This document shows, piece after piece, positions 1-64,000 of a DNA stretch of 64,000 nucleotides (its first letter is position 1; the number at the start of each line of letters is the position of its first letter). The notes under the pieces are model-generated. The model saw only the letters and a list, made by a program, of their open reading frames with translations. It did not search any database and had not been told where the DNA came from. Made by a program: the position numbers and the translations under genes. This stretch comes from Actinophytocola gossypii (GTDB lineage: Bacteria > Actinomycetota > Actinomycetes > Mycobacteriales > Pseudonocardiaceae), in contig NZ_JAFFZE010000014.1 of the NCBI RefSeq assembly GCF_025165815.1, positions 1-64,000 of the forward strand, written 5' to 3'.

Positions 1-76
1 CCGGGGCGGCCGGCCCGGGCCGCACCCGCGCTGGCACGCCCCGCCCGGGGCCGCCGCCCCCCCGGCGGGCGCCACG

Positions 77-1285
77 TCAGGTGCTGGGCAGGCCGTCACC
101 GAGGGCGGCCACCGGGCCGACGACGATCACCGCGGGCGGACGGACACCGTGCGTGCGCACGTCGTCGGCCACCTTGTCCAGGGTGGACCGGACCAGGCGC
201 TGGGCGCGGGTGGTGCCCTCCTGGACCACGGCCACCGGGGTGTCCGCCGCGCGGCCGGTGAGCAGCACCTCGGCGAACGCGGCGATCCGCTCCACCGCCA
301 TCATCAGCACCAGCGTCCCGCGCAGCGACGCCAGCGCCGGCCAGTCCACCAGGGAGTCCGGGTGTCCGGGCGGCAGGTGCCCGGAGACCACCACGACCTC
401 GTGCGCGACGCCGCGGTGGGTCACCGGCACCCCGGCGACCCCGGGCACGCCGAACGCCGAGGTCACGCCGGGTACCACCGTCACCGGCACGTCGGCGGCC
501 GCGCAGGCGAGCAGTTCCTCGAACCCGCGCCCGAACACGTACGGGTCCCCGCCCTTGAGCCGGACCACGAACCGGCCGGCCCGCGCCCTGGACACCAGCA
601 GCTCGTTGATCGTGTCCTGCGACGCGGCCCGCCCGTACGGGTTCTTCGCCGCGTCCACCACCTCGACGTCCGGCGCCAGCTCGTCGAGCAGCGGGCCCGG
701 TGCCAGCCGGTCGGCGACCACGACGTCCGCCTGGGCCAGCAGCCGCCGCCCGCGCACGGTGATCAGGTCCGGATCGCCCGGCCCGCCGCCGACCAGCGCG
801 ACGCCGACCGGGCGCGGTCCCGGCGCCACCAGACCGGAGCCGAGCGCGCGCAGCAGACCGTCCCGGACGGTCGCCGACCGGCGGTGCTCGCCGCCGGCCA
901 GCACCCCGACCAGCAGGCCGTCGTGGTTGCCCGTCGCCGGGGTCACCGCCGTGCCGGCCGATCCGGCGTCGGCGCGTACGCAGAACACCCGCAGCCGCTC
1001 GGCCGCCGCCGACACCTCGGCGTTCACCGACGGCGAGGAGGTGCAGCACAGCACGTACCAGGCGCCGTCGAGGTCGCCCGGCGCGTACGGGCGCCGGTGC
1101 CAGACCAGCGCACCCGACTCGGCGAGCCCCACGACCGCGGGCGTGGCCTCCGGTGCGACCACCTCGACCGCGGCCCCGGAGGACACCAGCCTCGGCAGCC
1201 GTCGAGCGGCCACGGTCCCGCCGCCGACCACCACGACACGGCGGCCGGCCAGGTCGAGTCCGGCCAGGTAGTGCAGCTCGGTCAT
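77..1285 (-). CDS. cobA: Uroporphyrinogen-III C-methyltransferase / precorrin-2 dehydrogenase (siroheme synthase-like fusion)
   Basis: The 402-residue protein joins two enzymes of siroheme and cobalamin synthesis. Residues 1-150 resemble the CysG N-terminal NAD-dependent precorrin-2 dehydrogenase/ferrochelatase, with a nucleotide-binding VVVVGGG at about 17-23. Residues 160-402 are a tetrapyrrole SAM methyltransferase with VGGGPGDPDLIT near 165 and VRLKGGDPYVFGRG further on, which methylates uroporphyrinogen III at C-2 and C-7. I chose the ATG at 1285 because it precedes the conserved dehydrogenase fold; the upstream in-frame extension is low-complexity and overlaps the divergent thioredoxin gene. 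In mycobacteria the equivalent cysG (Rv2847c) also lies near mtr. No cobalamin riboswitch was seen. The family is certain; whether the chelatase activity is present is inferred. Confidence 0.93.
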   Translation of the reverse strand: MTELHYLAGLDLAGRRVVVVGGGTVAARRLPRLVSSGAAVEVVAPEATPAVVGLAESGALVWHRRPYAPGDLDGAWYVLCCTSSPSVNAEVSAAAERLRVFCVRADAGSAGTAVTPATGNHDGLLVGVLAGGEHRRSATVRDGLLRALGSGLVAPGPRPVGVALVGGGPGDPDLITVRGRRLLAQADVVVADRLAPGPLLDELAPDVEVVDAAKNPYGRAASQDTINELLVSRARAGRFVVRLKGGDPYVFGRGFEELLACAAADVPVTVVPGVTSAFGVPGVAGVPVTHRGVAHEVVVVSGHLPPGHPDSLVDWPALASLRGTLVLMMAVERIAAFAEVLLTGRAADTPVAVVQEGTTRAQRLVRSTLDKVADDVRTHGVRPPAVIVVGPVAALGDGLPST

Positions 1286-1333
1286 GCGACCAGCATGCCG
1301 CAGCGGAAACGCGGTGGCCGGTAGGGTCGGCCC

Positions 1334-1912
1334 ATGGTCTCGGTCAACTCCACGATGGTGCCGCTCGGCACCACCGCGCCCCCGTTCGAGCTCCCGGACC
1401 CCGACGGCGTCACCTGGACCCTCGACCGGGTCGCCGGGCCGCGCGGCACGCTCGTCGCGTTCCTGTGCAACCACTGCCCGTACGTCCAGCACATCGCGGT
1501 CCCGCTCGGCGCGGCCGCGGCCCGCTGGCGCCAGCAGGGCATCGGCGTGGTCGGGATCAACAGCAACGACCCGGAGGCCTACCCGGACGAGGTGCCGGAG
1601 CGGATGGCGGCCAACGCCGCCGCCTGGCGCTGGACGTTCCCCTACGTGTCCGACCCCGAGCAGACCGCCGCGCACGCCTACCGGGCCGCCTGCACGCCGG
1701 ACTTCTTCCTGTTCGACGCCGACCGCGCGCTCGTCTACCGCGGCCGGTTCGACGCCGCCCGGCCGGGCAACGGCGTCCCGGTGACCGGCGACGAGCTGGA
1801 CGCCGCCGTCGCCTCGGTGGTCGCGGGCGAGGAGATCGAGGTCGGCCAGCTCGCCAGCATCGGCTGCAACATCAAGTGGAGGCCGGGCAACGAGCCCGCC
1901 TGGTTCGGCTGA
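1334..1912 (+). CDS. Thioredoxin-family (AhpC/TSA-like) protein
   Basis: The 192-residue cytoplasmic protein has a thioredoxin/peroxiredoxin fold. The redox motif is C45-N-H-C48 followed by a Pro-Tyr, typical of the actinobacterial 'thioredoxin family protein' group with CNHCPYV. A later cis-proline-type segment (CTPDFFLFD) also fits. No signal peptide is visible, so it should act as a cytosolic thiol peroxidase or disulfide reductase; the substrate is unknown. It is divergent from cobA with a 48-base gap that must hold both promoters, and it is closed by a strong hairpin directly after the stop. Confidence 0.85.
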   Translation: MVSVNSTMVPLGTTAPPFELPDPDGVTWTLDRVAGPRGTLVAFLCNHCPYVQHIAVPLGAAAARWRQQGIGVVGINSNDPEAYPDEVPERMAANAAAWRWTFPYVSDPEQTAAHAYRAACTPDFFLFDADRALVYRGRFDAARPGNGVPVTGDELDAAVASVVAGEEIEVGQLASIGCNIKWRPGNEPAWFG

Positions 1913-1916
1913 CCGG

Positions 1917-1951
1917 ACCGGGGGCCGCCCCCAGCGGGAGCGGCCCCCGGT
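1917..1951. terminator. Bidirectional hairpin terminator
   Basis: A perfect 12-bp inverted repeat (ACCGGGGGCCGC at 1917-1928 with GCGGCCCCCGGT at 1940-1951) encloses an 11-base loop. It starts five bases after the thioredoxin-like stop and ends before the convergent protease stop at 1965, so it can end both transcripts. There is no U-tract, as is common in high-GC actinobacteria. Confidence 0.75.
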
Positions 1952-1964
1952 ATCGGACTCCGAG

Positions 1965-2780
1965 TCAGCCGATCTGCTGCTGGATCAGGTCGTGGAACGC
2001 CGCCACCCGGCCGTAGACGCCGGGGAAGTTCGGCTCCGCGCAGCCCTGGCCCCAGGACACGATGCCGATCAGCTTGCGGGTGCCGTCCGCGGTGACGCCC
2101 TCCAGCGGGCCACCGGAGTCGCCCTGGCAGCTGTCCTTGCCGCCCTCGGGCAGCCCGGCACACACCATCGACGCCGGGTCGTAGGAACCCGGGTACGCCG
2201 AGGAGCAGGTGTCGTCGGACGTCACCGGCACGTCGACCTTGCGCAGGGTGTCCGACGGCGACCCGCTGTCGGTCACGCCCCAGCCGAGCACCGTGCTGGT
2301 CGCGCCCTCCGCATACAGGTCACCGTCCGACGGCGACGCGAGCGCGATCGGCGCCTGCGACAGCTCGGTGTCGAGGGTGAGCACGGACGCGTCGTTGATC
2401 AGCGCGCCGGAGTCCCAGTCCGGGTGGATCCAGATGTCGGTCACGCCGGCGACCGTGCCTCCGCCGCCGCTGAGCGACGTGCGGCCGGCAACGACCTGGA
2501 TGTCCGCAGGCGAGGAGCCCTCGGTGCAGTGCGCGGCCGTGACGACCTTGTTCGGGGCCACGATCGAGCCCCCGCAGAACTGGAACCCGTCCGGCGTGGT
2601 CAGCGCGACCACGAACGGGTTCTCCTCGATGGTGGTCTCCTCGCCACCGATGATGTTCGGCTGAACGTCAGCCGGTGCCGGGTCCGCGCTCGCTGTCGAC
2701 ACCGATGCCGCGACCCCGACCGACGCGAGAACCGCTGCGGCAACCCCGGCCAGGCGGAGCAGGCGCCTTGCCTCAGCCAT
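1965..2780 (-). CDS. Secreted trypsin-like serine protease (S1 family), non-basic activation site
   Basis: The 271-residue pre-pro-enzyme has a positively charged N-terminus (MAEARRLLRL), a hydrophobic signal core and an alanine-rich cleavage region near residue 32, so it is exported. The catalytic triad is H84 (TAAHC), D130 (IND) and S222 (GDSGGP). D216, six residues before the serine, predicts trypsin-like cleavage after Arg/Lys. The mature chain should begin at I43 (IIGG), but the preceding residue is Asn42 rather than Arg/Lys, so self-activation is not expected. Cysteine pairs typical of chymotrypsin folds are present. A purine-rich ribosome binding site (AAGGGAGAGAG) precedes the ATG. 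A second family member lies at 5941-6714. Confidence 0.93.
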   Translation of the reverse strand: MAEARRLLRLAGVAAAVLASVGVAASVSTASADPAPADVQPNIIGGEETTIEENPFVVALTTPDGFQFCGGSIVAPNKVVTAAHCTEGSSPADIQVVAGRTSLSGGGGTVAGVTDIWIHPDWDSGALINDASVLTLDTELSQAPIALASPSDGDLYAEGATSTVLGWGVTDSGSPSDTLRKVDVPVTSDDTCSSAYPGSYDPASMVCAGLPEGGKDSCQGDSGGPLEGVTADGTRKLIGIVSWGQGCAEPNFPGVYGRVAAFHDLIQQQIG

Positions 2781-2980
2781 GACTCTCTCCCTTGTCTCCC
2801 CCGCGAGTCGACGTCCTCACGGGCTGACTCATGGCTACAAGGCGGTCACCGCGTGCCACAACGCCCGATCGTCGTGGGCCGAATGGCCCCCTACCGATCG
2901 GTAACCGGGCTTTGACCTGCGGAAACGATGGAAACAACCGGCACCCGACGTTCGGCTGGACTTGATCTCGGGCGGCCGGA

Positions 2981-4237
2981 TCAGCGGCGGATTCCCCACA
3001 GCAGCATCGTCGAGGACGCCTGCCGCACGGCCGCCGAGCCCTGCGCCAACCCGTCCACCGGGGCCGCGAACAGCAGCCGGCCGTCCACCGCGTAGCCGGC
3101 GTCGGTGAGCGTGTCGCGGACCGGGCCGACGCTGCCCAGCTCGCGCACCTCGACCACGATCCGGCTCGCCCCGGCACCCGCGCAGGAGCGCACCACGTCG
3201 GTGCGGGCGGTGCCGAGGAACACGGCGTCCGGTTGCGGCAGGCCGACCAGCGCCTCGGGAACCTGGCCGTCGACGAGCCGAACGTCCACACCGTGCCGTT
3301 TGGCGTTGGCGACGATCCGCACGCACAGCCCGGGATCGTTCTCCACGGCGATCACCGCCGCGCCGAGCCGGGCGGCCTCGACGCCGAGCGCACCACAGCC
3401 CGCCGCCACGTCCCACACCAGCGCACCCGGTCTCGGCGCCAGCCTGGCCAGCGCGAGCGCACGCAGCTCCGGGCCGCTCGCCATGCCCTCGCGGTGGGTG
3501 AACTCGGCCTCGTCGAGCGCCCACCCGTTCACCGGCGGCGCCGGCTCGCCGCCGGCGATCCACCCGGACCGGCCCACCCGGTCCAGGTCGGCCAGGCACA
3601 GCACCACCGAGGGCTGCCGCCACGTCCGGTCGGCGGCCTCGGCCGGGTCGACGATCGACAGGGTTTCCTGATCACCACCGACGGCCTCGAGCACGACAAG
3701 GGTGCGCCGCCAGCCGGACAGGGCCGCGCCGAACTCGGCCGGGCCGGTGCCGGGGGCGGTGAGCACGCCGACGGCGGGGCGGGCGCGGCACACGTTCACC
3801 GCGTCGCGGAAGGCGCGGCCGTGCGCGCTGACCACCGTGATGTCGTCCCACGGCCGGTGAACCATGGCGGCGACCCGCTGCACCTGCGTCACCGACGGCC
3901 AGCACACGGTCGGCAGACTGCGCTCCCGCAGCGCGCGCAGCACCCCGAAGTACCCGGGGTCGCCTGCGGTGAGCACGACCGCGTGTTCGTCCGCATCGAC
4001 CGACGCGGCCAAGGCGTCCAGGGCGGTGCCGGGTAACTCGTTCTGGCCGGACAGCTCGATGGTGCGCGGTTTGTCCGGAACCGAGGCCGAGCCGGCACCG
4101 GTACCCAGCGCGGCGGTCGCCCAGCGCCGCAGCAGCGCGCGGCCGCCGACCACCAGGCCCGCGGCGGCAAGGGCATTCCCGGCGCCAGGCGGGAGATCGT
4201 GTCCATCCACACCGATCACGGTCACCGTTGCCGTCAT
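2981..4237 (-). CDS. cobL: Precorrin-6Y C5,15-methyltransferase (decarboxylating), CbiE-CbiT fusion
   Basis: The 418-residue bifunctional cobalamin enzyme methylates precorrin-6Y at C-5 and C-15 and decarboxylates the C-12 acetate. Residues 1-200 form the CbiE tetrapyrrole methylase domain, starting with TVIGVDGHDLPPGA and containing LTAGDPGYFGVLR. Residues about 225-418 form the CbiT class-I SAM methyltransferase with an LVWDVAAGCGALGVE glycine motif. The length fits fused CobL proteins of aerobic cobalamin producers. It is divergent from bioF with a 121-base gap. Together with cobA and cobQ in this window it supports de novo B12 synthesis; the other cob genes must lie elsewhere. Confidence 0.93.
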   Translation of the reverse strand: MTATVTVIGVDGHDLPPGAGNALAAAGLVVGGRALLRRWATAALGTGAGSASVPDKPRTIELSGQNELPGTALDALAASVDADEHAVVLTAGDPGYFGVLRALRERSLPTVCWPSVTQVQRVAAMVHRPWDDITVVSAHGRAFRDAVNVCRARPAVGVLTAPGTGPAEFGAALSGWRRTLVVLEAVGGDQETLSIVDPAEAADRTWRQPSVVLCLADLDRVGRSGWIAGGEPAPPVNGWALDEAEFTHREGMASGPELRALALARLAPRPGALVWDVAAGCGALGVEAARLGAAVIAVENDPGLCVRIVANAKRHGVDVRLVDGQVPEALVGLPQPDAVFLGTARTDVVRSCAGAGASRIVVEVRELGSVGPVRDTLTDAGYAVDGRLLFAAPVDGLAQGSAAVRQASSTMLLWGIRR

Positions 4238-4358
4238 ACCCCCATTCGACCACGCTCGACGCTACCGTGGGGGAAAATTTCTGACGGATCCTTTCAGGGT
4301 TCGGCCGTGCGGACGGCCTCGAGTGGTCCACGATCCGGGGGCTGTCAGACTCGACGCC

Positions 4359-5516
4359 GTGACCTCGGTTTTCGACTGGTTGGACACCCGCGCGGACGAA
4401 CGGCGACGGGCCGGTCTGGCGCGCAGGCTCCGCCCCCGCCGGCCCGACTCCGACCTGCTGGACCTGGCCGGCAACGACTACCTCGGCCTGGCCAGGGACA
4501 AGCGGGTGGCGGGCGCCGCCGCGGCCGCGACCCTGCGGTGGGGCGCGGGGTCGACCGGATCGCGGCTGGTCACCGGAACCACCGAACTGCACACCGAGCT
4601 GGAGCACGAGCTGGCCGCGTTCTGCGGCACGCAGGCGGCGCTGGTGTTCTCGTCCGGGTTCACCGCGAACCTGGGCGCGGTCACGGCGCTGTCCGGCAAG
4701 GGCAGCGCGATCGTCACCGACGCCTACCTGCACGCGTCGCTGATCGACGGCTGCCGGCTGTCCCGGGCGGACGTGGCGGTGGTCGGGCACGCCGATCCGG
4801 CGGCGGTGGCGCACGCCCTGCGGACGAGGCGGACCGAGCGTGCCCTGGTGGTGACCGACTCGGTGTTCTCCGTGGACGGTGACCTGGCACCGCTGCCGGA
4901 GCTGGTGGCGGCCTGCCGCGCGCACGGCGCGGCGCTGGTGGTGGACGACGCGCACGGTCTCGGCGTGCTCGGGCCGGGCGGCCGGGGCGCCGTGGCCGAC
5001 GCGGGCCTGTCCGGCGAACCGGACGTGGTGACGACGATCACGTTGTCCAAGGCGCTGGGGGCGCAGGGCGGCGCGGTGCTCGGCCCGCGACGGGTGATCA
5101 AGCACCTGGTGGACTCGGCGCGCAGCTTCATCTTCGACACCGGGCTCGCGCCGGCGAGCACCGCGGCCGCGTTGACCGCGCTGGGCGTGCTGCGGGAGGA
5201 GCCGGAGCTGGCCACCCGGGTGCGGTCGACCGCGCTGTCGCTGGCCGAGCGGCTGCGGGCGGCCGGGCTGACGGTCACCGAGCCGGCCGCGGCGGTGGTG
5301 TCGGTGCTCGCGCCGTCGCCCGAGCTGGCGGTGCGCTGGGCCGACGACTGCCGGGCGGCCGGCGTGTGGGTGGGGTGCTTCCGGCCGCCGTCGGTGCCGG
5401 ATCAGGTGTCGCGGCTGCGGCTGACCGCGCGGGCGGACCTCACCGAGGGCGACGTCGACCGCGCGGTGGACGTGATCACCCGGTGCGCTCCGCCCGAGGC
5501 CGGCGCCGCATCGTGA
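4359..5516 (+). CDS. bioF: 8-amino-7-oxononanoate synthase
   Basis: The 385-residue PLP enzyme condenses pimeloyl-ACP (or -CoA) with alanine in the first committed step of biotin ring assembly. The alpha-oxoamine synthase fold is clear: GSTGSRLVTG near 64-73, DDAHGLGVLG near 196-205 and the PLP lysine K231 in TLSKALGAQGG. The GTG at 4359 gives the usual family length; longer in-frame extensions enter the divergent cobL gene. Its last 41 bases overlap the convergent acetyltransferase gene. No other biotin gene is adjacent. Confidence 0.93.
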   Translation: MTSVFDWLDTRADERRRAGLARRLRPRRPDSDLLDLAGNDYLGLARDKRVAGAAAAATLRWGAGSTGSRLVTGTTELHTELEHELAAFCGTQAALVFSSGFTANLGAVTALSGKGSAIVTDAYLHASLIDGCRLSRADVAVVGHADPAAVAHALRTRRTERALVVTDSVFSVDGDLAPLPELVAACRAHGAALVVDDAHGLGVLGPGGRGAVADAGLSGEPDVVTTITLSKALGAQGGAVLGPRRVIKHLVDSARSFIFDTGLAPASTAAALTALGVLREEPELATRVRSTALSLAERLRAAGLTVTEPAAAVVSVLAPSPELAVRWADDCRAAGVWVGCFRPPSVPDQVSRLRLTARADLTEGDVDRAVDVITRCAPPEAGAAS

Positions 5517-5928
5517 TGTGCTCGATGCCGTCCTCGAGGAACGGCTCACCCTCGGGCACGAAGCCGAACCTGGCGTAGAAACCCTGCGCGTAGGACTGGG
5601 CGTCCAGCACGGCCTCCGCGTCGCCGATGCGGGCCATCGCCTCGGCCATCAGCAGCCGGCCGAGACCGGTGCCGCGGGCGGCCTTGGTGGTGCACACCCG
5701 GCCGATCCGGCGCACGCCGTTCGGGTCGTGGAGGATGCGCAGGTAGGCCTGGGGTTCGCCGGTCGGCGGGCTCCACAGGTGGACCGTCTCCGGCAGCAGG
5801 TCACGGCCGTCCAGCTCGGGGTAGGGAGCGTTCTGCTCCACCACGAAGACGTCGACCCGCAGCCGGAGCACGGCGTACAACTCGGCGGCCGTCAGCTCGT
5901 CGCCGGCGGCGAAACGCGGTGTGGTCAC
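5476..5928 (-). CDS. GNAT family N-acetyltransferase (ElaA-like)
   Basis: The 150-residue protein is a single GNAT domain that should transfer an acetyl group from acetyl-CoA to an unknown amine. The acetyl-CoA pyrophosphate loop RGTGLG is at about 85-90 after RIGRVCTTK. The N-terminal LRLRVDVFVVEQ and the GFYARFGFVPEGEPFLEDG end match the ElaA subgroup. The 3' end overlaps bioF by 41 bases, so the two transcripts are convergent. The protease gene at 5941-6714 lies only 12 bases upstream in coordinates on the same strand and may be co-transcribed. Confidence 0.88.
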   Translation of the reverse strand: MTTPRFAAGDELTAAELYAVLRLRVDVFVVEQNAPYPELDGRDLLPETVHLWSPPTGEPQAYLRILHDPNGVRRIGRVCTTKAARGTGLGRLLMAEAMARIGDAEAVLDAQSYAQGFYARFGFVPEGEPFLEDGIEHITMRRRPRAERTG

Positions 5929-5940
5929 CCCAGGTGGATA

Positions 5941-6714
5941 TCAGACCTGTTCGTCGAGGACCGCGGCGTATGCCATCAGCCGGGTGTAGACGCCGGGCTT
6001 GCCGGCCAGGGCACAGCCCTCGCCCCACGAGGTGATGCCCACCAGCACGCCCTCGACGACCAGCGGGCCGCCCGAGTCGCCCTGGCACGAGTCGACTCCG
6101 CCCTCCGGCAGGCCGGCGCAGATCATCGACTCGGCCTTGAAGGTCGAGTACGAGTTGGCGCAGTCGGCGTCGGCGACCAGCGGCACCTCCGCCCCGAGCA
6201 GGAAGCGGGACGGCTCGCCGCCGGCGGTGGTGCGGCCCCAGCCGAGGATCAGGCCGGGCTTGCCCGCCTCGTACAGCGCGGCGTCGTCCGCACCGGCGCG
6301 CTCGATCGGCCGGTACGGCAGCGGTTCGCGCAAGGTCAGCACCGCCACGTCGGCGCCGTCGCGCACGTCGGTGAAGTCCGGGTGGACCCAGAGCGACGCC
6401 ACGGGCGAGATCAGGCCGGTCTCGCTCTGCTTGTCCTCGCGGCCCGCGACGACGGTGATGTCGGCCGGGCGCTCGCCGGCCACGCAGTGCGCGGCGGTGA
6501 TGACCTTGTCCTCGGCGACGAGCGAGCCGCCGCAGTACTGGAAGCCGTCGACGGTCGCGAGGTAGACCATGTAGCTGTGGTCGGCGATGCTCGCCCGACT
6601 GCCGCCGACGATCCGCTCGTCGGCACCGGCCTGGCCGGCGACACCGGTGGCGACACCGGTGACGGCAAGGACGACGGCGAGCAGTAGCCGCCGGTACCGG
6701 GTGGGTCCCCCCAT
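5941..6714 (-). CDS. Secreted trypsin-like serine protease (S1 family)
   Basis: The 257-residue precursor has a Sec-type signal (arginines, then LLLAVVLAVTGVATGV) with cleavage near residue 30. The canonical activation site is R34-I35-VGG. The triad is H76 (TAAHC), D122 (GADVAVL) and S214 (GDSGGP), with D208 giving trypsin specificity. It is closely related in architecture to the protease at 1965-2780 but has a basic activation site, so it could be self-activating and might activate the other copy (inference). The organism therefore exports at least two trypsins from this locus. Confidence 0.93.
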   Translation of the reverse strand: MGGPTRYRRLLLAVVLAVTGVATGVAGQAGADERIVGGSRASIADHSYMVYLATVDGFQYCGGSLVAEDKVITAAHCVAGERPADITVVAGREDKQSETGLISPVASLWVHPDFTDVRDGADVAVLTLREPLPYRPIERAGADDAALYEAGKPGLILGWGRTTAGGEPSRFLLGAEVPLVADADCANSYSTFKAESMICAGLPEGGVDSCQGDSGGPLVVEGVLVGITSWGEGCALAGKPGVYTRLMAYAAVLDEQV

Positions 6715-6850
6715 GTGCTCAGCTCCTCACGCTGGTCGAGACTGCACCGACCAGACTTTCGTGCGGAGCGGTCGCCGGCAACTTGGAACATGTCGCCCGA
6801 CCAGGTGAACTTTCGGTGTGCGACAATGCCCGCAGAGTCCCGAGTGGACT

Positions 6851-6894
6851 CCCGGACGAGCGGTGCCGTACCCGGTGTGCGACAAGACGGCGCC
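6851..6894 (+). promoter_or_regulatory. Guanidine-III riboswitch (ykkC-III class)
   Basis: The segment matches the compact guanidine-III aptamer known from Thermobifida. CCGG at 6852-6855 pairs with CCGG at 6872-6875 (P1). GGTGCCGT at 6862-6869 pairs with ACGGCGCC at 6887-6894 (P2, eight pairs, one G-U), giving the H-type pseudoknot. The conserved single-stranded pieces GGACGAG, GTACCCGGT and GACAAGACGGCGC are present. It lies 13 bases before the ATG of an SMR guanidinium exporter, the expected target. ACTCCC at 6848-6853 can instead pair with GGGAGT at 6897-6902, which contains the ribosome binding site, and shares bases with P1; guanidine binding would thus free translation (inference). Confidence 0.9.
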
Positions 6895-6907
6895 ACGGGA
6901 GTGCAAC

Positions 6908-7222
6908 ATGGCCTGGCTCGTGCTCGTCGTCTCCGGGGTGTTGGAAGCCGTGTGGGCGACCGCTCTGGACAAGTCCAACGGGTTCACCCGGCTCGGCCCG
7001 TCGGTCGTGTTCGGGATCGCGCTCGTGCTCAGCATGGCGGGGCTCGCGTTCGCCATGCGCGAGTTGCCGGTCGGCACGTCCTACGCGGTCTGGGTGGGTA
7101 TCGGCGCCACACTCACCGTCGCGTACGGAATGTGGAGCGGCGCGGAGACCGCGTCGGCGGTGAAGGTGTTGCTGCTGCTGGGCATCGTGGGCTGCGTCAT
7201 CGGGCTGAAGCTGCTGCACTGA
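6908..7222 (+). CDS. gdx: SMR-family guanidinium exporter (SugE/Gdx type)
   Basis: The 104-residue membrane protein has four predicted helices and the essential carboxylate E13 in the first helix. The segment WATALDKSNGFTRL is the SugE/Gdx signature that separates guanidinium exporters from EmrE-type multidrug pumps. The start at 6908 is set by the GGGAG ribosome binding site at 6897-6901 and by the riboswitch immediately upstream, which would otherwise fall inside the coding region. It should work as a dual-topology dimer that exchanges guanidinium for protons. Its last 26 bases overlap the convergent TetR gene. Confidence 0.93.
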   Translation: MAWLVLVVSGVLEAVWATALDKSNGFTRLGPSVVFGIALVLSMAGLAFAMRELPVGTSYAVWVGIGATLTVAYGMWSGAETASAVKVLLLLGIVGCVIGLKLLH

Positions 7223-7820
7223 GCCCGTCTAGCACGATGGCGAGGCCCGCGCGGAACTCGTCGGCCGGCGGGAGCGCGCGGGCCTGCGCGGCGGTCTCGG
7301 CCAGTACCGGGAAGTCCGATATGGACAGTTCGGCCATCGCGGCCGTGCCGGAGCCGGACAGCGGGCCGTAGTGCTCGTTCTGCAGCGCGCCGAGCAGGTA
7401 GGCCACCAGCGTCCGCTGCGCGACGACCCGGCGCCGCCCGGTGAAACCGGCCTCGGTCAGCACGGCGAGGGTCGCCTCGATCCAGCGCAGCGACGCCGGC
7501 GCGGCGTGCCGGTGGCGGACCACGAGCGGCACCACCTCGCGGTGCGCCTGGGTGGCCGCGCGCATCCGCTCCAGCAGGCCCGCGATCCGGTCGCGCCACG
7601 GGCCGGGCGGCACCGACAGGTCCAGGTCGGTGAGCACGTGGTCGACGACCAGCACCTCGAGCTCGTCGCGGTCGGCGACGTACCGGTACAGCGACATGGC
7701 GGCCATGCCGAGCTCCTTGGCCACGGCTCGCATGGTGAGTGCGGCGAGGCCGTCCCGGTCGACCACCGCGAGCGCGGCGGCGGCGATCCCGGATCTGGTC
7801 AGCGAACGTGGGCGGGGCAC
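7197..7820 (-). CDS. TetR family transcriptional regulator
   Basis: The 207-residue regulator has an N-terminal helix-turn-helix at about 15-60 (LTMRAVAKELGMAAMSLYRYV) and a TetR_C-like ligand-binding half. It is divergent from the peroxiredoxin/YHS gene pair, with a 25-bp inverted repeat in the 69-base intergenic region, so it probably represses both itself and that pair. Its 3' end overlaps the guanidinium exporter gene by 26 bases. The effector is unknown. Confidence 0.9.
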   Translation of the reverse strand: MPRPRSLTRSGIAAAALAVVDRDGLAALTMRAVAKELGMAAMSLYRYVADRDELEVLVVDHVLTDLDLSVPPGPWRDRIAGLLERMRAATQAHREVVPLVVRHRHAAPASLRWIEATLAVLTEAGFTGRRRVVAQRTLVAYLLGALQNEHYGPLSGSGTAAMAELSISDFPVLAETAAQARALPPADEFRAGLAIVLDGLSAAASAR

Positions 7821-7823
7821 GGG

Positions 7824-7850
7824 TTGACAGCGTACAAGGCACGCGATAAA
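7824..7850 (+). promoter_or_regulatory. Candidate promoter of the peroxiredoxin/YHS operon
   Basis: A perfect -35 TTGACA lies at 7824-7829, with GATAAA at 7845-7850 as the best -10 (15-base spacing, slightly short). The initiation region would fall on the palindrome at 7852-7876, as expected for a repressed promoter. Confidence 0.45.
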
Positions 7851-7851
7851 C

Positions 7852-7876
7852 CGTAGATGTACGATGTACGCCTACG
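7852..7876. promoter_or_regulatory. Candidate TetR operator (25-bp inverted repeat)
   Basis: CGTAG-2-GTAC-3-GTAC-2-CTACG is symmetric about position 7864, with all 18 arm bases matching. It sits between the divergent TetR gene and the peroxiredoxin-like gene, just downstream of the TTGACA element and just before the AGGAGGG ribosome binding site at 7881-7887. The position and dyad size are typical of TetR-family operators. Confidence 0.75.
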
Positions 7877-7889
7877 AAGTAGGAGGGTC

Positions 7890-8408
7890 ATGCTCACCTC
7901 GATCCACGGGACACCGGTACCCGTGCCCGATCCGGACCGGCTGGTGCACCTGCAGTTCCGGCGCTTCGCCGGCTGCCCGGTGTGCAACCTCCACCTGCGC
8001 TCGATCGTCGCCCGGCATGACGAGATCCGTTCCGCCGGCGTCCGCGAGGTGGTGGTCTTCCACTCGTCACGCGCGGAGCTGCTCGAGCACGCGGCCGAGC
8101 TGCCGTTCGACGTGGTCGCCGACCCGGACAAGCGTCTCTACCGCGAGTACGACGTCGAGTCCGCGCCCCGCGCCCTGCTCGATCCGCGCGCCTGGCCCGG
8201 CATCGTCCGCGCGATCGCCACCGGCCTGCGCCACCGCGACAAGACGCCGGCGAGCCGGGTCCACGGCGGGCGGCTGGGGCTGCCGGCCGACTTCCTCATC
8301 GCCCCCGACGGCCGCACGGTCGCCGGCAAGTACGGCGAGCACGCCAACGACCAGTGGTCGGTGGACGAACTGCTCGCCCTCGTCCCAGCAAGGGAGATCC
8401 ACCCATGA
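7890..8408 (+). CDS. Peroxiredoxin-like (AhpC/TSA family) protein
   Basis: The 172-residue protein carries C29-P-V-C32 in a thioredoxin-type position ([12 protein letters not shown]), followed by [11 protein letters not shown] and [15 protein letters not shown], typical of the peroxiredoxin-like (PRXL2/AhpC) family. The ATG at 7890 follows an excellent AGGAGGG at 7881-7887; an in-frame ATG at 7857 would lie inside the operator. Its stop overlaps the next start as ATGA, so the two proteins are translationally coupled. Control by the divergent TetR is inferred. It should reduce peroxides or handle a reactive substrate. Confidence 0.85.
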
Positions 8409-9004
8409 TGACCGTCGAGGTGTTCACCACACACGGCAGCGCCGAGAGCCGGCGTGCCCTCGCCGACCGGCTACTGGCCGACCTGCTGGCCGAGGAGCAC
8501 GCGCCGGAGGCGGTGCTCACCGGCGCCAGCGAGTTCGTCCACGTCGTCGTGCACGAGCCGGTGGCCTGGGCCACCGGCGGTCCGGCCGGCTCGCCGCGCC
8601 ACCTCGTGCGGGTCACGGTGCCCGGCTCGTGGAACGCGGTGGAGTTCGGCCCGTACATCATCCCGAGGGTCACCGAGATCGTCGCCTCGTTCGAGGACGA
8701 CCCGACCCGGCTGTACCGCGAGCCGCACTGCGTGGTGCAGATCGTCGGCCTGCGCGAGCACGCCGTCGGCACCCTCGGCCGCGCCACCACCAGCACCGAG
8801 ATCACCCGGCTGATGACCGAGAACTACCGGCGTTCCGGCGAGCGTGTGACGGCCCCGGAGGGCAGCGTCGTCGACCCGGTCTGCGGCATGGTGGTCGAGC
8901 TGGCGACCGCGGCGTTCACCCTCGACCACGACGGTTCCACGTACGCGTTCTGCGCGCCGTCGTGCCGGAAGGTGTTCGCCGAGGACCACGCGATCGCGGT
9001 CTAG
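8405..9004 (+). CDS. Tautomerase-like domain fused to a YHS metal-binding domain
   Basis: The 199-residue protein has an N-terminal domain (about 1-140) that looks like a tautomerase/4-oxalocrotonate-type or small-subunit fold, and a C-terminal YHS domain at about 155-196. The YHS part begins [10 protein letters not shown] and has C160, C183 and C187, as in the metal-binding domains appended to copper ATPases. It is coupled to the peroxiredoxin-like gene by ATGA. A metal- or electrophile-stress role together with its partner and the TetR regulator is inferred. Its stop overlaps the convergent M48 gene by four bases. Confidence 0.75.
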
Positions 9005-10062
9005 GACCGGCCGGCCGTGTCCTCTGTGGACCCACCGCCGCCGAAGCGGTTGAACACCTTGCCGGCCGCGCCGGACACGGCCTCGCCGACGTCGCTGAGA
9101 ACCTTGGTCAGCGGGTCGGTCGAGTCGGACCAGGACTCCTTGTAGGACCGGCCGGCCGACCTGATGTCGTCCATCATGGAGCTGGACGGCGCGTCGTCGG
9201 CGCGGCGCTGGTAGTCGCCGGCGAGGATCGCGCGGTACTCCTCGGAGGCGGCCCAGCGCTGCAACTGCGCGGCCCGCACCACGGCGAACGGGTGGCTCAT
9301 GCTCTCCACGGTCATCAGCTTGAGCACGCTGTCGCGGATGTCGTCGACCTCCTCGTACTCCCTGGCCTGCGCCATGAACTCGGGGATGTCGATGTCGTCC
9401 ATGCTGGTGCCGCCGGCCAGGTAGACGTGCTGGCGCAGCGCGGCGGCCGGGTCCTGGCCGCACAGCAGGCCGGCGCGGTCGGCGGTCAGCTCGGCCTTGC
9501 GGTACCACTCCATCAACGCGGCGATCACCGCGCGCAGGCCGAGCGCGCCGACCGGCACCCAGTTGACCGTGGCCTGCAGGCGCAGCAGCCGCATCAGCAG
9601 GGTGCGCAACACGTTGTGCCCGGACAGGATGTGCCCGGTCTCGTGGCCGATCACCACGCGCAGGCCGTCCCGGTCGAGCGCCTCGACCAGGCCCGTGGTG
9701 ACCACGATGAACGGCTTGTCGATGCCGATGGCGTAGGCGTTGGCCCTGGGGTCGCGGGTGACGTACAGGTCGGGCACGGTGTCCAGGTCGAGCGTCTCGG
9801 CGCAGTCCACCCGCAGCCGGTTCAGCCTCGGGTACTGCTTCTCGCTCACCCGGATCGCCGACGCCACCGCGAACAGCCGCTCGGCGCGCTCGTTCCACAT
9901 CCCGGCGACGGCCTTGAGCACCGACGACACGCCCGGCACCGCGCGGAGCGTCGCCATCGCGCCCCGGTCGGCCGGGTGCTCGTAGGCCCTCGGGCTGATC
10001 CCGGGGAACCGCACCCGCGTGCTCCGCTCCAGCTCGTCCCCGCCGTTCACGTTCTCGGACAC
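9001..10062 (-). CDS. M48 family zinc metalloprotease
   Basis: The 353-residue protein carries the zinc motif H140-ETGH144 followed by SGHN, and a downstream LTADRAGLL glutamate/aspartate motif, all typical of M48 peptidases (HtpX/Ste24-like). A moderately hydrophobic stretch at about 158-190 may be a membrane or re-entrant segment, but the protein lacks the four clear helices of HtpX. The C-terminus contains a charged, Ser/Gly-rich tail. It probably acts in membrane-protein quality control. It is divergent from the PEBP gene with an 84-base gap. Confidence 0.87.
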
Positions 10063-10146
10063 CGTGCACCACTCCCTCGGTCACCGCCCAGAGTAGGGCC
10101 TAGGCTGGGCGGCACCCCAGACGATCACCACCCGGGAGACGAACCG

Positions 10147-10683
10147 ATGAGCCTGGAGCGTCCTGTCGCGCCCGATCCCTACGAGCTGCTGCCGGCCACC
10201 GGCACGTTCACGGTGACCTCGACCGACGTGCGGGACGGCGAGCAGCTGCCGATGAGCGCGGTGCACGACAGCGCGGGCGGGCAGAACACCTCGCCGCAGC
10301 TGTCCTGGTCCGGGTTCCCGGAGGGGACCAGGAGCTTCGTGGTCACCTGCTTCGACCCGGACGCGCCGATCCCCGGCGGCTTCTGGCACTGGATCGCGGT
10401 GAACCTGCCGGTCTCGACCACCGAGCTGCCCTCGGGCGCCGGGGCGGACGACGCGAGCCTGCCGGGCGACGCGTTCCACGTGCGCAACGACATGTCCGCC
10501 CGCGCCTACGCCGGCGCCGCCCCGCCGCAGGGCGACCAGGTGCACCGGTACTACTTCGTGGTGCACGCGGTCGACGTGGACGCGCTCGAGGTCGACGGCG
10601 ACGCCTCGGCCGCCGTGGTGAGCTTCAACCTGGCGTTCCACACGCTGGCGCGGGCCGTCCTCACCCCGACCTACCGGCACTGA
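10147..10683 (+). CDS. YbhB/YbcL family Raf kinase inhibitor-like (PEBP) protein
   Basis: The 178-residue cytosolic protein is of the phosphatidylethanolamine-binding family. The ligand-pocket motifs DPDAP (70-74) and [11 protein letters not shown] (78-88) are present, as is the C-terminal [11 protein letters not shown]. In bacteria these proteins have no settled function. A GGGAGA ribosome binding site precedes the ATG. Eight bases after its stop the mycothione reductase gene begins, so the two are probably one transcript. Confidence 0.88.
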
Positions 10684-10691
10684 GCCGTCGG

Positions 10692-12068
10692 ATGGCGGAC
10701 TTCGACCTGGTCATCGTCGGCACCGGGTCCGGCAACTCGATCCTCGACGAGCGCTTCGCCGGCTGGCGGGTGGCGGTCGTCGAGCGCGGGACCTTCGGCG
10801 GCACCTGCCTGAACGTGGGCTGCATCCCGACGAAGATGTTCGTGCACACCGCCGAACTGGCCGCCGCCCCGTCGGCGGGCGCGAAGCTCGGGGTGGACGC
10901 GGAGCTGCTCGGCGTGCGGTGGACCGACGTGCGGGACCGGATCTTCGGGCGGATCGACCCGATCGCCGCGGGCGGACGGGAGTACCGGTTCACGCACCCG
11001 GACAACGACAACGTGACGGTGTTCGAGGGGACCGCCCGGTTCACCGGCCCGCACGAGCTGGACATCGCGCTGGCCGACGGGAACCGGACGTCGATCACCG
11101 GGGACCGGGTCGTGCTGGCCGCGGGCGGGCGTCCGGTGGTGCCGGACGGGCTCGAGAACGTGCCGTTCCACACCAGCGACACGGTCATGCGGCTGGACGA
11201 GCTGCCGCGGCGGATGGTGATCGTCGGCACCGGGTTCGTGGCCGCGGAGTTCGCGCACGTGTTCTCGTCGTTCGGCGTGGACGTGACCGTGCTCGGCCGG
11301 TCCGGGGCGATGCTGCGGCACGAGGACGCCGACATCAGCGAGCGGTTCACCGAGCTGGCGCGCAAACGCTGGGACCTGCGGCTGAACGGCACCGTCGCGG
11401 GCGCGGCCCAGGAGTCGGACGGCATCCGGGTGGACCTGACCGACGGCTCGTCGGTGTCGACCGACGTGGTGCTGGTCGCGATCGGCCGCACGCCGAACTC
11501 CGACCTGCTGAACCTGCCGGCCGCCGGGGTCGGGGTGACGACCTCCGGGCACGTGGTGGTGGACAGGACGCAGCGCACGACCGCGCCGCACGTGTGGGCG
11601 CTGGGCGACATCGCCTCGCCGTTCGAGCTCAAGCACGTGGCGAACCACGAGGCGCGGGTCGTGCAACACAACCTGCTCCACCCGGACGCGCCGATCGACG
11701 CCGACCACCGGTTCGTGCCGCACGCGGTGTTCAGCTCGCCGCAGGTGGCGGCGGTGGGGCTGACCGAGCGGGAGGCGAAGGCGCAGGGCCGGAGGTACGT
11801 GACGGCCACCCAGGAGTACGCCGGCATCGCCTACGGCTGGGCGATGGAGGACACCACCGGGTTCGCGAAGCTGCTGGCCGACCCGGCCTCCGGGCAGCTG
11901 ATCGGCGCGCACATCATCGGCCCGCAGGCGTCGACGCTGATCCAGCCGCTGATCCAGGCGATGAGCTTCGGGCTGGACGCGCGGTCGATGGCCCGCGGCC
12001 AGTACTGGATCCACCCGGCGATGCCGGAACTGATCGAGAACGCGCTACTGAACCTGCCGCTGGACTGA
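10692..12068 (+). CDS. mtr: Mycothione reductase
   Basis: The 458-residue flavoprotein disulfide reductase reduces mycothiol disulfide with NADPH, the actinobacterial equivalent of glutathione reductase. The FAD-binding GTGSGNS motif is at about 10-16, the redox-active C39 and C44 lie in [14 protein letters not shown], the second NAD(P) Rossmann motif is near [13 protein letters not shown], and the C-terminal HPAMPE supplies the active-site base pair. The length and the missing loop typical of mycothione reductases fit. Its 3' end overlaps cobQ by 24 bases in convergent orientation. Mycobacterial mtr (Rv2855) lies in the same chromosomal neighbourhood. Confidence 0.93.
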
Positions 12069-13568
12069 CAGGGTCGGCAGGGCCGGCGCGCCGTGCTCGA
12101 CGAGGCGGGTCACGGCGTCGGTGTCCAGGTGGTCGGCGACCAGGTCGGCCAGCAGATCCAGCTGGGCGTCGCGGAGGTCGGCGACCCGGGTGTCCGGTGC
12201 CGGGGTGAACCCGTGGCGGCCGGCGTGATCGGCGGCCCAGGTCAGGAGCGCGCGGCGGAACGCGTCGTTGTCGAGCAGGCCGTGCCAGTGGGTGGCGGCG
12301 ATCGGACCGGTGAGCGCGCCCTCTGGCTCGCCGTCGACGTCGACCAGTGGGGGCTGGTCCCCGCGGCGGGTCACCACGCCGTGGTGGATCTCGTAGCCCG
12401 TGACGGGCTCGCCGAGGGCGGTGCCGGCGGGGCGGGCGAGGGTCTTGGTGCGGGCGAAGGTCACGTCCAGGTCGAGCAGGCCGAGACCGGGGACGGTGCC
12501 GGCGGCCGATTCGACGTCGTCGGTGATGGTGCGGGCGAGCATCTGGTAGCCGCCGCAGATCGCGAGCAGGGGGCGGCCGGCGCGGACGTGGGTGGCGAGC
12601 GCGTGGTCCAGGCCGCGGTCGCGGAGCCAGCGCAGGTCGTCCACGGTGGACTTGGTGCCGGGCAGCACGACCAGGTCGGCGTCGGGCAGGCGGGACGGGT
12701 CGGTGACGAACCGGACCGAGACGCCGGGCTCGCAGGCGAGGGCCTCCACGTCGGTGGCGTTGGAGATCCGGGGCAGGCGGACGACGGCGACCCGCAGCCA
12801 CTGGGCGCCCACCGGCGGGGTGGGGCGGCCGACCACGCCGTCGGCCGCGTAGGACAGCGAGTCCTCGGCCTCCAGCCACAGGTCCGGGTGCCAGGGCAGC
12901 ACGCCGAGGACCGGGCGGCCGGTCAGCTCGGTCAGCCGCCGCAGGCCGGGTCCGAGCAGGGTGGCGTCGCCGCGGAACTTGTTGACCACGAAGGCCGAGA
13001 TCAGCGCCTGGTCGGCGGGGTCGAGGATGGCGAGGGTGCCGAACAGGTGGGCGAGGACGCCGCCGCGGTCGATGTCGCCGACCACCAGTACCGGCAGGTT
13101 CGCCGCGCGGGCGAGGCCGAGGTTCGCGATGTCCCCGGCACGCAGGTTGACCTCCGCGGGTGAGCCGGCGCCCTCGCAGACCACGACGTCGAACTCGGCG
13201 CGTAGACCGTCCAGGGTGGACAGTACGACGTCGTGCAGTGCCGTCCGGCGCTCCCGGTAGGACAGTGCGGTCGCGTGCCCGACGGCCTCGCCGAGCACGA
13301 CGACCTGGGAGCTGTGGTCGGCGCCCGGCTTGAGCAGCACCGGGTTGAACCGGACGCTCGGCACCAGCCAGCACGCGGCGGCCTGCATGGCCTGGGCGCG
13401 GCCGATCTCGCCGCCCTCGGGGGTCACCGCGGAGTTGTTCGACATGTTCTGGGCCTTGAACGGCGCCACCCGCACACCCCGCCGCGCGAGCCACCGGCAC
13501 AGGCCAGCGACCAGCACGCTCTTGCCCGCGTCCGAGGACGTGCCGGCGACCAACAACGCTCCACGCAT
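12045..13568 (-). CDS. cobQ: Cobyric acid synthase, glutamine-hydrolysing
   Basis: The 507-residue enzyme amidates four carboxyl side chains of adenosylcobyrinic acid a,c-diamide. The N-terminal ATPase domain opens with [13 protein letters not shown] and contains [12 protein letters not shown]. The C-terminal class-I glutamine amidotransferase has its nucleophile in ICGGYQML and the partner histidines in GYEIHHG. I chose the ATG at 13568 because the conserved domain begins immediately after it. Alternatives at 13577 and 13589 are possible: the latter has a strong GGGGGAGG five bases upstream and would share a GGGCATGCCC palindrome with the start of the divergent hydrolase. Confidence 0.92.
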
Positions 13569-13587
13569 GTCTGCCATCATCGCGGGC

Positions 13588-14298
13588 ATGCCCGCCTCCC
13601 CCATCACGGCCGTCCTGGTGCACAGCCCGTTCCTCGGCCCGGCGAGCCTGCGCCCGCTGGCCGACGCGCTGGCCGCCCACGGGCACCCGGCACTGCTGCT
13701 GGACCTGCGGCCGAGCGTGGTCGCGCCGCCGGTGCACCAGGTGCTGCTCGGCGCGTTCGCCGACGCGATGAGCGAGGAGGAGCTGGCCGGCGAGGTCGTA
13801 CTGATCGGGCACAGCGGCGCCGGCCCGCTGCTGCCGGCGTTCGCCGACGCGCTTGAGGACACCGTGACCGGGCTGGTGTTCGTCGACGCCGGGCTGCCGA
13901 CGCCGGGGCGGAGCTGGCGGGACACCGTGCCGGCCGAGCTGTACACGCGGCTGAAGGGGATGTCGCGGGAGGGCCAGCTCCCCCGCTGGCACCGCTGGTT
14001 CGAGCCGGACCCGCTGGCGGAGCTGGTGACCGACACCGCGCTGCGGGCGGACATCGCCGACGAGGCCCCGGAGGTACCGGTGGCGTTCCTCAAGGAGCCG
14101 CGCCCGGACGTGACGTGGTCCGGGCCGGCCGGCTACGTCGCGCTGTCCGAGCCGTACGCGGCCGACGCCGACGCGGCGGCCGGGCTGGGCTGGCCGGTGC
14201 GGCGGCTGGACTCGCACCACCTGGCGCCGGCCGACGACCCGGAGCCGGTCTCCGGCGCGGTGCTGGCGGTGCTCGGGGAGTTACTCAGGGCAGGGTGA
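13588..14298 (+). CDS. Alpha/beta hydrolase
   Basis: The 236-residue protein has an alpha/beta-hydrolase core with [12 protein letters not shown] near the oxyanion hole and the nucleophile elbow G-H-S76-G-A-G. An acid in VFVDAGLP and a late histidine pair (SHHLAP) can complete the triad. There is no signal peptide, so a cytosolic esterase-like role is likely; the substrate is unknown. The start lies within a GGGCATGCCC palindrome next to the divergent cobQ start. The last 14 bases overlap the convergent methionine aminopeptidase gene. Confidence 0.83.
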
Positions 14299-15142
14299 GG
14301 ATCTCGGCGCCGTCCTCGTTGACCACCATGGTGTGCTCGAACTGGGCGGTCCAGCTCTTGTCCTTGGTGGTGACCGTCCAGTCGTCGTCCCAGATGTCGT
14401 AGTCGATGCCGCCGAGGGTGATCATCGGCTCGATGGTGAAGGTCATGCCCTTCTCGATCACCGTGTCCACGGTCGGCTCCTCGTAGTGCAGGATCACCAG
14501 GCCGCTGTGGAACGCGCGGCCGATGCCGTGCCCGGTGAAGTCCCGCACCACGCCGTAGCCGAACCGCTTGGCGTAGGACTCGATGACCCGGCCGATCACG
14601 TTCAGCGCGCGGCCGGGGCGCACCGCCTTGATGGCGCGCATGGTGGCCTCGTGGGTGCGTTCCACCAGCAGCCGCACGTCCTCGGCCACGTCACCGGCGA
14701 GGAACGTGGCGTTCGTGTCGCCGTGCACGCCGCCGATGTACGCGGTCACGTCGATGTTGACGATGTCGCCGTCCTCGATCGGGGTCGAGTCCGGGATGCC
14801 GTGGCAGATGACCTCGTTGAGCGAGGTGCAGCACGACTTCGGGAAGCCCCGGTAGCCCAGTGTGGACGGGTAGGCGCCGTGGTCGAGCAGGAACTCGTGC
14901 ACCACCGCGTCGATGTCGTCGGTCAGCGCGCCCGGCTTGACCGCCTTGCCGCCCTCCTGCAGCGCCTGCGCGGCGATCCGGCCGGCCACCCGCATGGCCT
15001 CGATCGTCTCGTCGGTCTGCACCCACGGCTCGGTGTTCCGCTTCGGCGCGGGCCGGCCGACGTACTCGGGGCGCTCGATGGACGACGGGACCTGCCGGCG
15101 AGGGGTCTGGACGCCGGGCAGCAGGGGTGCTCGTACGGGCAT
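14285..15142 (-). CDS. map: Methionine aminopeptidase type I (MapB-like, with N-terminal extension)
   Basis: The 285-residue enzyme removes the initiator methionine from nascent proteins. The metal ligands are D131, D142, H205, E238 and E269, with H114 in VICHGIP assisting. A proline-rich extension of about 40 residues precedes the catalytic fold, as in the mycobacterial MapB (MetAP1c) that uses such a segment for ribosome or SH3-like contacts. It lies 33 bases downstream of the PBP gene on the same strand, as in mycobacteria. Confidence 0.95.
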
Positions 15143-15175
15143 GACTCCACCCTACGACGTGGGTTTCGGCGCGGG

Positions 15176-16984
15176 TTACCGCAACCCGCCGAGGAAGCGG
15201 GCGGTGACGTCGACGGCCTTCGCCGAGGTGCCGGCGTCGGTGACCAGGACGGCGAACGCCAGGTCACCCCGGTAGCCGGCGAACCAGCCGTGCGAGTGGG
15301 TGCCGTCGCCGAACTGGGCGGTGCCGGTCTTGCCCCGCACGTCCGGGTAGGCGGCCAGCGCGGGGGTGCGCTGGGTGACCTCGTGCATCATCGCGCGCAT
15401 CGACTTCAGTACGGCCGGGTCGACGGGTTCTGGATCGCGGGTGTCGCTCTCGGTGGTGGAGCCGGCCAGCAGGGTCGGCGTCGGCATGGTCCCGGCCGCC
15501 ACGGTCGAGGTGACCAGCGCCATGCCGAACGGGCTGGCCAGCACCTTGCCCTGGCCGATCCCGTCGGCCGCGCGCTCGACCGTGTCGGTGGCGGGCGGCA
15601 CCGAGCCGGTGATGGTGGTGGCGCCGGGCATCACGAAGTCGGCGCCGAGCCCGAGGCGGCGGGCGACGTCGGTGAGCGCGGACGGCTCCAGCTCGGTGGC
15701 CAGGCGCGCGAAGGTGGTGTTGCAGGAGAACGCGAACGCGCTGTGCAGCGGGAGCGTGCCCTTGTCGAACCGGCCGGCGTTCGGGATCTCCCTGCCCTCG
15801 ATGGTCACCGTCGGCGGGCAGCCGACGCGCTGGTCGGCGCGCACCTTCCCGGCCTCGATGGCGGCGATCGTGGTGACGATCTTGAACGTCGAGCCGGGCG
15901 GGTAGCGGCCGGTCAGCGCGACCGGGCCCTCCTTGTCGGCGACCGGGTTCTGCGCCACCGCGAGCAGTTCCCCGGTGGACGCCTTCATCGCCACGATCAT
16001 GGCCGCGGTCCGCTCCCCCGCGACCGCCGCCTGGGCCGCGTTCTGCACGTCCAGGCTCAACGTCACCCGCGCCGCGTCCGCCGGGTCGGCCGGCTCCGCG
16101 TGCAGCTCGGCCACCTCGGCGCCGGACGCGTCGGTGGTGTACACCCGCCAGCCGGCGCTGCCGGCCAGCTCCTCCTCGACGACGTCGCGGACCCGGGGCA
16201 GGACCGTCGGCGCGAGCTCCTTGTCGGTGGCGAGCAGCCGGGGCGCCGAGGTGAACCGCACCCCGGGCAGGTCGTAGATCCTCGGCTTCACCAGCTCGTA
16301 GTCGGCCGAACGCAGCGCGACCACCCGGTAGGGCACGTCCGGGTCCTCCGCCTCGGCCTTGGCGGCGCCGTCCAGGATCGTCTTCCGGGTGATCGTCCGG
16401 TCGAACGCGGACACCGCGGACGCGAGCGCGCCGGCGACCGCGGGCGCGTCACCCGCCTTCTCCGGCTCGAACAGCACGTAGACGATCTGGTCGGGTGACA
16501 TCAGCAGCTTGCCGTCCCGGTCGAGCACCGGCGCCAGGTCGGGCTGCTGGTGTTCGATGGCGATCGACTGCTGCTCGGCGAGTTCGGGGTGCACGACGGA
16601 CGAGGTCCAGTGCACCCGCCAGGTGTCGTCCTGCGCGCGCAGCTCCATCCGGCCGCCGTAGTCCCACACCTGGCCGTGCCCGAAGTCCCACTTGACGGTG
16701 AAGTTCGCCCAGGTCGACGTCTCGTCCTCGTTGGTGGCGACGTTGCCGAGCTGCGCGGACACCTTCTCCGGCGCGAGCTTCTCGCGGATCTCGTCCAGCA
16801 GCGCCTCGGCGGACTCCGGCGAGTCGGTGAACGTCGCCGCCTTCGCGTTGTCGCCGGCGGCGAACGCGCCGAGGTAGTCGTCGGCGACGTCCGCGGGCTG
16901 CGGACCGGAGTCGCCGAACAGGCCGCAGCCGGCCAGGAGCAGGATGAGCAGTGCCGTGAGGATCACTCGGGAGGTAGCACGCAC
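15176..16984 (-). CDS. Lipoprotein class-B penicillin-binding protein (PbpLipo type)
   Basis: The 602-residue DD-transpeptidase is anchored as a lipoprotein: hydrophobic N-terminus with lipobox LLAGC and C20 as the acylated residue. Residues 28-135 form a MecA_N/NTF2-like domain, 145-300 the PBP dimerisation part, and 310-602 the transpeptidase. The catalytic motifs are S365-TFK, S420-CN and K552-TG. Its closest named counterpart by architecture and neighbourhood is mycobacterial Rv2864c. Three bases beyond a short gap is the GNAT gene on the same strand. The MecA_N domain is shared with resistant PBP2a proteins, but resistance here is only a possibility. Confidence 0.92.
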   Translation of the reverse strand: MRATSRVILTALLILLLAGCGLFGDSGPQPADVADDYLGAFAAGDNAKAATFTDSPESAEALLDEIREKLAPEKVSAQLGNVATNEDETSTWANFTVKWDFGHGQVWDYGGRMELRAQDDTWRVHWTSSVVHPELAEQQSIAIEHQQPDLAPVLDRDGKLLMSPDQIVYVLFEPEKAGDAPAVAGALASAVSAFDRTITRKTILDGAAKAEAEDPDVPYRVVALRSADYELVKPRIYDLPGVRFTSAPRLLATDKELAPTVLPRVRDVVEEELAGSAGWRVYTTDASGAEVAELHAEPADPADAARVTLSLDVQNAAQAAVAGERTAAMIVAMKASTGELLAVAQNPVADKEGPVALTGRYPPGSTFKIVTTIAAIEAGKVRADQRVGCPPTVTIEGREIPNAGRFDKGTLPLHSAFAFSCNTTFARLATELEPSALTDVARRLGLGADFVMPGATTITGSVPPATDTVERAADGIGQGKVLASPFGMALVTSTVAAGTMPTPTLLAGSTTESDTRDPEPVDPAVLKSMRAMMHEVTQRTPALAAYPDVRGKTGTAQFGDGTHSHGWFAGYRGDLAFAVLVTDAGTSAKAVDVTARFLGGLR

Positions 16985-17014
16985 CCGGCGAGTATGACCG
17001 AGCGTGCCGGCACC

Positions 17015-17869
17015 TCAGAACAGGACCGTCGCGTACTGGCCGACGGTGGTGAACCCGATCCGCTTGTACGCCGACTGGGCGACCACGTTGTAGGAGTTCA
17101 CGTAGAGGCTCGCGGTCCGCCCCATGCCGCGTACCAGCCGGTCGACCACCGCCGCCGTGCCCGACGAGCCGAGGCCCTTGCCGCGCCGGTCCGGGTGCAC
17201 CCACACGCCCTGGATCTGGCCGACCGCGTTGGACAGCGCGCCGATCTCGGCCTTGAAGACCACGTCGCCGCCGTCGAAGCGGGCGAAAGCGCGCCCGGCC
17301 GCGATCAGCTCCGCGACCCGCGCCCGGTAGCTCGCGCCGCCGTCACCGGTCCGGGGGTCGACGCCGACCTCCTCGATGAACATCGCGATGGCCGCCGGCA
17401 GGTACCGTTCGAGCTCGTTCGGCCGCACCGGGCGCACCAGCGGATCGGCCTCGACCAGGGACTCGCGGGTCATCGACATCAGCGGCTGGTCGGCGCGGAC
17501 CTCGCGGGCCGGACCCCAGTCCAGCTCCAGCTCGTCCCACAGCCCGAGCACCTGCTCGGCCGGGCCGACCACCGACGAGCACATCCGCCGCCTGCGCAGT
17601 GCCCGGTCGGCGAACGCACGCAGGGACGCGCGGTTGCCCTGCAGGGGGATCAGGTTCGAGCCGGCGAAGCACAGCGCGTCGAGGCGCCCGCCGCGGAAGC
17701 CGCGGGGCTCACAGCCCCACAGCTCGCCACCCAGCCGCCACGGGTCCATGCCGAGCGCCTCGACACGCGAGGCGACCATGCAGGACGCGACCGGGTCCGC
17801 CGTGAGCATGGCACGCACGGCCATCCGGTCCCGCTCGTCGAGCAGCCGCGCTCCAGCAAGCCGCAACAC
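17015..17869 (-). CDS. GNAT family N-acetyltransferase with DUF4081-like N-terminal domain
   Basis: The 284-residue protein has a C-terminal GNAT domain (about 150-284) with the acetyl-CoA loop HPDRRGKGLGSSG and an N-terminal DUF4081-like half. It matches mycobacterial Rv2867c in architecture and in place, between the lipoprotein PBP and ispG. The GTG at 17869 is the family start. Substrate unknown. The intervening DHFR-like gene pair is a plus-strand insertion relative to mycobacteria. Confidence 0.87.
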   Translation of the reverse strand: MLRLAGARLLDERDRMAVRAMLTADPVASCMVASRVEALGMDPWRLGGELWGCEPRGFRGGRLDALCFAGSNLIPLQGNRASLRAFADRALRRRRMCSSVVGPAEQVLGLWDELELDWGPAREVRADQPLMSMTRESLVEADPLVRPVRPNELERYLPAAIAMFIEEVGVDPRTGDGGASYRARVAELIAAGRAFARFDGGDVVFKAEIGALSNAVGQIQGVWVHPDRRGKGLGSSGTAAVVDRLVRGMGRTASLYVNSYNVVAQSAYKRIGFTTVGQYATVLF

Positions 17870-17974
17870 ATGCTCAAGCGTGCCAGAAGTCCGGCTCGTG
17901 GGACAGCTGAGCCCGGCCTGTCGATCCGGCGTGTCCCGGTTCGACGCGGTGGTGGGGGCCGAGAGGAGGACGGA

Positions 17975-18124
17975 ATGCGGGAGGACGAAGGCGAGGAGGT
18001 CGCCGACACGCCCGAGCTGCGGGCGCAGGAGGAGTACCTTCGCGCGCAGGTCGCGGCGGGCGCACCGATGAGTTCCCGGCCGTCGCCCAGTCAGTACGGG
18101 CGGAACGGAAGGGAGAACGGATGA
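17975..18124 (+). CDS. Small acidic hypothetical protein coupled to a DHFR-family gene
   Basis: A 49-residue reading frame starts with ATG at 17975, eight bases after a strong GAGGAGG, and its TGA overlaps the next ATG as ATGA. The N-terminal half is acidic and probably helical (MREDEGEEVADTPELRAQEE), the end Ser/Pro/Arg-rich. I recognise no family. The ribosome binding site and coupling support translation; it may act only as a leader for the following gene. Confidence 0.5.
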   Translation: MREDEGEEVADTPELRAQEEYLRAQVAAGAPMSSRPSPSQYGRNGRENG

Positions 18125-18696
18125 GAAGGCTCAAGTACGCCATGACGCTGTCGCTCGACGGGTACGTCACCGCGCCGGGCGACGACATCGGCTGGACGGA
18201 ACCCAGCGACGACCTGCACTGGCACCACAACGAGCGGACGACCGAGGACACGGTGGCGCTGTACGGCCGCCGGCTCTGGGACAACATGGCTGGCTACTGG
18301 CCGTCCGTCGGGGACGGACCGGACGTGCCGGCGGTGATGGCCGACTTCGCCAGGCGGTGGCGCGCGCAGCCCAAGGTGGTGTTCTCCTCGACGCTGACCG
18401 AGGAGGCGGTCGCCAAGGTCGGCCACAACAGCCGGCTGCACAGCGGCGACGCGGTCGAGGAGATCCGGCGGCTCAAGCAGGGCGACGGCGGATCGCTGGA
18501 GATCGGCGGTGCCATGCTGGCGGGCGCGGCGATCCGGGCCGGGCTCGTCGACGAGTACTGGCTGTACTACGCGCCGGTCGCGATCGGCGCCGGCGCACCG
18601 TACTTCCGGGACCTGGACAGCTGGCTGAACCTGCGGCTGGTCGAGACCAAGACGTTCGACAACGGCACGGTGCTGCTGCGGTACGAGAAGGGGTAG
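18121..18696 (+). CDS. Dihydrofolate reductase family (RibD C-terminal-like) protein
   Basis: The 191-residue protein has the RibD_C/DHFR fold: MRRLKYAMTLSLDGYVTAPG at the start, VALYGRRLWDNM, and EIGGAMLAGAAIRAGLVDEY near the nucleotide site. Such stand-alone homologues are common in actinobacteria and their substrates are unknown; true folate reduction is doubtful. It is coupled by ATGA to a small upstream ORF and is convergent with ispG, four bases away. Confidence 0.85.
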   Translation: MRRLKYAMTLSLDGYVTAPGDDIGWTEPSDDLHWHHNERTTEDTVALYGRRLWDNMAGYWPSVGDGPDVPAVMADFARRWRAQPKVVFSSTLTEEAVAKVGHNSRLHSGDAVEEIRRLKQGDGGSLEIGGAMLAGAAIRAGLVDEYWLYYAPVAIGAGAPYFRDLDSWLNLRLVETKTFDNGTVLLRYEKG

Positions 18697-18700
18697 CGGG

Positions 18701-19858
18701 TCAGGAGACCGTCACGACCGGCTCGCCGGCGCCGGCGGTCTCCCCCGCCTCCTCGGCGATGCGCATGGCCTCCTCGATCAGGGTCTCCACGATCTGGTGC
18801 TCCGGCACGGTCTTGATGACCTGGCCCTTGACGAAGATCTGGCCCTTGCCGTTGCCGGAGGCCACGCCGAGGTCTGCCTCGCGCGCCTCGCCCGGCCCGT
18901 TCACCACGCAGCCCATGACGGCGACCCGCAGCGGAACCTCCATGCCCTCCAGGCCCGCGGTGACCTCGTCGGCCAGCTTGTAGACGTCGACCTGGGCCCG
19001 GCCGCAGGACGGGCAGGACACGATCTCCAGCTTGCGCGGCCGCAGGTTCAGCGACTGCAGGATCTGCGTGCCGACCTTGATCTCCTCGACCGGCGGCGCG
19101 GACAGCGACACCCGGATCGTGTCGCCGATGCCCTGCCGCAGCAGCGCGCCGAAGGCCACCGCCGACTTGATGGTGCCCTGGAACGCCGGGCCGGCCTCGG
19201 TGACGCCGAGGTGCAGCGGGTAGTCGCACTGCTCCGCGAGGATCTCGTAGGCCCGGACCATGACCACCGGGTCGTTGTGCTTGACCGAGATCTTCAGGTC
19301 GTGGAAGTCGTGCTCGGCGAACAGCGACGCCTCCCACAGCGCGGACTCCGCCAGCGCCTCCGGGGTGGCCTTGCCGTGCTTGGCCAGCAGCCGGGGGTCG
19401 AGCGAGCCGGCGTTGACGCCGATGCGGATCGGGGTGCCGTGGTCGCGCGCGGCGGCGGCGATCTCGCGCACCTTGTCGTCGAACTTCTTGATGTTGCCGG
19501 GGTTCACCCGGACCCCGGCGCAGCCGGCCTCGATCGCGGCGAACACGTACTTCGGCTGGAAGTGGATGTCGGCGATCACCGGGATCTGCGACTTGGCCGC
19601 GATGGCCGGCAGCGCCTCGGCGTCGTCCTGCGACGGGCACGCCACCCGGACGATGTCGCAGCCGGCCGCGGTCAGCTCGGCGATCTGCTGCAGGGTGGCG
19701 TTGACGTCGGCGGTGACCGTGGTGGTCATCGACTGCACCGAGATCGGGTACTCGCTGCCGACCCCCACACCGCCGACCATCAGCTGTCGGGTCTTGCGGC
19801 GCTCCGCCAGCACGGGCGGCGGCGCCGCGGGCATCCCCAGCATGATGCTTTCGGTCAT
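18701..19858 (-). CDS. ispG: (E)-4-hydroxy-3-methylbut-2-enyl-diphosphate synthase
   Basis: The 385-residue [4Fe-4S] enzyme converts MEcPP to HMBPP in the MEP isoprenoid pathway. The N-terminal TIM barrel starts near [14 protein letters not shown]; the C-terminal cluster domain has cysteines in [11 protein letters not shown] and [11 protein letters not shown]. The length is normal for the compact bacterial form. It is the last gene of the minus-strand set dxr-rip1-ispG (gaps of 5 and 30 bases), which couples isoprenoid synthesis to a membrane protease as in mycobacteria. Confidence 0.95.
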
Positions 19859-19888
19859 GCTTTCAGCCTACCGACCGGGCGACGGCGG

Positions 19889-21085
19889 CTACTGACCGAT
19901 ACGGATCGGGTTCACGATGTCGGCTGTGAGGGTGAGCAACATGAACGCGCCGCCGATGACGACGAACACCATCGTGACCGCCGACAACTTGGTGTAGTCG
20001 ACCGGGCCACCCGCGGGTTTGCCGCGCAGGCGGCGGAGCCAGTCGCGGACCTTCTCGTAGAACAGGACCGCGATGTGCCCGCCGTCCAACGGCAGCAGGG
20101 GCAGCAGGTTGAACACGCCGATGAAGAAGTTCAGCGTCGCGAGCAGCAGGACGAACATCTCCCAGATGCCCTGCTCGACCGCGTCCCCGCCGATGATGCT
20201 GGCGCCGACCACGCTGACCGGGGTGTTCGGGTCGCGCTCCCCGCCGCCGATCGCCTCGATGACCGCGGGAACCTTCTCCGGGATGTCGAGCAGCCCGTTC
20301 CAGACGCCGACGAACATGTCCCCGGTGAAGGACACCGTGCCGCCGACGGCGTCGAGCGGGCCGTAGCCGATCATCGCGGGCGGCAGCGCCACCGACACCC
20401 CGATCGCGCCCGCCTGCTCGCCGTTCGGGGCCGAGACCCGGGCCACGTCGACGGTCAGCGTGAGCACCTCGCCACCGCGCCGGACCTCGAACTCGGCCGG
20501 ACCGGACAGGCCCTCGACCTTCGCGACCATCTCGCCCCAGGTCGGCGTCGGCGTGCCGTCGACGGACAGCACCAGGTCGCCCTCGCGCAGGCCGGCGTCC
20601 TTCGCGGGCGCGGGCGCGCCGGGGGCGCAGCCGTCCTCGGAGGTGTTGCCCTTGTCGACCACGCACTGGTTGACCGAGGCGATCTCGGGCCGCACCGGCT
20701 CCGTGTTCGGCAGGCCCATGGTGATGGCCATCACGTACAGGATGAGGAAGCCGAGGATGAAGTGGGTGACCGAACCGGCGACCATCACCACGAAGCGCTT
20801 CCACGTGGGGTAACGCCACATCGCGCGCGGAGCCTCGTCCGGCGTGACCTCGTCCAGCGCGGTCATGCCGGCGATGTCGCAGAACCCGCCGGCCGGGATG
20901 GCCTTGAGGCCGTACTCGGTCTCACCGCGGCGGAACGACCACAGCGTCGGCCCGAAGCCGATGAAGTAGCGCCGCACGCGCATGCCGAACATCTTGGCCG
21001 CGCCCATGTGGCCCGCCTCGTGCAGCGCGACCGAGATGCAGATGCCGAGCGCGAAGAGGATGACCCCCAGGATCCACGCGACCAC
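19889..21085 (-). CDS. rip1: Site-2 intramembrane metalloprotease (Rip1/RseP)
   Basis: The 398-residue integral membrane zinc protease cuts transmembrane anti-sigma factors. The zinc motif H22-EAGH26 lies in the first helix and the third ligand in LLPLLPLDGGHIA near the C-terminal helices; a PDZ domain occupies roughly residues 160-240 (LREGDLVLSVDGTPTPTWGE). Position between dxr and ispG matches mycobacterial Rip1 (Rv2869c), known for controlling envelope stress and mycolate genes; its substrates here are not visible in the window. Confidence 0.93.
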   Translation of the reverse strand: MVAWILGVILFALGICISVALHEAGHMGAAKMFGMRVRRYFIGFGPTLWSFRRGETEYGLKAIPAGGFCDIAGMTALDEVTPDEAPRAMWRYPTWKRFVVMVAGSVTHFILGFLILYVMAITMGLPNTEPVRPEIASVNQCVVDKGNTSEDGCAPGAPAPAKDAGLREGDLVLSVDGTPTPTWGEMVAKVEGLSGPAEFEVRRGGEVLTLTVDVARVSAPNGEQAGAIGVSVALPPAMIGYGPLDAVGGTVSFTGDMFVGVWNGLLDIPEKVPAVIEAIGGGERDPNTPVSVVGASIIGGDAVEQGIWEMFVLLLATLNFFIGVFNLLPLLPLDGGHIAVLFYEKVRDWLRRLRGKPAGGPVDYTKLSAVTMVFVVIGGAFMLLTLTADIVNPIRIGQ

Positions 21086-21090
21086 GTTCG

Positions 21091-22323
21091 TCAGTCCTCT
21101 TTCCGTTCAGTCACACCGAGCTCGACCGTTGCCCCGAGCCGCTCCCTGGCCTTGGCGCGCGCCCATGCCTCCGCGGCGAGTACCTCCTCGACCCCGGACG
21201 GCTCGCCGTGCCAGCCGTCCGCGTCGTCGAGGACACGGTGCACAGTGTCCACAATCGCCGTGAAGGGCGTGTGTCCTCCGACGAACGCGCCGACGGCCTC
21301 CTCGTTCGCCGCGTTGTACACCGCGGGCAGGCAGCCGCCCGCCTCGCCGGCGAGCCGGGCCAGGCGCACGGCGGGGAAGGTGTCGTCGTCGAGGGGCTCG
21401 AAGGTCCAGGCGGTCGCCTCGTCGAACCTGGTCGGCCGCGCGGCGCCGGGCACCCGGTCCGGCCAGCCGAGTGCCAGCGAGATCGGCAGCCGCATGTCCG
21501 GCGGGCTGGCCTGCGCGATCGTCGAGCCGTCGGCGAACTCCACCATCGAGTGAATCATCGACTGCGGGTGCACGACGACGTCGATCCGCTCGTAGGGCAC
21601 CCCGAACAACAGGTGCGCCTCGATCAGCTCCAGGCCCTTGTTGACCAGGGTGGCGGAGTTGATGGTGATGACCGGGCCCATCGCCCAGGTGGGGTGCGCC
21701 ATGGCGTCGGCGACCGTGACGTCGGTGAGATCCTCGGCACGCCGGCCGCGGAACGGGCCGCCGGACGCGGTCAGCACCAGCCGGGCCACCTCCTCGGCGC
21801 GCCCGCCGCGCAGGCACTGGGCGATCGCGGAGTGCTCGGAGTCGACCGGCACGATCTGGCCGGGCTTCGCCGCGCGCAGCACGAGCGGGCCGCCGGCGAT
21901 CAGCGACTCCTTGTTGGCCAGCGCGAGCGTGGCGCCGGTGGCGAGCGCGCGCAGGGTCGGCTCGAGCCCGATGGAGCCGGTGACCGCGTTGAGCACGATG
22001 TCGGCCGGGACCGTGTCGATCAGCTCGGCGACGGCGTCCGGGCCGGCGAGGATGCGGGGCATCGCGAACCCGCCCGCGTCGTAGCCACGCCGCTTGGCCT
22101 CGGCGTAGAGGGCGAGCTGGACGTCCTCGAACGCGGTCGCGCGGGACACGGCGACGGCTCGGGCGCCGGTCGCGATCGCCTGCTCGGCGAGCACGGCCGG
22201 GTTCCCGCCGCCCGCCGCGACCCCGACGACCTCGAACCGGTCGGGGTTGGCGGCGACGACGTCCAGGGCCTGCACGCCGATGGAGCCGGTCGAGCCGAGT
22301 ACGAGGACGGAGCGCTTGGTCAT
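21091..22323 (-). CDS. dxr: 1-deoxy-D-xylulose-5-phosphate reductoisomerase
   Basis: The 410-residue NADPH enzyme makes MEP from DXP, the first committed isoprenoid step and the fosmidomycin target. The NADPH loop VLGSTGSIG is at the N-terminus, [10 protein letters not shown] and [21 protein letters not shown] hold the substrate and metal residues. I chose the ATG at 22323, just before the Rossmann strand; the upstream in-frame segment is Arg-rich and unconserved-looking. First gene of the dxr-rip1-ispG set. Confidence 0.95.
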
Positions 22324-22432
22324 CGCGTGACATTGTGTCCGACGTCGCCTCGGCCGGCCGGGCACGGTGTGCGCGGCGTGTCAGGGGCGTGTGCGAACAT
22401 GTGCGGCAAGGACCGAGGTGCCGGGAGGGAAC

Positions 22433-22696
22433 GTGGCTGGCTCACAGCTGGTGAAGCGACCGAAGAACGCGGTCGACCCGCACGAGGAGCCGTCCGCGGA
22501 GTGGGGCTGGCACGGCCGGTTCCCCCGTGGCCGCGAGATCGGCGGCTGGATCTCGGTGATCGGCCTGTTCGCCATGGCGTTCATCGGCAACCACGTGGCG
22601 CCGACCGAGCAGCTGTGGATGGCCGGGCTCGGCATCGCGGTGGCCGCCGGCCTGGTCTGGTCCCGCGTGCGGCAGCGCACCGCCTGGCGCCGCTGA
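22433..22696 (+). CDS. DUF2631 family small membrane protein
   Basis: The 87-residue protein has a hydrophilic N-terminus (KRPKNAVDPHEEPSAEWGWHG) and two transmembrane helices (about 37-53 and 61-75) separated by a short loop, the DUF2631 pattern found in actinobacteria. The GTG at 22433 follows GGGAGGGA closely. Function is unknown. It is divergent from dxr and convergent with the DUF3618 gene 12 bases away. Confidence 0.78.
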   Translation: MAGSQLVKRPKNAVDPHEEPSAEWGWHGRFPRGREIGGWISVIGLFAMAFIGNHVAPTEQLWMAGLGIAVAAGLVWSRVRQRTAWRR

Positions 22697-22708
22697 TCCT
22701 TTCCGGGG

Positions 22709-23377
22709 TCAACGCTCCTGAACGTTGGTCCTGGCCTGTTGAGCGCGGTCGGTGACGTCGCCCGTCGCGTGCCGCGCCTCGTCCTGCACGGTGCCTGCGG
22801 CGTCGCTCGCGGTCGACTTGACCGAGTCCACCGCGTGCTGCGCCGGTTCCCGCAGGTTCTCCTTCACCTGCTCGGCCGCGTGGCTCATGTGCTCGGTCAC
22901 GCCGTGCTCCTGGGCCTTCTCCTTGGCCTGCTCGGCCAGGTGCTGCTCGGCCTGGCTCGGCGGGACCAGCGACGACAGGAGCCAGCCGGCGCCGAACGCG
23001 ATCAGGCCGGCGGCCAGGGGGTTGCCCTCGGTGCCGTGCCGGACCGCCTGTGGGGTCTCGCGGACCGTCTCGGCCACGTTCGCGGCGCCCTCCCGTGCGG
23101 ACGAGGTCGCGGACGACGCCGCGTCGCCCACGCGGTGGCCGGCGTGCGACATCCCGTCGGACGCGCTGGACATGCCGCTGGAAGCGGTGCCCATGACCCG
23201 GTCGCGCATGGAGTGCACCGCCCGGCGGGCGCGGCCGACCCGGCGGTGCACGATGCGTCCGGGGCTCACCTTGTCGGTCAGCATGTCGACGTCGGTGGAG
23301 AGGTTGCGCTGGGTGTGCTCGATGTCCCGGCGAAGCCGGTCGGGATCGTCGGAATAGGCGTCATTGGGGACGGTCAT
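22709..23377 (-). CDS. DUF3618 domain protein
   Basis: The 222-residue protein opens with DPDRLRRDIEHTQRNLSTDV and LTDKVSPGRIV, the DUF3618 hallmark. A short hydrophobic segment (NPLAAGLIAFGAGWLLSSLV) at about 123-142 is a membrane anchor, and the C-terminal 80 residues form a charged Ala/Gln/Glu amphipathic helix with LEA-like character. The ATG at 23377 overlaps the holin-like stop as ATGA. Third gene of a stress-type operon with a SigB-like promoter; roles in membrane stabilisation are inferred. Confidence 0.85.
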   Translation of the reverse strand: MTVPNDAYSDDPDRLRRDIEHTQRNLSTDVDMLTDKVSPGRIVHRRVGRARRAVHSMRDRVMGTASSGMSSASDGMSHAGHRVGDAASSATSSAREGAANVAETVRETPQAVRHGTEGNPLAAGLIAFGAGWLLSSLVPPSQAEQHLAEQAKEKAQEHGVTEHMSHAAEQVKENLREPAQHAVDSVKSTASDAAGTVQDEARHATGDVTDRAQQARTNVQER

Positions 23378-23814
23378 GTTCGCTCCTCGGTCGGCTTGAG
23401 GGTGTCCGGGACCTGCTTGACGGTGTCCACGGTGCGTTGCGGGGTGGGATTGACCTGGCGCAGCCGCTGCCGGCCGGTGACGTAGAGCACGGCCGCGATC
23501 ACCGCCCACACGACGGCGACGAGCAGCGCGGCGAGGCCGGTGTCCATGGCGTTGGCCAGTGCCCACCAGAGCGCGAACGACAGGAACAGCAGCACCATGT
23601 AGCCGGCGAACCCGGCGCCGCCGAGCATGCCGGCGCCCTTGCTCGCCTTGGTGGCCTCGGTCTTGACCTCGGCCTTGGCGAGCGCGAGCTCCTGCCGGAA
23701 CAGGGTCGACAGGTCCCGTGAGACGTTCCCGAGCAGCTCACCGACGGAGACGTCGGCAGCGGACTCGGTGCGTTGTTCACCAGGTGTCGTCGGTGGGGTC
23801 GACGAGGTGGTCAT
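23374..23814 (-). CDS. Phage-holin-like membrane protein (Phage_holin_3_6/YqjE family)
   Basis: The 146-residue protein has an amphipathic N-terminal region (SVGELLGNVSRDLSTLFRQE, LALAKAEVKTEA) and two transmembrane helices at about 65-82 and 91-112. This is the chromosomal 'phage holin family' or YqjE pattern, found in stress operons rather than lysis cassettes. It is coupled by ATGA to the DUF3618 gene and lies six bases after the 234-residue protein gene. Confidence 0.83.
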   Translation of the reverse strand: MTTSSTPPTTPGEQRTESAADVSVGELLGNVSRDLSTLFRQELALAKAEVKTEATKASKGAGMLGGAGFAGYMVLLFLSFALWWALANAMDTGLAALLVAVVWAVIAAVLYVTGRQRLRQVNPTPQRTVDTVKQVPDTLKPTEERT

Positions 23815-23820
23815 CGCGCC

Positions 23821-24525
23821 TCACCTGCCCGGGTAGGAGCCGGGCCGCGGCGGGTAGCCCGGTTGTGGCGGCAGGTGCGGCGCGGGCGGCACCGGCGGTG
23901 TGGGCTGCGGTGCCGGCGGCGGGGTGGCCGTGGGCATCGGCGGCACGGGTGGCGGCGCCGGTGGCGGCACCGGTGGCGGCGGGGCCGCCGAGGACGGTTG
24001 CGGCGGCTCGGCGGCGGACCGGGTGCCGTCCTGCGAACCGTGGTGGTCCTGGGCGGCCGCGGTGGCGCCGCGGGTGAGTCGGCCGGCGAGCACGCCGGCC
24101 ATCGCGGCACCGGCGAGGAACGCGCCGGGCTTGCGGCGGGCGAACGCGCGGACGTCGTCGAGCAGGCCGCCGGGCTCCCGGTCGCCGAGCCAGGACGCGA
24201 GGTCCCTGGTGCGTTCGGAGGCCTGGCGGACCATCTCGGGCGCGAGGCCGGAGCCGTCGGAGCGGGCGCTCATCTCGCCCAGCTGGTCGGCCAGCGTGTG
24301 CAGGCTGTCGGCGGCCTTCCGCTGGCCCTGCCTGGCCTGGTCGAGGAGCTGGTCGCGGCCTTCTCGGGCCAGGTCCCTGGCCTGCTGGGTGGTCTCGTGC
24401 GCGACCCGGCGGGCCTCGTGCCCCGCGGCGTCGCCGACCTGGGAGCCGCTGTGCGCGGCCGTGCGCGCGACCTCGGCCGCCTCCTCCTTCGCGGCCCGAG
24501 GTGTGGACTGTTCAGGGTAAGTCAT
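23821..24525 (-). CDS. Helical membrane-associated protein with proline-rich tail
   Basis: The 234-residue protein has three parts: a highly charged alpha-helical region rich in Ala, Gln, Glu and Arg (1-125, reminiscent of LEA-type desiccation proteins), a short hydrophobic helix with basic flank (ARRKPGAFLAGAAMAGVLAG, about 128-147), and a C-terminal tail of about 70 residues that is more than half proline. Similar helical-plus-hydrophobic proteins accompany YqjE-like holins and DUF3618 proteins. First gene of the operon, 35 bases from a SigB-type promoter. Confidence 0.75.
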   Translation of the reverse strand: MTYPEQSTPRAAKEEAAEVARTAAHSGSQVGDAAGHEARRVAHETTQQARDLAREGRDQLLDQARQGQRKAADSLHTLADQLGEMSARSDGSGLAPEMVRQASERTRDLASWLGDREPGGLLDDVRAFARRKPGAFLAGAAMAGVLAGRLTRGATAAAQDHHGSQDGTRSAAEPPQPSSAAPPPPVPPPAPPPVPPMPTATPPPAPQPTPPVPPAPHLPPQPGYPPRPGSYPGR

Positions 24526-24559
24526 CTGGTCCTCCCGAAGGTGGGCTCGGGCGGTCCGT

Positions 24560-24584
24560 GTACCCGGCGAATCCGGGCATAACC
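24560..24584 (-). promoter_or_regulatory. SigB-type general stress promoter
   Basis: Read on the minus strand, GGTT, fifteen bases and GGGTAC match the actinobacterial SigB consensus GNNT-N14-16-GGGTAC/T exactly. Transcription would start near 24552, giving a leader of about 27 bases to the ATG at 24525, and would serve the three-gene membrane operon. Confidence 0.72.
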
Positions 24585-24696
24585 ATGAATCCGAAGACGA
24601 TCAGCGAATGGTGGAACAAAACCGTGGGTCCGGTTTGCTGATCACAGGGACACCGCCGTCAGTCTCCCGAATCCCACTCCTTTCGAAAGGCAGTCG

Positions 24697-25962
24697 ATGT
24701 CGAGCACGACCCTGCCCAGAACGTCTACAACGGACAGCACGGACAGCGCGGTGTCGCCGACCGGTTTCGCCCGGGTGCGGCTGATCCTCGTCCTCGGGGC
24801 GCTGATCGCCCTCGGCCCGCTGACCATCGACATGTACCTGCCGGCCCTGCCGGCGATCGCGGACGACCTGCTGACCACGTCGTCCGCCGTCCAGCTCACG
24901 CTCACCGGCACCCTGCTCGGCCTGGGCATCGGCCAGCTGGTGATCGGCCCGCTGTCCGACGCGATGGGCCGCCGGATGCCGCTGATCGCCGGCACTGCCG
25001 TGCACGTGGTGTCGTCCGCGCTGTGCCTGCTCGCGCCGAACGTGGCCGTGCTCGGCCTGCTCCGGCTGCTGCAGGGCGTCGGCGCGGCGGCGGCGATGGT
25101 GGTGGCGATGGCCGTGGTGCGGGACCTGTTCTCCGGGCGCGCGGCGGCGACCGTGCTGTCGCGCCTGATGCTGGTGATGGGCGTCGCGCCGATCCTGGCG
25201 CCGACGCTGGGCGCGGCGATCCTGCTGAACGGCTCGTGGCGCGGCGTGTTCGCGGTACTGGCCGCGCTCGGGGTGGCACTGATGCTGGTGGCGGTGTTCC
25301 TGCTGAAGGAGACGCTGCCGCCGGAGCGTCGCCGTACGGGTGCGCTGCGGCCGGTGCTGGCGACCTATCGTTCGCTGATGGCCGACCGGGAGTTCGTGGT
25401 GCTCGCGCTGGTCGCGGCGCTGGGAATGTCGGCGCTGTTCTCGTACGTGTCGGGGTCGAGCTTCGTGCTGCAGGACCACTACGGGCTCGACCAGCAGGAG
25501 TTCGGCCTGGTGTTCGCCGTGGGCGCGGTCGCGATCATCGGCGCGTCCCAGCTGAACGTCGTGCTGCTCAACCGGCTGACCCCGGCGGGCATCGTGCTGC
25601 GCGCGCTGACCGCGGCGGTGGTGTCCGGGCTGGTGCTCGTCGCGCTGACGACGACCGGAGCGGGCGGGCTGCTCGGGTTCGTGGTGCCGCTGTTCTTCCT
25701 GCTCGGCGCGGTCGGTTTCGTGCTGCCGAACGCCCCGGCCTTGGCGCTGTCCCGGCACGGCGAGGCGGCCGGCACGGCGGCGGCGCTGCTGGGGGCCGCC
25801 CAGTTCGGCCTCGGCGCGGCGATCGCCCCGCTGGTCGGGGTGCTCGGCAACGACGGCCCGGCGATGGCGGTCACGATGACCGGGGGCGCGGCGGTCGCGT
25901 GGCTGGCGCTGGCGGCGACGCTGCGCCGGCAGCGGCGGGTCGAGCCGGCGCCGGCGCTGTGA
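24697..25962 (+). CDS. Bcr/CflA family drug:H+ antiporter (MFS, DHA1)
   Basis: The 421-residue MFS protein has 12 predicted helices. The opening [20 protein letters not shown] is the Bcr/CflA signature, and [12 protein letters not shown] is MFS motif A between helices 2 and 3. It should export small drugs (bicyclomycin or phenicol-type substrates are typical), though the specificity is unknown. It lies 25 bases upstream of rlmN on the same strand and may be co-transcribed with it. Confidence 0.9.
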
Positions 25963-25987
25963 CCCCACGTGGGACAATGGCGGGGCC

Positions 25988-27091
25988 ATGACCGCTCTGC
26001 CGCTTGTCTTCGACGCGCCGCGCCGCGGCCTCCCGCCCCGCCACCTCGCCGACCTGTCCGCCGAGGAACGGCGCGCGGCGGTGGCCGAGCTGGGCGAGAA
26101 GCCGTTCCGCGCGAACCAGCTGTCGCACCACTACTTCGCCCGGCTGACCGCCGACCCGGAGTCGATGACCGACATCCCGGCGGCCAGCCGGGGCCGGCTG
26201 GCCGAGGCGATGATGCCCCGGCTGCTGTCGGTGGTCCGCCACGTCGCCTGCGACGACGACACGACCCGCAAGACGCTGTGGCGCGCGCACGACGGGACGC
26301 TGCTGGAGAGCGTGCTGATGCGCTACCCCGACCGGACGACGCTGTGCGTGTCCAGCCAGGCCGGGTGCGGAATGGCGTGCCCGTTCTGCGCCACCGGCCA
26401 GGGTGGGCTGCAGCGGAACCTGTCCACGGCCGAGATCGTCGACCAGGTCCGCGCGGCCGCGGCGGCCATGCGGGACGGCGAGCTCGGCGAGCCGGGGCGG
26501 CTGTCGAACATCGTGTTCATGGGCATGGGTGAACCGCTGGCGAACTACAAGCGGGTGGTGGCCGCGGTGCGGCGGATCACCGAGCCGGCGCCGGCGGGCC
26601 TTGGCATCTCGCAGCGCTCGGTCACGGTCTCCACGGTGGGCCTGGCTCCCGCGATCCGCAAGCTGGCGGACGAGCGGATGCAGGTGCGGCTGGCGGTGTC
26701 CCTGCACACCCCGGACGACGAGCTGCGCGACACGCTGGTCCCGGTGAACACCCGGTGGTCGGTGGACGAGGTGCTGAGCGCGGCGCGCTACTACGCCGAC
26801 GCGTCCGGCCGGCGGGTGTCGATCGAGTACGCGCTGATCCGGGACCTGAACGACCAGCCGTGGCGGGCGGACCTGCTGGCCAGGAGGCTGCGCGAGCACC
26901 TGAACCAGTTGGTGCACGTGAACGTCATCCCGCTCAACCCGACTCCTGGCTCGAAGTGGGACGCGTCCCCGAAGCCGGTGGAGCGCGAGTTCGTCCGCCG
27001 CGTCAACGAGGGCGGCGTGGCGTGCACGGTGCGCGACACCCGGGGCCAGGAGATCGCCGCCGCGTGCGGCCAGCTCGCCGCCGAGGGATAG
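25988..27091 (+). CDS. rlmN: Dual-specificity rRNA/tRNA methyltransferase RlmN
   Basis: The 367-residue radical-SAM enzyme methylates C2 of A2503 in 23S rRNA and of A37 in tRNAs. The [4Fe-4S] cysteines are C127, C131 and C134 in CGMACPFC, and the methyl-carrying cysteine is near the C-terminus in [23 protein letters not shown] is the conserved SAM-binding segment. It corresponds to mycobacterial Rv2880c, but here sits on the opposite strand to cdsA, with an MFS/diguanylate cyclase/sugar block inserted between. Confidence 0.95.
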
Positions 27092-27255
27092 CGCCGCGCC
27101 GTCCGCCGGCCGTTTTCCCCGTCGGCGGGTCGTCGCGAGGGATCACCACAACCGTCTTCTCGGGCTTCGCGGGCATCGGCGCGTAGTACGGTACGTGGCT
27201 ACACGATGGCGATGCGTGGCCATGCGTGTCGACGATCATGAGTCTGGGGGACTGC

Positions 27256-28491
27256 ATGAGTGTTGAGCGATCCCGGCCTACCGCGTACCGCTCGATCTTC
27301 CGCGTGGGCGAGTTCCGAGCGTTGTTCGCCGCGCAGTCGGTGACCGTCGTCGGGGACCAGTTCGCGCGGGTCGCGTTGTCCGTGCTGGTGTTCGACCGCA
27401 CCGGGTCGCCGGCGTGGACGGCGTTGACCTACGGGCTGACGTTCCTGCCGGACCTGATCGGCGGACCGCTGCTGTCCGGTCTCGCGGACCGGTATCCGCG
27501 CCGAACGGTGATGGTCGTCGCCGATGTGACCCGCGCCCTGCTGGTGGGGTTGATGGCGGTACCGGGGATGCCGCTGGCCGTCGTGGCCGGGCTGCTGGTG
27601 GTGGTGCAGCTGGCCGGCTCGCCGGCCACCGCGGCGCGCGCGGCGATGCTGCCACAGGTGCTGGACGAGGACAGCTACCCGGCCGGGCAGGCGGTGCTGC
27701 AGACGGTGACCCAGGCGGCCCAGGTGATCGGGTTCGTCGGCGGTGGCGGGCTGGTGGCGCTGGTCGGCACCGGCGTCGCGCTGCTCGCCGACGCGGTCAC
27801 CTTCGCGGTGTCGGCCGCGGTGGTCTGGTGGTGGGTGAAACCGCGCCCCGCGTCGGCGGCGGACGCCGACGTGGTGCGGCACGGCTGGTGGCACGACGTG
27901 GTCGCGGGCGCCACGCTGGTGTGGTCCGACGCGCGGTTACGCACGCTGGTGGCGTTCGCCTGCCTCGCGGGGTTCTACATCAGCGGCGAGGCGCTGGCCG
28001 CGCCCTACGCCGCCGAGCTGGGTGCCGGGCCGGCCGCGGTCGGGCTCCTCTTCGGCGCCTTCGCCGCGGGCACCGCCGTGGGCATGCTGGTGGTGGCGCG
28101 GCTGCCGGAGAGCACGCGGCTGCGGGTGCTGCCGCCACTGGCGGTCTGCGCGTGTGTGCCGCTGGTCGTCTGCCTCGCCGACCCCGGTCTGCCGATCGTG
28201 GTGGGGCTGTTCGCGTTGTCCGGGGCGGGAAGCGCCTATCACCTGATCGCTTCCACGACGTTCGTGCTCGCCGTTCCCGACGCGCGCCGGGGGCAGGCGT
28301 TCGGGCTGGCCGTCACCGCGTTGAAGGTGGCGCAGGGCGCCGGGGTCGCGCTCGCCGGGGTCGCCGCCGAACAGGCGACGACGCACGGGGTCGTCGGCGC
28401 GGCGGGAGTCCTGGGGGTCCTGGCCGCGCTGTGGGTGGGCTGGATGTGGCGCGCCGCCGAACGCGCGAAGGCGGCGCCGGACGCGGGCTGA
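27256..28491 (+). CDS. MFS transporter (EntS-like exporter)
   Basis: The 411-residue protein has 12 predicted helices. It begins RVGEFRALFAAQSVTVVGDQ and carries GPLLSGLADRYPRR as motif A, the pattern of the actinobacterial MFS group related to enterobactin exporter EntS. The ATG at 27256 follows GGGGG by five bases; in-frame ATGs at 27226 and 27238 lack a site. Substrate unknown. The gene ends inside a perfect hairpin that includes its stop codon. Confidence 0.87.
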   Translation: MSVERSRPTAYRSIFRVGEFRALFAAQSVTVVGDQFARVALSVLVFDRTGSPAWTALTYGLTFLPDLIGGPLLSGLADRYPRRTVMVVADVTRALLVGLMAVPGMPLAVVAGLLVVVQLAGSPATAARAAMLPQVLDEDSYPAGQAVLQTVTQAAQVIGFVGGGGLVALVGTGVALLADAVTFAVSAAVVWWWVKPRPASAADADVVRHGWWHDVVAGATLVWSDARLRTLVAFACLAGFYISGEALAAPYAAELGAGPAAVGLLFGAFAAGTAVGMLVVARLPESTRLRVLPPLAVCACVPLVVCLADPGLPIVVGLFALSGAGSAYHLIASTTFVLAVPDARRGQAFGLAVTALKVAQGAGVALAGVAAEQATTHGVVGAAGVLGVLAALWVGWMWRAAERAKAAPDAG

Positions 28492-28503
28492 CCCGCGTCC
28501 GGC
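28476..28503 (+). terminator. Stop-codon-spanning terminator hairpin
   Basis: GCCGGACGCGGG at 28476-28487 pairs perfectly over 12 bp with CCCGCGTCCGGC at 28492-28503; the four-base loop contains the TGA of the MFS gene. It should end the MFS transcript. Confidence 0.65.
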
Positions 28504-28520
28504 AACCGTGTGGTTTCGCG

Positions 28521-28613
28521 TCAGCGGCCGGACCGCCACTCGTGGGGGCGGCCGCGGCGCGTCCGCCCCGCGTTGGGACGGCCGGTGCGCGGAGACGTGC
28601 TGGTGGTCGTCAT
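28521..28613 (-). CDS. Possible 30-residue arginine-rich peptide
   Basis: ATG at 28613 opens a 30-codon frame ending TGA at 28521-28523. The peptide begins MTTTSTSPRTGRPNAG and continues RTRRGRPHEWRSGR, with a strong positive charge and almost only G/C third bases. On the minus strand AGGAAAGG lies nine bases before the ATG, and a perfect TTGACA (28695-28700) lies further upstream. I recognise no family; the reading frame may still be chance in GC-rich DNA. Confidence 0.35.
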   Translation of the reverse strand: MTTTSTSPRTGRPNAGRTRRGRPHEWRSGR

Positions 28614-28748
28614 TCGAATCTGCCTTTCCTGTACGGAACGTAACCGGCCATGCCCCCCACATGGCGTCATGACGTTGAGCGACACGGCCGGTACTGTCAA
28701 CCCTTCCTGGGGAGGATTCTCCCGACCGGCTGCTCCTGGGGGTGACAG

Positions 28749-30131
28749 GTGGCTCGATCAGACTCCGTGGAGTCCCAGGACCAACCTCATGGGCCTCTTC
28801 GTCGCCGGCTCGATCCACGCTGCTGGAAACTATGGTCCCTCCCCCGGCCGGTCTTCGCATACTTGGTCGCGGTCGATCTCGCCGCACTTCTGGTCGTCGT
28901 CGTGTCCGCGCGGCTCGAACCGGTCACCTCGGCGTCGTGGCTGTGGTTCGGGATGCTCGCGGTGGGCAGCGTGGTGCACCTCGAGGCCGCGCGCGGCATC
29001 GAACGGGTCCGGGAGATCGCCGCGGAGGGCAGCCCGTACGCCCACATGCAGTCGACCTGGTTCTTCGCCGGGATCCTGCTGCTGCCGCCGCCGCTGCTCG
29101 CGGCGCTGATCGCGGTCAGCTTCGCGCACGAGTGGTACGTGGTGTACCGGGGTCGCGCCATCGCCTTCCGCAAGGTCTTCTCGGCCAGCACGGTCGTCCT
29201 GGGGTGCGCGGCGGCGGCGGCCGTCTTCTCCGCGTTCTCCTTCGGGCACCCGCCCGAGACCGCCGTGCTCAACAGCCCGAGGGGACTGCTCGGGCTGGTC
29301 GGGGCCGGGTTCCTCTACTGGCTCGTGAACTACGCGCTCGTCGTCGGGGCGATCGCGGCCACGAGCCCGGACAAGCCGGCGCGTGCCGCGTTGGGCAACC
29401 CGTCCGACCAGCTGATCATCGCGGGGAGCATGGGGCTCGGCAGCGCGGTCGCGTTCGTCGTGGTGCACGTGCCGTGGAGCGCGCCGGTCCTGCTGGTCAC
29501 CGTGCTGGCCGTGCACCTCGGCCTGCTGCTCCCGCAGCTGCGGGTGGCGTCCCAGACCGACAGCAAGACCGGGCTCGTCGACCCCACGTGGTGGGAGACG
29601 ATCGCCGCCCGGGAGCTCGACCGTGCCCGCCGGCTGCACAGCACGGTCGCCGTGCTGATGCTGGACCTCGACCATTTCAAGCACGTCAACGACCGCTACG
29701 GGCACCTCGCGGGCGACCGGGTACTGCGCGAGATCTCCACGGCCATCCGCCAGTCCGTCCGCGGCTACGACCTGGTGGGCCGGTGGGGCGGCGAGGAGTT
29801 CGCCGTGCTCATGCCCGGCTTGTCCGCTGAGGACACCGAGGCGGCCGCCGAACGGATCCGCGCGCACATCGCCTCGCTGTCGGTCACCACCCGGGACCGC
29901 ACCAACACCGAGGTCCACATCACCGGGCTCACCGTGTCCATCGGCGCCGGCCGCTACCCGGAGCACGCCACCGAGCTCAGTCCGCTCCTGCTCATCACCG
30001 ACGACGCGCTGCTGCGCGCCAAGGAACAGGGGCGCAACCGGATCGTGACGGCCAACCCGGCGCTGCCGCTGCAACGCCAGCAGAGCGCGCTGCCCAGCTC
30101 GCAACCGCTTCCCGGCCAGCCTCCGGTCTAG
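28749..30131 (+). CDS. Membrane diguanylate cyclase (GGDEF domain)
   Basis: The 460-residue protein has an N-terminal membrane sensor of six to eight helices (about 35-265; MASE-like but not recognised as a named type) and a C-terminal GGDEF domain (270-440). The active-site signature is G347-GEEF and the inhibitory product-binding I-site R338-GYD lies five residues before it, so the enzyme should make c-di-GMP and be feedback-limited. No EAL domain follows. The GTG at 28749 is preceded by GGGG at a six-base distance. It ends in a 4-base convergent overlap with the oxidoreductase gene. C-di-GMP controls development in actinomycetes, and whiG lies 9 kb away, but a link is only suggestive. Confidence 0.92.
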   Translation: MARSDSVESQDQPHGPLRRRLDPRCWKLWSLPRPVFAYLVAVDLAALLVVVVSARLEPVTSASWLWFGMLAVGSVVHLEAARGIERVREIAAEGSPYAHMQSTWFFAGILLLPPPLLAALIAVSFAHEWYVVYRGRAIAFRKVFSASTVVLGCAAAAAVFSAFSFGHPPETAVLNSPRGLLGLVGAGFLYWLVNYALVVGAIAATSPDKPARAALGNPSDQLIIAGSMGLGSAVAFVVVHVPWSAPVLLVTVLAVHLGLLLPQLRVASQTDSKTGLVDPTWWETIAARELDRARRLHSTVAVLMLDLDHFKHVNDRYGHLAGDRVLREISTAIRQSVRGYDLVGRWGGEEFAVLMPGLSAEDTEAAAERIRAHIASLSVTTRDRTNTEVHITGLTVSIGAGRYPEHATELSPLLLITDDALLRAKEQGRNRIVTANPALPLQRQQSALPSSQPLPGQPPV

Positions 30132-31225
30132 TCGAGCGTTCGTGCGTGCGGGTCCCAGTCCTCCGGCAGGGCGGGTGGGACGTCGGCGGTGCTCTCCACG
30201 GTGACCGGGTGGCCTCGGGTGAGGGACTCGTCGATGGCCAGCATCGTGTCGAGGACGTGGTAGGCGAGCCGGCCGGACGCGCGTTCCGGGACGCCGGCGC
30301 GGATGGCTCGGGCGAGTTCGAGCGCGCCGGTGCCCCGGGTGGCCCGGTGGCCGCGCGGGGCGAGGGTCTCCGGCTCCGCCCGGCCCGGCAGGTGCAGGGT
30401 CGTGGTGCCGTCGAAGCCGTTGGGGTCGGGCAGGGCCGCGGCGCCGAGGGTGCCGGTGACCTCGAGCAGCACCCGCGGCAGGGCGGAGTCGAAGGTCAGC
30501 ACCAGCTGGGCGGATCCGCCGCGCTCGAACTCGACCAGCGCGCTGACCGTCGTCGGCACCGCCACCGCGAACTCGGTGCCCGCCCGGGGGCCCGATCCGA
30601 TCACCCTGGTCTCGCGGGCCCGTCCGCCGGCGGCGGTCACCCGGCGCACCGGGCCGAGCAGGTGCACCAGCGCGGTCAGGTAGTACGGGCCCATGTCCAG
30701 CAGCGGGCCGCCGCCCGCCGCGAACAGGAACTCGGGCGCCGGGTGCCAGCTCTCCGGTCCTGGCGACTGGAACATCGCCAGCGCCGTGCGCGGTTCGCCG
30801 ATCCGTCCGGTGTCGACCGCCTCGCGTGCGGTCCGGATGCCGGCGCCGAGGACGGTGTCCGGCGCGCTCGCCACCCGCAGCCCGCGCTCCTCGGCCCGGT
30901 CGAGCAGCTTGCGGCCGGTCTCCCGGTCGAGCGCGAGCGGCTTCTCCGTCCACACGTGCTTGCCGGCCTCCAGCGCGGCGAGGCCGACCTCGACGTGCGC
31001 GGCGGGCACGGTCAGGTTGACGACCAGCTCGACCGCCGGGTCGGCCAGCAGCTCGGCGACGCCGCCGGCGCGGGGCACGCCGTGCTTGGCGGCCTGCGCC
31101 TCGGCGCGCGCGCGGTCGAGGTCGGCGACCATCAGCACCCGCACGTCGGGGAAGCCGGTGAGGTTCGTCAGGTAGGTGTCGCTGATGACGCCGGCGCCGA
31201 TCACGCCGACTCCGACGGGGCTCAC
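30128..31225 (-). CDS. Gfo/Idh/MocA family oxidoreductase
   Basis: The 365-residue NAD(P)-dependent sugar or inositol dehydrogenase opens with the Rossmann motif GVIGAGVIS and contains the family's EKPLALD motif near residue 100, where the lysine is catalytic. The substrate is unknown. The GTG at 31225 overlaps the isomerase stop as GTGA, so the two genes form a translationally coupled pair for catabolism of a sugar or cyclitol, downstream of a CebR-type operator. Confidence 0.9.
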   Translation of the reverse strand: MSPVGVGVIGAGVISDTYLTNLTGFPDVRVLMVADLDRARAEAQAAKHGVPRAGGVAELLADPAVELVVNLTVPAAHVEVGLAALEAGKHVWTEKPLALDRETGRKLLDRAEERGLRVASAPDTVLGAGIRTAREAVDTGRIGEPRTALAMFQSPGPESWHPAPEFLFAAGGGPLLDMGPYYLTALVHLLGPVRRVTAAGGRARETRVIGSGPRAGTEFAVAVPTTVSALVEFERGGSAQLVLTFDSALPRVLLEVTGTLGAAALPDPNGFDGTTTLHLPGRAEPETLAPRGHRATRGTGALELARAIRAGVPERASGRLAYHVLDTMLAIDESLTRGHPVTVESTADVPPALPEDWDPHARTLD

Positions 31226-31953
31226 CGGGTGCCCGTCAGGTAGGCGTGGCTCTGGGCGAGCCCGTCGAACAGGTCGCCGTCGTAGGCGTCGAACTCGATC
31301 ACGCGCAGGGCGTCCGGGGCGGCGGCGAGGACCTCGCGGACCGGCATCCGGCCCTGGCCGGCCGGTACCTGGCCGGAGGGGTCGGTAGCGAGGGTGCCGT
31401 CCTTGACGTGCAGCGCGCGCACCCGGCCGCCGAGCCGGCGCAGCAGCTCCGGCGCGTCCGCCCCGCCCGCGGCCGCCCAGTAGGTGTCGACCTCCAGCAC
31501 GACCTCGGGGGCGAGCTGGTCGGCGAACACCTCGAGCGCGCTCCGCCCGTCGATCGTCGACTCCAGCTCCCACCAGTGGTTGTGGTAGCCGACGGTCAGG
31601 CCGTGCCCGGCGGCGCGCTCGGCGGCGTCGTTGAGCGCCGCGGCGGTGGCGGCGACGGCGTCCCGGTCGCGCCACCGCTCCGCCGGCACGAACGGGTCGA
31701 TGACGAGCCCGACGCCGCAGGCCGCCGCGGCGGCGAACACGGCGTCCTGGTCGGCGCCGATGAGCTGGGCGTGGGCGGTGGGCGCGGTGAGCCCGGCGTC
31801 GGGCAGCGCGGTCCGCAGCGTCGCCGCGTGCTCGGCGAGCCCGTACGGCTCGACCTGGGTGAAGCCGATCGCGGCCAGGCGGCGGAGCGTGTCGCCCGGC
31901 TCGTCGGCGAAGGCCTCGCGGACGGAGTACAGCTGCACGGAAAGGCCACTCAT
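31222..31953 (-). CDS. Sugar phosphate isomerase/epimerase (xylose-isomerase-like TIM barrel)
   Basis: The 243-residue protein has the AP-endonuclease-2-type TIM barrel fold (MSGLSVQLYSVREAFADEPG; GYHNHWWELE near 147; VLEVDTYWAAAGG near 174), with metal-binding His/Glu/Asp positions. Such proteins isomerise or epimerise keto sugars or inosose. It is the first gene of a two-gene operon with the Gfo/Idh dehydrogenase, and a perfect TGGGAGCGCTCCCA lies 28 bases upstream of its start. Confidence 0.88.
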   Translation of the reverse strand: MSGLSVQLYSVREAFADEPGDTLRRLAAIGFTQVEPYGLAEHAATLRTALPDAGLTAPTAHAQLIGADQDAVFAAAAACGVGLVIDPFVPAERWRDRDAVAATAAALNDAAERAAGHGLTVGYHNHWWELESTIDGRSALEVFADQLAPEVVLEVDTYWAAAGGADAPELLRRLGGRVRALHVKDGTLATDPSGQVPAGQGRMPVREVLAAAPDALRVIEFDAYDGDLFDGLAQSHAYLTGTR

Positions 31954-31980
31954 TGCTCATCCCCTTGACGTCGGTGCCTG

Positions 31981-31994
31981 TGGGAGCGCTCCCA
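31981..31994. promoter_or_regulatory. CebR-type LacI-family operator
   Basis: TGGGAGCGCTCCCA is identical to the operator of CebR, the cellobiose-responsive LacI-family repressor of Streptomyces, and extends to a perfect 16-bp palindrome (31980-31995) with the flanking G and C. It lies upstream of the isomerase/oxidoreductase pair. No LacI-family regulator gene is present in the window, so the repressor must act in trans. Confidence 0.75.
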
Positions 31995-32053
31995 CACTTT
32001 GTACCACCTGCACGGAACCGGTACCAGCGACTTTTCGACGGGAACAACGTTGC

Positions 32054-32102
32054 ATCGCGATACGTTCCGATATATCGTAAACCTATCGCGATACCATCGC
32101 GA
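32054..32102. promoter_or_regulatory. Palindrome cluster, candidate PadR operator
   Basis: Three complete palindromes, ATCGCGAT (32054-32061), CGATATATCG (32068-32077) and TATCGCGATA (32084-32093), and a partial TCGCGA (32097-32102) are spaced at 11-16 base intervals in an unusually A/T-rich stretch ending 18 bases before the PadR start. The layout fits autoregulation by the dimeric PadR protein. Confidence 0.6.
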
Positions 32103-32120
32103 CGGACCAGGAGGGGAACC

Positions 32121-32795
32121 ATGCGACCGTCATTCGAACCCGGGGGCCTTACCCCCCGGCACCAACCGTTCTTCGGCGAGCGGCACGTGCAGCCGCCGTT
32201 CACGCCGCTGGAGGCGCGGGGCCCGTTCCCGCCACCGCCGCCCGTTCCGCCGTTCGGCCCCTGGCCGGGCGGACCGTCCTTCGGCCCCGGCGACCACCAC
32301 CGAAGGGGTCGCGGGCACCGGCACGGCGGGCGCCGCAGCCGGCGCGGCGACGTCCGCGCGGCCATCCTCGTGCTGCTCGCGGAGCGGCCGATGCACGGCT
32401 ACGAGATGATCCAGGAGATCACCGAGCGCAGCGGCCAGAACTGGCGTCCGAGCCCCGGCTCGGTGTATCCGACGCTGCAACTGCTGGCCGACGAGGGCCT
32501 GGTCGTCGTCGCCGAGGGCAGCGGGGGCAAGCGCCGCTACGAGCTGACCGACGAGGGCCGCGAGGCCGCCGCCAGGCACCAGAGCAACCCGCCCTGGGAG
32601 CAGATCGCCCAGGACGTCGACCCGCGGGACGTTTCCCTGCGCGACGCGATCGGGCAGCTCATGGGCGCCACCGCGCAGGTGGCCAACGCCGCGACCGAAC
32701 GTCAGAAGCAGCGCGCGATCGAGGTGCTGAACAACGCGCGCCGCGAGCTGTACGCGATCCTCGGCGAGGACGACTCGGCCGAGCCGGAGGACTGA
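32121..32795 (+). CDS. PadR family transcriptional regulator with Pro/His/Gly-rich N-terminus
   Basis: The 224-residue protein has a low-complexity N-terminal region of about 75 residues rich in Pro, Phe, Gly, His and Arg, followed by a PadR winged helix (GDVRAAILVLLAERPMHGYE, then SPGSVYPTLQLLADEGLV) and a C-terminal dimerisation coiled coil. The ATG at 32121 follows AGGAGGGG. The extension, also seen in some actinobacterial PadR proteins, could bind metal (His-rich HHRRGRGHRHGG) but this is inference. A palindrome cluster upstream suggests self-control. Confidence 0.88.
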   Translation: MRPSFEPGGLTPRHQPFFGERHVQPPFTPLEARGPFPPPPPVPPFGPWPGGPSFGPGDHHRRGRGHRHGGRRSRRGDVRAAILVLLAERPMHGYEMIQEITERSGQNWRPSPGSVYPTLQLLADEGLVVVAEGSGGKRRYELTDEGREAAARHQSNPPWEQIAQDVDPRDVSLRDAIGQLMGATAQVANAATERQKQRAIEVLNNARRELYAILGEDDSAEPED

Positions 32796-32799
32796 GCAG

Positions 32800-33555
32800 T
32801 CACGGCCTGAGCAGGCCGCTCGGCTTCTCCCGGTGCAGCACCCGGTAGCCGACCGGCACCGTCAGGCCGGGCACCTCCTCGGCCGCCCGCGCGGCCACCC
32901 GCGCGGAGAACTCGATCCGCAGCACCGCCTCCAGGTCCGCCCGGTCGGCGAACCGCCACAGCGTCGACACCGGGCGGATCGAGAACCCGTGCCGGACGAA
33001 GAACTCGTCGACCTCGAACGGGTCGTAGTCCGGCAGATCGGCCCGCATCCAGTGCCCGTACGGGCGGTGCCGCACGTCCAGGTCGACGATCACCAGCCGC
33101 CCACCCGGCCGCAGCACGCGGTCGGCCTCGGCCAGCCCCGGCTCACAGCCCCGGCCGAAGAAGTAGGCGGTCCGCGCGTGCACCACGTCCACGCTCGCGT
33201 CCGGCAGGGGGATGCGCTGGGCCGACCCGGTCAGCACCTCGACGGTGCTCAGCCCGGCGACCCGGTCCTGAGCGCGGCGGACCAGCGGCGGGTGGGGCTC
33301 GACGCCGACCACCCGCCGCGCGGTCCACGCGAAGCGGGGCAGGTGGAACCCGTCGCCGCAGCCGACGTCGACCACGTCGCGGCCGGTCCAGTCGACCAGT
33401 TCGCCGAGCACCCGCCAGACCTCGCCGTCGGCGTCCTGTGCCCGGTTCTCGATCTCGTAGACCTCGGGCCAGTGCCAGATGTTCGGGCTGGGCAACGTCC
33501 CCGTCCCCCGCCGCACCGCGGCGATGCGCTCCCGCGCCCTGGACACCATTCCCAC
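32800..33555 (-). CDS. Class I SAM-dependent methyltransferase
   Basis: The 251-residue protein has a Methyltransf_11-type core with SAM motif I in VVDVGCGDGFHLPRF (about 61-75), a post-I acidic residue in VGVEPHPPLV, and LRPGGRLVIVDLD. Substrate unknown; UbiE/menaquinone-type or small-molecule methylation are both possible. It is convergent with the PadR gene (four bases between stops) and 18 bases downstream of cdsA on the same strand. Confidence 0.85.
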   Translation of the reverse strand: MGMVSRARERIAAVRRGTGTLPSPNIWHWPEVYEIENRAQDADGEVWRVLGELVDWTGRDVVDVGCGDGFHLPRFAWTARRVVGVEPHPPLVRRAQDRVAGLSTVEVLTGSAQRIPLPDASVDVVHARTAYFFGRGCEPGLAEADRVLRPGGRLVIVDLDVRHRPYGHWMRADLPDYDPFEVDEFFVRHGFSIRPVSTLWRFADRADLEAVLRIEFSARVAARAAEEVPGLTVPVGYRVLHREKPSGLLRP

Positions 33556-33573
33556 GCCGCCAGCAAACCAGGA

Positions 33574-34635
33574 TCAGGCGGGCACGAACAGGTGCAGCAG
33601 CAGCCAGGACGCCACCGCGGACGGCAACAGGGAGTCGAGCCGGTCCATCAGCCCGCCGTGGCCGGGCAGCAGGTTGCCCATGTCCTTGATGCCGAGGTCC
33701 CGCTTGACCAGCGACTCGACCAGGTCGCCGACGGTGGCGGTGCACACCAGCGCGACGCCGAGCAGCGCGCCGTGCCACCACTGCCCGTCGAGCAGCAGCG
33801 TCACCGACAGGATCCCGGCGGTGATGCCGGCGACCATCGAGCCGGCGAAGCCCTCCCAGGACTTCTTCGGGCTGATGACCTTCGCCATCGGGTGCCGGCC
33901 GAGCCACACGCCGGCGGCGAACCCGCCGGTGTCCGAGCAGACGACGAGGATCATGAAGCAGACGACCCTGGCCACGCCGTCCTCCGGCAGGACCAGCATC
34001 GCCGCGAAGGAGGCCATCAGCGGCACGTAGGCGACCGTGAGGACGGACGCGCCGAGGTCGCGCACATAGCCGTCGACGCCGCCGCGGAACCGCCACACCA
34101 TGGCGGCGAGCACGGTCAGCACGAACGCGGCGAGCACCCCGTCGAGACCGAACGGCCAGGACAGCCACACCATCGCCTGCCCGCCGAGGAGCACGGGCGG
34201 CAGCGTGACCCGGATGTCCGCGCCCCGCCGCAGCGCACCGGCGAGTTCGTAGGTGCCGACCGCGACGGCCACCGCCACGACGCCGACGAAGAGGTGGCGC
34301 ACGGTCAGCAACGACAGCAGGACGGCCGCCCCCAACACCACCCCGACCGCGATCGAGACCGGCACGTTGCGGCCCGCACGCGAGGGCGTGGCGGCCGCGG
34401 CCCCACCGGCCGGCACGGCGCTCTCCGCGCTCGGCTCGGACCGGGCGGGCTCGGCCGTACCGCCCGGCTCGGGCCGCGCCGCACGCTCGGCGGGGGTACC
34501 CGGCTCTCCCCCAGCCGCCGGTCCGGACCGTTCCGCCGGGGCGCGGGTGGTCGGGTCCGGTCGTCGGTCCGGTTCGGGTTGTTCGGCGGCGGCCACGTCG
34601 CTCGTCATGTCGCTGGTCACTGGTTCACTGGTCAC
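33574..34635 (-). CDS. cdsA: Phosphatidate cytidylyltransferase
   Basis: The 353-residue membrane enzyme makes CDP-diacylglycerol for all phospholipids. The signature SPKKSWEGFAGS and the downstream GDLVESLVKRDLGIKDMG are intact, with about eight helices. A disordered, Pro/Ala/Glu-rich N-terminus of about 95 residues precedes the first helix and is longer than in most homologues. The next gene upstream is frr, 12 bases away, as in mycobacteria (Rv2881c-Rv2882c). Confidence 0.94.
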   Translation of the reverse strand: MTSEPVTSDMTSDVAAAEQPEPDRRPDPTTRAPAERSGPAAGGEPGTPAERAARPEPGGTAEPARSEPSAESAVPAGGAAAATPSRAGRNVPVSIAVGVVLGAAVLLSLLTVRHLFVGVVAVAVAVGTYELAGALRRGADIRVTLPPVLLGGQAMVWLSWPFGLDGVLAAFVLTVLAAMVWRFRGGVDGYVRDLGASVLTVAYVPLMASFAAMLVLPEDGVARVVCFMILVVCSDTGGFAAGVWLGRHPMAKVISPKKSWEGFAGSMVAGITAGILSVTLLLDGQWWHGALLGVALVCTATVGDLVESLVKRDLGIKDMGNLLPGHGGLMDRLDSLLPSAVASWLLLHLFVPA

Positions 34636-34647
34636 GGATCGGCGTGC

Positions 34648-35205
34648 TCAAACCTCGAGCAGCTCGGCTTCCTTGTGCTTGACCAGTTCGTCGATCTGGG
34701 CGACGTACTTGTCGGTCGTCTGCTGGAGTTCCTTCTCCGCGCGGACCACCTCGTCCTCGCCCGCCTCGCCGTCCTTGACGATGCGGTGCAGCTCCTCGTT
34801 GGCCTTGCGCCGCACGTTGCGGATGGAGATCTTGGCGTCCTCGCCCTTGCCCTTGGCCACCTTGACCATCTCGCGGCGGCGCTCCTCGGACAGCTGGGGG
34901 ATCACCACGCGGATGATCGTGCCGTCGTTGGACGGGTTCACCCCGAGGTCGGAGTCGCGGATGGCCTTCTCGATCGCGTTGAGCTGGGTCGCGTCGTACG
35001 GCTTCACCACGGCCATCCTGGCCTCCGGGATGCTGACCCCGGCCACCTGGTTCAGCGGCGTCGGCGCGCCGTAGTAGTCGACGACGATGCGCGCGAACAT
35101 CGCCGGGTTCGCGCGCCCGGTGCGCACCGAGCCGAGCTCCTCCTTGGCCACCGAGACGGCCTTTTCCATTTTCTCCTCGGCGTCGAGGAGTGTCTCGTCG
35201 ATCAA
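34648..35205 (-). CDS. frr: Ribosome recycling factor
   Basis: The 185-residue factor splits post-termination ribosomes together with EF-G. The family hallmarks [24 protein letters not shown] and [18 protein letters not shown] are present, and the length is exactly typical. It sits in the conserved order rpsB-tsf-pyrH-frr-cdsA, 32 bases downstream of pyrH. Confidence 0.97.
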
Positions 35206-35237
35206 AGCTGCTCCTGTAGTTGTCTCCCCAGCCGCTG

Positions 35238-35960
35238 TCAGGGAGTGCTGACGACCGTTCCGATCCTCTCACCACGCACCGCGCGCGCGATGTTCCCCTC
35301 GACAAGCAGGTTGAAGACGATGATCGGCATGTTGTTGTCCATGCAGAGGCTGAACGCGGTGGCGTCGGCGACCTTCAGGCCCTTCTCCAGCACGGCCCGG
35401 TGCGTGATGTGTTCGAACATCTCGGCGTCCGGGGTGGTCTTGGGGTCGGCGGTGTAGACCCCGTCGACGGACTTGGCCATGAGGACGACCTCGCAGCCGA
35501 TCTCCAGCGCGCGCTGGGCGGCGGCGGTGTCGGTGGAGAAGTAGGGCATGCCGACCCCGCCGGCGAAGATGACGACCCGGCCCTTCTCGAGGTGCCGCTC
35601 GGCCCGCCGGGGGATGTAGGGCTCGGCGACCTGGCCCATGGTGATGGCGGTCTGCACCCGGGTGTCGATACCGAGCTTCTCCAGAAAGTCCTGTAAAGCG
35701 AGGCAGTTCATCACGGTGCCGAGCATGGCCATGTAGTCGGCCCGGTCGCGGTCCATGCCGCGCTGGGACAGCTCCGCGCCACGGAAGTAGTTGCCGCCGC
35801 CGATCACCACCGAGACCTGGACCCCATCCCGCACGACCTCGGCGATCTGGCGGGCTACGGCGGCCACCACGTCCGGGTCGACGCCGACCTGGCCCCCACC
35901 GAACATCTCGCCACCCAGTTTGAGCAGCACCCGGCGGAAACCGTGCCTACGGCCTTCCAT
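35238..35960 (-). CDS. pyrH: UMP kinase
   Basis: The 240-residue amino-acid-kinase-fold enzyme phosphorylates UMP to UDP. The N-terminal [23 protein letters not shown] and the C-terminal [20 protein letters not shown] are diagnostic. The ATG at 35960 ([11 protein letters not shown]) follows GAGAGGAC and gives normal length; a longer in-frame start would enter the intergenic hairpin after tsf. Confidence 0.96.
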
Positions 35961-36002
35961 GACGACGTCCTCTCTGGCGTGCGAGCGACTGATTACAGGA
36001 GC

Positions 36003-36037
36003 GTGCCCCGCCCCCTGCGAACGCGGGGGCGGGGCAC
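36003..36037 (-). terminator. Hairpin between tsf and pyrH
   Basis: A perfect 13-bp stem (GTGCCCCGCCCCC with its complement at 36025-36037) and a 9-base loop lie between the tsf stop and the pyrH start. No U-tract follows, so it may be a partial terminator or an mRNA 3'-end stabiliser that lets rpsB-tsf transcript levels exceed those of pyrH-frr. Confidence 0.6.
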
Positions 36038-36060
36038 TGCCTCGCATCCTGATCGCGGGG

Positions 36061-36876
36061 TCAGGACTGGCCGATCTCGAAGCGGGCGAACCGCGTGACG
36101 GTCACGCCGGCCGTGTCGAGGACGGCCTTGACGGTCTTCTTGGACTCCTGCACGGACGCCTGCTCGAGCAGCACGCTGTCCTTGAAGAAGCCGTTGACGC
36201 GGCCCTCGACGATCTTGGGCAGCGCGGCCTCCGGCTTGCCCTCCTCGCGGGCGGTCTCCTCGGCGATGCGCCGCTCGCTGGCCACGACGTCCTCGGGCAC
36301 CTCGTCGCGGGTGACGTAGCGCGGCTTCATCGCGGCGATCTGCATGGCCGCGCCGCGTGCCGCCTCCGCGTCGTCGCCGGTGTACTCGACCAGCACGCCG
36401 ACGGTCGGCGGCAGGTCGGGGTCGCGACGGTGCAGGTAGGTGACGACGGGGCCGTCGAACACGACGACCCGGCGCAGCTCCAGCTTCTCACCGATCTTGG
36501 CCGACAGCGCCTGCACGGCGTCGGTGACCGGCTTGCCGTCCAGGTCGGCGTTGGCGAGGGCGTCCAGGTCGGCCGGCTTGGTGGCCTTGGCGACCGCGAG
36601 GATCCGGTTCGCCAGCTCCATGAAGTCGGCGTTCTTGGCGACGAAGTCGGTCTCGCAGTTCAGCTCGATCATGGCGGTGCCGTCGGCGGCGACCAGGCCG
36701 TTGGCGGTGGTGCGCTCGGCGCGCTTGCCGACGTCCTTGGCGCCCTTGATGCGCAGGAACTCGACGGCCTTGTCGAAGTCGCCGTCAGCCTCGTCGAGGG
36801 CCTTCTTGCAGGCCATCATGCCGGCGCCGGTGAGCTCCCGGAGCCGCTTGAGGTCATCGGTGGTGTAGTTCGCCAT
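36061..36876 (-). CDS. tsf: Translation elongation factor Ts
   Basis: The 271-residue factor is the nucleotide exchange factor of EF-Tu. The conserved opening [20 protein letters not shown] and the core [10 protein letters not shown] are intact. Length is typical of actinobacteria. It lies 34 bases downstream of rpsB; a strong hairpin follows it. Confidence 0.97.
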
Positions 36877-36910
36877 CGTGGCTCTTGTCCATCCTTCTTT
36901 CGGTACGTGC

Positions 36911-37756
36911 TCAGGACTCGCTCGGGGCGTCAGCCGGCTTGCCGCCGGCGTCGGCGCCCGGCGCGTTCTGGCCGACGAGAAGCTCCTGCTCCCACTCGGG
37001 CAGCGGCTCGTCGGTGGCGACGCCCGGGGCCGGCTTGTCCTGGCCGTCCGGCACGCCGTTGCGCACGCCGGCGCGGGCCATCAGCCCGGCGGCCGCGGCC
37101 TCGGCGACGACCTTGGTCAGCAGCGCGGCGGAGCGGATCGCGTCGTCGTTGCCCGGGATCGGGTAGTCGACCTCGTCGGGGTCGCAGTTGGTGTCGAGGA
37201 TCGCGACCACGGGGATGTTGAGCTTGCGCGCCTCGCCGACGGCGATGTGTTCCTTCTTGGTGTCCACGATCCAGACGGCGGAGGGAACCTTCGCCATGTC
37301 GCGGATGCCGCCGAGGGTGCGCTCGAGCTTGTCCTTCTCGCGGGTGAGCATCAGGATCTCCTTCTTGGTGAGACCCTGGAAGCCGCCGGTCTGCTCCATC
37401 GACTCGAGTTCCTTGAGCCGCTGGAGGCGCTTGTGCACGGTGGAGAAGTTGGTGAGCATCCCGCCGAGCCAGCGCTGGTTGACGAACGGCATGCCGACGC
37501 GAAGCGCCTCGTTGGCGATGGCCTCCTGCGCCTGCTTCTTGGTGCCGACGAAGAGGATGGAGCCGCCGTGCGCGACGGTCTCCTTGATGAACTCGTAGGC
37601 GCGGCCGATGTAGGACAGCGTCTGCTCGAGGTCGATGATGTAGATGCCGTTGCGCTCGGTGAGGATGTAGCGCTTCATCTTCGGGTTCCAGCGGCGGGTC
37701 TGGTGCCCGAAGTGCACGCCGGAATCCAACAGCTGCTTCATGGTGACGACGGCCAT
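36911..37756 (-). CDS. rpsB: 30S ribosomal protein S2
   Basis: The 281-residue protein is S2 (uS2): [20 protein letters not shown] near the start and [16 protein letters not shown] in the middle are diagnostic. The C-terminal 40 residues are a variable acidic tail seen in actinobacteria. It heads the rpsB-tsf pair; a promoter-like TACACT and two DnaA boxes lie in the 350-base upstream region. Confidence 0.97.
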
Positions 37757-38106
37757 GGCCTTGTTCGCACCTTCTTCTGGTCAGCGCGCCCGGGCGTTCG
37801 CCCAGGTGCGGGGTCGGTTGTCGCGGCGTCCCGCGGTGGGAGCCGCCCTGGTGCCGGTGCCGGCAGCCGGACCCGCGACAAGGGTGTTGCCGAGGGACCG
37901 CCGGATGCCGTTCCGCGCTGAGCTGGAGCACTGGCACGCGAAGTCGATCCGCGCTGCCACGGACCGCGATGGCAGTGTACGCGGTCGAGGTGTCGTCGCC
38001 CGACACACCCGCCTCTCCACCTGCCAGTTATCCACAACCACTCCGGTTGCCCACAGATTCCCCTCCGCCCCCCGCGACGCCAGGCACTCGGCGGCAGTGT
38101 GGACGC
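37757..38106. other. Intergenic region between rpsB and the M23 peptidase gene
   Basis: The 350 bases hold no convincing gene. On the minus strand a -10-like TACACT (37974-37979) would start an rpsB leader of about 210 bases, which contains a GGGC-GTTC-GCCC hairpin at 37792-37803 and could host S2 feedback control. Two DnaA-box-like 9-mers lie at 38028-38055. The plus-strand peptidase has no clear promoter motif here. Confidence 0.5.
38028..38055 (+). promoter_or_regulatory. Pair of DnaA boxes upstream of rpsB
   Basis: TTATCCACA (38028-38036) is the exact bacterial DnaA-box consensus, and TTGCCCACA (38047-38055) is a close second box in the same orientation 19 bases on. The A/T-rich 9-mer is very unlikely by chance in this DNA. 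They lie about 50-80 bases upstream of the proposed rpsB -10. Confidence 0.55.
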
Positions 38107-39060
38107 ATGACCTCGATCCCGTCGCCCCGCGCGACCGCCGTGACCTCCGCCGTCGTGTGCGCCCTGCTCACGAGCCCGCTACTGCTGGCCATGGCGACCG
38201 CCCCTCCCCCGGCACCGCTCGACACCCACCAGGTGCTCACCGATCCGCCGCCCGGCGGCGGGTCCCCACATGCCGGGCCGACCCCGCACACCAGTTCGAC
38301 CCCGTACGTCGGTTCGACCTCGCACGCCGACTCGACCCCGCACGCCGACTCGACCTCGCACGTCGACTCGACCTCGCACCCCGACTCGACCCCGCACCAC
38401 GACTCGACCCCGCACGCCAGCGGGCCTCCCCACGTCAGCGGGCCTCCCCACGTCAGCGGGCCTCCCCACGCGGGCTCCCCGGTGTATGCAGGTTCCCTGC
38501 GGGTCGGTTCGCCTCCGCGAGCCGGCCCGACGGTGCTCGGCGCGGGCGTGTGGTCCAGCCACGTACCCCGGGCGGGTCCGCTCTGCCGCGCTCGACCGTC
38601 GCAACCCGCGCCCCCACTCCCGTCCGCACGGCAGCCCGGCCGTTTCCGGTGGCCGCTGGCGCCCCCACATCCTGTGCTCCGGCCGTTCGAGGCGCCCCTC
38701 TCCCCCTACGGCCCCGGGCACCGCGGCGTCGACCTCGGTGGCTCGGTCGACGAGGCGGTGCTGGCCGCCGCCGAGGGCGTGGTCGTGTTCGCCGGCCAGG
38801 TGGTCGATCGCTGCGTGGTGTCGGTCGACCACGCGAACGGGCTGCGCACGACCTACGAGCCGGTGGTCCCCTCGGTCACCGCCGGGCAGCGCGTCGCGGC
38901 CGGTGCCGTGCTCGGTCACCTGCGGCCAGGGCACGCCGGTTGCCCCGGAGCGCCGGCGTGCCTGCACTGGGGTGTGCGACGTCAGGCGGAGTACCTGGAC
39001 CCGCTCGTCCTGGTGTCGGTCAGCCGCGTCCGGCTGCTTCCGTGGAAGGAGGACGACTAG
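38107..39060 (+). CDS. M23 family (LytM-like) exported peptidase with hexapeptide repeats
   Basis: The 317-residue protein has an N-terminal hydrophobic signal or anchor (AVTSAVVCALLTSPLLLAMA), a low-complexity linker with about ten six-residue repeats of the type H-x-D-S-T-P (residues 59-125), and a C-terminal LytM domain (about 195-310). Zinc motif HRGVD is present, but the usual HxH reads CLHWGVR, with Cys replacing the first His, as in mycobacterial Rv2891 in the same place. It may therefore be a degenerate activator of peptidoglycan hydrolysis rather than an endopeptidase (inference). Convergent with whiG. Confidence 0.85.
   Translation: MTSIPSPRATAVTSAVVCALLTSPLLLAMATAPPPAPLDTHQVLTDPPPGGGSPHAGPTPHTSSTPYVGSTSHADSTPHADSTSHVDSTSHPDSTPHHDSTPHASGPPHVSGPPHVSGPPHAGSPVYAGSLRVGSPPRAGPTVLGAGVWSSHVPRAGPLCRARPSQPAPPLPSARQPGRFRWPLAPPHPVLRPFEAPLSPYGPGHRGVDLGGSVDEAVLAAAEGVVVFAGQVVDRCVVSVDHANGLRTTYEPVVPSVTAGQRVAAGAVLGHLRPGHAGCPGAPACLHWGVRRQAEYLDPLVLVSVSRVRLLPWKEDD
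38283..38475 (+). repeat. 18-bp tandem coding repeat in the M23 peptidase gene
   Basis: About ten units of 18 bp alternate forms such as GACTCGACCCCGCACGCC and AGCGGGCCTCCCCACGTC. The first block encodes (H)xDST(P/S), the second HVSGPP. Units are near-identical in DNA, including synonymous sites, which points to recent slippage expansion. In-frame period means copy number can change without frameshift. Confidence 0.85.
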
Positions 39061-39069
39061 CTCGGGTGC

Positions 39070-40002
39070 TCAGACCTCGGTCTTCTCGAGGAGCTTCGCG
39101 CGCAGCCGCAGCACGGCTCGGGTGTGCAGCTGGCAGACCCGCGACTCGGTGACCCCGAGAACCCGCCCGATCTCGGCGAGGGTGAGGTTCTCGAAGTAGT
39201 ACAGGGTCACCACGACCCGGTCCCGCTCGGTGAGGTGCCGGATGGCCTCGGCGAGCTGCCGCCGGTTGTCCTGGTCCACCAGCAGGGCGGCGGGGTCGGG
39301 CGCCTCCTGGTCCTCGAGGATGTCGGCGAGCGGGGTGACACCGCGCCCGGCGGCGGCCAACTCGTCGAGCGCGACGACGCTGGTGAGCTGCAGCTGGGCG
39401 TAGACCTCGCGGAGCTCGCCGACCGTCATGCCGAGCTCCTCGGCCAGCTCGGCGTCGGTCGGGGTGCGGCGGAGCTGGGCGCCGAGGCGTTCGAGCGCGC
39501 GCTCGACCTCGCGGGCGCGGCCGCGGACCGAACGCGGCACCCAGTCCTGGGCGCGCAGGTCGTCGAGGATGGCGCCGCGGATGCGCTGCATGGCGTAGGT
39601 CTCGAACTTCAGGCCGCGCTCCGGCTCGAACTTCTCGATGGCGTCGACGAGGCCGAAGATCCCGGACTGGATCAGGTCGGCGACCTCGACGTGCGCGGGC
39701 AAACCGGTGCCGACGCGGCCGGCGACGTACTTGACCAGGGGCGCGTAGTGCAGCACCAGCCGGTCGCGCAGCGGCTGTTCCCGCCGCTGGCCGAAAGCCC
39801 GCCAGAGCGCGACGATGCCGGCTTCGATGTCGTCGAAGGTGCGGTGGTCACCGGGCAGCACGCCGGCGGTCTCGCCGAACCCGAACGACACGGAATGACC
39901 GTTGGTCGACGCACCGGGCGCGCCGGCCCCGGCGGTGGGCGTCGGCCCCGGTTTCCCACAGTCTTCCCCTGGATCATTGGGAGCGGGGGTGGGCTCGGTC
40001 AT
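39070..40002 (-). CDS. whiG: RNA polymerase sigma factor, WhiG/FliA family
   Basis: The 310-residue sigma-70-type factor lacks region 1 and has region 2 at about 70-165 ([38 protein letters not shown]), region 3 with [14 protein letters not shown], and region 4 with [17 protein letters not shown]. The [15 protein letters not shown] segment is the WhiG/FliA hallmark. In actinomycetes WhiG starts sporulation or development; in motile relatives it serves flagellar genes. A disordered 45-residue N-terminus precedes region 2. It overlaps xerC by 29 bases and follows it in the same transcript. Confidence 0.93.
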
Positions 40003-41023
40003 GTATCGCCTTCAGCCGTTCGACGGTCACATGTGTGTATAGCTGGGTCGTTGCGAGCGTAGCGTGACCAAGAAGCTCCTGGACGCTACGAAGATCGGCA
40101 CCCCCCTCCAGCAGATGAGTCGCGGCAGTGTGACGCAGTCCGTGCGGGCCCATGACGGGAGCGCCCGGAACCGAACCCAGCGCTTCGTGCACGATACGTC
40201 GAACACTGCTCGGTTGGAACCGGCCACCACGTGCGCCCAACAGAAGAGCAGGTGGTGAAGTGGGTCGGGCAAGCGCCGGCCGGCCGTGCGCGAGCCACTC
40301 CCGAACCGCCCGAGCCGCTGGTTCGCCGAACGGCACCGTACGTTCCCGACCGCCTTTTCCGAGCACCACCACGACCCGCCGATCAAGATCGACATCATCG
40401 ACGTCGAGCCCACTCAGCTCGGAGACCCGTACCCCGGTCGCGTACAGCAGTTCGAGCACTGCGCGATCACGCAGAGCGACCGGATCGCGCTCGGCGGCAC
40501 CGGACTCGGAGGCCCGCATCAGGTCGCCGGCCTGGTCCTGCCGCAGCACGGACGGCAGCGCACGCCGAGCCCGCGGCGCCGCCAGCCGAACGCCAGGGTC
40601 GGTGGCCAGGTGGCCGCGCCGGTGCGCCCAGGCGGTGAAGGTGCGCGCGGCCGCCGACCGCCGGGCGAGCGTGGTCCGCCCGGTGCCCGCGGCACGCAGG
40701 GCGGCGAGCCAGGCACGCAGCGCCGGCAGGTCGAGCTCGGCAACCGGCCGCCCGTGGGGTTCGTCCGGTGTGTCGTCGTCCTGGCCAGCCCGACCAGCGG
40801 GTTCCGAGCCGGTCCCGTCGGTGGGGGTGACGGGTAGGCCGTGGAGAAAGCCGAGCAGGGAGACGACGTCACCCGTGTAAGCGCGGACCGTGTGCGTGGA
40901 CAGGCCTCGTTCGAGCGCGAGGTGGCGCTCGTACTCGTGCACGAGGTCCTGGACGGGGGCCGGCAGCTCGGCGCGGACCCGATGGAGATCGACTCGGTTG
41001 CCTGCCGCCCGTCTTCCTGCCAT
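39974..41023 (-). CDS. xerC: Tyrosine recombinase XerC
   Basis: The 349-residue recombinase resolves chromosome dimers at dif with XerD. The full catalytic set is visible: R199 (ATGVRVSEL), K223, H294 and R297 ([15 protein letters not shown]), H320 and Y329. An acidic, probably disordered insert of about 30 residues (64-93) interrupts the N-terminal core-binding domain and makes the protein longer than typical XerC. The 3' end overlaps whiG by 29 bases, so a chromosome-segregation recombinase and a developmental sigma factor are coupled. Confidence 0.94.
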
Positions 41024-41086
41024 GGAAGCGACGCTGCGTCATGACCGTGAGGTGAGTCAAGCACCGCCACGCGCCGGTGGCGGTTG

Positions 41087-43117
41087 TCATGGTTTGGGTG
41101 CCTGGCGCCAGCCCTCCTCACATCGTTCCGCCAGGCCGGTCAGCTCCAGTTCGGGCAGCAGCGCGCGTACCCGGTCGATGGACACGCCGGAGTCGACCGC
41201 GACCTGTGCGGGGGTGCGCGCCGCGCGGCGGCGGAGGGCCTCGTGGACGCGCAGGGCTTCGGTCCCGAGGCCGTCGGTCCGGCGGGTCGGGCTCTCCGGA
41301 CGGTCGGCCAGGTGCTCACCGACCGGGCTGACGGCTTCGAGGACCTCGGACACCGAGCCGGCGAGGATCGCGCCGCCGGTGCGCAGCAGGTCGTGACAGC
41401 CGGCGGACTGCGCGGAGGTGATCGGTCCAGGCACGGCGAGCACGACCTTGCCCAGCGCGGCGGCGGTGGTCGCGGTGTTGCGCGCACCGCTGCGGATGCC
41501 GGCCTCGACCACGACCGTGCCACTCGACAGCGCGGCGATCAGCCGGTTGCGGACGAGGAAGCGGTAGCGGGCCGGCGGGGTGCCCGGTGGGTACTCGCTG
41601 AGCACCAGACCGCGCGGAGTGATGCGCTTGAGCAGGTCCGCGTGGCCGGCCGGGTAGCCGACGTCGATCCCGCACCCGAGCACGGCGATGGTGACCCCGT
41701 CGGCGGCGAGCGCGCCCCGGTGGGCGGCCCCGTCGATGCCGTACGCGGCCCCGGACACGATCGTCGTGCCGGCAAGAGCCATGGTGTGAGCGAGGTCGGA
41801 GGCGACGAACTCGCCGTACCCGGTCGCCGACCGCGAGCCGACGATGGAGACGGCGCGGTCGACGCTGTCGCCGAGACGTGCCGTGCCCTTCGCCCACAGG
41901 CCGACGGCGGATCCGGCCCAGCGCTGGCCTCGATCGGAGGCGGCGGCGAGGCTGAGCAGGGGCCAGGCCGGCCACTCGTCGTCCTCGGGCACGACGAGCC
42001 GGGCGCCCACTCGTTCGGCGTCGGCGATGTCGCCGGCGGCGAGGTCGAGGTGGCGACGCGCTGCGGTCTCGGCCAGAACCCGCGGCGGAACTTCCGCCGC
42101 ACGTACGGCCGCCTCGGCTTCGATCGGGCCGACCGCGTCGATGAAGGCGACGAGCGCGGGCGCCGGCGGTTCGGCGACCCGCATCAGGTACGCGCGAGCG
42201 AGCCGAAGCGCATCGGGTTTGTGCCGGCGGGTGTCGGTACGCGGGGTTGGCCAGCCGGTTCCGGGTTCTGGAGGGCCGGAGGTGGGATCGGCGCGTTCTC
42301 GTGCGGGCTCGGCTGTTTTCCCCGGTTCGGGAGCGGATGGCGCGGGTTCGGAGCGTTCATCCTCGGAGCGCGCGTCTTCGCGGCGGTCGGGTTGTGGAGG
42401 AGCGGGGTGTGCAGGGTCGGGTTGCGGAGGCTCTCGGTCGGCAAGGTGGTCCTGGGCAGGAGCGGTTCCACTGGTTGGGCCGAGGTGCGGCAGCTTGAGG
42501 TCGGCGCGGCGTGGGCCTTTCCGAGGCTTGCGCGTCGAGCCGCGATCGGTGCCGGTCGACGCGGTGAGGGTGGGAGTGAGCTCGACGTCGGCGGACTCGA
42601 CGTCGGCGGGCTTCCCGCTCCCGGGCGGTACGGCGGTGGGCTCGACCTCGGTGGGCTCGACCTCGGTGGGCTCGACCTCGGTGGGCTCGACCTCGGTGGG
42701 CTCGACGGCGGTGGGTTCCCCGCTCCCGGGCGGTACGGCGGTGGGCTCGACATCGCGAGGCTCCACGGCTCCAGACGGCAGGCCACCAAGCTCGACAACG
42801 TGAGGTTGCACCGTTCCGGCCAGAACGGTGCCGGTCTCCACGGTGCCGCGTCCCATGGAGTCGCGCTTCGCGAGACCGGACTCCGCGACGGCGGGTATGA
42901 GCTCGGCGGGGCTGGGCTCGGCGGAGGTTGAAACGTCGGAACTGGAGCTATCGGAGGTGGGTCCGACGGGACCAGACTCGGCGGAGGTGGGCTTCTCGGT
43001 GGCTGGGGCTGGGGTGACGTGGTCGGTGGTCGGGAGTGGGGTGCGGGTCTTGGTGGCGGTGCACTGCCTGGCCAGTAGACGTTCGACGAGGCTGGGGCTA
43101 GGGCTAGGGCTGGTCAT
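41087..43117 (-). CDS. dprA: DNA-processing protein DprA with a long repeat-bearing N-terminal extension
   Basis: The 676-residue protein has a normal DprA in residues 300-676: a SAM-like region (ALRLARAYLMRVAEPP), the Rossmann-like DNA_processg_A core with VGSRSATGYGE, VSGAAYGIDGAAHRGAL and SGTVVVEAGIRSGARNT, and a C-terminal DML1-like winged helix. DprA loads RecA onto incoming single-stranded DNA. Residues 1-300 are low complexity, rich in Pro, Glu, Ser and Thr, with five VEPTE repeats; ordinary DprA is about 370-400 residues. The ATG at 43117 overlaps the comM stop as ATGA, which supports the long form; internal starts cannot be excluded. Confidence 0.85.
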   Translation of the reverse strand: MTSPSPSPSLVERLLARQCTATKTRTPLPTTDHVTPAPATEKPTSAESGPVGPTSDSSSSDVSTSAEPSPAELIPAVAESGLAKRDSMGRGTVETGTVLAGTVQPHVVELGGLPSGAVEPRDVEPTAVPPGSGEPTAVEPTEVEPTEVEPTEVEPTEVEPTAVPPGSGKPADVESADVELTPTLTASTGTDRGSTRKPRKGPRRADLKLPHLGPTSGTAPAQDHLADREPPQPDPAHPAPPQPDRREDARSEDERSEPAPSAPEPGKTAEPARERADPTSGPPEPGTGWPTPRTDTRRHKPDALRLARAYLMRVAEPPAPALVAFIDAVGPIEAEAAVRAAEVPPRVLAETAARRHLDLAAGDIADAERVGARLVVPEDDEWPAWPLLSLAAASDRGQRWAGSAVGLWAKGTARLGDSVDRAVSIVGSRSATGYGEFVASDLAHTMALAGTTIVSGAAYGIDGAAHRGALAADGVTIAVLGCGIDVGYPAGHADLLKRITPRGLVLSEYPPGTPPARYRFLVRNRLIAALSSGTVVVEAGIRSGARNTATTAAALGKVVLAVPGPITSAQSAGCHDLLRTGGAILAGSVSEVLEAVSPVGEHLADRPESPTRRTDGLGTEALRVHEALRRRAARTPAQVAVDSGVSIDRVRALLPELELTGLAERCEEGWRQAPKP
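42607..42755 (-). repeat. 15-bp tandem repeat nested in a 30-bp repeat within dprA
   Basis: Five 15-bp units (GTGGGCTCGACCTCG on the plus strand, 42636-42710, four identical) encode V-E-P-T-E. They are flanked by two near-identical 30-bp units containing CCGCTCCCGGGCGGTACGG (42607-42636 and 42711-42740) encoding VPPGSG. A further 15-bp relative follows at 42741-42755. In-frame period allows length variation. Confidence 0.88.
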
Positions 43118-44625
43118 ACTGCTCTCCGGTCGCGGAATTCGAGGGCGGCGGCTACGTGGTCGGGGCCTGGACGGTCGGCTTCGGCGAGGTCGCTGAGGGT
43201 CCAGGCGACTCTCAGACATCTGTCGGCGCCTCGGGCGGTGACGGCGCCGATGTCCAGGCCTCGGTCCAGGAGGGCGGTTGTCTTTCTGGGTAAGGCGAAC
43301 TCGCGGCGTAGGGCGGGGCCCGGCGCCTGAGCATTGGTGAGCCAGCCGTGTTGCTGCCAGCGTTCGACGGCTCGGCGGCGGGCCTTGTCGACTCTTGTTC
43401 GGACCTGGGCTGTCGACTCAGGCGTGTCCAGTTCGGCGGACATCGCTGTCATCGGGCGCATTCGGACTCTGAGGTCCACTCGGTCCAGGAGAGGGCCCGA
43501 GAGACGGCCGAAGTACCTGCGTCTGGCGTGCGGGGAGCAGGTGCAGTCGGAGTCCCTCGGCGGGGCGCAGGGGCAGGTGTTGGTCGCCAACACCAGTTGG
43601 AAGTTGGCGGGGTAGCGGGACACGCCGTCCCGCCTCGCCAGGCGGATCTCGCCCTGTTCGAGTGCGGTTCGGAGGGACTCGAGGCGGTGGGGTCCGAACT
43701 CGCAGGCTTCGTCCATGAACAAGATGCCGTGGTGGGCCTGGCTGATCGCGCCTGGTTTGGCCATGCCGGCGCCGCCGCCGATGAGGCCGGAGACCGACGT
43801 CGAGTGGTGTGGGGCGACGAACGGCGCCACCGTGATCAGCGGCGAGTCGGGGGCCAGGGTGCCGGCGATCGACCGGATCGCGGTGACCTCCAGGGCTTGT
43901 TCGTCGGTCAGGGGTGGGAGGAGGCCCGGGAGGCGTTCGGCGAGCATGGTCTTGCCGGTGCCGGGTGGGCCGGTGAGCAGGATGTGATGGCCGCCCGCGG
44001 CGGCGACCTCCAGTGCCCAGCGGGCCTCGGGTTGGCCGATGACGTCGCGGAGGTCCGGGATCTCGGGGGGCGGGTGGACGCGTTCGGGGTCGGGGGTGCG
44101 CAGGGCGGCGTCGTCGCCGCGGAGCCAGGTCAGGGTGTCCAGGAGGGTGCGGGCGCCGAGGATCTCCAGGCCGGTGACCAGCGCTGCCTCGGGCAGTGCG
44201 GGCTCGGGCACGATGGCGCGGCGCAGGCCGGCCTTGCGGGCGGCGAGCAGACCGGGGAGGACGCCCCGGACCGGGCGGACCCGGCCGTCGAGGGCGAGTT
44301 CGCCGATCATGACGGTGCCGGACAGGCGGTCTGTTGGCACGCGGTCCGCGGCGACGAGGACCGCGCAGGCCAGGGCCAGGTCGTAGCCGGAACCGCCCTT
44401 CGGCAGTGCGGCCGGGGACAGTGCCAGGGTGACGAGTTCGCCCGGCCATTCCTCGGAGCTGTTGCGGATGGCGGCTCGGACGCGTTCCTTCGCCTCGTTG
44501 AGGGAGGCGTCGGGAAGGCCGACGATCTGGGTTCTCGGGCGCCCGCCGCCGATGTCGGCTTCGATCTCGACGGCGACGCCGTCCACGCCGAACAGGGCGA
44601 CGGACCAGGCACGAGCGAGTGGCAT
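43114..44625 (-). CDS. comM: YifB/ComM family Mg-chelatase-like AAA+ ATPase
   Basis: The 503-residue protein has an S5-like/Lon-C-like N-terminal domain (ARAWSVALFGVDGVAVEIEA), an AAA+ module with Walker A GPPGTGKTM and ILFMDEACEF as Walker B, and a C-terminal Mg-chelatase helical domain. ComM is a branch-migration helicase that extends heteroduplex during natural transformation. Its stop overlaps dprA (ATGA) and its start overlaps the small proline-rich ORF (TGATG), so the DNA-processing genes are tightly coupled. Confidence 0.93.
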   Translation of the reverse strand: MPLARAWSVALFGVDGVAVEIEADIGGGRPRTQIVGLPDASLNEAKERVRAAIRNSSEEWPGELVTLALSPAALPKGGSGYDLALACAVLVAADRVPTDRLSGTVMIGELALDGRVRPVRGVLPGLLAARKAGLRRAIVPEPALPEAALVTGLEILGARTLLDTLTWLRGDDAALRTPDPERVHPPPEIPDLRDVIGQPEARWALEVAAAGGHHILLTGPPGTGKTMLAERLPGLLPPLTDEQALEVTAIRSIAGTLAPDSPLITVAPFVAPHHSTSVSGLIGGGAGMAKPGAISQAHHGILFMDEACEFGPHRLESLRTALEQGEIRLARRDGVSRYPANFQLVLATNTCPCAPPRDSDCTCSPHARRRYFGRLSGPLLDRVDLRVRMRPMTAMSAELDTPESTAQVRTRVDKARRRAVERWQQHGWLTNAQAPGPALRREFALPRKTTALLDRGLDIGAVTARGADRCLRVAWTLSDLAEADRPGPDHVAAALEFRDRRAV

Positions 44626-44936
44626 CACGCGGCTCCGATCGTGCGATGACGGCCCGGGCTGGGTTCGGGTCGCGACGCGGGGCCCTGGTCGGGAGACGAC
44701 GCGGGCCAGGTGGTCCGCTCGCGCATGACCACGAGGGTCGGGACGGGGATCGGAGATTGTCGGCGGGTTCGTGCTGGGTTTGGTGTGGGTCGTGGGGTCG
44801 GGGTTGAGGACAGGGTCGATGGGGCGCACTGAGCGAGGGCCGGTGCGGGCCGTGCGCGTGTCGGTGAGGGGGGTGTTGGGAGGATCGGAGCGGGGGACGG
44901 CCGGGAGTTCAGCGTGGGCCTCGGTGGCGTGGGCAT
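44625..44936 (-). CDS. Proline-rich ORF bridging yraN and comM
   Basis: The frame of 103 codons begins with an ATG that overlaps the yraN stop as TGATG (44938-44934) and ends with a TGA that overlaps the comM ATG again as TGATG (44627-44623). The product is disordered: Pro, Thr, Ser, Ala and Arg make up most of it (MPTPPRPTLNSRPSPAPILP at the start). No family is recognised. Exact fit on both sides argues for real translation, either to make a small protein or to carry ribosomes from yraN to comM. Confidence 0.6.
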   Translation of the reverse strand: MPTPPRPTLNSRPSPAPILPTPPSPTRARPAPALAQCAPSTLSSTPTPRPTPNPARTRRQSPIPVPTLVVMRERTTWPASSPDQGPASRPEPSPGRHRTIGAA

Positions 44937-45322
44937 CAGAACGCCGCCTTGAAGTGTTGGAGCTTCGGGGGCTCGTTCCGGGGCCACGTGATGGCGATGA
45001 TGTCGAAGCGTTCCGGGCACCATCTGACGTGGTGGTCGGCTCGCCAGCGGCGCGCCAGGCGGCGTATTCGGAGGCCTTTCTCGAAGGTCACGGCCTCGGC
45101 GGGGTGGCCGTAGTTGGTGCTGGTTCTGGTCTTGACCTCGCAGATGATCAGGTTGTGCCTGTCGGTGGCCACCAGGTCCAGCTCACCCTCGGGACACCGC
45201 CAGTTCTTGGACAGCACGATCAGGCCCTGGCGCTCCAGGTACCGGGCGGCCAGGACTTCGCCTTTCGCGCCGGTGCGTAGGTGCGGGGCTGTGGGGGTGG
45301 TGTGGGTCGTCATGGCACTCAC
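44936..45322 (-). CDS. yraN: UPF0102 (YraN family) nuclease-like protein
   Basis: The 128-residue protein has the restriction-endonuclease-like fold of UPF0102: GAKGEVLAARYLERQGLIVL, then the putative metal site in CPEGELDLVA and IICEVKTRT. A role in DNA repair or recombination is suspected but unproven. GTG at 45322 and ATG at 45313 are both possible starts. It heads the yraN-prp-comM-dprA set, with two DnaA boxes in the 128-base upstream gap. Confidence 0.9.
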   Translation of the reverse strand: MSAMTTHTTPTAPHLRTGAKGEVLAARYLERQGLIVLSKNWRCPEGELDLVATDRHNLIICEVKTRTSTNYGHPAEAVTFEKGLRIRRLARRWRADHHVRWCPERFDIIAITWPRNEPPKLQHFKAAF

Positions 45323-45365
45323 CGTCCCGGTTCATGGGGACGGGGGCCATGGGGGTGCGCTCAGC

Positions 45366-45403
45366 TGTGGACAACCCGGGGGGTTGGCGGCGGCTGTGGA
45401 TAG
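45366..45403 (-). promoter_or_regulatory. Pair of DnaA boxes upstream of yraN-comM-dprA
   Basis: On the minus strand TTGTCCACA (45366-45374) is the exact actinobacterial DnaA-box consensus, and CTATCCACA (45395-45403) is a one-base variant 29 bases away. Both lie in the same orientation 44-81 bases upstream of the yraN start, in non-coding DNA. A CCGTCCC/GGGACGG hairpin at 45322-45343 lies between them and the start. Confidence 0.55.
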
Positions 45404-45450
45404 CCGGGGTGGGATGGGACGGTGGGTGTGGTAGCGGGCGCTGCCAGCGG

Positions 45451-45774
45451 TCAGGTGCCGAAGGGGCCTTCTTCTGGCAGGCGGAGCTCGGGCTTGTCCA
45501 GCTCCTCCACGTTGACGTCCTTGAACGTGATCACTCGGACGTTCTTCACGAACCGGGCGGGGCGGTACATGTCCCACACCCACGCGTCGGACATCCGCAC
45601 CTCGAAGTAGACCTCACCGTCGGAGTCGCGTACCTGCACGTCGACCCCGTTGGCCAGGTAGAACCGCCGTTCCGTCTCCACCACGTAGGAGAACTGGCTG
45701 ACGATGTCGCGATACTCCCGGTAGAGCTGCAGCTCCATCTCGGTCTCGTACTTCTCGAGATCCTCCGCGCTCAT
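45451..45774 (-). CDS. DUF2469 domain protein
   Basis: The 107-residue protein belongs to the actinobacterial DUF2469 family (mycobacterial Rv2901c), with a strongly acidic amphipathic N-terminal helix ([20 protein letters not shown]) and a beta-rich remainder. Function unknown. The ATG overlaps the rnhB stop as ATGA, the same coupling as in mycobacteria. Confidence 0.9.
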
Positions 45775-46553
45775 GCGGTTTCGCGCTCCTCCTGCTCGAC
45801 TGGTGTCGACCTCCCATTCTGAACCACGGCGGCCGCCGCCACACTCAAGGCCACCGGGTGTGGCGCGCGCATCCCGTGGGCCAGGCCCGCCGCGGCCACG
45901 TTCACGTACGACCAGCGGTGCGCGTGGCTGGGGCCGTGAGCCGCCAACGCCGCGCTGTGCGCCCCCGTGCAGTAGCCCTTGTGCTCGTCGAAGCCGTACG
46001 CCGGCAGCGACTCGTGGAGCTCGGCCATGATGCGGTCACGGGTCACCTTGGCCAGCACGGACGCCGCCGCCACACACGCCACGGCCTGGTCGCCCTTGAC
46101 CACCGGCATGCTCGGTGCGGTGAGCCCCGGCACCCGGAAACCGTCGATCAGCACGTATCCAGGATGCGTCCGGAGGCGCGCGATCGCGCGGCGCATGCCC
46201 TCGATGTTCGACACGTGTACCCCGATCAGGTCGACTTCCTCCACCGGGACGATCACCACGGAGTAGTCGAGGGCGCGCTTGCGCACGAGGTCGAACATGC
46301 GGTCGCGGGCGGCCGCGGTCAGCAGCTTCGAGTCGGTCAGGCCCTCGAAGCGGGCCGCGTCGCCGGGGCGGAGCACGCACGAGGCGACCACGAGCGGACC
46401 GGCGCACGCGCCTCGGCCCGCCTCGTCCACGCCGGCGACCGGGCCGAGGCCGCGGCGGTCGAGGGCGGCCTGCAACGCCCAGTTGCCGGAGTCCCGCCGC
46501 ATGATCGCCCGCGGGGGGCGGGACTCCAGCCAGTCGAGATGGGCCCGGGTCAC
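45771..46553 (-). CDS. rnhB: Ribonuclease HII
   Basis: The 260-residue enzyme cleaves RNA in RNA/DNA hybrids and single ribonucleotides in DNA. The active-site acidic residues lie in [13 protein letters not shown], and further on in [11 protein letters not shown] and [24 protein letters not shown] start at 46553 overlaps the first lepB stop as GTGA. A ~35-residue N-terminal extension precedes the catalytic fold. Confidence 0.95.
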
Positions 46554-47485
46554 TGCTTGTCTCCCGATCCCGGAGATTCACTCGATCGGATGGACTTTAC
46601 GGTGTTGCGGACCCGGCGGCCGAGCCAGAGGGTCGGCCAGGCGGCGACGAGACCGACGCCGAGCGGCAGGCTGGACGGCAGAACGAAGGACAGGGCGACG
46701 TTGTCGACCTGCGGGTCGTGGTCGCCGACGCCCTGCCAGCGCGACGGCGGCAGCACGATGTACCGCGCCTTGCCGATCACGTTGTCCACCGGCACCAGGC
46801 CGTTGCGGCCACCGCCGCCCTGGCAGCGGGAGTCACACGAGTTGTTCCGGTTGTCGCCGAGCACCCACAGGTAGCCGTCCGGCACGTTGATCGGCGGGAA
46901 CTGTTCCTGCTCCCCCGACCCTGGCGCCCAGTAGATGTACGGCTCGTCCAGTGGCCGGCCGTCGACCAGCACCCGGTTCTGCTCGTCGCAGCACTCCACG
47001 GTCTGGCCACCGACGGCCACGACGCGCTTCACGACGTCGTCCTCGTCGGGTGAGGCGAGGCCGAACGCGGCGCCGATGTCCTGCAGCCAGGAGACGAACG
47101 CGTTGCTGGAGCGCTCGGACCTGAACTCGGACTGGTTCCAGGTGTCCGGCCGCTCGAACACCACGACCTCGCCCGGCTCCGGCTCGCCGAAGTTGAAGAC
47201 CAGTTTGTCGACCAGCACGCGGTCGCCGTAGCAGCCGGCGCAGCCGTGCAGCGTCTGCTCCATCGACTCGGACGGGATCACGAAGACCCGGGCCAGGAAG
47301 GTCTGGATGAGCAGCGCCAGCAGGAGCGCGACCCCGATGAGGATCGGCAGCTCCTTCCAAAAGGATCGCTGCTTCTTCTTGCGCCGGTTCTTGCGTCCGA
47401 GGGTCTCTTCGCGATCCGGCTCCGGCCGGTCGTCCCCCTCGTCCTCGTTGTCCCTGTTGTTTCCGGAGTGTGCGACGTCTGCCAC
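46550..47485 (-). CDS. lepB: Signal peptidase I (first of two tandem copies)
   Basis: The 311-residue membrane protease removes Sec signal peptides. A basic cytosolic N-terminus precedes one helix ([20 protein letters not shown]), then the catalytic S74 in PSESM and K153 in [10 protein letters not shown]. The C-terminal [11 protein letters not shown] box is present and a second hydrophobic helix closes the protein. Extra cysteine pairs (GCAGC, ECC, CDSRC) occur in both tandem copies. It lies 13 bases after the second lepB gene. Confidence 0.94.
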
Positions 47486-47498
47486 TTGTGCAGGGTAC

Positions 47499-48515
47499 CT
47501 AGGAGGAAGGGTCGGACCGGCGGGGTGGGCGGACCACCCAGCGCAGGCGGCGAGTCAGCCACAACGCCGGCCACGCGGCCACCAGACCGACGGTCGCGGG
47601 CAGGCCGGCCTGCCACGCCGGGGCGCCCATCGCCATCGGGATGCCGGCCTGCGGGTTGTGATCGCCGACCCCGCGCCAGCGGGACGGCGGCAGCACGATG
47701 TACCGCGCCTTGCCGATCACGTTGTCCAGCGGAACCACACCCCGAATGCCGCCGCCACCCTGGCAGCGGGAGTCGCACGAGTCGCTGCGGTTGTCCCCCA
47801 TCACCCACAGGGTGCCCTCGGGGACCAGGACCGGCTCGAACCGCTGCTGGGCGTCCGGTTCGCCGTTCTGCCAATAGATGTACGGCTCGTCGAGCGGCCG
47901 GCCGTCGACCAGGACCCGCCACTGGTCGTCGCAGCACTGGACGGTCTGGCCGCCGACCGCGATCACCCGCTTGACGAAGTCGCGCTCGTCCGGGGGCGCC
48001 AGGCCGACCAGGGCGCCGATCTGGCGCAGGGCGTCGACCACGACGTTGTCGGACTCGGGCTCGGCGACGTCGTTCTCCGTCCACGCGTCGGGGCCCTTGA
48101 AGACGACGACGTCGCCGGGTTCCGGGTCGCCGAACGTGTAGACGAGCTTGTCGACGAGGACGCGGTCGCCCGTGCAGCCGGGGCAGCCGTGCAGCGTCTT
48201 CTCCATGGAGCCGGACGGGATGGAGTAGACGCGACCGATGAACTGCTGGATCAGGAAGGTGAGCAGTACCGCCACCGCGACCAGGGTCAGCAGCTCACGC
48301 CACAGCGGCTGCTTCTTCGGGGGGCGGCGGTGCCGGCCACGGCGTTTCGACCGGCGGGTGTCGTCGGTTGGCGCGTCGGCCGGTTCGTCGGCGGGCGACT
48401 CCCCTGGTGCCGGGCGATCGGAGTGGTCGGCGGGGTCGTTCCCGCCGACCGTCGGGATCTGCTCGGTGCGGTCCGGGTCATCCTCAGGCGATTGAGCATG
48501 CACAGGGGTGACCAC
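47499..48515 (-). CDS. lepB: Signal peptidase I (second tandem copy)
   Basis: The 338-residue paralogue has a longer acidic N-terminus (about 70 residues), one transmembrane helix, S103 in PSGSM and K182 in VKRVIAVGG, and the same cysteine pairs and a C-terminal helix. Both copies keep the Ser/Lys dyad, so both should be active. Compared with mycobacteria, which have a single lepB here, this is a tandem duplication. It lies 39 bases downstream of rplS. Confidence 0.94.
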   Translation of the reverse strand: MVTPVHAQSPEDDPDRTEQIPTVGGNDPADHSDRPAPGESPADEPADAPTDDTRRSKRRGRHRRPPKKQPLWRELLTLVAVAVLLTFLIQQFIGRVYSIPSGSMEKTLHGCPGCTGDRVLVDKLVYTFGDPEPGDVVVFKGPDAWTENDVAEPESDNVVVDALRQIGALVGLAPPDERDFVKRVIAVGGQTVQCCDDQWRVLVDGRPLDEPYIYWQNGEPDAQQRFEPVLVPEGTLWVMGDNRSDSCDSRCQGGGGIRGVVPLDNVIGKARYIVLPPSRWRGVGDHNPQAGIPMAMGAPAWQAGLPATVGLVAAWPALWLTRRLRWVVRPPRRSDPSS

Positions 48516-48554
48516 GAAACCAGGCTACGGGAGATCGCGAACCGTGGCTCCCGG

Positions 48555-48914
48555 TCAGGAGGTCGGCGCCGTCTCGCGCTTCTCCTTGATCTTGGCGGCC
48601 TTGCCGCGCAGCTCGCGCAGGTAGTACAGCTTCGCGCGGCGCACGTCACCCCGGCGGTCGACCTCGATCTTCGCGATGTTCGGGGAGTGCACCGGGAAGG
48701 TGCGCTCCACGCCGACGCCGAAGGAGATCTTGCGCACCGTGAAGGTCTCGCGGATGCCACCGCCCTGCCGGCGGATGACGGCGCCCTTGAAGACCTGGGT
48801 CCGCTCGCGGGAGCCCTCGATGACGCGGACGTGGACCTTCAGCGTGTCGCCCGGGCGGAAAGCCGGGACGTCGGAGCGCAGCGACTTCGCGTCCAGGGCA
48901 TCCAGGGTGTTCAT
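48555..48914 (-). CDS. rplS: 50S ribosomal protein L19
   Basis: The 119-residue bL19 has the conserved [20 protein letters not shown] and [20 protein letters not shown]. The ATG at 48914 gives the usual length; in-frame ATGs upstream (48932 and beyond) would add an unusual Arg/Thr-rich segment. It stands between trmD and lepB as in mycobacteria. Confidence 0.96.
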
Positions 48915-49034
48915 CGGTGTATCCGTCCTCATGTCGTTCGTGCGTCCCCAAGGCTCGGTACGAGTCCAGATCAACCTTGAGGGAAGTCAACGTCGAGCGC
49001 GCCCGAGACGCCACCCGGTCGCAGCAACCCACCG

Positions 49035-49040
49035 ATTATG
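49035..49040 (-). promoter_or_regulatory. Candidate -10 of the rplS transcript
   Basis: CATAAT on the minus strand lies in the 158-base gap between trmD and rplS and would give an rplS leader of about 110 bases. No good -35 is visible. The leader may be structured (GGCTCGGTACGAGTCC region) but no known L19 leader is recognised. Confidence 0.35.
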
Positions 49041-49072
49041 TCACGCGCGATTAGTCGACGGGCGCGGGGGGA

Positions 49073-49819
49073 TCAGCCGTCGGCGCGCAGTCGCTCCAGC
49101 GTGGCGAGGTCGTGCTTGTCCAGCGACCCGTCCGGCAGGGCGTCCAACAGGTCGGGGCGGCGGTGGAACGTGCGCTCCAGCGCCTGGTCACGCCGCCAGC
49201 GGGCGATCGCGCCGTGGTTGCCGGAGCGCAGCACGTCCGGGACCGCGAGGTCGCGCCACACCTCGGGTCGGGTGTAGCTCGGGCCTTCGAGCAGGCCGTC
49301 GGAGAACGAGTCCTGTTCGGCGGAGGCGGGGTTGCCGAGCACGCCGGGCAGCAGGCGGGCGACGGCCTCGACCATCGTCATCACCGCGACCTCGCCGCCG
49401 ACCAGCACGTAGTCGCCGACGGAGACCTCGTCGACCGGCATCCGGCGGGCGGCGTCGTCGAGCACACGCTGGTCGATGCCCTCGTAGCGGCCGCAGGCGA
49501 ACAGCAGCCACTCCTCCCCCGCGTACTCGCGGGCGAGGGCCTGGGTGAACGGGCGGCCGGCGGGGGTTGGCACGACGAGCCGCGGGGTGCCGGTGGCGCA
49601 CAGCTCGTCCAGGGCCTCGCCCCAGACCTGGGGCTTCATCACCATGCCGGGACCGCCGCCGTAGGGGCTGTCGTCGACGGCCTTGTGCACGTCGTGGGTC
49701 CACTTGCGCAGGTCGTGGACGTCCAGGGAGAGCAGGCCGCGCTCGATCGCGCGGCCGAGGAGCGCCTGGCGCAACGGGTCCAGGTACTCGGGGAAGATCG
49801 TCACGACGTCGATGCGCAC
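49073..49819 (-). CDS. trmD: tRNA (guanine-37-N1)-methyltransferase
   Basis: The 248-residue SPOUT enzyme methylates G37 next to the anticodon. The start [20 protein letters not shown], the [11 protein letters not shown] segment, and the knot region [13 protein letters not shown] with [17 protein letters not shown] are diagnostic. Its start is immediately adjacent to the rimM stop, within the rpsP-khpA-rimM-trmD operon. Confidence 0.97.
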
Positions 49820-50335
49820 TTACAGCAGGCCTTCCGGCGGGTCCAGGACCACGCGGCCGCCGGCGACGTCGACCTCGGGAACGATCGCGCGGACGAACGG
49901 CACCAGCACCTCGGTTTCGTCGTCCCGGCGCAGGACGAGCAGTTCGCCGCCGGGCCCGCGGGCGATCTCGGCGACCCGGCCGACCTCGGTGCCGTCGGCG
50001 AGGACGGCGACCAGGCCCTCGAGCTCGTGGTCGTAGAAGGCGTCCGGGTCGTCGGACGGCGGCAGTTCGGCCGCGTCGACCAGCAGTTGCGCGCCGCGGA
50101 GGGTCTCGGCGGCGTCGCGGTCGGGAACCTCGTCGAAGCGGACCAGCAGGCGGCCGGAGTGGTGGCGCACCGACGAAACCGTGAGCGCGCGGCGCGAACG
50201 GTCCCGGAGCCGTGCGGAGAGCACGGCCCCGGGGGCGAAACGTTCATCCGGCGCGTCGGTGTGGATGTCGACGGCCAGCTCGCCGGCGATGCCGTGTGCC
50301 TTGGCAACGCGGCCGACCAGGAGCAGATCGGTCAT
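49820..50335 (-). CDS. rimM: 16S rRNA processing protein RimM
   Basis: The 171-residue 30S maturation factor has the N-terminal RimM fold (LLVGRVAKAHGIAGELAVDI) and a C-terminal PRC-barrel ending in VLDPPEGLL. It binds S19 and assists 16S 3' domain assembly. Its end touches trmD and its start follows khpA by one base, so the genes are one operon. Confidence 0.95.
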   Translation of the reverse strand: MTDLLLVGRVAKAHGIAGELAVDIHTDAPDERFAPGAVLSARLRDRSRRALTVSSVRHHSGRLLVRFDEVPDRDAAETLRGAQLLVDAAELPPSDDPDAFYDHELEGLVAVLADGTEVGRVAEIARGPGGELLVLRRDDETEVLVPFVRAIVPEVDVAGGRVVLDPPEGLL

Positions 50336-50575
50336 CTACTGGTCGGTGTCGACGACGTCCACTCGGATGCCGCGACCGCCGATGCCGGCCATCACGGTGC
50401 GCAGCGAGGTGGCGGTGCGGCCGCCCCGGCCGATGACCTTGCCGAGATCGTCCGGGTTGACGTGCAGTTCGAGGGTGCGGCCGCGGCGGGTGGTCACCAG
50501 CTCGACACGCACGTCGTCCGGGTTGTCGACGATGCCACGTACCAGGTGTTCGAGAGCATCAGCCAAGAAACTCAC
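50336..50575 (-). CDS. khpA: KH-domain RNA-binding protein KhpA
   Basis: The 79-residue protein is a single KH domain with [19 protein letters not shown], the GxxG loop being GRGG. KhpA proteins bind sRNA and mRNA and influence cell elongation. It is coupled to rpsP by a 4-base overlap (50572-50575). Confidence 0.95.
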
Positions 50576-51063
50576 GACTCTTCCTTGGCACCCTCGTCAG
50601 CCGGCTTCTCGGCCTTCTCGTCGGCCTTCGCGTCGGTCTTCGCGTCGGCCTTGTCATCGGCCTTCTTCTTGGCCGCGCCACCCTTCTTCTTCGGGGTGGT
50701 GGCCTCGGTGGTCGGCTCCTCGCCCGCGGCCTTGAGGGCGGCCTCGAACAGCTCCTGCTTGGTCGGCTTGGCCTCCGCGTGCTTCAGCGTGCCCTCGCTG
50801 CCCGGCAGGCCCTTGAACTTCTGCCAGTCGCCGGTGATCTCCAGGATCCGCTGGACCGACTCGGTGGGCTGCGCGCCGACACCCAGCCAGTACTGGGTGC
50901 GCTCGGAGTCGACCTCGATCAGGCTCGGCTCGTCCTTCGGGTGGTACCGGCCGATCGTCTCGATCGCCTTGCCGCTGCGGCGGGTGCGGGCGTCGGAGAC
51001 GATGACGCGGTAGTACGGCGCCCGGATCTTGCCGAGACGCTGCAGCTTGATCTTGACTGCCAC
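50572..51063 (-). CDS. rpsP: 30S ribosomal protein S16 with lysine/alanine-rich tail
   Basis: The 163-residue bS16 begins [20 protein letters not shown] and has the S16 core to about residue 85. A charged C-terminal tail of about 75 residues, rich in Lys, Ala, Asp and Glu ([19 protein letters not shown]), makes it longer than E. coli S16 (82) but is common in actinobacteria. It is the first gene of the rpsP-khpA-rimM-trmD operon. Confidence 0.96.
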
Positions 51064-51217
51064 GGGTGGTGGTGCTCCTCAACTGGTGATGGTTCAGGGC
51101 GCCGGCTGCCCGCGTGGGGACTGCGGAACCGCTGGTGCCCGAAGTTCGGTGGCGTCATGGCGCGGTGAGAGGGTCCGGCCACGACGGACAGCCGTACATT
51201 CTGCCAGACCGGTCCGG

Positions 51218-51976
51218 TCAGGCCGGCATGGCCCCGACCGCGACCAGCAGCGCCGCGAGCGCGGGCAGGAAGTTGTTGATCTGGTGGGCGACGATGCTCG
51301 CGCCGAGCCGGCCGGTGAACAGGCGCGCGAGACCGATCGGAATGCCGATCACGAGCAGCAGCGAGGTACGCAGCGGCTCGAGGTGGCTGATCGCGAAGAT
51401 GACCGTGGTCAGGGTGAACACCGCCCACCGGCCCCACTTGAGCCGTTCGAGCGCGCCCCAGAGCAGGCCGCGGTAGATGACCTCCTCGCAGACCGGCGCG
51501 ACCAGCCAGACGAACAGGAACATGGTGATCGCGGCGGCCAGGGGCATCCGCTCGTTCTCGACGAGGCGGCCGACGGCGGAGGACGCGTTCTCGTCGCCGA
51601 CGACGTTGGTCCACACGACGGCCCCGACCGTGGTGCAGACCAGGCCGATCGCGCCGAACTTGAACCCGGCGCGGAGGTCCTCGCGGTGGAACGACCAGCG
51701 CAGGTCGAGCTTGGGCCCGTTGCCGCGGAGCTTGGTGACCAGCACCGCGGTGACCGCGGCGAGGACGGTGGGCACCATGGTGCCGAGCAGGACGACGGTG
51801 CTGGAGGTGGGGGCGTCCGGGGCGACGACGCCGACGAGGGCGCCGATGACGACCGCGGAGAGAACGAAGACGGCGTAGACGACGAGGAAGGCGCCGAACC
51901 CCCAGCGGTGTGTCCGGGTCGGCGGGTCGGTGCGGTCCGTCGCCGCGGCCTCCGTCGCTTCCCGTTCGGTCGTCAC
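51218..51976 (-). CDS. CPBP family intramembrane metalloprotease
   Basis: The 252-residue membrane protein has about eight helices and the CAAX-protease/bacteriocin-processing (CPBP) motifs: EEVIYRG near residue 150, FAISHLE, and AHQINN. The GTG at 51976 (TTEREATEAAATD) gives a cytosolic leader before the first helix; the in-frame region upstream includes the 22-bp tandem repeat and is not coding. No ribosome binding site is obvious. Substrate unknown; self-immunity or prenyl-protein processing are typical family roles. Confidence 0.85.
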   Translation of the reverse strand: MTTEREATEAAATDRTDPPTRTHRWGFGAFLVVYAVFVLSAVVIGALVGVVAPDAPTSSTVVLLGTMVPTVLAAVTAVLVTKLRGNGPKLDLRWSFHREDLRAGFKFGAIGLVCTTVGAVVWTNVVGDENASSAVGRLVENERMPLAAAITMFLFVWLVAPVCEEVIYRGLLWGALERLKWGRWAVFTLTTVIFAISHLEPLRTSLLLVIGIPIGLARLFTGRLGASIVAHQINNFLPALAALLVAVGAMPA

Positions 51977-52041
51977 TTGTTCGAGAGTAGTCCGTTCGGC
52001 CGCGCGCAACCGGACAAGCTGGGGCTTTCGGGGATGAAGCA

Positions 52042-52107
52042 GGACGGGAACGTACGACTCGCCGGACGGGAACGTACGACTCGCGGGACGGGAACGTACG
52101 ACTCGCG
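52042..52107 (-). repeat. 22-bp tandem direct repeat (three copies)
   Basis: Three 22-bp units, GGACGGGAACGTACGACTCG plus two bases, start at 52042, 52064 and 52086 and differ only in the last base. Each contains the palindrome CGTACG. They fill the space between the amidohydrolase stop and the CPBP protease start. Confidence 0.9.
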
Positions 52108-52110
52108 GGT

Positions 52111-53171
52111 TCAGCGTGGGAGCAGGCGGCCGCGGAGGATCAGGTGCGTGGGGGTGCGGAGCGTGTCCAGGTTCTCGCGGGGGTCGGTGGCGTAGGCGAC
52201 GATGTCGGCGGCGGAGGAGTCCTGGATGCCGGACCAGCCGAGCCACGAGCGGGCGTTCCAGGACGCGGCGGCGATGGCCTGTTCGCGGGTCATGCCGGTC
52301 TCGTGCAGGGCGACGATCTCGTCGACGATGCGGCCGTGGGCGATGCCGCCCCCGGCGTCGGTGCCGGCGTAGACGGGGATACCGGCCTCGATGGCGGTGC
52401 CGACGGTGCGGCGGACGCGGCCGTAGAGGTCGAGCATGTGGCCGGCGTAGCGCGGGTACTTGCTCGCGCCGGCGGCGATGCCGGGGAACGTCTCGATGTT
52501 GATCAGGGTCGGGACCAGGGCGGTGCCGTGGTCGACCATGGCGGCGACGGTGTCGTCGGTGAGGCCGGTGCCGTGCTCGATGCAGTCGATGCCGGCCTCG
52601 ATCAGGGGCAGCAGCGCGTCGGAGCCGAAGACGTGGGCGGTCACCCGCGCGCCGGCGGCGTGGGCGACGCGGATGGCCTCGGCGAGGATGTCGTCCGGCC
52701 AGAGCGGCGCGAGGTCGCCGACCTCGCGGTCGATGTAGTCGCCGACGAGCTTCACCCAGCCGTCGCCGTTGGCGGCCTGCTCGGCGACGACGTCGGGCAG
52801 CAGCGACGGGTCGTCGAGTTCCTCGGCCATCCCCCGGATGTAGCGCTTGGGGCGGGCGATGTGCCGGCCGGCGCGGATCAGCCTGGGCAGGTCGAGGCGT
52901 TCCTGCAGGGGGCTGGTGTCGATCGGTGAGCCGCAGTCGCGGATCAGCAGGGCGCCCGCGTCGCGGTCGGTGACCGCCTGGGTCGCCGCCTCCGCCAGGT
53001 CCTCGGCGATGCCGACGTGGCAGTGGGCGTCCACCAGGCCGGGCAGCAGGTAGCCGCCGTCGACCACGGTCCGCGCGCCCGGCACCGGCTCGGTGCGGAT
53101 CCGGCCGTTGACGATCCAGAGGTCGCGCTCCTCCTCCTCGGGGAGCACGACGCCGCGCAGGTGGAGAGCGG

Positions 53172-53175
<4 letters not shown>
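52111..53175 (-). CDS. Amidohydrolase family protein
   Basis: The 354-residue metal-dependent hydrolase has the TIM-barrel metal motif in LLPGLVDAHCHVG, further ligands in RVTAHVFG and CIEHGTGL, and GTDAGGG for the last aspartate. It corresponds to mycobacterial Rv2915c, in the same place next to ffh. Substrate unknown; imidazolonepropionase- or dipeptidase-like reactions are typical. GTG start overlaps the ffh stop as GTGA. Confidence 0.88.
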
Positions 53176-54737
<1,562 letters not shown>

Positions 54738-54772
54738 GACGTCGAGGGTAGCCGCTCCCCGGGTATGGACGT

Positions 54773-54835
54773 CGGGACGGGCTCGACCCCTCGACGAGCC
54801 CAGTCCCGAGTCCGCACACCCTCCCCGTTGTGCGG
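54773..54835 (-). terminator. Tandem hairpins ending the amt-glnB-glnD operon
   Basis: Two hairpins lie between the glnD stop and ffh. CCGCACA/TGTGCGG (54812-54835) comes first, then a 13-bp stem with one bulge, CGGGAC-GGGCTCG with CGAGCCC-a-GTCCCG (54773-54808). They should separate the nitrogen operon from ffh. Confidence 0.65.
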
Positions 54836-54904
54836 GTTCCAGCATCGCGAACCGGACGAAAGCCCAGGAGCGTGATCGCCCCCGGTCGAACTAGGGACAA
54901 CTAC

Positions 54905-57208
54905 TCAGACGGCGGCCAGCACCGCCGCCTCGATCTCCCGCCGCCGGTCCTCGGGCGCGGCGGCGAAGCAGAAGGAGGCGATCGAGGTGCCGCCGACCTG
55001 TATGGCCCGCGCCCAGACGACGTCGACGCCGCACCGCTCCAGGGCCTGGGCGACGTCGTGCAGCAGGCCGAGCCGGTCGGCCGCGCGCAGTTCGAGCACG
55101 ACCCCGCCGCCTGCTTCGCCGTCGAACCACAGCACCTTCGGCTCCGGGGGGTCGGGGAGCCGGTCGGCGTAGTCGCGTTCCTTGGCGGCGAGCCGCTCGG
55201 CGAGCGGGAGCGACCCGGACACCGCGCGGGCGAACTGCTCGCGGAGCAGGGCGGGGTCGGGCAGCGAACCGAACCGGGGGGACACGGCGAACGTGTCGAC
55301 CGCGACGCCGGCATGCGCGCGCAGGTCGGCGGCGTGCACGGTGAGCGAGTGCAGGGCGAGCACGCCGGCGGCGCGGGACAGCAGGCCGGGGTGGTCGGGA
55401 GCGGCCATGATGATGGTGCGGGTGTCGACCAGCACGTCGGGTCGGCCGGACGCGGCCACGGACCCGGCGAGCGCGCGGGCGGCGGTGTCCAGCGGGGTCG
55501 GTTCGGCGGGACGTTCGCCGGCCATCGCGGCCCGGCAGCGGGCGACGAGGTCGGCGACCAGGGCGGCCTTCCAGTCGGTCCACACGCCGGGGCCGGTGGC
55601 GAGCGAGTCGGCCTCGGTCAGCGCGGCCAGCAGCTCCAGCAGGACCGGGTCGCCGTCGAGGGTGTCGACGACGCGGCGGACGGTGGCCTCGTCCTCGATG
55701 TTGCGGCGGGTCGCGGTGTGCGGGAGCAGCAGGTGGTGGCGGACCATCGCGGACAGCGTGGTCACGTCGCCGTCGGTCAGCCCGAGGCGTTCGCCGACCT
55801 GGGTGGCGAGTGCGGCGCCGACGACCGAGTGGTCGGCCGAGTGCTCGGAGCCACGGCCCTTGCCGAGGTCGTGCAGCAGGGTGCCGACGAGCAGCAGGTC
55901 GGGCCGGGACACGCGGGTGACCAGCCGGGTGGCGTGCGTGGTGGCCCGGACGAGGTGCCGGTCGACGGTCCAGGCGTGCGCGTGGTCGCGGGGTGGCAGG
56001 TCCCGCACGGCGCCCCATTCGGGGAACAGGCGCGCCCACAGGCCGGTGCGGTCCAGCGCCTCGACCACGTCGACCAGGCCGTCGCCCGCGCCGAGCAGCG
56101 ACACCAGCTCCCGGCGGACCGGTTCGGGCCACGGGCCGCGGAGTTCGGGTGCGGACTCACCGAGCCGGGCGAGTGTGCCGGGGGCGATCGGCTGGCCGGT
56201 GCGGGCGGCCGCGGCGGCGACGCGCAGCAGCAGGCCGGGGTCGCGGGCCGGATCGGCGTCGCGGGCGAGGGTGACCTCGTCGGCGTGCAGGACGACCCCG
56301 TCGGCGAGCGGGCGGCGAGCGGGGGCGCGGCGCAGGACGCCGAGCACGGTGCGGCGGGGCTGGGCGGCGCGGAACGCGGTGTCGAGGGCGTAGGCGACCG
56401 CGCGACCGGCTCCGGACAGTGCCCTGGCGAGGGTGAAGCGGTCGCCGATGCCGAGGACCGAGGCGACCTCGTCGCCGTCCTGGGGCATCAGCACGTCGCG
56501 CGGCCGGCCGGCGAGGCGGCGCAACTCGGTGCGGGTGTCGAGCAGGAGCCGGCGGGCGTGTGCGACCTCGCCCGCCGGGCGGTCGACGAGCTGGGCCGCG
56601 GCCAGCGCGTCGAGGATCGCCAGGTCGCGCAGCCCGCCTCGGCCGTGCTTGAGGTCCGGCTCGACCCAGTGCGCCACCTCGCCGGCGCGCCGCCAGCGGT
56701 CACGGGCGGAGGCGGCGAGGTCGTCGAGGCGGGCGCGCGCGCCGGTCCGCCAGGTCTCGCGGGCCCGGTCGGCGAGGTGGCGGCTGAGCGCGGCGTCACC
56801 GGCGAGGTGCCGGGCGTCGAGCAGGCCGAGCGCGGTGCGCGGGTCGCGGCCGGCGACCGTGACGGCCTCGGCGACCGTGCGCACCGAGTGGTCCAGGCCG
56901 ACGCCGGCGTTCCACAGCGGGTACCAGAGCCGCTCGGCGGTCGCGGCGATCGCGGTGCCGCCGGTGTGCACGAGCACGAGGTCGAGGTCGGCGTACGGGA
57001 CGAGCTCGCGCCGGCCGAGGCCGCCCAGCGCGACCAGCGCGACGCCCGTGCCGATCCCGGCGTGTGCGGCGTGCACGGTCAGCCAGAACTCGTGCAGGTC
57101 GGCGAGCGCCTCGCGCAGCGCGTCGGCGGAGAGCCGGTGCGGCCCGCGGCCGCCGAGCAGGCGGTCGCGGGCCAGCACCAGGTCCGCCGCGGTGGGGGCG
57201 ACGGACAC
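54905..57208 (-). CDS. glnD: PII uridylyl/adenylyl-transferase GlnD
   Basis: The 767-residue enzyme modifies and demodifies PII in response to glutamine; in actinobacteria it adenylylates. The nucleotidyltransferase domain (about 30-200) has GGLGRRELVPYADLDLVLV, an HD domain near 400-520 has LLHDLGKG, and two C-terminal ACT domains (about 590-767) sense glutamine (DHPGLLSRAAGVLAL; DRLGLLHDVAQAL). GTG start, three bases after the glnB stop. Confidence 0.94.
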   Translation of the reverse strand: MSVAPTAADLVLARDRLLGGRGPHRLSADALREALADLHEFWLTVHAAHAGIGTGVALVALGGLGRRELVPYADLDLVLVHTGGTAIAATAERLWYPLWNAGVGLDHSVRTVAEAVTVAGRDPRTALGLLDARHLAGDAALSRHLADRARETWRTGARARLDDLAASARDRWRRAGEVAHWVEPDLKHGRGGLRDLAILDALAAAQLVDRPAGEVAHARRLLLDTRTELRRLAGRPRDVLMPQDGDEVASVLGIGDRFTLARALSGAGRAVAYALDTAFRAAQPRRTVLGVLRRAPARRPLADGVVLHADEVTLARDADPARDPGLLLRVAAAAARTGQPIAPGTLARLGESAPELRGPWPEPVRRELVSLLGAGDGLVDVVEALDRTGLWARLFPEWGAVRDLPPRDHAHAWTVDRHLVRATTHATRLVTRVSRPDLLLVGTLLHDLGKGRGSEHSADHSVVGAALATQVGERLGLTDGDVTTLSAMVRHHLLLPHTATRRNIEDEATVRRVVDTLDGDPVLLELLAALTEADSLATGPGVWTDWKAALVADLVARCRAAMAGERPAEPTPLDTAARALAGSVAASGRPDVLVDTRTIIMAAPDHPGLLSRAAGVLALHSLTVHAADLRAHAGVAVDTFAVSPRFGSLPDPALLREQFARAVSGSLPLAERLAAKERDYADRLPDPPEPKVLWFDGEAGGGVVLELRAADRLGLLHDVAQALERCGVDVVWARAIQVGGTSIASFCFAAAPEDRRREIEAAVLAAV

Positions 57209-57211
57209 CGG

Positions 57212-58872
<1,661 letters not shown>

Positions 58873-58940
58873 GCTTCCTCCTCATGTCCGACCGTTCGAA
58901 GGAGCATCGGGAAGGCAGGTTTCGCGGAATCGCGCCGCGC

Positions 58941-58988
58941 GTTTCGCGGCCGTGAACTGTGCCTCCGATCGTGTTACGAGCGCGTTTC
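58941..58988. promoter_or_regulatory. GlnR boxes upstream of amt-glnB-glnD
   Basis: On the minus strand GAAAC-n6-GTAAC (58973-58988) and TTCAC-n6-GAAAC (58941-58956) follow the GlnR consensus gTnAC-n6-GaAAC with one mismatch in the second. They lie 69-116 bases upstream of the amt start, where GlnR activates amt under nitrogen limitation in Streptomyces and mycobacteria. The divergent FhuF-like gene starts 40 bases beyond. Confidence 0.65.
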
Positions 58989-59027
58989 CGCTACTAGGCT
59001 CGCGGGATCGCCACTCAACTGATTCCG

Positions 59028-59600
59028 GTGCCCGCGTCGTCGATCCGCGACCCGGGCTGGCTCGACGCGCAGTTGGCGGCGACGGCGGCGCGGTTCCGGT
59101 TGGACCGGCCGGCGTCGGTGGGGGTGCTGTGGTGGTACTCGGCGAGTTCGGTGCTGCTTGGGCCGGCGGTGGCGGGGTTCGACCCGGCGCTGGAGTCGGT
59201 GGTGCTGTTCCTGCATCCGGACGGTCGGGTGCTGGACGCCCGCTCCCCCGAGCGGGTGTCGGAGCGCGGGCCGGCGTTGCGGGTGGCGTTGGCGGAGGCG
59301 GTGTCGGCGGTGTCGGCGGCGAGCGGGGCGCCGGAGCCCGCGCTGTGGGCGGTCGCGACGGACTCGTTGGCGAACCAGGTGTTGTGGGCGGGCGGGTCGC
59401 CGGAGGAGGCCGAGGATCTGGCGGCGTCGGTGGGGGCGCCGTTGCCGGTGCCGAGGTACGTGCGGGTGGGCGGCAGGTTGGCGGTGCGGCGGGCGTCGTG
59501 CTGCCTGATCTACCAGGCGCCCGGCGAGGGGAAGTGCGTGAGCTGCCCACGCCAGCACCCGGACGAGCGCGCGCGGCGGTTGCGGGCGGTGTTGGGCTAG
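59028..59600 (+). CDS. FhuF-like (2Fe-2S)-binding protein
   Basis: The 190-residue protein ends with the FhuF C-terminal [2Fe-2S] motif: C158, C159, C170 and C173 (SCCLIYQAPGEGKCVSC). Such proteins reduce ferric siderophores; the electron donor and substrate are unknown. The GTG at 59028 has no good ribosome binding site and leaderless translation is possible. It is divergent from amt and shares the GlnR-box region. The stop overlaps the convergent PAP2/DGK gene by four bases. Confidence 0.82.
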   Translation: MPASSIRDPGWLDAQLAATAARFRLDRPASVGVLWWYSASSVLLGPAVAGFDPALESVVLFLHPDGRVLDARSPERVSERGPALRVALAEAVSAVSAASGAPEPALWAVATDSLANQVLWAGGSPEEAEDLAASVGAPLPVPRYVRVGGRLAVRRASCCLIYQAPGEGKCVSCPRQHPDERARRLRAVLG

Positions 59601-61084
59601 GTCTTCGGGTGGCGGTAGGCGGTCAGGGCGCCGGGGTGGACGGCGAAGGCGAAGCGGCGGCCAAGCGGGCCGACCTCGCCGTCGGTGGCGATGCGGCGTT
59701 CACCGGCGAGCAGGCGGATCTCGGTCGTGGGGGCCTCGAAGTGGCGGTAGACGTGGCTGGTCTGGAGGGTGCCGGTGAGGGCGGCGAGCACGAAGCGGAC
59801 TCGGGAGTACGGCAGGTCGGCGCGTAGGTAGCGGACGTCGAGCGTGCCGGAGGCGAGGCTGGCGCGGCGGGCGGCGCCGAAGCCCTTCGGCTCGTAGGAA
59901 CCGTTGCCGACGAACAGCATCCAGACGAGCTCGCGGCGGCCGTCGAGCAGGATCGGCAGCGGTTGGGCGCGGCGGAGCGCGCGGGACATGGCGAGGGCGG
60001 CGGCCAGCCACTTCGGCCACCGGACCTCGAGCTTTTCGCGCAGCCGCACCATTTCCGGGTAGCCGCCGAGGCTGGCGGTGTTGACGAACCGGATCCGGTC
60101 GGTGCCCCGGCGGCCCTCGACGGTCACGTCGGCGATGTCGACGCGGATGGCGGCGCCGACCTGGGTGGCGTCGGCGGTGTCGTACATGCCGGTGTCGCCG
60201 AGGTCGCGGGCGAAGTGGTCGAGGGTGCCGGCCGGGATGACGACGAGCGGGAGCCCGAACCGGACGGCGAGATCGGCGACGCGGGTGACGGTGCCGTCGC
60301 CGCCAGCCGCGCCGAGTGCCCGGACGCCGCCGGCGGTGAGCCGTTCGGTGAGTTCGGTGCGGGGGTCGGTGCCGGGTTCGACGCGGACCAGTTCGGCCTT
60401 GGGCCAGAAGGCGAGGATCTCGGCGGTCGGGTCGACGCCGTCGGTGCCGGAGGCGGGGTTGACGAGCACGAGGAGGCCGTCGCCCGCTCCGACGTCGGGG
60501 GCGTCGACCGGGGGTTCGCCGCGCTTGGGGAGCCCGGTGCCGTGCGGCCACCAGTGCCGGGTGGCGCAGGCGGCACCGACGCCGATGGCGGCCCCGGCGG
60601 CGACGTCGCTCGGCCAGTGGACGCCGGTGTGCACGCGGGAGTAGCCGACGAGCGCGGCGACCGGGAACACGAGCGCGCCGGCGGCCCGGTGCTCCATGGT
60701 GACGGCGGAGGCGAACGCGAACGCCGAGGCCGCGTGCCCGGAGGGGAACGAGGACGAGGTGGGGCGGCGGGTGTTGCGGCGTGGGACCGGGAGGAGTTCG
60801 GCGGCCGGGCGGCGACGCGGGAACAGGTGCTTGCCGACCAGGCTCGCGGACATGCTGGCGCCGGCGATGGCGGCGATCCCGCGTAGTCCGGCGCGGCGGG
60901 TGGCGCCCCTGCGCGCGACGAGCACGGCGGCGACGGCGAACCAGAGTCGGCTGTGGTCGGCGGCCCGGCCGGCGCGGCGGCAGAGGGTGTCGAAGGGGGT
61001 GGGCGGCAGCTCGCCGCTACGGCGCACGAGCTCGGCGTCGACCCGGCCGACACGCCAGTACGAGCGGCGGATGCGGTTGATCAC
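59597..61084 (-). CDS. PAP2 phosphatase-diacylglycerol kinase fusion
   Basis: The 495-residue membrane protein joins a PAP2 lipid phosphatase (about 1-190) to a YegS/diacylglycerol-kinase catalytic domain (about 200-495). PAP2 motifs are KHLFPRRRP, PSGHAASA and SRVHTGVHWPSD; the kinase has AAGGDGTVTRV and VVIPAGTLDHFARDLG. Fused phosphatase-kinase proteins of actinobacteria probably recycle undecaprenyl or diacylglycerol phosphates; which direction dominates is unknown. Confidence 0.9.
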   Translation of the reverse strand: MINRIRRSYWRVGRVDAELVRRSGELPPTPFDTLCRRAGRAADHSRLWFAVAAVLVARRGATRRAGLRGIAAIAGASMSASLVGKHLFPRRRPAAELLPVPRRNTRRPTSSSFPSGHAASAFAFASAVTMEHRAAGALVFPVAALVGYSRVHTGVHWPSDVAAGAAIGVGAACATRHWWPHGTGLPKRGEPPVDAPDVGAGDGLLVLVNPASGTDGVDPTAEILAFWPKAELVRVEPGTDPRTELTERLTAGGVRALGAAGGDGTVTRVADLAVRFGLPLVVIPAGTLDHFARDLGDTGMYDTADATQVGAAIRVDIADVTVEGRRGTDRIRFVNTASLGGYPEMVRLREKLEVRWPKWLAAALAMSRALRRAQPLPILLDGRRELVWMLFVGNGSYEPKGFGAARRASLASGTLDVRYLRADLPYSRVRFVLAALTGTLQTSHVYRHFEAPTTEIRLLAGERRIATDGEVGPLGRRFAFAVHPGALTAYRHPKT

Positions 61085-61223
61085 GGTTCGAACGGTAGCC
61101 GGGAGGTGGCGGTGGGGCAGATCGCGGCGGGTTTGGCCTCCGGCCCCCGGTTTCCACGCTACCGGAAGGCACCGACAGTTCCGGGACGGTCAGTCGGACG
61201 GTCCGGTTCGGGGAGGGCGGGTG

Positions 61224-62309
61224 TCAGGGAGTCAGGGGTGCGGGGAGGGTGGTGTGGGGGCGGGTGGTGGTGGTTTCGCGGGCTTGGGGGGCGGGGAGGC
61301 CGGCGGCGGTGAGGACGGCGATCGCGTGGGGTTCGGGGAGGAGGTTGAACCAGTGGAGGTGGAGGGCGCGGTGGGTGGCGGGGGTGAGGGAGCCCCAGAG
61401 GCGGAGGCGGGCCATGCCGCCGTCGGGGTGGATGTCCAGGCGGACTTCCGTTGCTTCGGTGGGTGGGAGGAGGAAGCGGTGGCGGGTGTCGGGTTGGAGG
61501 CGGACGTGGTTCAGGAGCACCGCGTCGCCCGTGGTGAGGGTGGCTCGGGCGGGGGCGTTTCCCTTGAAGTGGCTGGTGTCCAGTTCGGCCATGCGGAGGG
61601 TGCCGGGGGCGGCCAGGCGGACCGAGACCCAGTCGTTGGCGTCGTCGCGGCGGCGGGCGGTTTCCCAGCCCTCCCCCATCACGGCGGCGTGGCCGGGGGA
61701 GATCAGGTTCGCGGGCGAGGAGTAGAACATGTTGCTGCAGCCCGAGATCGTGGCGCCGTTCTCGAGGGCGGCCAGGTCGAGCGACGCGGGGTCGAGGAAA
61801 CGGGGATCGGGCACCGGTTCGCCGTGGACGCGGAGGCGGGCCACGCCGCCGTCGGGGTGGATGGTGAGGCGGACGTGCGTGTACCGGTGCGGATCGGTTA
61901 CCGGGAACGGGTTTCTGGTGTCGCCGGACAGGGGTGCGCGCGGGACGAGGGGGTGCCAGTCGGCCCGCATCAGTTCCTCGGGGCTGGGGTAGCCCTCGAC
62001 CGAGCACGCCTCGACCGAGCACTCGGGCGGGTAGTTGCCGGTGAAGAACGCGGTGTCGACCACCACGCCGCGGACCACGCCGGGCAGGCCGAGGCGGACC
62101 ACCGCGTGGTCGGAACCGGGCTCGCGCCGGCGGCGGGTCTCCCAGCCGTCGTAGACCTGGCCCTTGTGGCCGAACGTGGCCGGCTGGAACACCGGCTCGG
62201 TCGGGCGGATCAGGTTCTCGCGTTCGGCGAACGACTCGTCGTTGGCCCACACCACGCTGCCACCGAGCCGGCGGTTCGCCAGGTCCGGTAGTCGTTGCCA
62301 CTCGGTCAT
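61224..62309 (-). CDS. alc: Allantoicase
   Basis: The 361-residue enzyme hydrolyses allantoate to ureidoglycolate and urea. The duplicated allantoicase repeat is visible: [20 protein letters not shown] in the first half and [20 protein letters not shown] in the second, each followed by D-T-x-F/H and RLTIHPDGG / RLDIHPDGG. The ATG at 62309 overlaps the allantoinase stop as ATGA, so the two purine-breakdown enzymes are coupled. Confidence 0.94.
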
Positions 62310-63613
62310 GCCAAGCCCCTCACGAGTAGGCGGCCTCGGGGCTCGGTGGAGACCTCGTGGCCGCGTAGCCAGGTCGAGCGGACGACGCCACGCAGGGTTC
62401 GGCCCGCGTAGGCGGTGACCGGGTTGCGGTGGTGCAGTGCGGCGGGGTCGACGGTGAACGTCTCGTCGGGCGCGAACACGCAGAGGTCGGCGTCGTGGCC
62501 GGGAGCGAGGCGACCCTTGTGCCGGAGGCCGATCAGGTCGGCCGGGGCGGAGGACATCCAGCGGACCACCTCGGCGAGGGGCACGCCGCGTGCGGACGCC
62601 TCGGTCCACATCGCGGGGAGGCCGAGTTGCAGGCCGGCGATGCCGCCCCAGGCGGTGCCGAAGTCACCCGTGGCCTTCAGTTCCACCGTCGACGGGGAGT
62701 GGTCGCTGACCACACAGTCGACCACGCCTTCGGCGAGTCCCCGCCACAGCAGGTCCTGGTTGGCGGACTCGCGGATCGGCGGGCAGCACTTGAACCGCGT
62801 CGCGCCGTCCGGGACGTCCTCGGCGCGCAGGGTCAGGTAGTGCGGGCAGGTCTCGGCGGTGACCCGGACTCCGTCGCGGCGGGCGGCGGCGAGCATCGGG
62901 AGGGCGTCCGAGGACGACAGGTGCAGCACGTGTACCCGCGCGTCGGCCCGGCGGGCGGCGGCGATCAGGGTCTCGATGGCCGTGTTCTCGGCGGCGCGGG
63001 GGCGGGAGGCGAGGAAGTCGGCGTACCGGCGGCCCTCGGTGTCCGACACGAGGGCCGGGTCCTCGGCGTGCACGATCATCAGCGCGCCGATGCCGTGCAG
63101 GAGGCGCAGGGCGCCGGCCAGCTCGTCGGGGTCGAGGTGACCGAACTCGTCGACGCCGGACGGGGACAGGAAGCACTTGAAGCCGAACACGCCGGCCTCG
63201 TGCAGAGCGACCAGGTTGCCGAGGTTGCCGGGCACGGCGCCGCCCCAGAAGCCGACGTCGACGTGAATCCGCTCGCGGGCCACCGCCCGCTTCAGCGCCA
63301 GCGCGGCGAGGTCGGTGGTCGGCGGGACGCTGTTCAGCGGCATGTCGACCAGCGTGGTGACCCCGCCGGCGGCGGCCGCGCGGGTGGCGGTGGCGAAGCC
63401 CTCCCACTCGGCGCGGCCCGGGTCGTTGACGTGCACGTGCGTGTCGACCAGCCCGGGCAGCAGCACCTCGTCGTCGGCCAGCTCGACCACGCGCTCGCCG
63501 GGCAGCGGCGACTCGGCGACCTCGACGACCGCTCCGTTCCGGACGGCGACCCAGCCCGACGCCTCGCCGGTCGGCAGGACCATGCGCGGCGCGTGGAACA
63601 CGAGGTCGTTCAC
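62306..63613 (-). CDS. allB: Allantoinase
   Basis: The 435-residue cyclic amidohydrolase opens allantoin to allantoate. Zinc-site motifs are [12 protein letters not shown], the carbamylated lysine in [21 protein letters not shown] and [21 protein letters not shown] is the allantoinase signature. GTG 63613 overlaps the upstream stop as GTGA. It is preceded by a DUF6986 gene and followed by alc, forming a purine/allantoin catabolic operon. Confidence 0.95.
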
Positions 63614-64000
63614 CGCGGCTCCCGCCGGGCGAGGGCGGCGTCGAGGTCCACTTCGGACAGACCACACAGGTCGGTGACGTCCGAAGTGGACAGGGCGCCG
63701 CAGTCGACGGCGCGACGGATCGACATCGCCAGCGCCTGCGCGGTCGCTGGCTCGTCGAGGATCCCGGCGTCGGCGCCGTCCACATAGGTCCGGAGACGGC
63801 GGGCGTCGGCCGGGGCGTGCCGGAGGTGGTGGACGAACGTGGCCGCGTACCGGGTCACCAGCTGCGCGGGGTGCAGGTCCCAGCCCTGGTGGAAGCCGTG
63901 CGCGAGCGACCGCAGGACGAGGTCGTGGTGCGTGCGCCAGGCCGCCCACACCGACTCGGTGTCGCCGACCGGCAGCACGTTCGTCGACCCGTCGGACAGG
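63610..64000 (-). CDS. DUF6986 (aldolase/citrate-lyase-like) protein, C-terminal part
   Basis: The frame is open to the window edge, so only the C-terminal 129 residues are visible. It contains [20 protein letters not shown] and [15 protein letters not shown], the end of DUF6986 proteins annotated as aldolase-type enzymes in purine-degradation clusters. Its stop overlaps allB as GTGA. A role at the glyoxylate end of allantoin breakdown is inferred. Confidence 0.7.

Follow-up and report, generated by a model that had tools for sequence, protein, structure and literature searches.

The 103-codon open reading frame situated between yraN and comM in a 64,000-nt stretch of Actinophytocola gossypii DNA (hereafter the window) is probably a translated "ribosome bridge" rather than a new functional protein. 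The frame is located on the minus strand (44936..44625) and, as described in the earlier note, shares a TGATG with the yraN stop codon and a second TGATG with the comM start codon. Counting both strands, the 64 kb window contains 105 TGATG sites, and those at the ends of the spacer are the sole pair between which a frame stays open for 20 or more codons. The features of the locus are as follows.

44625..44936, minus strand: spacer ORF P0001, putative bridge, 103 codons plus TGA, 312 nt
44934..44938, minus strand: TGATG in which the yraN stop (TGA, 44938-44936) overlaps the spacer ORF start (ATG, 44936-44934)
44623..44627, minus strand: TGATG in which the spacer ORF stop (TGA, 44627-44625) overlaps the comM start (ATG, 44625-44623)
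44936..45313, minus strand: yraN (UPF0102), 125 aa, Pfam PF02021 with E 2e-26
43114..44625, minus strand: comM (Mg-chelatase ChlI-like ATPase), 503 aa, Pfam PF01078, PF13541, and PF13335
44944..44950, minus strand: Shine-Dalgarno-like AAGGCGG ahead of the spacer ORF, within the yraN 3' end, duplex -6.7 kcal/mol
44633..44636, minus strand: Shine-Dalgarno-like GGAG ahead of comM, within the spacer ORF 3' end, duplex -5.8 kcal/mol

The comM start was set by alignment, residue 1 being aligned in most relatives. An N-terminal extension of comM through its open frame (571-aa ORF) is disfavoured and was discarded, since in most relatives the alignment begins with the M at 44625. Further neighbours are presumably a DUF2469-like gene, rnhB, and lepB. 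Upstream of rnhB (minus strand, 46550-48515) two successive signal-peptidase-like genes were observed, which we take to be lepB-like.

Coding properties of the spacer frame

The properties of the frame do not support a mature or functional protein gene. Its GC contents at the three codon positions are 0.66, 0.79, and 0.73, i.e., GC3 is lower than GC2, a noncoding-like rather than gene-like pattern, and GC3 ranges from 0.855 to 0.917 in the five neighbouring genes (yraN, comM, the DUF2469-like gene, rnhB, and lepB). The proline richness stressed in the earlier note is not a distinctive trait, since the 28 prolines of the spacer frame match shuffled sequence of the same composition (mean 26.1, sd 3.2); the other two frames contain 26 and 20. 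The spacer protein matches no Pfam family. Among the six genomes of the genus (best 150 of up to 202 candidates per genome scored), nothing credible was retrieved besides the spacer protein itself. The best match in a congener (E 0.010, 34% identity) contains an internal stop and is situated away from the yraN/comM junction. The orthologue by which a conserved small-protein gene would be recognised was not found in the five congeners, and in three of these the frame is missing and yraN and comM overlap directly, which, with regard to a conserved protein, is the outcome named as refuting in the earlier note.

The new small disordered component considered in the earlier note is thus not supported, given the absence of a credible genus homologue and the noncoding-like codon positions. 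In this reading, the 103-aa proline-rich product would act as a partner of YraN, ComM or DprA. Even the inserts of the same clade (L003 and L005) align with the window insert just at a z of about 2. Such a product would be made if the bridge works, and the last 61-62 codons of three inserts of another lineage (L274-L276) look as if under purifying selection, but we regard a genuine small protein as quite improbable.

Inserts and bridging frames at the yraN/comM junction

Within the genus Actinophytocola (six genomes), yraN and comM overlap directly in TGATG in G001, G002, and G003, and inserts of 310 bp, 112 bp, and 85 bp are present in the window, G004, and G005, respectively. In a tree of YraN and ComM pieces, drawn open, the three insert-bearing genomes are placed together (support 81/87) with G003 as their sister (86/87). 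Since they group together, a single insertion followed by strong divergence in this clade is plausible but not proven.

Direct overlap is the usual state in the family as well. Family loci were taken from the best 150 of the 215 genomes with a yraN match, among 220 searched. The junction lies at -6 to +2 nt without an insert in 139 of these 150, and 11 carry inserts; the -6 value of L041 is an alignment artefact, the other measurement giving -1. Further loci came from genus searches. Ten extra regions, eight of them for a gap in the table coordinates (two were already included), were chosen before the frames of the new ones were inspected, and for genus g16 75 genomes were searched and about half parsed. 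From the resulting 302 loci, 23 were left out (L001 and L008-L029: other regions, duplicates, and other organisms) and L286 was dropped for its lack of yraN. The remaining 278 loci represent 202 unique junctions, 181 at -4 to +2 and 21 with inserts of 82-1321 bp. Due to the gap-based selection of some regions, the proportion of 21 in 202 is biased as a frequency estimate; the 11 of 150 were not gap-selected. TGATG (-1) is the commonest direct junction (93/202). In several g16 genomes (G238, G226, G241, G261, G282, G271, G269, and G141) a second comM-like gene occurs elsewhere. The match in G241, G261, and G282 begins at query residue 82, which lies in YraN, and continues across a TGA into ComM, as would be expected of another yraN-comM pair.

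A start codon at the yraN stop is kept in 16 of the 21 inserts, and 15 of these 16 reach the comM start by one or more open frames. A junction was counted as bridged if an ATG or GTG is situated between -2 and +7 relative to the yraN stop, any restart falls into the same range, and the final stop lies at -8 to +12 of the comM start. Twelve bridges consist of a single frame of 27-372 codons that terminates 2 or 4 nt ahead of the comM ATG, with the following numbers of codons: L002 (window) 103, L005 28, L032 130, L047 193, L130 116, L171 47, L176 31, L274 335, L275 184, L276 372, L277 27, and L279 227. Two further inserts are crossed by two ORFs via an internal TGATG, with 86 and then 53 (GTG) or 52 (ATG) codons in L127, and 31 and then 98 codons in L278. 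The bridge of L003 comprises 40 codons and ends 7 nt within comM, the start of which has the sequence TCATG at this locus. The sixteenth insert, L075, has stops throughout and is unbridged.

Compared to dinucleotide shuffles of random length modulo 3 with fixed ends, which predict 3.06 bridged inserts, the 15 of 16 observed correspond to P 6e-12 if the inserts were independent; inserts of one genus are not independent of each other. With related inserts merged to nine presumed events, a judgement from genus and similarity and not from a full tree, eight of nine are bridged and 1.9 are expected (P 4e-6). In this merging, L047 was joined to L274-L276 despite the lack of detectable shared sequence, and the bridge probability of L075 was entered as 0.0005 (simulated value 0.000). 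The 15 native bridges decrease to 4 upon inversion of the insert interior, to 4 upon deletion of one base, and to 1 upon deletion of two. No internal stop occurs in the bridging frame of the bridged ORFs, and 28 and 11 occur in the other two frames.

The earlier note had considered two precise overlaps unlikely by chance. For the window insert alone this does not hold, since its shuffled versions bridge in 19% of the trials with one ORF and in 28% if chains are allowed; the significance of the bridge derives from the inserts of the relatives. Long open frames are common in high-GC genomes, and an intergenic insert that drifts without being translated would be in agreement with this shuffling result and with the other frames of the window stretch (+2 is also open, +1 has one stop). 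The excess of bridged inserts over expectation, also among merged events, and the loss of most bridges upon inversion or deletion of one or two bases are at odds with it, and chance is an unlikely explanation. The alternative offered in the earlier note, a ribosome-carrying spacer, is strengthened by the search for a kept frame that it had proposed: 15 of 16 comparable inserts, recurrent and mostly unalignable in sequence, have retained a frame that connects the yraN stop with the comM start.

The following course of events may be envisaged for the ribosome bridge. Ancestrally, yraN and comM would have overlapped in one TGATG, allowing ribosomes that terminate on yraN to resume at comM. Within the ancestry of the present Actinophytocola lineage, this junction would then have received additional DNA, the most likely mechanism being a tandem duplication around the overlap with subsequent drift and in-frame growth or loss. 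Selection would have purged inserts that break the relay and kept frames opening at the first TGATG and closing at the second, and termination-reinitiation would now occur twice, from yraN to the spacer and from the spacer to comM. From the junction sequences we infer that the spacer may actually be translated and that comM may depend on it. As recurrent inserts usually form an unbroken frame, the comparison suggests that linked translation of yraN and comM is worth preserving.

Except for L075, all unbridged inserts (6 of 21) belong to genus g17. The five g17 inserts (L172, L173, L234, L235, and L237; 346-650 bp, C 0.53-0.59, G 0.12-0.25) lack the yraN/comM overlap, are unbridged, and have neither ATG nor GTG at the yraN stop; comM is preceded by a GGAG site. 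This genus seems to represent a naturally decoupled state in which coupling would be dispensable, and its unbridged junctions indicate that the relay can be abandoned. Anti-Shine-Dalgarno pairing before comM has a median of -8.4 kcal/mol for bridged (n=15) and -7.1 kcal/mol for overlapping junctions (n=181), compared to a background of -2.8 kcal/mol inside comM (n=1005); before the spacer starts it amounts to -6.7 kcal/mol (n=15). In g17 (n=5) the values are -5.9 in four genomes and -7.5 in one. The comM site of the window (-5.8) is close to the former, so that by pairing the window is indistinguishable from the unbridged state, and its comM might start independently from the GGAG site.

In case of L075/L288 (G069), a comM-like 5' fragment adjoins yraN, and about 1.3 kb of sequence rich in stops separates it from comM. 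The comM of G069 is 79% identical to that of the window over the query, and values of 61-71% were obtained for six of seven other genomes of its genus (G132: 78%). This junction has the appearance of an insertion at comM or a replacement of it.

A regulatory leader, i.e., a C-rich, G-poor, and proline-rich spacer which tunes comM and dprA, e.g., by Rho loading or ribosome slowing, would be compatible with a bridge and not exclusive of it. The base composition of the window insert (C 0.50, G 0.23) and the C excess of L032, L274, L275, and all five unbridged g17 inserts point in this direction. However, L127, L277, and L278 show no C excess and L279 a slight one, no Rfam match was found in window positions 44300-45500, and the proline runs are short, with two PP pairs in the spacer product. 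This reading is accordingly a very improbable one. A common explanation of the inserts by C-richness or Rho sites was not retained, as a clear C-richness is missing from several of the bridged ones.

Origin of the inserts and possible selection on their frames

Remnants of the flanking genes are visible in some inserts. L127 contains two comM 5' copies (93% over 59 bp and 84% over 73 bp), L278 an 88-bp repeat spanning the TGATG (93%), and L075 a comM-like 5' copy at its start. The ends of L274-L276 represent a decayed YraN C-terminus (E 3e-11, 5e-5, and 3e-9 in pairwise blastp with no composition correction). A genus search with this end gave matches in 17 of 80 genomes, including the three inserts: the yraN genes of G227, G280, G276, and G213 match with E 2e-6 to 3e-5, and weak matches in 13 further genomes (E 0.002-0.01) are mostly located at yraN coordinates. 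Codon-shuffle tests of both ends of 16 inserts were weak for most, with p < 0.05 for the 5' ends of L075, L130, and L279 and the 3' ends of L003 and L276. In the window insert, this test of its ends detected no relic of either yraN or comM (3' p 0.49, 5' p 0.92), and its origin by tandem duplication is therefore suggested by analogy with the relatives. A duplication of this kind across the junction would supply a comM-derived start, a yraN-derived stop, and two TGATGs. Between inserts of different genera, the sole sequence match is a C-rich one of L234 with L275 (70% over 108 bp, E 2e-6).

Frames are kept through considerable changes in length. L032 and L176 (391 and 94 bp) share their ends (83% over 71 bp and 96% over 23 bp) and differ in length by 297 bp. 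L274, L275, and L276 (1010, 557, and 1121 bp) have a common 3' part with 70-81% DNA identity; L274 differs from L275 and L276 by 453 and 111 bp, respectively, and the bridging frame is kept. The bridging ORF of L274 contains in-frame tandem repeats of an 18-residue unit.

The dN/dS check proposed in the earlier note gave a purifying-like signal, albeit in inserts of another lineage than that of the window. For the last 61-62 codons of L274-L276, values of 0.24, 0.25, and 0.39 were obtained in the bridging frame, compared to 1.65 and 2.02, 1.6 and 0.34, and 0.94 and 1.37 in the shifted frames; yraN and comM of the same loci yielded 0.17-0.27 and 0.03-0.07, respectively. In both pairs with L276 the alignment is uncertain, since dS of the shared end (1.29 and 0.99) exceeds that of yraN (0.37 and 0.49). 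For L032/L176 the value was about 0.5 (31 codons), and for comparisons with L047, which shares no detectable sequence with L274-L276, it was 0.5-0.7. In at least one lineage, most clearly in L274/L275, selection thus appears to act on the encoded residues, which argues for translation there.

It is tempting to speculate that stop-start overlaps are nurseries for new genes, in which a duplicated frame is kept open by coupling, drifts, grows, and may gain constraint, although this reading is tentative and we lean slightly against it. Tandem duplication across a TGATG would create a middle frame with its start from the downstream gene and its stop from the upstream gene; selection for coupling would keep this frame translated in the long term, in-frame repeats would lengthen it, and some frames would eventually gain constraint at the protein level. 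The frames of L274-L276 comprise 184-372 codons with a common end of about 61 codons.

If the ribosome bridge is correct, repeated natural insertions provide comparative evidence that coupling between two operon genes is under selection, as most inserts with a start at the first stop would also let a ribosome walk across. They would furthermore outline a concrete route by which bacterial orphan frames are born already translated. Caution is advisable with species-specific small ORFs that overlap their neighbours at both ends, since these may be spacers and not functional proteins.

Other families and known systems

In a class-wide sample, 74 genomes were searched, 72 had a match, and 36 junction loci were parsed, 29 by match score and 7 for suspected gaps. 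Inserts of about 50-76 bp occur in three of the 36 loci, which belong to other families. All three are bridged, by 25 codons in L354 (GTGA and ATGA overlaps), 16 in L355, and 24 in L358, as read with several permitted start codons and at lengths for which bridges arise by chance in about 0.3 of the trials. Table coordinates had also pointed to gaps in G312 and G331, but these are explained by a -1 overlap and an ambiguous start site, respectively. The junction insert of L354 (G372) contains the motif GAGCGCAGCGAGC / GAGCGCAGCGAGCGAACC. We presume that GAGCGCAGCGAGC is repeat-like and that GAGCGCAGCGAGCGAACC resembles a dispersed actinobacterial repeat. L354 is possibly a MIRU-like bridging insertion in another family; its motif has no match in the window.

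For the window itself, a MIRU-like mobile repeat, i.e., a short element inserting at coupled start codons with its own bridging ORF, has to be considered. L354, at a distant junction, with its presumably repeat-like motif, would fit this explanation. Architecture and effect would be as in MIRUs, repetitive mycobacterial units which insert at start codons and whose own ORF becomes coupled to the downstream gene with a spacing of -4 nt; according to the text available of the review PMC12548453, expression of that gene is probably little affected. As in MIRUs, the ORF of the window insert overlaps the downstream start codon, here with TGATG at both ends, and coupling can be kept. Several findings disagree with a mobile repeat. 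In a six-frame search of the own genome at the protein level, no second copy of the spacer ORF was found among the best 150 of 159 candidates, the best other match having E 0.039 and 31% identity. MIRUs are short, repetitive, and apparently mobile, whereas the yraN/comM inserts vary in sequence and length (82-1121 bp in the 15 bridged ones), are unrelated between genera apart from the C-rich match mentioned above, and in part reveal an origin from the flanking genes. The spacing of MIRUs is -4 nt, whereas that of the window is -1 (TGATG) and that of most yraN/comM junctions -1, with some at +1. Together with the absence of the L354 motif from the window, this makes a MIRU-like element very improbable.

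In the open-access literature searched, no account was found of yraN/comM inserts or of junction duplications which make bridging ORFs. Regarding the distance that coupling tolerates, studies disagree according to the same review (PMC12548453), and in native pairs of E. coli and Haloferax reinitiation is reported to be nearly lost with stop and start tens of nt apart (PMC10666635, as far as its available text goes).

At the window junction, stop and start codons overlap as in termination-reinitiation coupled pairs. As far as these are covered by the available text of PMC10666635 and PMC6728339, pairs with TGATG or ATGA correspond to both ends of the spacer, but differ in that the middle ORF here lacks a conserved product and seems to exist to join the two overlaps. 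Short ORFs whose only role may be ribosome delivery are mentioned in the accessible part of PMC12548453. Upstream ORFs and bicistronic designs, as treated there, likewise rely on a short ORF that is translated to hand the ribosome to the next gene, but the spacer is part of an operon, where its own translation would rely on coupling to the preceding gene. Judged by its sequence, the window case would work like a MIRU but deviates in its non-repetitive nature and its spacing other than -4, and is best regarded as a putative coupling-preserving inserted ORF of a non-repeat type.
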